From positions 1 to 6,070 of the forward strand of contig CAIXDB010000136.1 in assembly GCA_903918125.1 (NCBI GenBank): a stretch of DNA of 6,070 nucleotides. The letters are read 5' to 3'. Below the pieces are notes generated by a model that saw nothing but the letters and a program-made list of their open reading frames with translations, was not told the DNA's origin and made no database searches. The position numbers and the translations under genes were made by a program. Below, piece after piece: positions 1 through 6,070 of the stretch (position 1 is its first letter; each line of letters begins with the position of its first letter). Source of the DNA: an uncultured bacterium. Lineage in GTDB: Bacteria; Patescibacteria; Paceibacteria; UBA9973; Zambryskibacteraceae.

Positions 1-30
1 AGATTATTTTCTTGAGGTTCGAGAAGTTCG

Positions 31-48
31 CTGGCGAAGCTTCGCCAG
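31..48. repeat. Perfect 18-base palindrome downstream of the 181-aa gene
   Basis: The sequence ctggcgaagcttcgccag is fully self-complementary and could form a GC-rich hairpin. It lies about 55 bases past the stop codon of the minus-strand gene ending at 103. Neither side carries a run of T on the relevant strand, so a standard intrinsic terminator is not well supported. No gene can be supported in bases 1-102. On the minus strand the hairpin is preceded by CGGAGC and followed by TTCTCG, the same order as in the larger structured element at 2391-2607. Confidence 0.6.
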
Positions 49-102
49 ACAGATTGCTCCGGGGAACTTATTTCAACGAGATTTTGTCCGCGATATTTAT
101 TC

Positions 103-648
103 CTATCTCCCTCGCATCTGCACCAATCGGGAAATGTCGGTGAACGACATGGTTGCAGGAACGGCGAATTTGCTTACGTCCGGTGTCCACGAGGTGCACG
201 AGTACGTGGTCGGCTGGTCGGTGTCGATACCGCCGGCTTTGTTAAGCAGTGCCGTCGAGCTGGCCGCCAAAGCCCACGACAACTTGACGCCTCGCGGTGC
301 GGACGCGTCGGTCCAAATATAGTCCGTACCGCTGGCGATAATCATGTGCGCATTTGTCACCACACCACTCGTGTTGGTGACGACGAAATCCCCACGCATG
401 TTTTTCGATGCGGTGTACACAGTGCCGGACATGCTCGATGTCGTGGCAGTTGCCGGTATGGAAAACGTACAGGTTTGAATCGCACCAGAGGCAATAAGGT
501 CGTGCATTGATTGTCGGAGAGCCACAGCTGTGACAGGTGCGTTGCTCGACGATTGGGTCACAGGTTTTTTGCCTGTTGTCATGAGCACGACGACGAGGAT
601 GATAATAACAATCAACCCGACGACTAACCACCAAATTTTCTTATTCAT
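103..648 (-). CDS. N-terminally anchored secreted protein of a Parcubacteria-type hypothetical family
   Basis: This is a 181-residue protein of unknown function. It starts with a short basic end (MNKK) and a single hydrophobic segment at about residues 6-23, followed by a Ser/Thr/Ala-rich linker. The pattern is that of an uncleaved signal anchor with the remainder outside the membrane. The outer domain has only two cysteines, C60 and C151, which could form a disulfide. It carries patches I recognise from small secreted proteins of Parcubacteria: SGTVYTASKNMRGDF (about 74-88), HMIIASGTDYIWTD (101-114), and a C-terminal CTSWTPDVSKF followed by a SFTDIS stretch. The family assignment is from memory and no function is known to me. 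The ATG at 646-648 is preceded by aacaacaaaata, with no Shine-Dalgarno. The stop is TAG. The gene is divergent from the exporter operon, so co-regulation is possible but unproven. Long minus-strand and plus-strand frames overlapping it are shadows. Confidence 0.85.
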   Translation of the reverse strand: MNKKIWWLVVGLIVIIILVVVLMTTGKKPVTQSSSNAPVTAVALRQSMHDLIASGAIQTCTFSIPATATTSSMSGTVYTASKNMRGDFVVTNTSGVVTNAHMIIASGTDYIWTDASAPRGVKLSWALAASSTALLNKAGGIDTDQPTTYSCTSWTPDVSKFAVPATMSFTDISRLVQMRGR

Positions 649-794
649 TATTTTGTTGTTACGCTAATAACAGACTGATATGCGCATATAGTACCACATC
701 CACAAAATTTCTTCACACAAAGTTGTGGAAATGTGATATGCTGAATGAGAAACATTTCATTTCACAAAAATTTTAATAATTAACCAACACTACA
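649..794. promoter_or_regulatory. Divergent intergenic region with palindromes, serving the 181-aa gene and macA
   Basis: These 146 bp separate two divergent start codons and should hold both promoters. A perfect 12-base palindrome, atatgcgcatat, lies at 678-689. A 7-base inverted pair, TCCACAA (699-705) and TTGTGGA (723-729), is separated by 17 bases. Either could be an operator. For macA the best sigma-70-like match is TTCACA (712-717) with TATGCT (737-742), but the spacer of 19 is long and the hexamers are imperfect. TTAATAAT at 772-779 is an alternative -10 that would give a nearly leaderless mRNA. No convincing promoter for the minus-strand gene was found. The region is clearly more AT-rich than macA. 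Confidence 0.4.
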
Positions 795-2387
795 ATGGCT
801 GACACCACATCAAACACACCGCGACCGTCTTTCTTCCGACGCGTTTGGAATTTTGCAAAATCGGGCTGGGGCATCACGCTCATCGTCATCATTCTCGCCG
901 TCGGCGCGTATTTTGCATTGCACAAAACCAAAAGTCCGTACACATTTGTGCCGGTGACGCAAGGTCCGATCACCGAGTCGGTTTCGGTCACAGGGAACAC
1001 CACGCCGATACAGAGCGTCACGCTCGGCTTTGCAAACAGCGGAACGATTTCGGCGGTGTACAGTGACGTCGGACAGCATGTCACGTCCGGACAAGTGCTC
1101 GCGCAGCTCAATGTGAGCGACCTCAATGCGCAGCTCGCGCAGGCGCAGGCCAACGTCGACACGCAGACGGCCAATCTCGAAAATCTGAAAGCCGGAGCAC
1201 AGCCTGCGGACATCGCTTCGTCACAAGCGGCGCTGGACAAAGCGAACCAAGACCTCGCCAACATGTATTCGCAGATTTCGGACATCGCCAACGACGCATT
1301 CAGCAAAGCCAACGACGCGGTGCGCACGCAGACGAACGGCCTTTTTTCCAATCCGGAGAACAGTAGTATTCAACTCATGTTCAACACAAACAATTCGCAA
1401 GCGGGAACGAACGCCCGCACCGAACGCCTGGCGCTTGCCGGCACACTGAACATCTGGCAGCAGGAACTTTTGGGTGTGGATGCGCAGTCATCGACGACTC
1501 AACTGGACAGCACGTTGCAGGACAGCTTGTCGTATCTTTCAAGTGTGCATACGTTTCTTCTCGACATTTCGTCGGCGCTCAACGGCGCGACAAACGTGAG
1601 CACGACCGCGCTTGCCAGTGATCAGATGAGTGTCGGAACGGCATTGTCGGAAGTGAACACCGCTGTCAAAAATCTCAACACTATCGAGCAAAACATTTCG
1701 TCGCAGAAACTTCTCGTGACGCAAGCGCAGGCGAACCTGACGCTCAAAAAAGCCGGCTCGACGCAACAGGCAATCGACGCGCAACAAGCGCAAGTGGAGC
1801 AAGCGCAAGCCAGCGTAGCGAGTGTTGAGGCAAAATTGGCGAATTCGAAAATCGTCTCGCCGATTGATGGTGTAGTCACGCAGTTTGATGCCAAGGTCGG
1901 GCAGATCGCCAGCCCGGGCGTGACGCTCGTGTCGGTCATTTCCGGCAGTCAGTTTGAGGTGGACGCCGAAGTGCCGGAAACGGACATCGGCAAAGTGGCG
2001 GTCGGCAACAAAGTCGACATGACATTCGACGCCTTTCCGAATGACACCTTCACCGGCAAAGTCTTTTACATCGACCCGGCGGAAACCATCGACCAAGGTG
2101 TGGTGGATTACAAAGTGAAAGTGTCGTTCGACACGCCGGACGCGCGTATCAAGTCCGGACTGACCACGAACCTGACCATCGAAACGAAAACTGACCAGAA
2201 CGCGCTCATTTTGCCACAGTATGCCATTGTGCAAAACAACTCGGGCACGTTCGTCGAAGTCCTGCAAGGCAAAACAGCGACCGACACGCCGGTGACGCTC
2301 GGCATCCAGGATTTGAACGGCAACGTGGAAATTCTGTCCGGCGTGACGGCGGGGGAGCAGGTAATAAATATAGGACTGAAACAGTAG
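795..2387 (+). CDS. macA: MacA/HlyD-type membrane-fusion (periplasmic adaptor) subunit of an ABC exporter
   Basis: This 530-residue protein is the adaptor subunit that couples a MacB-type permease to substrate outside the membrane. A short cytoplasmic start is followed by one membrane helix at about 25-42. Next come the first lipoyl half-motif (about 73-106, with GTISAVYSDVGQHVTSGQVLAQL), a Gln/Ala-rich coiled coil (about 107-160 and 295-352), and the second lipoyl half (about 352-384, KIVSPIDGVVTQFDAKVGQ). A beta-barrel domain (about 386-465) and a membrane-proximal domain (about 468-528) complete it. This is the standard HlyD/MacA order. It is longer than the roughly 370-400 residues of classical MacA because about 135 helical residues (160-295) interrupt the hairpin. 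The ATG is preceded by ccaacactaca with no Shine-Dalgarno. The stop is TAG. It is the first gene of the operon, followed after 228 bp by the ATPase. The domain family is firm; the symbol is by homology of architecture, since other RND/ABC adaptors look similar. Confidence 0.9.
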   Translation: MADTTSNTPRPSFFRRVWNFAKSGWGITLIVIILAVGAYFALHKTKSPYTFVPVTQGPITESVSVTGNTTPIQSVTLGFANSGTISAVYSDVGQHVTSGQVLAQLNVSDLNAQLAQAQANVDTQTANLENLKAGAQPADIASSQAALDKANQDLANMYSQISDIANDAFSKANDAVRTQTNGLFSNPENSSIQLMFNTNNSQAGTNARTERLALAGTLNIWQQELLGVDAQSSTTQLDSTLQDSLSYLSSVHTFLLDISSALNGATNVSTTALASDQMSVGTALSEVNTAVKNLNTIEQNISSQKLLVTQAQANLTLKKAGSTQQAIDAQQAQVEQAQASVASVEAKLANSKIVSPIDGVVTQFDAKVGQIASPGVTLVSVISGSQFEVDAEVPETDIGKVAVGNKVDMTFDAFPNDTFTGKVFYIDPAETIDQGVVDYKVKVSFDTPDARIKSGLTTNLTIETKTDQNALILPQYAIVQNNSGTFVEVLQGKTATDTPVTLGIQDLNGNVEILSGVTAGEQVINIGLKQ

Positions 2388-2390
2388 TTT

Positions 2391-2607
2391 TTTTGAAATT
2401 TTAAAATTCTTTCTCGACACAATCATTTTCGGAGCCGTTCGCTCTCTCCTGCGGAGAGCTCACTTAAGTTCTCGGTCGCGACTTGTCAAGAGCCCGTGTT
2501 ACACCGGGTCATTGACAAGACCAAGCCTTGCGAAGCTGTCACACAGCTTCTCACCTGCGAATGCTCCGAAAATGATTGTGTCTTCGACGAATTTTAAAAT
2601 TTCAAAA
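2391..2607. repeat. Large inverted-repeat element with three internal hairpins, inside the exporter operon
   Basis: Bases 2391-2435 and 2563-2607 are inverted copies of each other. The outer 19 bases match perfectly (2391-2409 with 2589-2607), then 7 bases differ, then the inner 19 match perfectly (2417-2435 with 2563-2581). A further 5-bp pairing, TTCGC (2438-2442) with GCGAA (2557-2561), extends the stem. Inside are three hairpins: CTCTCC/GGAGAG with a 3-base loop (2444-2458), CTTGTCAA/TTGACAAG (2482-2519, with an inner CCCG/CGGG pairing), and GAAGCTGT/ACAGCTTC with loop CAC (2532-2550). The element begins three bases after the macA stop and ends 8 bases before the ATPase ATG, filling almost the whole gap. 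No open frame of note lies in it. It may act as a structured RNA in the polycistronic mRNA, or be a palindromic MITE-like insertion; no target-site duplication is visible. Confidence 0.85.
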
Positions 2608-2615
2608 CCACACAC

Positions 2616-3326
2616 ATGATCGAAGTAAAAAACCTCAGAAAAGAATACCCCGAAGGCGAAACGCCGACCATCGCACTGCACGACGTGAATTTCTCAATCG
2701 CGGAAGGCGAATTCGTGTCCATCATGGGACCGTCCGGCTCGGGCAAGTCGACACTGCTTCACATTTTGTCGTTCCTTGATCGTCCGACCGGCGGTTCGTA
2801 CAAATTTCTCGGCAAAGGCATCGACGAAATGAGCGACAAAGATCTCGCGCGAGTGCGCAACGCCGACATGGGTTTCGTCTTTCAGTCGTTCAACTTGCTT
2901 TCACGACTGTCGGTGTATGATAACGTGGAGGTGCCACTCTTGTACTCGACCGTTCCACCGGCGGAGCGTCGCAAGCAAATCGAAAACGCGGTCAACTCCG
3001 TCGGTCTCGGCGAAAAATTGTTCATCGAAGCGGGGCGGCTTTCCGGTGGTCAGAAACAACGCGTAGCCATCGCTCGCGCACTCGTGACGAACCCCGGCGT
3101 GATTTTTGCCGACGAACCGACTGGTAACCTCGACTCGGTTTCCGGCGCGCAGGTCATGGAAATTTTGGAGGGACTGCACGACAAAGGTCACACCATCGTG
3201 CTCGTGACCCACGAAACGTTCACCGCCGAATTCGCCGATCGCATCATTCATATCAAAGACGGCACGGTCGAGAGTGACATGCCGGTCGAAAAATCTCGTC
3301 ACAGTAAACAAGAATTCATAAAATAA
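2616..3326 (+). CDS. MacB/LolD-type ABC transporter ATP-binding protein
   Basis: This 236-residue stand-alone nucleotide-binding subunit powers the adjacent permease at the cytoplasmic face by ATP hydrolysis. All catalytic motifs are intact: Walker A GPSGSGKST (38-46), Q-loop Q90 in VFQSFNLL, signature LSGGQ (142-146), Walker B VIFADEP (162-168, catalytic E167), D-loop NLD (171-173) and switch H199 in VTHE. The length and the sequence around the Q-loop and D-loop (ADEPTGNLDS) are typical of the LolD/MacB/FtsE group. The C-terminal 20 residues are polar and probably unstructured. In E. coli MacB the ATPase is fused to the permease; here it is a separate gene, as in many Gram-positive and candidate-phylum systems. 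The ATG follows ccacacac with no Shine-Dalgarno and lies just past the right arm of the 217-bp element. The permease start follows after one base. Confidence 0.95.
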   Translation: MIEVKNLRKEYPEGETPTIALHDVNFSIAEGEFVSIMGPSGSGKSTLLHILSFLDRPTGGSYKFLGKGIDEMSDKDLARVRNADMGFVFQSFNLLSRLSVYDNVEVPLLYSTVPPAERRKQIENAVNSVGLGEKLFIEAGRLSGGQKQRVAIARALVTNPGVIFADEPTGNLDSVSGAQVMEILEGLHDKGHTIVLVTHETFTAEFADRIIHIKDGTVESDMPVEKSRHSKQEFIK

Positions 3327-3327
3327 C

Positions 3328-4575
3328 ATGCTTGTAAAAGACGCTTTCAAAACATCTATTCGCGCGCTGACTCACGGAAAAATGAGGTCCATTTTGACCA
3401 TGCTCGGCATCGTCATCGGCATCGCCTCGGTCATTATTCTCATGTCCATCGGCCAGTCTGTGCAAGGTTTGATTTTGAACGAAGTTGAAGGCATCGGCTC
3501 GAACCTCATTTTCGTCATTCCCGGCGGTTCGACCAACGGCAAGTTCGCTGCGCCGGCCGCTTCGCAGGGTATTGTCATCAAAACGCTCGTCCAACAGGAC
3601 CTCGACGCGCTCGCTCGCGAGCCGTCCATCTCGGCAGTGACCGCCGAAGTGCGCGGACAGGGCAAAGCGGTGTACGGCGACAACAACGAGACGATTACAT
3701 ACGAAGGAATTCCGGCAAACTATTTCGTCATTCGCCAGTTTAACACGCAGGAAGGATATCCGTTCACGCAAAATGATGTCGACTCGCTGAACCATGTCGC
3801 GGTCATCGGCTCGGAGCTTGCCACGACACTTTTCGGCAACCTCGATCCGCTCGGTAAATATATTCGCCTGCAAAATGTCTCGTTCCGCGTCGTCGGTGTG
3901 CTCGAGAAAAAGGGAACCGGCGTCGGCGGTGTCGACCAAGACAATCTTGTCGTCGTGCCGATGAGCGTGGCGCAGAAACAAATGCTCGGCATCGACTATT
4001 TTAATGTCATCACAGTGCAGGCAAACCCCGCGTACACCATCGACTTCGTCACATCGCGTGTGTCGAGTGTTCTGCAAAACGATCACGGCATCACCGACCC
4101 GAACAAAGACGATTTCACTGTCGAAACGCAGGCGAGTGTGTTGTCGATACTCGGCACGGTTACGTCCGCGCTCACATTATTCCTCGCCGCCATTGCCTCC
4201 ATTTCGCTCATCGTCGGCGGTATCGGCATCATGAACATCATGCTCGTGTCGGTGACGGAACGCACGAAAGAAATCGGCCTCCGCAAAGCTGTCGGCGCAA
4301 CCGACATGGATATTTTGCAACAATTTTTGATTGAGTCGGTCTTGTTGACACTCGCCGGCGGACTCATCGGCATCGCCACCGGCGCGACCGTTGTTGGTTT
4401 GATATATTTTGTCATCTCGACATTTTTCTCCTCGCTCGGCTGGGTCTTTGCTTTTCCGCTTTCGGCAGTGTTTCTCGGTCTTGGGGTCTCCACTCTCGCC
4501 GGCATGGGTTTCGGTATTTATCCCGCCTACCAAGCCGGCAAGAAAAACCCGATCGATGCACTGCGGTATGAGTAG
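3328..4575 (+). CDS. MacB/FtsX-family ABC transporter permease
   Basis: This 415-residue membrane subunit completes the exporter. The first helix is at about 21-43, followed by a large extracytoplasmic MacB_PCD-type domain (about 45-275). Three further helices lie at about 280-308, 334-365 and 372-400, forming the FtsX domain. Family hallmarks are SILTMLGIVIGIASVI in helix 1, GGIGIMNIMLVSVTERTKEIGLRKAVGA (about 297-324) with the coupling helix, and the terminal GIYPAYQAGKKNPIDALRYE. The length is normal for permeases lacking a fused ATPase. Four helices and a large outer domain are diagnostic of the mechanotransmission-type ABC class (MacB, LolCE), which drives conformational change outside the membrane rather than classical channel transport. 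The ATG at 3328 is one base after the ATPase stop, implying translational coupling. It has no Shine-Dalgarno. The substrate is unknown; peptides, lipoproteins or antibiotics are possible. Confidence 0.94.
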   Translation: MLVKDAFKTSIRALTHGKMRSILTMLGIVIGIASVIILMSIGQSVQGLILNEVEGIGSNLIFVIPGGSTNGKFAAPAASQGIVIKTLVQQDLDALAREPSISAVTAEVRGQGKAVYGDNNETITYEGIPANYFVIRQFNTQEGYPFTQNDVDSLNHVAVIGSELATTLFGNLDPLGKYIRLQNVSFRVVGVLEKKGTGVGGVDQDNLVVVPMSVAQKQMLGIDYFNVITVQANPAYTIDFVTSRVSSVLQNDHGITDPNKDDFTVETQASVLSILGTVTSALTLFLAAIASISLIVGGIGIMNIMLVSVTERTKEIGLRKAVGATDMDILQQFLIESVLLTLAGGLIGIATGATVVGLIYFVISTFFSSLGWVFAFPLSAVFLGLGVSTLAGMGFGIYPAYQAGKKNPIDALRYE

Positions 4576-4617
4576 ACTTTTTTGTGCAAAAGAGTAAGGT
4601 GGTGCAAGAGGTGAGTG

Positions 4618-4896
4618 ATGAACCGAATTGTAAAATTCTTGAAAGACGCCGATGTGTATAACAGAAAAGGGATATTTTTGAGTGTTTGGTATCTGTTTCT
4701 TTGTTGGGTAATGTACCAAGCCGAAAAAAGTATTGTTTCCTTGCCGATAATCATTTTGGGTTGTATTGGTGGAATGATATTCGGCCTGCTTTTAATCGCA
4801 AAAATTGCTGTTCCGTATTCGCGATGGATCGACTTGAACACCGAGAAACTTGGTGCACGACTCAGCGCATGGATGAACAAAAAATTTCCGTTGTAG
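4618..4896 (+). CDS. Small two-helix membrane protein, last gene of the exporter operon
   Basis: This 92-residue protein of unknown function begins at ATG 4618. An in-frame GTG at 4615 would add one residue. AGAGGTG (4608-4614) gives this gene the only recognisable Shine-Dalgarno in the window. Two hydrophobic stretches lie at about residues 18-35 and 41-65. They are joined by a short charged turn (QAEKS) and followed by a basic amphipathic tail (WIDLNTEKLGARLSAWMNKK). With a basic N-terminus, both ends are predicted to be cytoplasmic. It lies 42 bp after the permease stop, on the same strand and before the terminator, so it is probably co-transcribed. It is visibly more AT-rich than macA and the two MacB genes. 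It may be an accessory subunit of the exporter or simply a passenger; I do not recognise a family. Confidence 0.75.
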   Translation: MNRIVKFLKDADVYNRKGIFLSVWYLFLCWVMYQAEKSIVSLPIIILGCIGGMIFGLLLIAKIAVPYSRWIDLNTEKLGARLSAWMNKKFPL

Positions 4897-4912
4897 ATGT
4901 AGGAAAACAAAA

Positions 4913-4950
4913 GGTCTCGCTTCGGCGGGGCCTGTTTCATTTATATTTTC
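4913..4950 (+). terminator. Intrinsic terminator of the exporter operon
   Basis: GGTCTCGC (4913-4920), loop TTCG (4921-4924) and GCGGGGCC (4925-4932) form an 8-bp stem with two G-U pairs and a stable UUCG tetraloop. An outer AAACA/TGTTT pairing may extend it. A T-rich tail (tgtttcatttatattttc) follows. It lies 16 bases after the stop of the 92-residue gene. The upstream A-run (aaaacaaaa) means it might also act weakly on the converging minus-strand transcript. Confidence 0.8.
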
Positions 4951-5032
4951 CCAACACCTCTTTCACCTCGTTAATCGGAATTGAAAACCCGATGCCGGTC
5001 GAGCCTTCGGCGCTTGGGTTGTGAAAATGGGG
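4937..5032 (-). pseudogene. C-terminal remnant of an HtrA/S1C-type serine protease
   Basis: Reading the minus strand, this stretch encodes PHFHNPSAEGSTGIGFSIPI, then NEVKEVLGKYK and a TGA stop (4937-4939). NPSAEG...GIGFSIPINEVK strongly resembles the end of the trypsin-like domain of HtrA/DegP-type proteases, where a GIGFAIPIN-like segment follows the active-site serine region. There is an in-frame TGA directly upstream (5033-5035), no start codon, and no catalytic triad or PDZ domain. The preceding bases belong to a hairpin (5022-5048) and then to the unrelated zinc-ribbon gene in another frame. The simplest reading is that the rest of the gene was deleted. The match is short (about 28 residues) and rests on recalled motifs, so it remains moderately uncertain. 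Confidence 0.5.
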
Positions 5033-5048
5033 TCAACCACTATTTTCA
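5022..5048. repeat. Hairpin-forming inverted repeat after the zinc-ribbon gene
   Basis: TGAAAAT (5022-5028) and ATTTTCA (5042-5048) are perfect inverted 7-mers, with a possible GG/CC pairing in between. It starts 3 bases past the stop of the zinc-ribbon gene on the minus strand. No T-run follows, so termination would be weak. It also marks the break point of the protease remnant. Confidence 0.45.
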
Positions 5049-5051
5049 AAA

Positions 5052-5411
5052 TCAATACGCGCTCATGTCGGAGTTGATGCCGTTGACCGTGGCTTGGATG
5101 TACGATTGCGTGGCGACGACAGCGATCCAAACGGTGACGACGGTGGAAAGTATCAAAAGTGTCCAGGCGATCGTGCCGATTTGTTTTAATTTCGGATCGG
5201 GGGATTTATAATATCGCATGCCTTTCCATCGCGTGACGTAGAGAAAACAAATCATCGGCAAAATGATGCTGAACGCATACAAGCCGACTTGCGCCCCGAC
5301 GGTCGTCGACAAGGGAGCAGAGTTTAGTTTCGTTCCGCAGTTTGGACAGAAATACCAATTCGCCAAAACCGGCTGGTGACATGTCGGACAAATGTTTGAA
5401 GTGGGTTCCAT
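5052..5411 (-). CDS. Zinc-ribbon membrane protein
   Basis: This 119-residue protein has an N-terminal four-cysteine zinc ribbon: C8-P-T-C11 and C22-P-N-C25, with the NWYFCPNCGTKL signature typical of the zinc-ribbon families often fused to membrane helices. A short linker leads to two hydrophobic segments at about 40-60 and 79-101. These flank a basic cytoplasmic loop (TRWKGMRYYKSPDPKLKQIG), so the ribbon end is probably also cytoplasmic. This arrangement is common in candidate-phylum bacteria and has no assigned function. The ribbon may mediate protein or nucleic-acid contact at the membrane. The ATG (5409-5411) follows cttcacgtaaac with no Shine-Dalgarno. The gene is 13 bp downstream of the 102-residue gene and probably in the same transcript. 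The stop is TGA, evidence against a recoded UGA. Confidence 0.85.
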   Translation of the reverse strand: MEPTSNICPTCHQPVLANWYFCPNCGTKLNSAPLSTTVGAQVGLYAFSIILPMICFLYVTRWKGMRYYKSPDPKLKQIGTIAWTLLILSTVVTVWIAVVATQSYIQATVNGINSDMSAY

Positions 5412-5424
5412 GTTTACGTGAAGA

Positions 5425-5733
5425 TTATGCAGCTTTTTTCTCCTGTTGCGTTTCTGACTCCTCCGATTTTTTCGGCGCAGGGAATTCTATGACATTGTTT
5501 TTATTTTCAATGTTGTCCGGTACGATTTCTCCTTGTCCTTCAGTGTCCATGTTGCCAAAAGCTACCGCGCCTTCCGGTTTCGGACCTTTGCCGAGAAGCC
5601 ACAGCGACTGTGCATGATCACGTTTGTACTGCTCGTCCAGCGCGCGTTTTCTCTCCTCCTCCGATCCCATGTTCATTTCCGAACCGAACACCTCCTCGCC
5701 GTCCGCTCGCGTGTATAATTTTTCCGGGTTCAT
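5425..5733 (-). CDS. Small charged cytoplasmic protein of unknown function
   Basis: This 102-residue protein is not recognised. It has no cysteine, signal peptide or membrane segment. The N-terminal half is Glu/Arg-rich and likely helical (about 20-42, with EEERKRALDEQYKRDHAQ). A Gly/Pro turn (LLGKGPKPEG) follows. The C-terminal 35 residues are low-complexity, rich in Glu, Lys and Ser, and probably disordered. The ATG follows ttcacacac and has no Shine-Dalgarno. A TATAAT hexamer on the minus strand (5749-5754) lies just upstream, between this gene and the 53-residue gene, so it may have its own promoter as well as read-through. The small gap (13 bp) to the zinc-ribbon gene supports co-transcription. 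Coding status rests on clean reading through 102 codons and on operon-like spacing. Confidence 0.7.
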   Translation of the reverse strand: MNPEKLYTRADGEEVFGSEMNMGSEEERKRALDEQYKRDHAQSLWLLGKGPKPEGAVAFGNMDTEGQGEIVPDNIENKNNVIEFPAPKKSEESETQQEKKAA

Positions 5734-5748
5734 GTGTGTGAAATTAGA

Positions 5749-5754
5749 ATTATA
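5749..5754 (-). promoter_or_regulatory. Possible internal -10 box for the 102-aa gene
   Basis: The minus strand reads TATAAT, 15 bases before the ATG at 5733. A 17-base spacer would place TGGCTT at the -35 position, a poor match. The surroundings are AT-rich, so a chance match is possible. Confidence 0.3.
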
Positions 5755-5757
5755 ATA

Positions 5758-5919
5758 TTATTTGAACGCAAAAGCCATCAGCACGATAGTCAGCGCGTTC
5801 AGAACCACCAATATGGTGACGAGCAGGGTTTTTGACCCCACCGCGCTCGGATTCATTAAAATAAAAACTGTGTAGATTATCGCGACAATCGCCGCACCGA
5901 GAAAATTTCCTTTGATCAT
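5758..5919 (-). CDS. 53-residue double-spanning membrane peptide
   Basis: This small gene runs from ATG (5917-5919) to TAA (5758-5760). Its product begins MIKGNFLGAAIVAIIYTVF and ends LTIVLMAFAFK. Two hydrophobic helices (about 6-22 and 31-51) are separated by a short turn, NPSAVGSKT (23-31). It has no cysteine and almost no charge beyond lysines at the ends and in the turn. Function is unknown. A two-helix hairpin of this size could be an accessory membrane subunit or a lone small membrane protein. It is the first gene after a near-perfect extended -10 promoter, with a roughly 35-base leader and no Shine-Dalgarno (aactatacaacc before the ATG). Downstream, 24 bp separate it from the 102-residue gene. 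The clean hydrophobic pattern and promoter placement support it as real despite its size. Confidence 0.65.
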   Translation of the reverse strand: MIKGNFLGAAIVAIIYTVFILMNPSAVGSKTLLVTILVVLNALTIVLMAFAFK

Positions 5920-5960
5920 GGTTGTATAGTTAGGTTGAGCGAATAAAACGACTTGCAGGT

Positions 5961-5969
5961 ATTATACCA
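5961..5969 (-). promoter_or_regulatory. Extended -10 promoter of the three-gene minus-strand unit
   Basis: The minus strand reads TGGTATAAT, an exact extended -10 (TGnTATAAT). A TTGACA lies upstream (5979-5984) but only 12 bases away, too close for a normal sigma-70 -35 element. The promoter probably relies on the extended -10. The inferred start point is near 5954, about 35 bases before the ATG of the 53-residue gene and just beyond the tRNA 3' end. Confidence 0.6.
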
Positions 5970-5992
5970 TATTCTCTTTGTCAATGAATTTG

Positions 5993-6070
5993 CGGATGAG
6001 GTGGGATTCGAACCCACGATACCGGTTAGGGTATGGCGGTTTAGTAAACCGCTATCGTCGACCACTTGAT
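5993..6070 (-). tRNA. tRNA-Ser, anticodon ACU, 5' end cut by the window edge
   Basis: A class II tRNA is read on the minus strand. The T arm is GTGGG-TTCGAAT-CCCAC (6001-6017). The 3' acceptor strand is CTCATCC (5994-6000) with discriminator G (5993). The long variable arm is ATACC/GGTAT (6019-6034). The anticodon arm GCGGT-TTACTAA-ACCGC spans 6036-6052, and the D-loop AAGTGGTCGAC closes with an ATC/GAT stem at the window edge. The centre of the 7-base loop gives anticodon ACU (6043-6045). Long variable arm plus G73 fit serine. CCA is not encoded (GCAA follows). About nine 5' bases lie outside the window. Bacterial AGY-reading serine tRNAs normally carry GCU, so A34 is odd. Confidence 0.88.

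Follow-up and report, generated by a model that had tools for sequence, protein, structure and literature searches.

What is the long inverted repeat that separates a macA-like gene from the ATPase gene behind it? The window (the whole 6,070-nucleotide stretch of DNA that was analyzed) contains a macA-ATPase-macB operon, and the initial annotation described a multi-hairpin element between the first two genes. It might be an RNA serving this operon, or alternatively a MITE-like palindromic insertion.

The Element in the Window

A repeat search places the arms at 2391-2435 and 2563-2607, 45 nt in length and 89% complementary, forming the longest inverted repeat listed for the window. The position and length of the arms are as originally described, but the count of 38 matches in 45 is not; direct counting gives 40/45, because two of the central seven positions taken as unmatched do match. 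The MFE of the element is -104 kcal/mol, compared with -53.3 ± 4.9 for 200 dinucleotide shuffles (z = -10.5), none of which folded as well. An inverted-repeat element is therefore really present between macA and the ATPase gene, and its MFE structure places three hairpins within the long stem, as had been claimed. The ATPase ATG lies at 2616, and the eight bases that separate it from the end of the right arm at 2607, CCACACAC, are seen on reading to contain no Shine-Dalgarno sequence, again in agreement with the earlier description. The features of the locus are as follows.

795-2387, + strand: macA-like membrane fusion protein (HlyD_D23, HlyD_3), the gene 5′ of the element
2391-2409, + strand: P0 left, AT-rich outer stem, starting 3 nt past the macA stop codon (2385-2387)
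2410-2416, + strand: left side of the internal loop, ending in CTCG (2413-2416), which stands at the stem foot in part of the copies
2417-2435, + strand: P1 left, inner long stem; the MFE structure adds GTTCGC (2437-2442), overlapping H1
2441-2459, + strand: H1 hairpin, GCTCTC..GAGAGC with loop CCTGC (family model), aligning with the family loop CCAGCG
2476-2481, + strand: P3 left, TCGCGA, which can pair with TTGCGA at 2528-2533 (family model)
2482-2519, + strand: H2 hairpin, CTTGTCAA / TTGACAAG stem enclosing a smaller hairpin (MFE and family model)
2520-2526, + strand: unpaired ACCAAGC 3′ of H2; family motif ACC[AG]TGC
2532-2550, + strand: H3 hairpin, GAAGCTGT-CAC-ACAGCTTC (MFE)
2563-2581, + strand: P1 right (repeat search, MFE and family model)
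2582-2588, + strand: right side of the internal loop, CTTCGAC (repeat search and MFE)
2589-2607, + strand: P0 right, AT-rich outer stem, ending 8 nt before the ATPase ATG
2616-3326, + strand: ABC ATPase (ABC_tran)
3328-4575, + strand: MacB-like permease (MacB_PCD, FtsX)

Helices H1 and P3 of the window rest on the family model (see below) and not on single-sequence MFE, which favors a neighboring hairpin in place of H1 and forms H3 in place of P3. In the first alignment, of the window copy with 12 others, H3 stands out as an insertion peculiar to the window copy.

The element scores below the gathering cut-off of every Rfam family on both strands, in keeping with its not having been recognized initially as a known RNA class; a permissive scan returned a single match (E = 4.5) that we take as chance, and identity with a riboswitch or other known RNA was rejected on these grounds. 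Between 2300 and 2700 there is no promoter-like (sigma-70-like) match. The single terminator-like match in this interval is on the minus strand and beyond the bounds of the element, and an intrinsic terminator (GC-rich stem with a T run) was rejected. So was kinship with plasmids, the sole plasmid match being 27 nt in length and AT-rich. The nearest relatives of the permease, where the organism is named, belong to Patescibacteria, Minisyncoccota/Minisyncoccia or Paceibacterota, and in one case to a "bacterium." At the far end of the window (5993-6070, minus strand) there is a tRNA truncated by the window end, scoring 30.9 bits with the Rfam tRNA model and giving no ARAGORN call.

A Dispersed Family with a Common Architecture

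We have searched for related elements in 383 genomes of the class of G001 (Candidatus Nomurabacteria), the GTDB name of which we take to be Paceibacteria. A DNA search with the element gave matches in 45 of these, mostly short, AT-rich and near chance. One locus, L050, shared the central hairpin, and its layout was the same: outer stem, first hairpin, CTTGTCAA...TTGACAAG, and then ACCATGC. A core pattern matched four of the 383 genomes, three of them containing family members, and near-matches of TTGACAAGACCRTGC in G207, G485 and G430 led to more copies. A covariance model, R1, constructed from 13 sequences including the window, found matches (E ≤ 1e-3) in 53/383 genomes, which is a floor because seven candidates were scored per genome. 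Fourteen genomes that were rescanned more deeply contained 3-26 matches apiece, although these counts may include a few opposite-strand matches to the same element. The initial annotation had suggested using the element to search related genomes, and this has revealed dispersed copies with the same architecture.

Does the window belong to this family when it has not contributed to the model? A leave-one-out model, R2 (18 sequences, window excluded), scores it at 37.7 bits (E = 2e-9) over 2413-2590 of the + strand, the next-best match scoring 11.7 bits. The central-hairpin part of this match is not independent, because the R2 sequences were reached via a chain from the central hairpin of the window; H1, P3 and the outer stem are independent of that chain.

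In a phylum-wide draw, made with stricter filters that may lose weak matches, two of 221 genomes matched (G153 and G168), both already among the class set. The family, of about 130-220 bp, has so far been seen in one class of Patescibacteria only. Among 77 viral loci chosen for a similar hairpin, R2 gave no full-length match and three core-only partial matches (E = 0.007-0.011). On viral contigs two exact patterns had no matches, and two looser hairpin patterns matched 74 and 3 stretches. We found no description of the family in the portions of the literature searched, which excluded most subscription journals.

For the analysis of individual copies, 100 matches were reduced to 85 by removing nine that lay opposite to counted elements and six identical duplicates; scores at the low end of this set are 25-31 bits. 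At L250 two family elements lie tail to tail with 13 nt between them (3001-3156, + strand, and 3170-3304, - strand).

The Fold Is Conserved More Strongly than the Sequence

The H1 loop CCAGCG occurs in 69/85 copies and the unpaired ACC[AG]TGC in 66/85. A stem of the TGTCAA/TGACA type is present in 51/85, with the exact CTTGTCAA/TTGACAAG in 4 and TTTGTCAA/TTGACAAA in 28. All three features are found in the window, as CCTGCG and ACCAAGC, each one base off the commonest form, together with CTTGTCAA/TTGACAAG.

Pairing holds in 93.4% of cells of the R2 alignment, and both partners vary in 38 of the 47 pairs. Four of five measures were reached by 0/500 shuffles, and the fifth, the pair-type count, by 4/500. 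Sliding the partners lowers pairing to 38%-50%, a control that favors the R2 structure because that structure was derived from the same sequences. These compensatory changes support the earlier suggestion of a kept fold, and the shape of the family is kept far better than its sequence.

The feet of the stem carry a further recurrent sequence. CTCG is found at the left foot in 32/85 copies and at the right foot in 27/85, compared with 4 and 3 in control stretches 60 nt away, while its reverse complement CGAG occurs at the feet in 2 and 2. Both feet carry CTCG in 21 copies, one or both in 38, and neither in 47. The left side of the internal loop in the window ends in CTCG, so that what was initially read as a kept internal loop coincides with this family feature. 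Pairing between loop and foot was rejected, as the occurrence of GCGAG in the H1 loop is not associated with CTCG feet (Fisher p = 1). The outermost stem bases differ from copy to copy but still pair, a pattern that simple transposition fails to account for. L310 and L233 have different outer stems at the same site, indicating that the outer stems did not pre-exist there.

The macA-ATPase Gap in Other Operons

Is the element a regulator dedicated to macAB? From 36 rows of orthologous gaps we removed three repeated loci and four without a parsed stop (of which at least L074 may, by its coordinates, have a longer gap), leaving 29 distinct gaps; L018 had no ATPase match. In 22 of these the gap is ≤27 nt, the stop and start often overlapping, and in the other seven it is 39-125 nt. 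Model R1 gave two weak matches at E ≤ 1 over 34 ortholog loci, neither in a macA-ATPase gap. Compared with most of these operons, the window, with its gap of 228 nt, thus contains inserted sequence. With most gaps too short, the remaining seven devoid of a model match, and copies located behind many unrelated genes, a dedicated regulator is not supported; the element is not a macAB-specific riboswitch.

Several of the longer gaps, of 79-125 nt in L044, L047, L073, L078, L079 and L082, fold into hairpins of unrelated sequence, and in L044 CCAGCG forms the loop of a small stem-loop. Palindromic inserts of several kinds may have a hot spot where macA meets the ATPase gene. L047 has a weak R1 match (2751-2888; 20.3 bits, E = 0.0012) a few bases past the permease gene, and there is another R1 match elsewhere in its genome. 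Family elements also occur in a distant macA-ATPase-macB operon of G316 (L252), the MacA and MacB of which have 29% and 44% identity to those of the window. The elements, at 3001-3168, 4915-5071 and 7044-7190, are placed before macA, between macA and the ATPase gene, and after macB.

Copies Tend to Lie behind Stop Codons in a Preferred Orientation

Among the 84 copies with a 5′ neighbor, 61 have a co-oriented gene at that side, the element lying a median of 16 nt past the stop codon (61 versus 23, p = 4e-5). At co-directional sites 42 elements run with the genes and 14 contrary to them (p = 2e-4); 16 sites are convergent and eight divergent. These counts are based upon simple ORF calls, and copies within one genome are not independent. 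An earlier count with cruder ORFs gave >> 31, >< 14, << 11 and <> 2, plus 21 overlapped by an ORF call. The genes in front of the copies are many and unrelated, and some copies are within operons; those around the copies in L240 are presumably ribosomal-protein genes.

Presence and Absence between Relatives

The comparison of related genomes shows differences in the occupation of orthologous sites. Locus L240 of G412 contains two elements, whereas G305 (L243) has one in common with it and lacks the other. In the common element a stem pair is changed on both sides, GGCAAT/ATTGCC versus GACAAT/ATTGTC.

A larger set of sites was compared between G207 and G471, which have about 75%-90% identity across much of the compared loci, using both flanks for L227 (both sites), L228, L229 and L231, and the upstream flank for L232, L233, L235 and L238. 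The site of the L228 element is empty in G471 (L301), and consists of a stop codon, two bases and CTCGC. In place of the L229 element G471 carries another palindrome (L319), a different AT-rich palindromic repeat (TAGAAAATAGAAA...) near 1403-1503. No element is visible in G471 at the counterparts of L232 and L238, judged from the upstream flank, and it has other sequence at both sites of L227. At L233/L310 and L235/L311, different element types lie behind the same gene. The element is present in both genomes at L231/L348, and that of G471 is a composite, with a shell (9447-9479 and 9656-9687) and an element of another subfamily at 9487-9639. L227 of G207 contains a similar composite (1209-1237, 1050-1203 and 1011-1035), and the two may be nested insertions or chimaeras. 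A third composite may be present at L253 (3724-3900), where a family element is immediately followed by the apparent right half of an element from a different subfamily.

These differences of presence, absence and type are the marks of elements coming, going and replacing one another. Filled and empty orthologous sites are a feature of MITEs, and with dispersed copies in other genomes and presence or absence between relatives, the MITE-like palindromic insertion that had been offered as an alternative fits best.

Which Strand Folds?

Mismatches in the outer stem, in an alignment with strand-symmetric scoring, comprise 82 A.C versus 17 G.T, and 71 C.T/T.C versus one G.A/A.G. By genome group, A.C is in excess in 22/25 and G.T in one, and over a longer stretch the counts are 122 A.C and 44 G.T. 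Read on the bottom strand, A.C and C.T/T.C become G.T and G.A, mismatches that are well tolerated by folded nucleic acids. The bias is opposite in H1, with 17 G.T and seven A.C (summed over 90 rows, a few opposite-strand matches included). Some mismatches are fixed by position within a subfamily, and hence are not independent. In the R2 alignment G.T accounts for 13/838 cells (1.6%), compared with 3.8% G.U in 44 tRNAs of the same loci, where A.C is zero by construction because ARAGORN draws accepted pairs only. From these mismatch patterns we conclude with moderate confidence that the bottom strand is probably the folded one, which is evidence against an RNA of the sense strand.

Such an RNA, in a 3′-UTR or between cistrons, would stabilize, end or process the upstream mRNA, or gate the next gene. 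It would account well for a position a median of 16 nt behind a co-oriented stop, for the very stable fold with its compensatory changes, for the G.T excess in H1, and for the element in the gap of the distant macA-ATPase pair of G316. For a sense RNA, however, the A.C excess of the outer stem is the reverse of that expected and G.T pairs are scarce relative to the tRNAs, while 22/29 orthologous gaps are too short for the element and the 5′ neighbor has another orientation in 23/84 copies. We therefore consider a sense-strand RNA unlikely.

A structured antisense RNA family read from the bottom strand would agree with the mismatch asymmetry. Neither a location after sense stops nor presence and absence at orthologous sites would be expected of it, and the lack of a sigma-70-like promoter in 2300-2700 and of an Rfam match at gathering score on both strands makes this explanation more improbable still.

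The Ends of the Element and the Search for a Mobilizing Enzyme

No mobilizing enzyme could be tied to the family in these searches. Y1/RAYT genes are present in 11/14 copy-rich genomes, but also in 7/14 genomes without matches, and of 30 Y1 loci examined to 1.5 kb from the gene, only one has a clear family element, at a distance of about 1.3 kb; RAYT was rejected as the mobilizer on this basis. Copies flanking a cognate RAYT gene, as expected of REP/RAYT systems, were not found at the 30 Y1 loci. Many of the RAYT-like Y1 transposase genes (L266-L295) are flanked by short palindromes of their own, such as AGAGGTTGAACCTCT.

Half-element queries against 60 G471 contigs and 39 loci gave 10 unpaired half matches, and the three inspected (L237, L253 and L264) fall in hairpins that are of another kind or shortened, and that enclose no gene. 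No longer, autonomous version was seen in this set, with 3/10 half matches inspected. L264 (470-545) contains a derivative of the second subfamily that has lost much of its length but remains a palindrome. Nor was a clean target duplication seen among the 85 copies; the direct CTCG at both feet of 21 may be target rather than duplication, because CTCGC is also present at the empty site L301.

A folded bottom strand behind a stop codon, recognized by structure, recalls the integron attC site, which folds as the bottom strand, has extrahelical conserved bases, and is sited behind stop codons. The family shares this placement and strand logic, and has conserved unpaired bases. The R-box-like consensus of attC is GTTRRRY / RYYYAAC. 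GTTRRRY was found at the left and right ends of 1 and 0 of 85 copies versus 2 and 5 in control stretches, and RYYYAAC in 6 and 5 versus 2 and 4. The boxes are not enriched at the ends over controls and were rejected, and the contexts are ordinary operons, including the apparent ribosomal-protein genes of L240, so that an attC-like recombination site is very unlikely. Template switching during replication can create paired changes without selection, and might explain the copy-specific outermost pairs, but a local quasi-palindrome perfected in this way and lacking a family function is hardly credible when CCAGCG is shared by 69/85 copies, ACC[AG]TGC by 66/85, and the window is matched by leave-one-out R2.

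Discussion

We conclude, with a probability of about two in three, that the element in the window is one copy of a short, non-coding, non-autonomous family of mobile DNA that is conserved in structure. It belongs to a family that is dispersed, whose fold is maintained by compensatory changes, whose copies show a preference for one orientation and for the DNA just 3′ of stop codons, and whose sites are filled or empty between relatives.

How might such an element behave? It would have inserted directly behind the macA stop codon, parting a gene pair that mostly overlaps or nearly touches in relatives. In each copy the long stem P1, with the AT-rich P0 outside it in part of them, closes H1 with its CCAGCG loop and a stacked P3/H2 hairpin, accompanied by the unpaired ACC[AG]TGC. 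A trans-acting enzyme may recognize the folded single strand by its shape and unpaired motifs and so move the element, the recognized strand being most likely the bottom one, antisense to the upstream gene. As a side effect the hairpin in the transcript could affect the ends of the macA mRNA and the expression of macB; we infer such an effect on macAB from the breaking of the macA/ATPase overlap found in relatives and from the very stable hairpin that a joint transcript, should one exist, would carry. A more specific proposal is that this is a class of mobile element inherited as a shape, in which the bottom strand folds, two motifs are unpaired, and a putative enzyme targets DNA behind stops, all within one class of Patescibacteria. 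We advance this tentatively, and think it rather doubtful as a whole.

Patescibacteria have small, tightly packed genomes, yet there are up to 26 matches to a non-coding hairpin in one of them, and some elements sit inside operons whose genes otherwise overlap. A covarying fold that extends across the class, with copies gained and lost between relatives, would provide a natural system for mobile DNA that is read by structure. There is also a caution: before a long conserved intergenic hairpin of such a genome is named a riboswitch, it should be tested as a mobile copy.

Palindrome-associated elements derived from IS200/IS605 form hairpins in the single strand and carry a short, fixed sequence at either end. 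The family resembles them in both respects, but it has a single closed long stem, and pairing of foot to loop is unsupported. With REP/REPIN sequences and their RAYT (TnpA-REP) it has in common dispersed extragenic palindromes, a short tag, and Y1/RAYT-like genes in many of the genomes. The elements are, however, longer, with multiple hairpins and a different tag, and many of the Y1 genes are accompanied by separate short palindromes. Closest among known kinds are the bacterial MITE-like palindromic repeats, which include ERIC, NEMIS/Correia, RUP and YPAL/RU-2 (PMC2229807), and in particular such repeats as YPAL, which is described as targeting or adjoining dyad symmetry and as possibly affecting upstream transcripts (PMC2229807). 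Both these repeats and our family are about 100-200 bp, non-autonomous and multi-copy, with long stem-loops and filled and empty sites (PMC2229807). Where the family differs is that no regular target duplication is seen and its sequence is nearly free outside a few motifs, whereas throughout the class its copies retain the multi-hairpin fold and two unpaired motifs.
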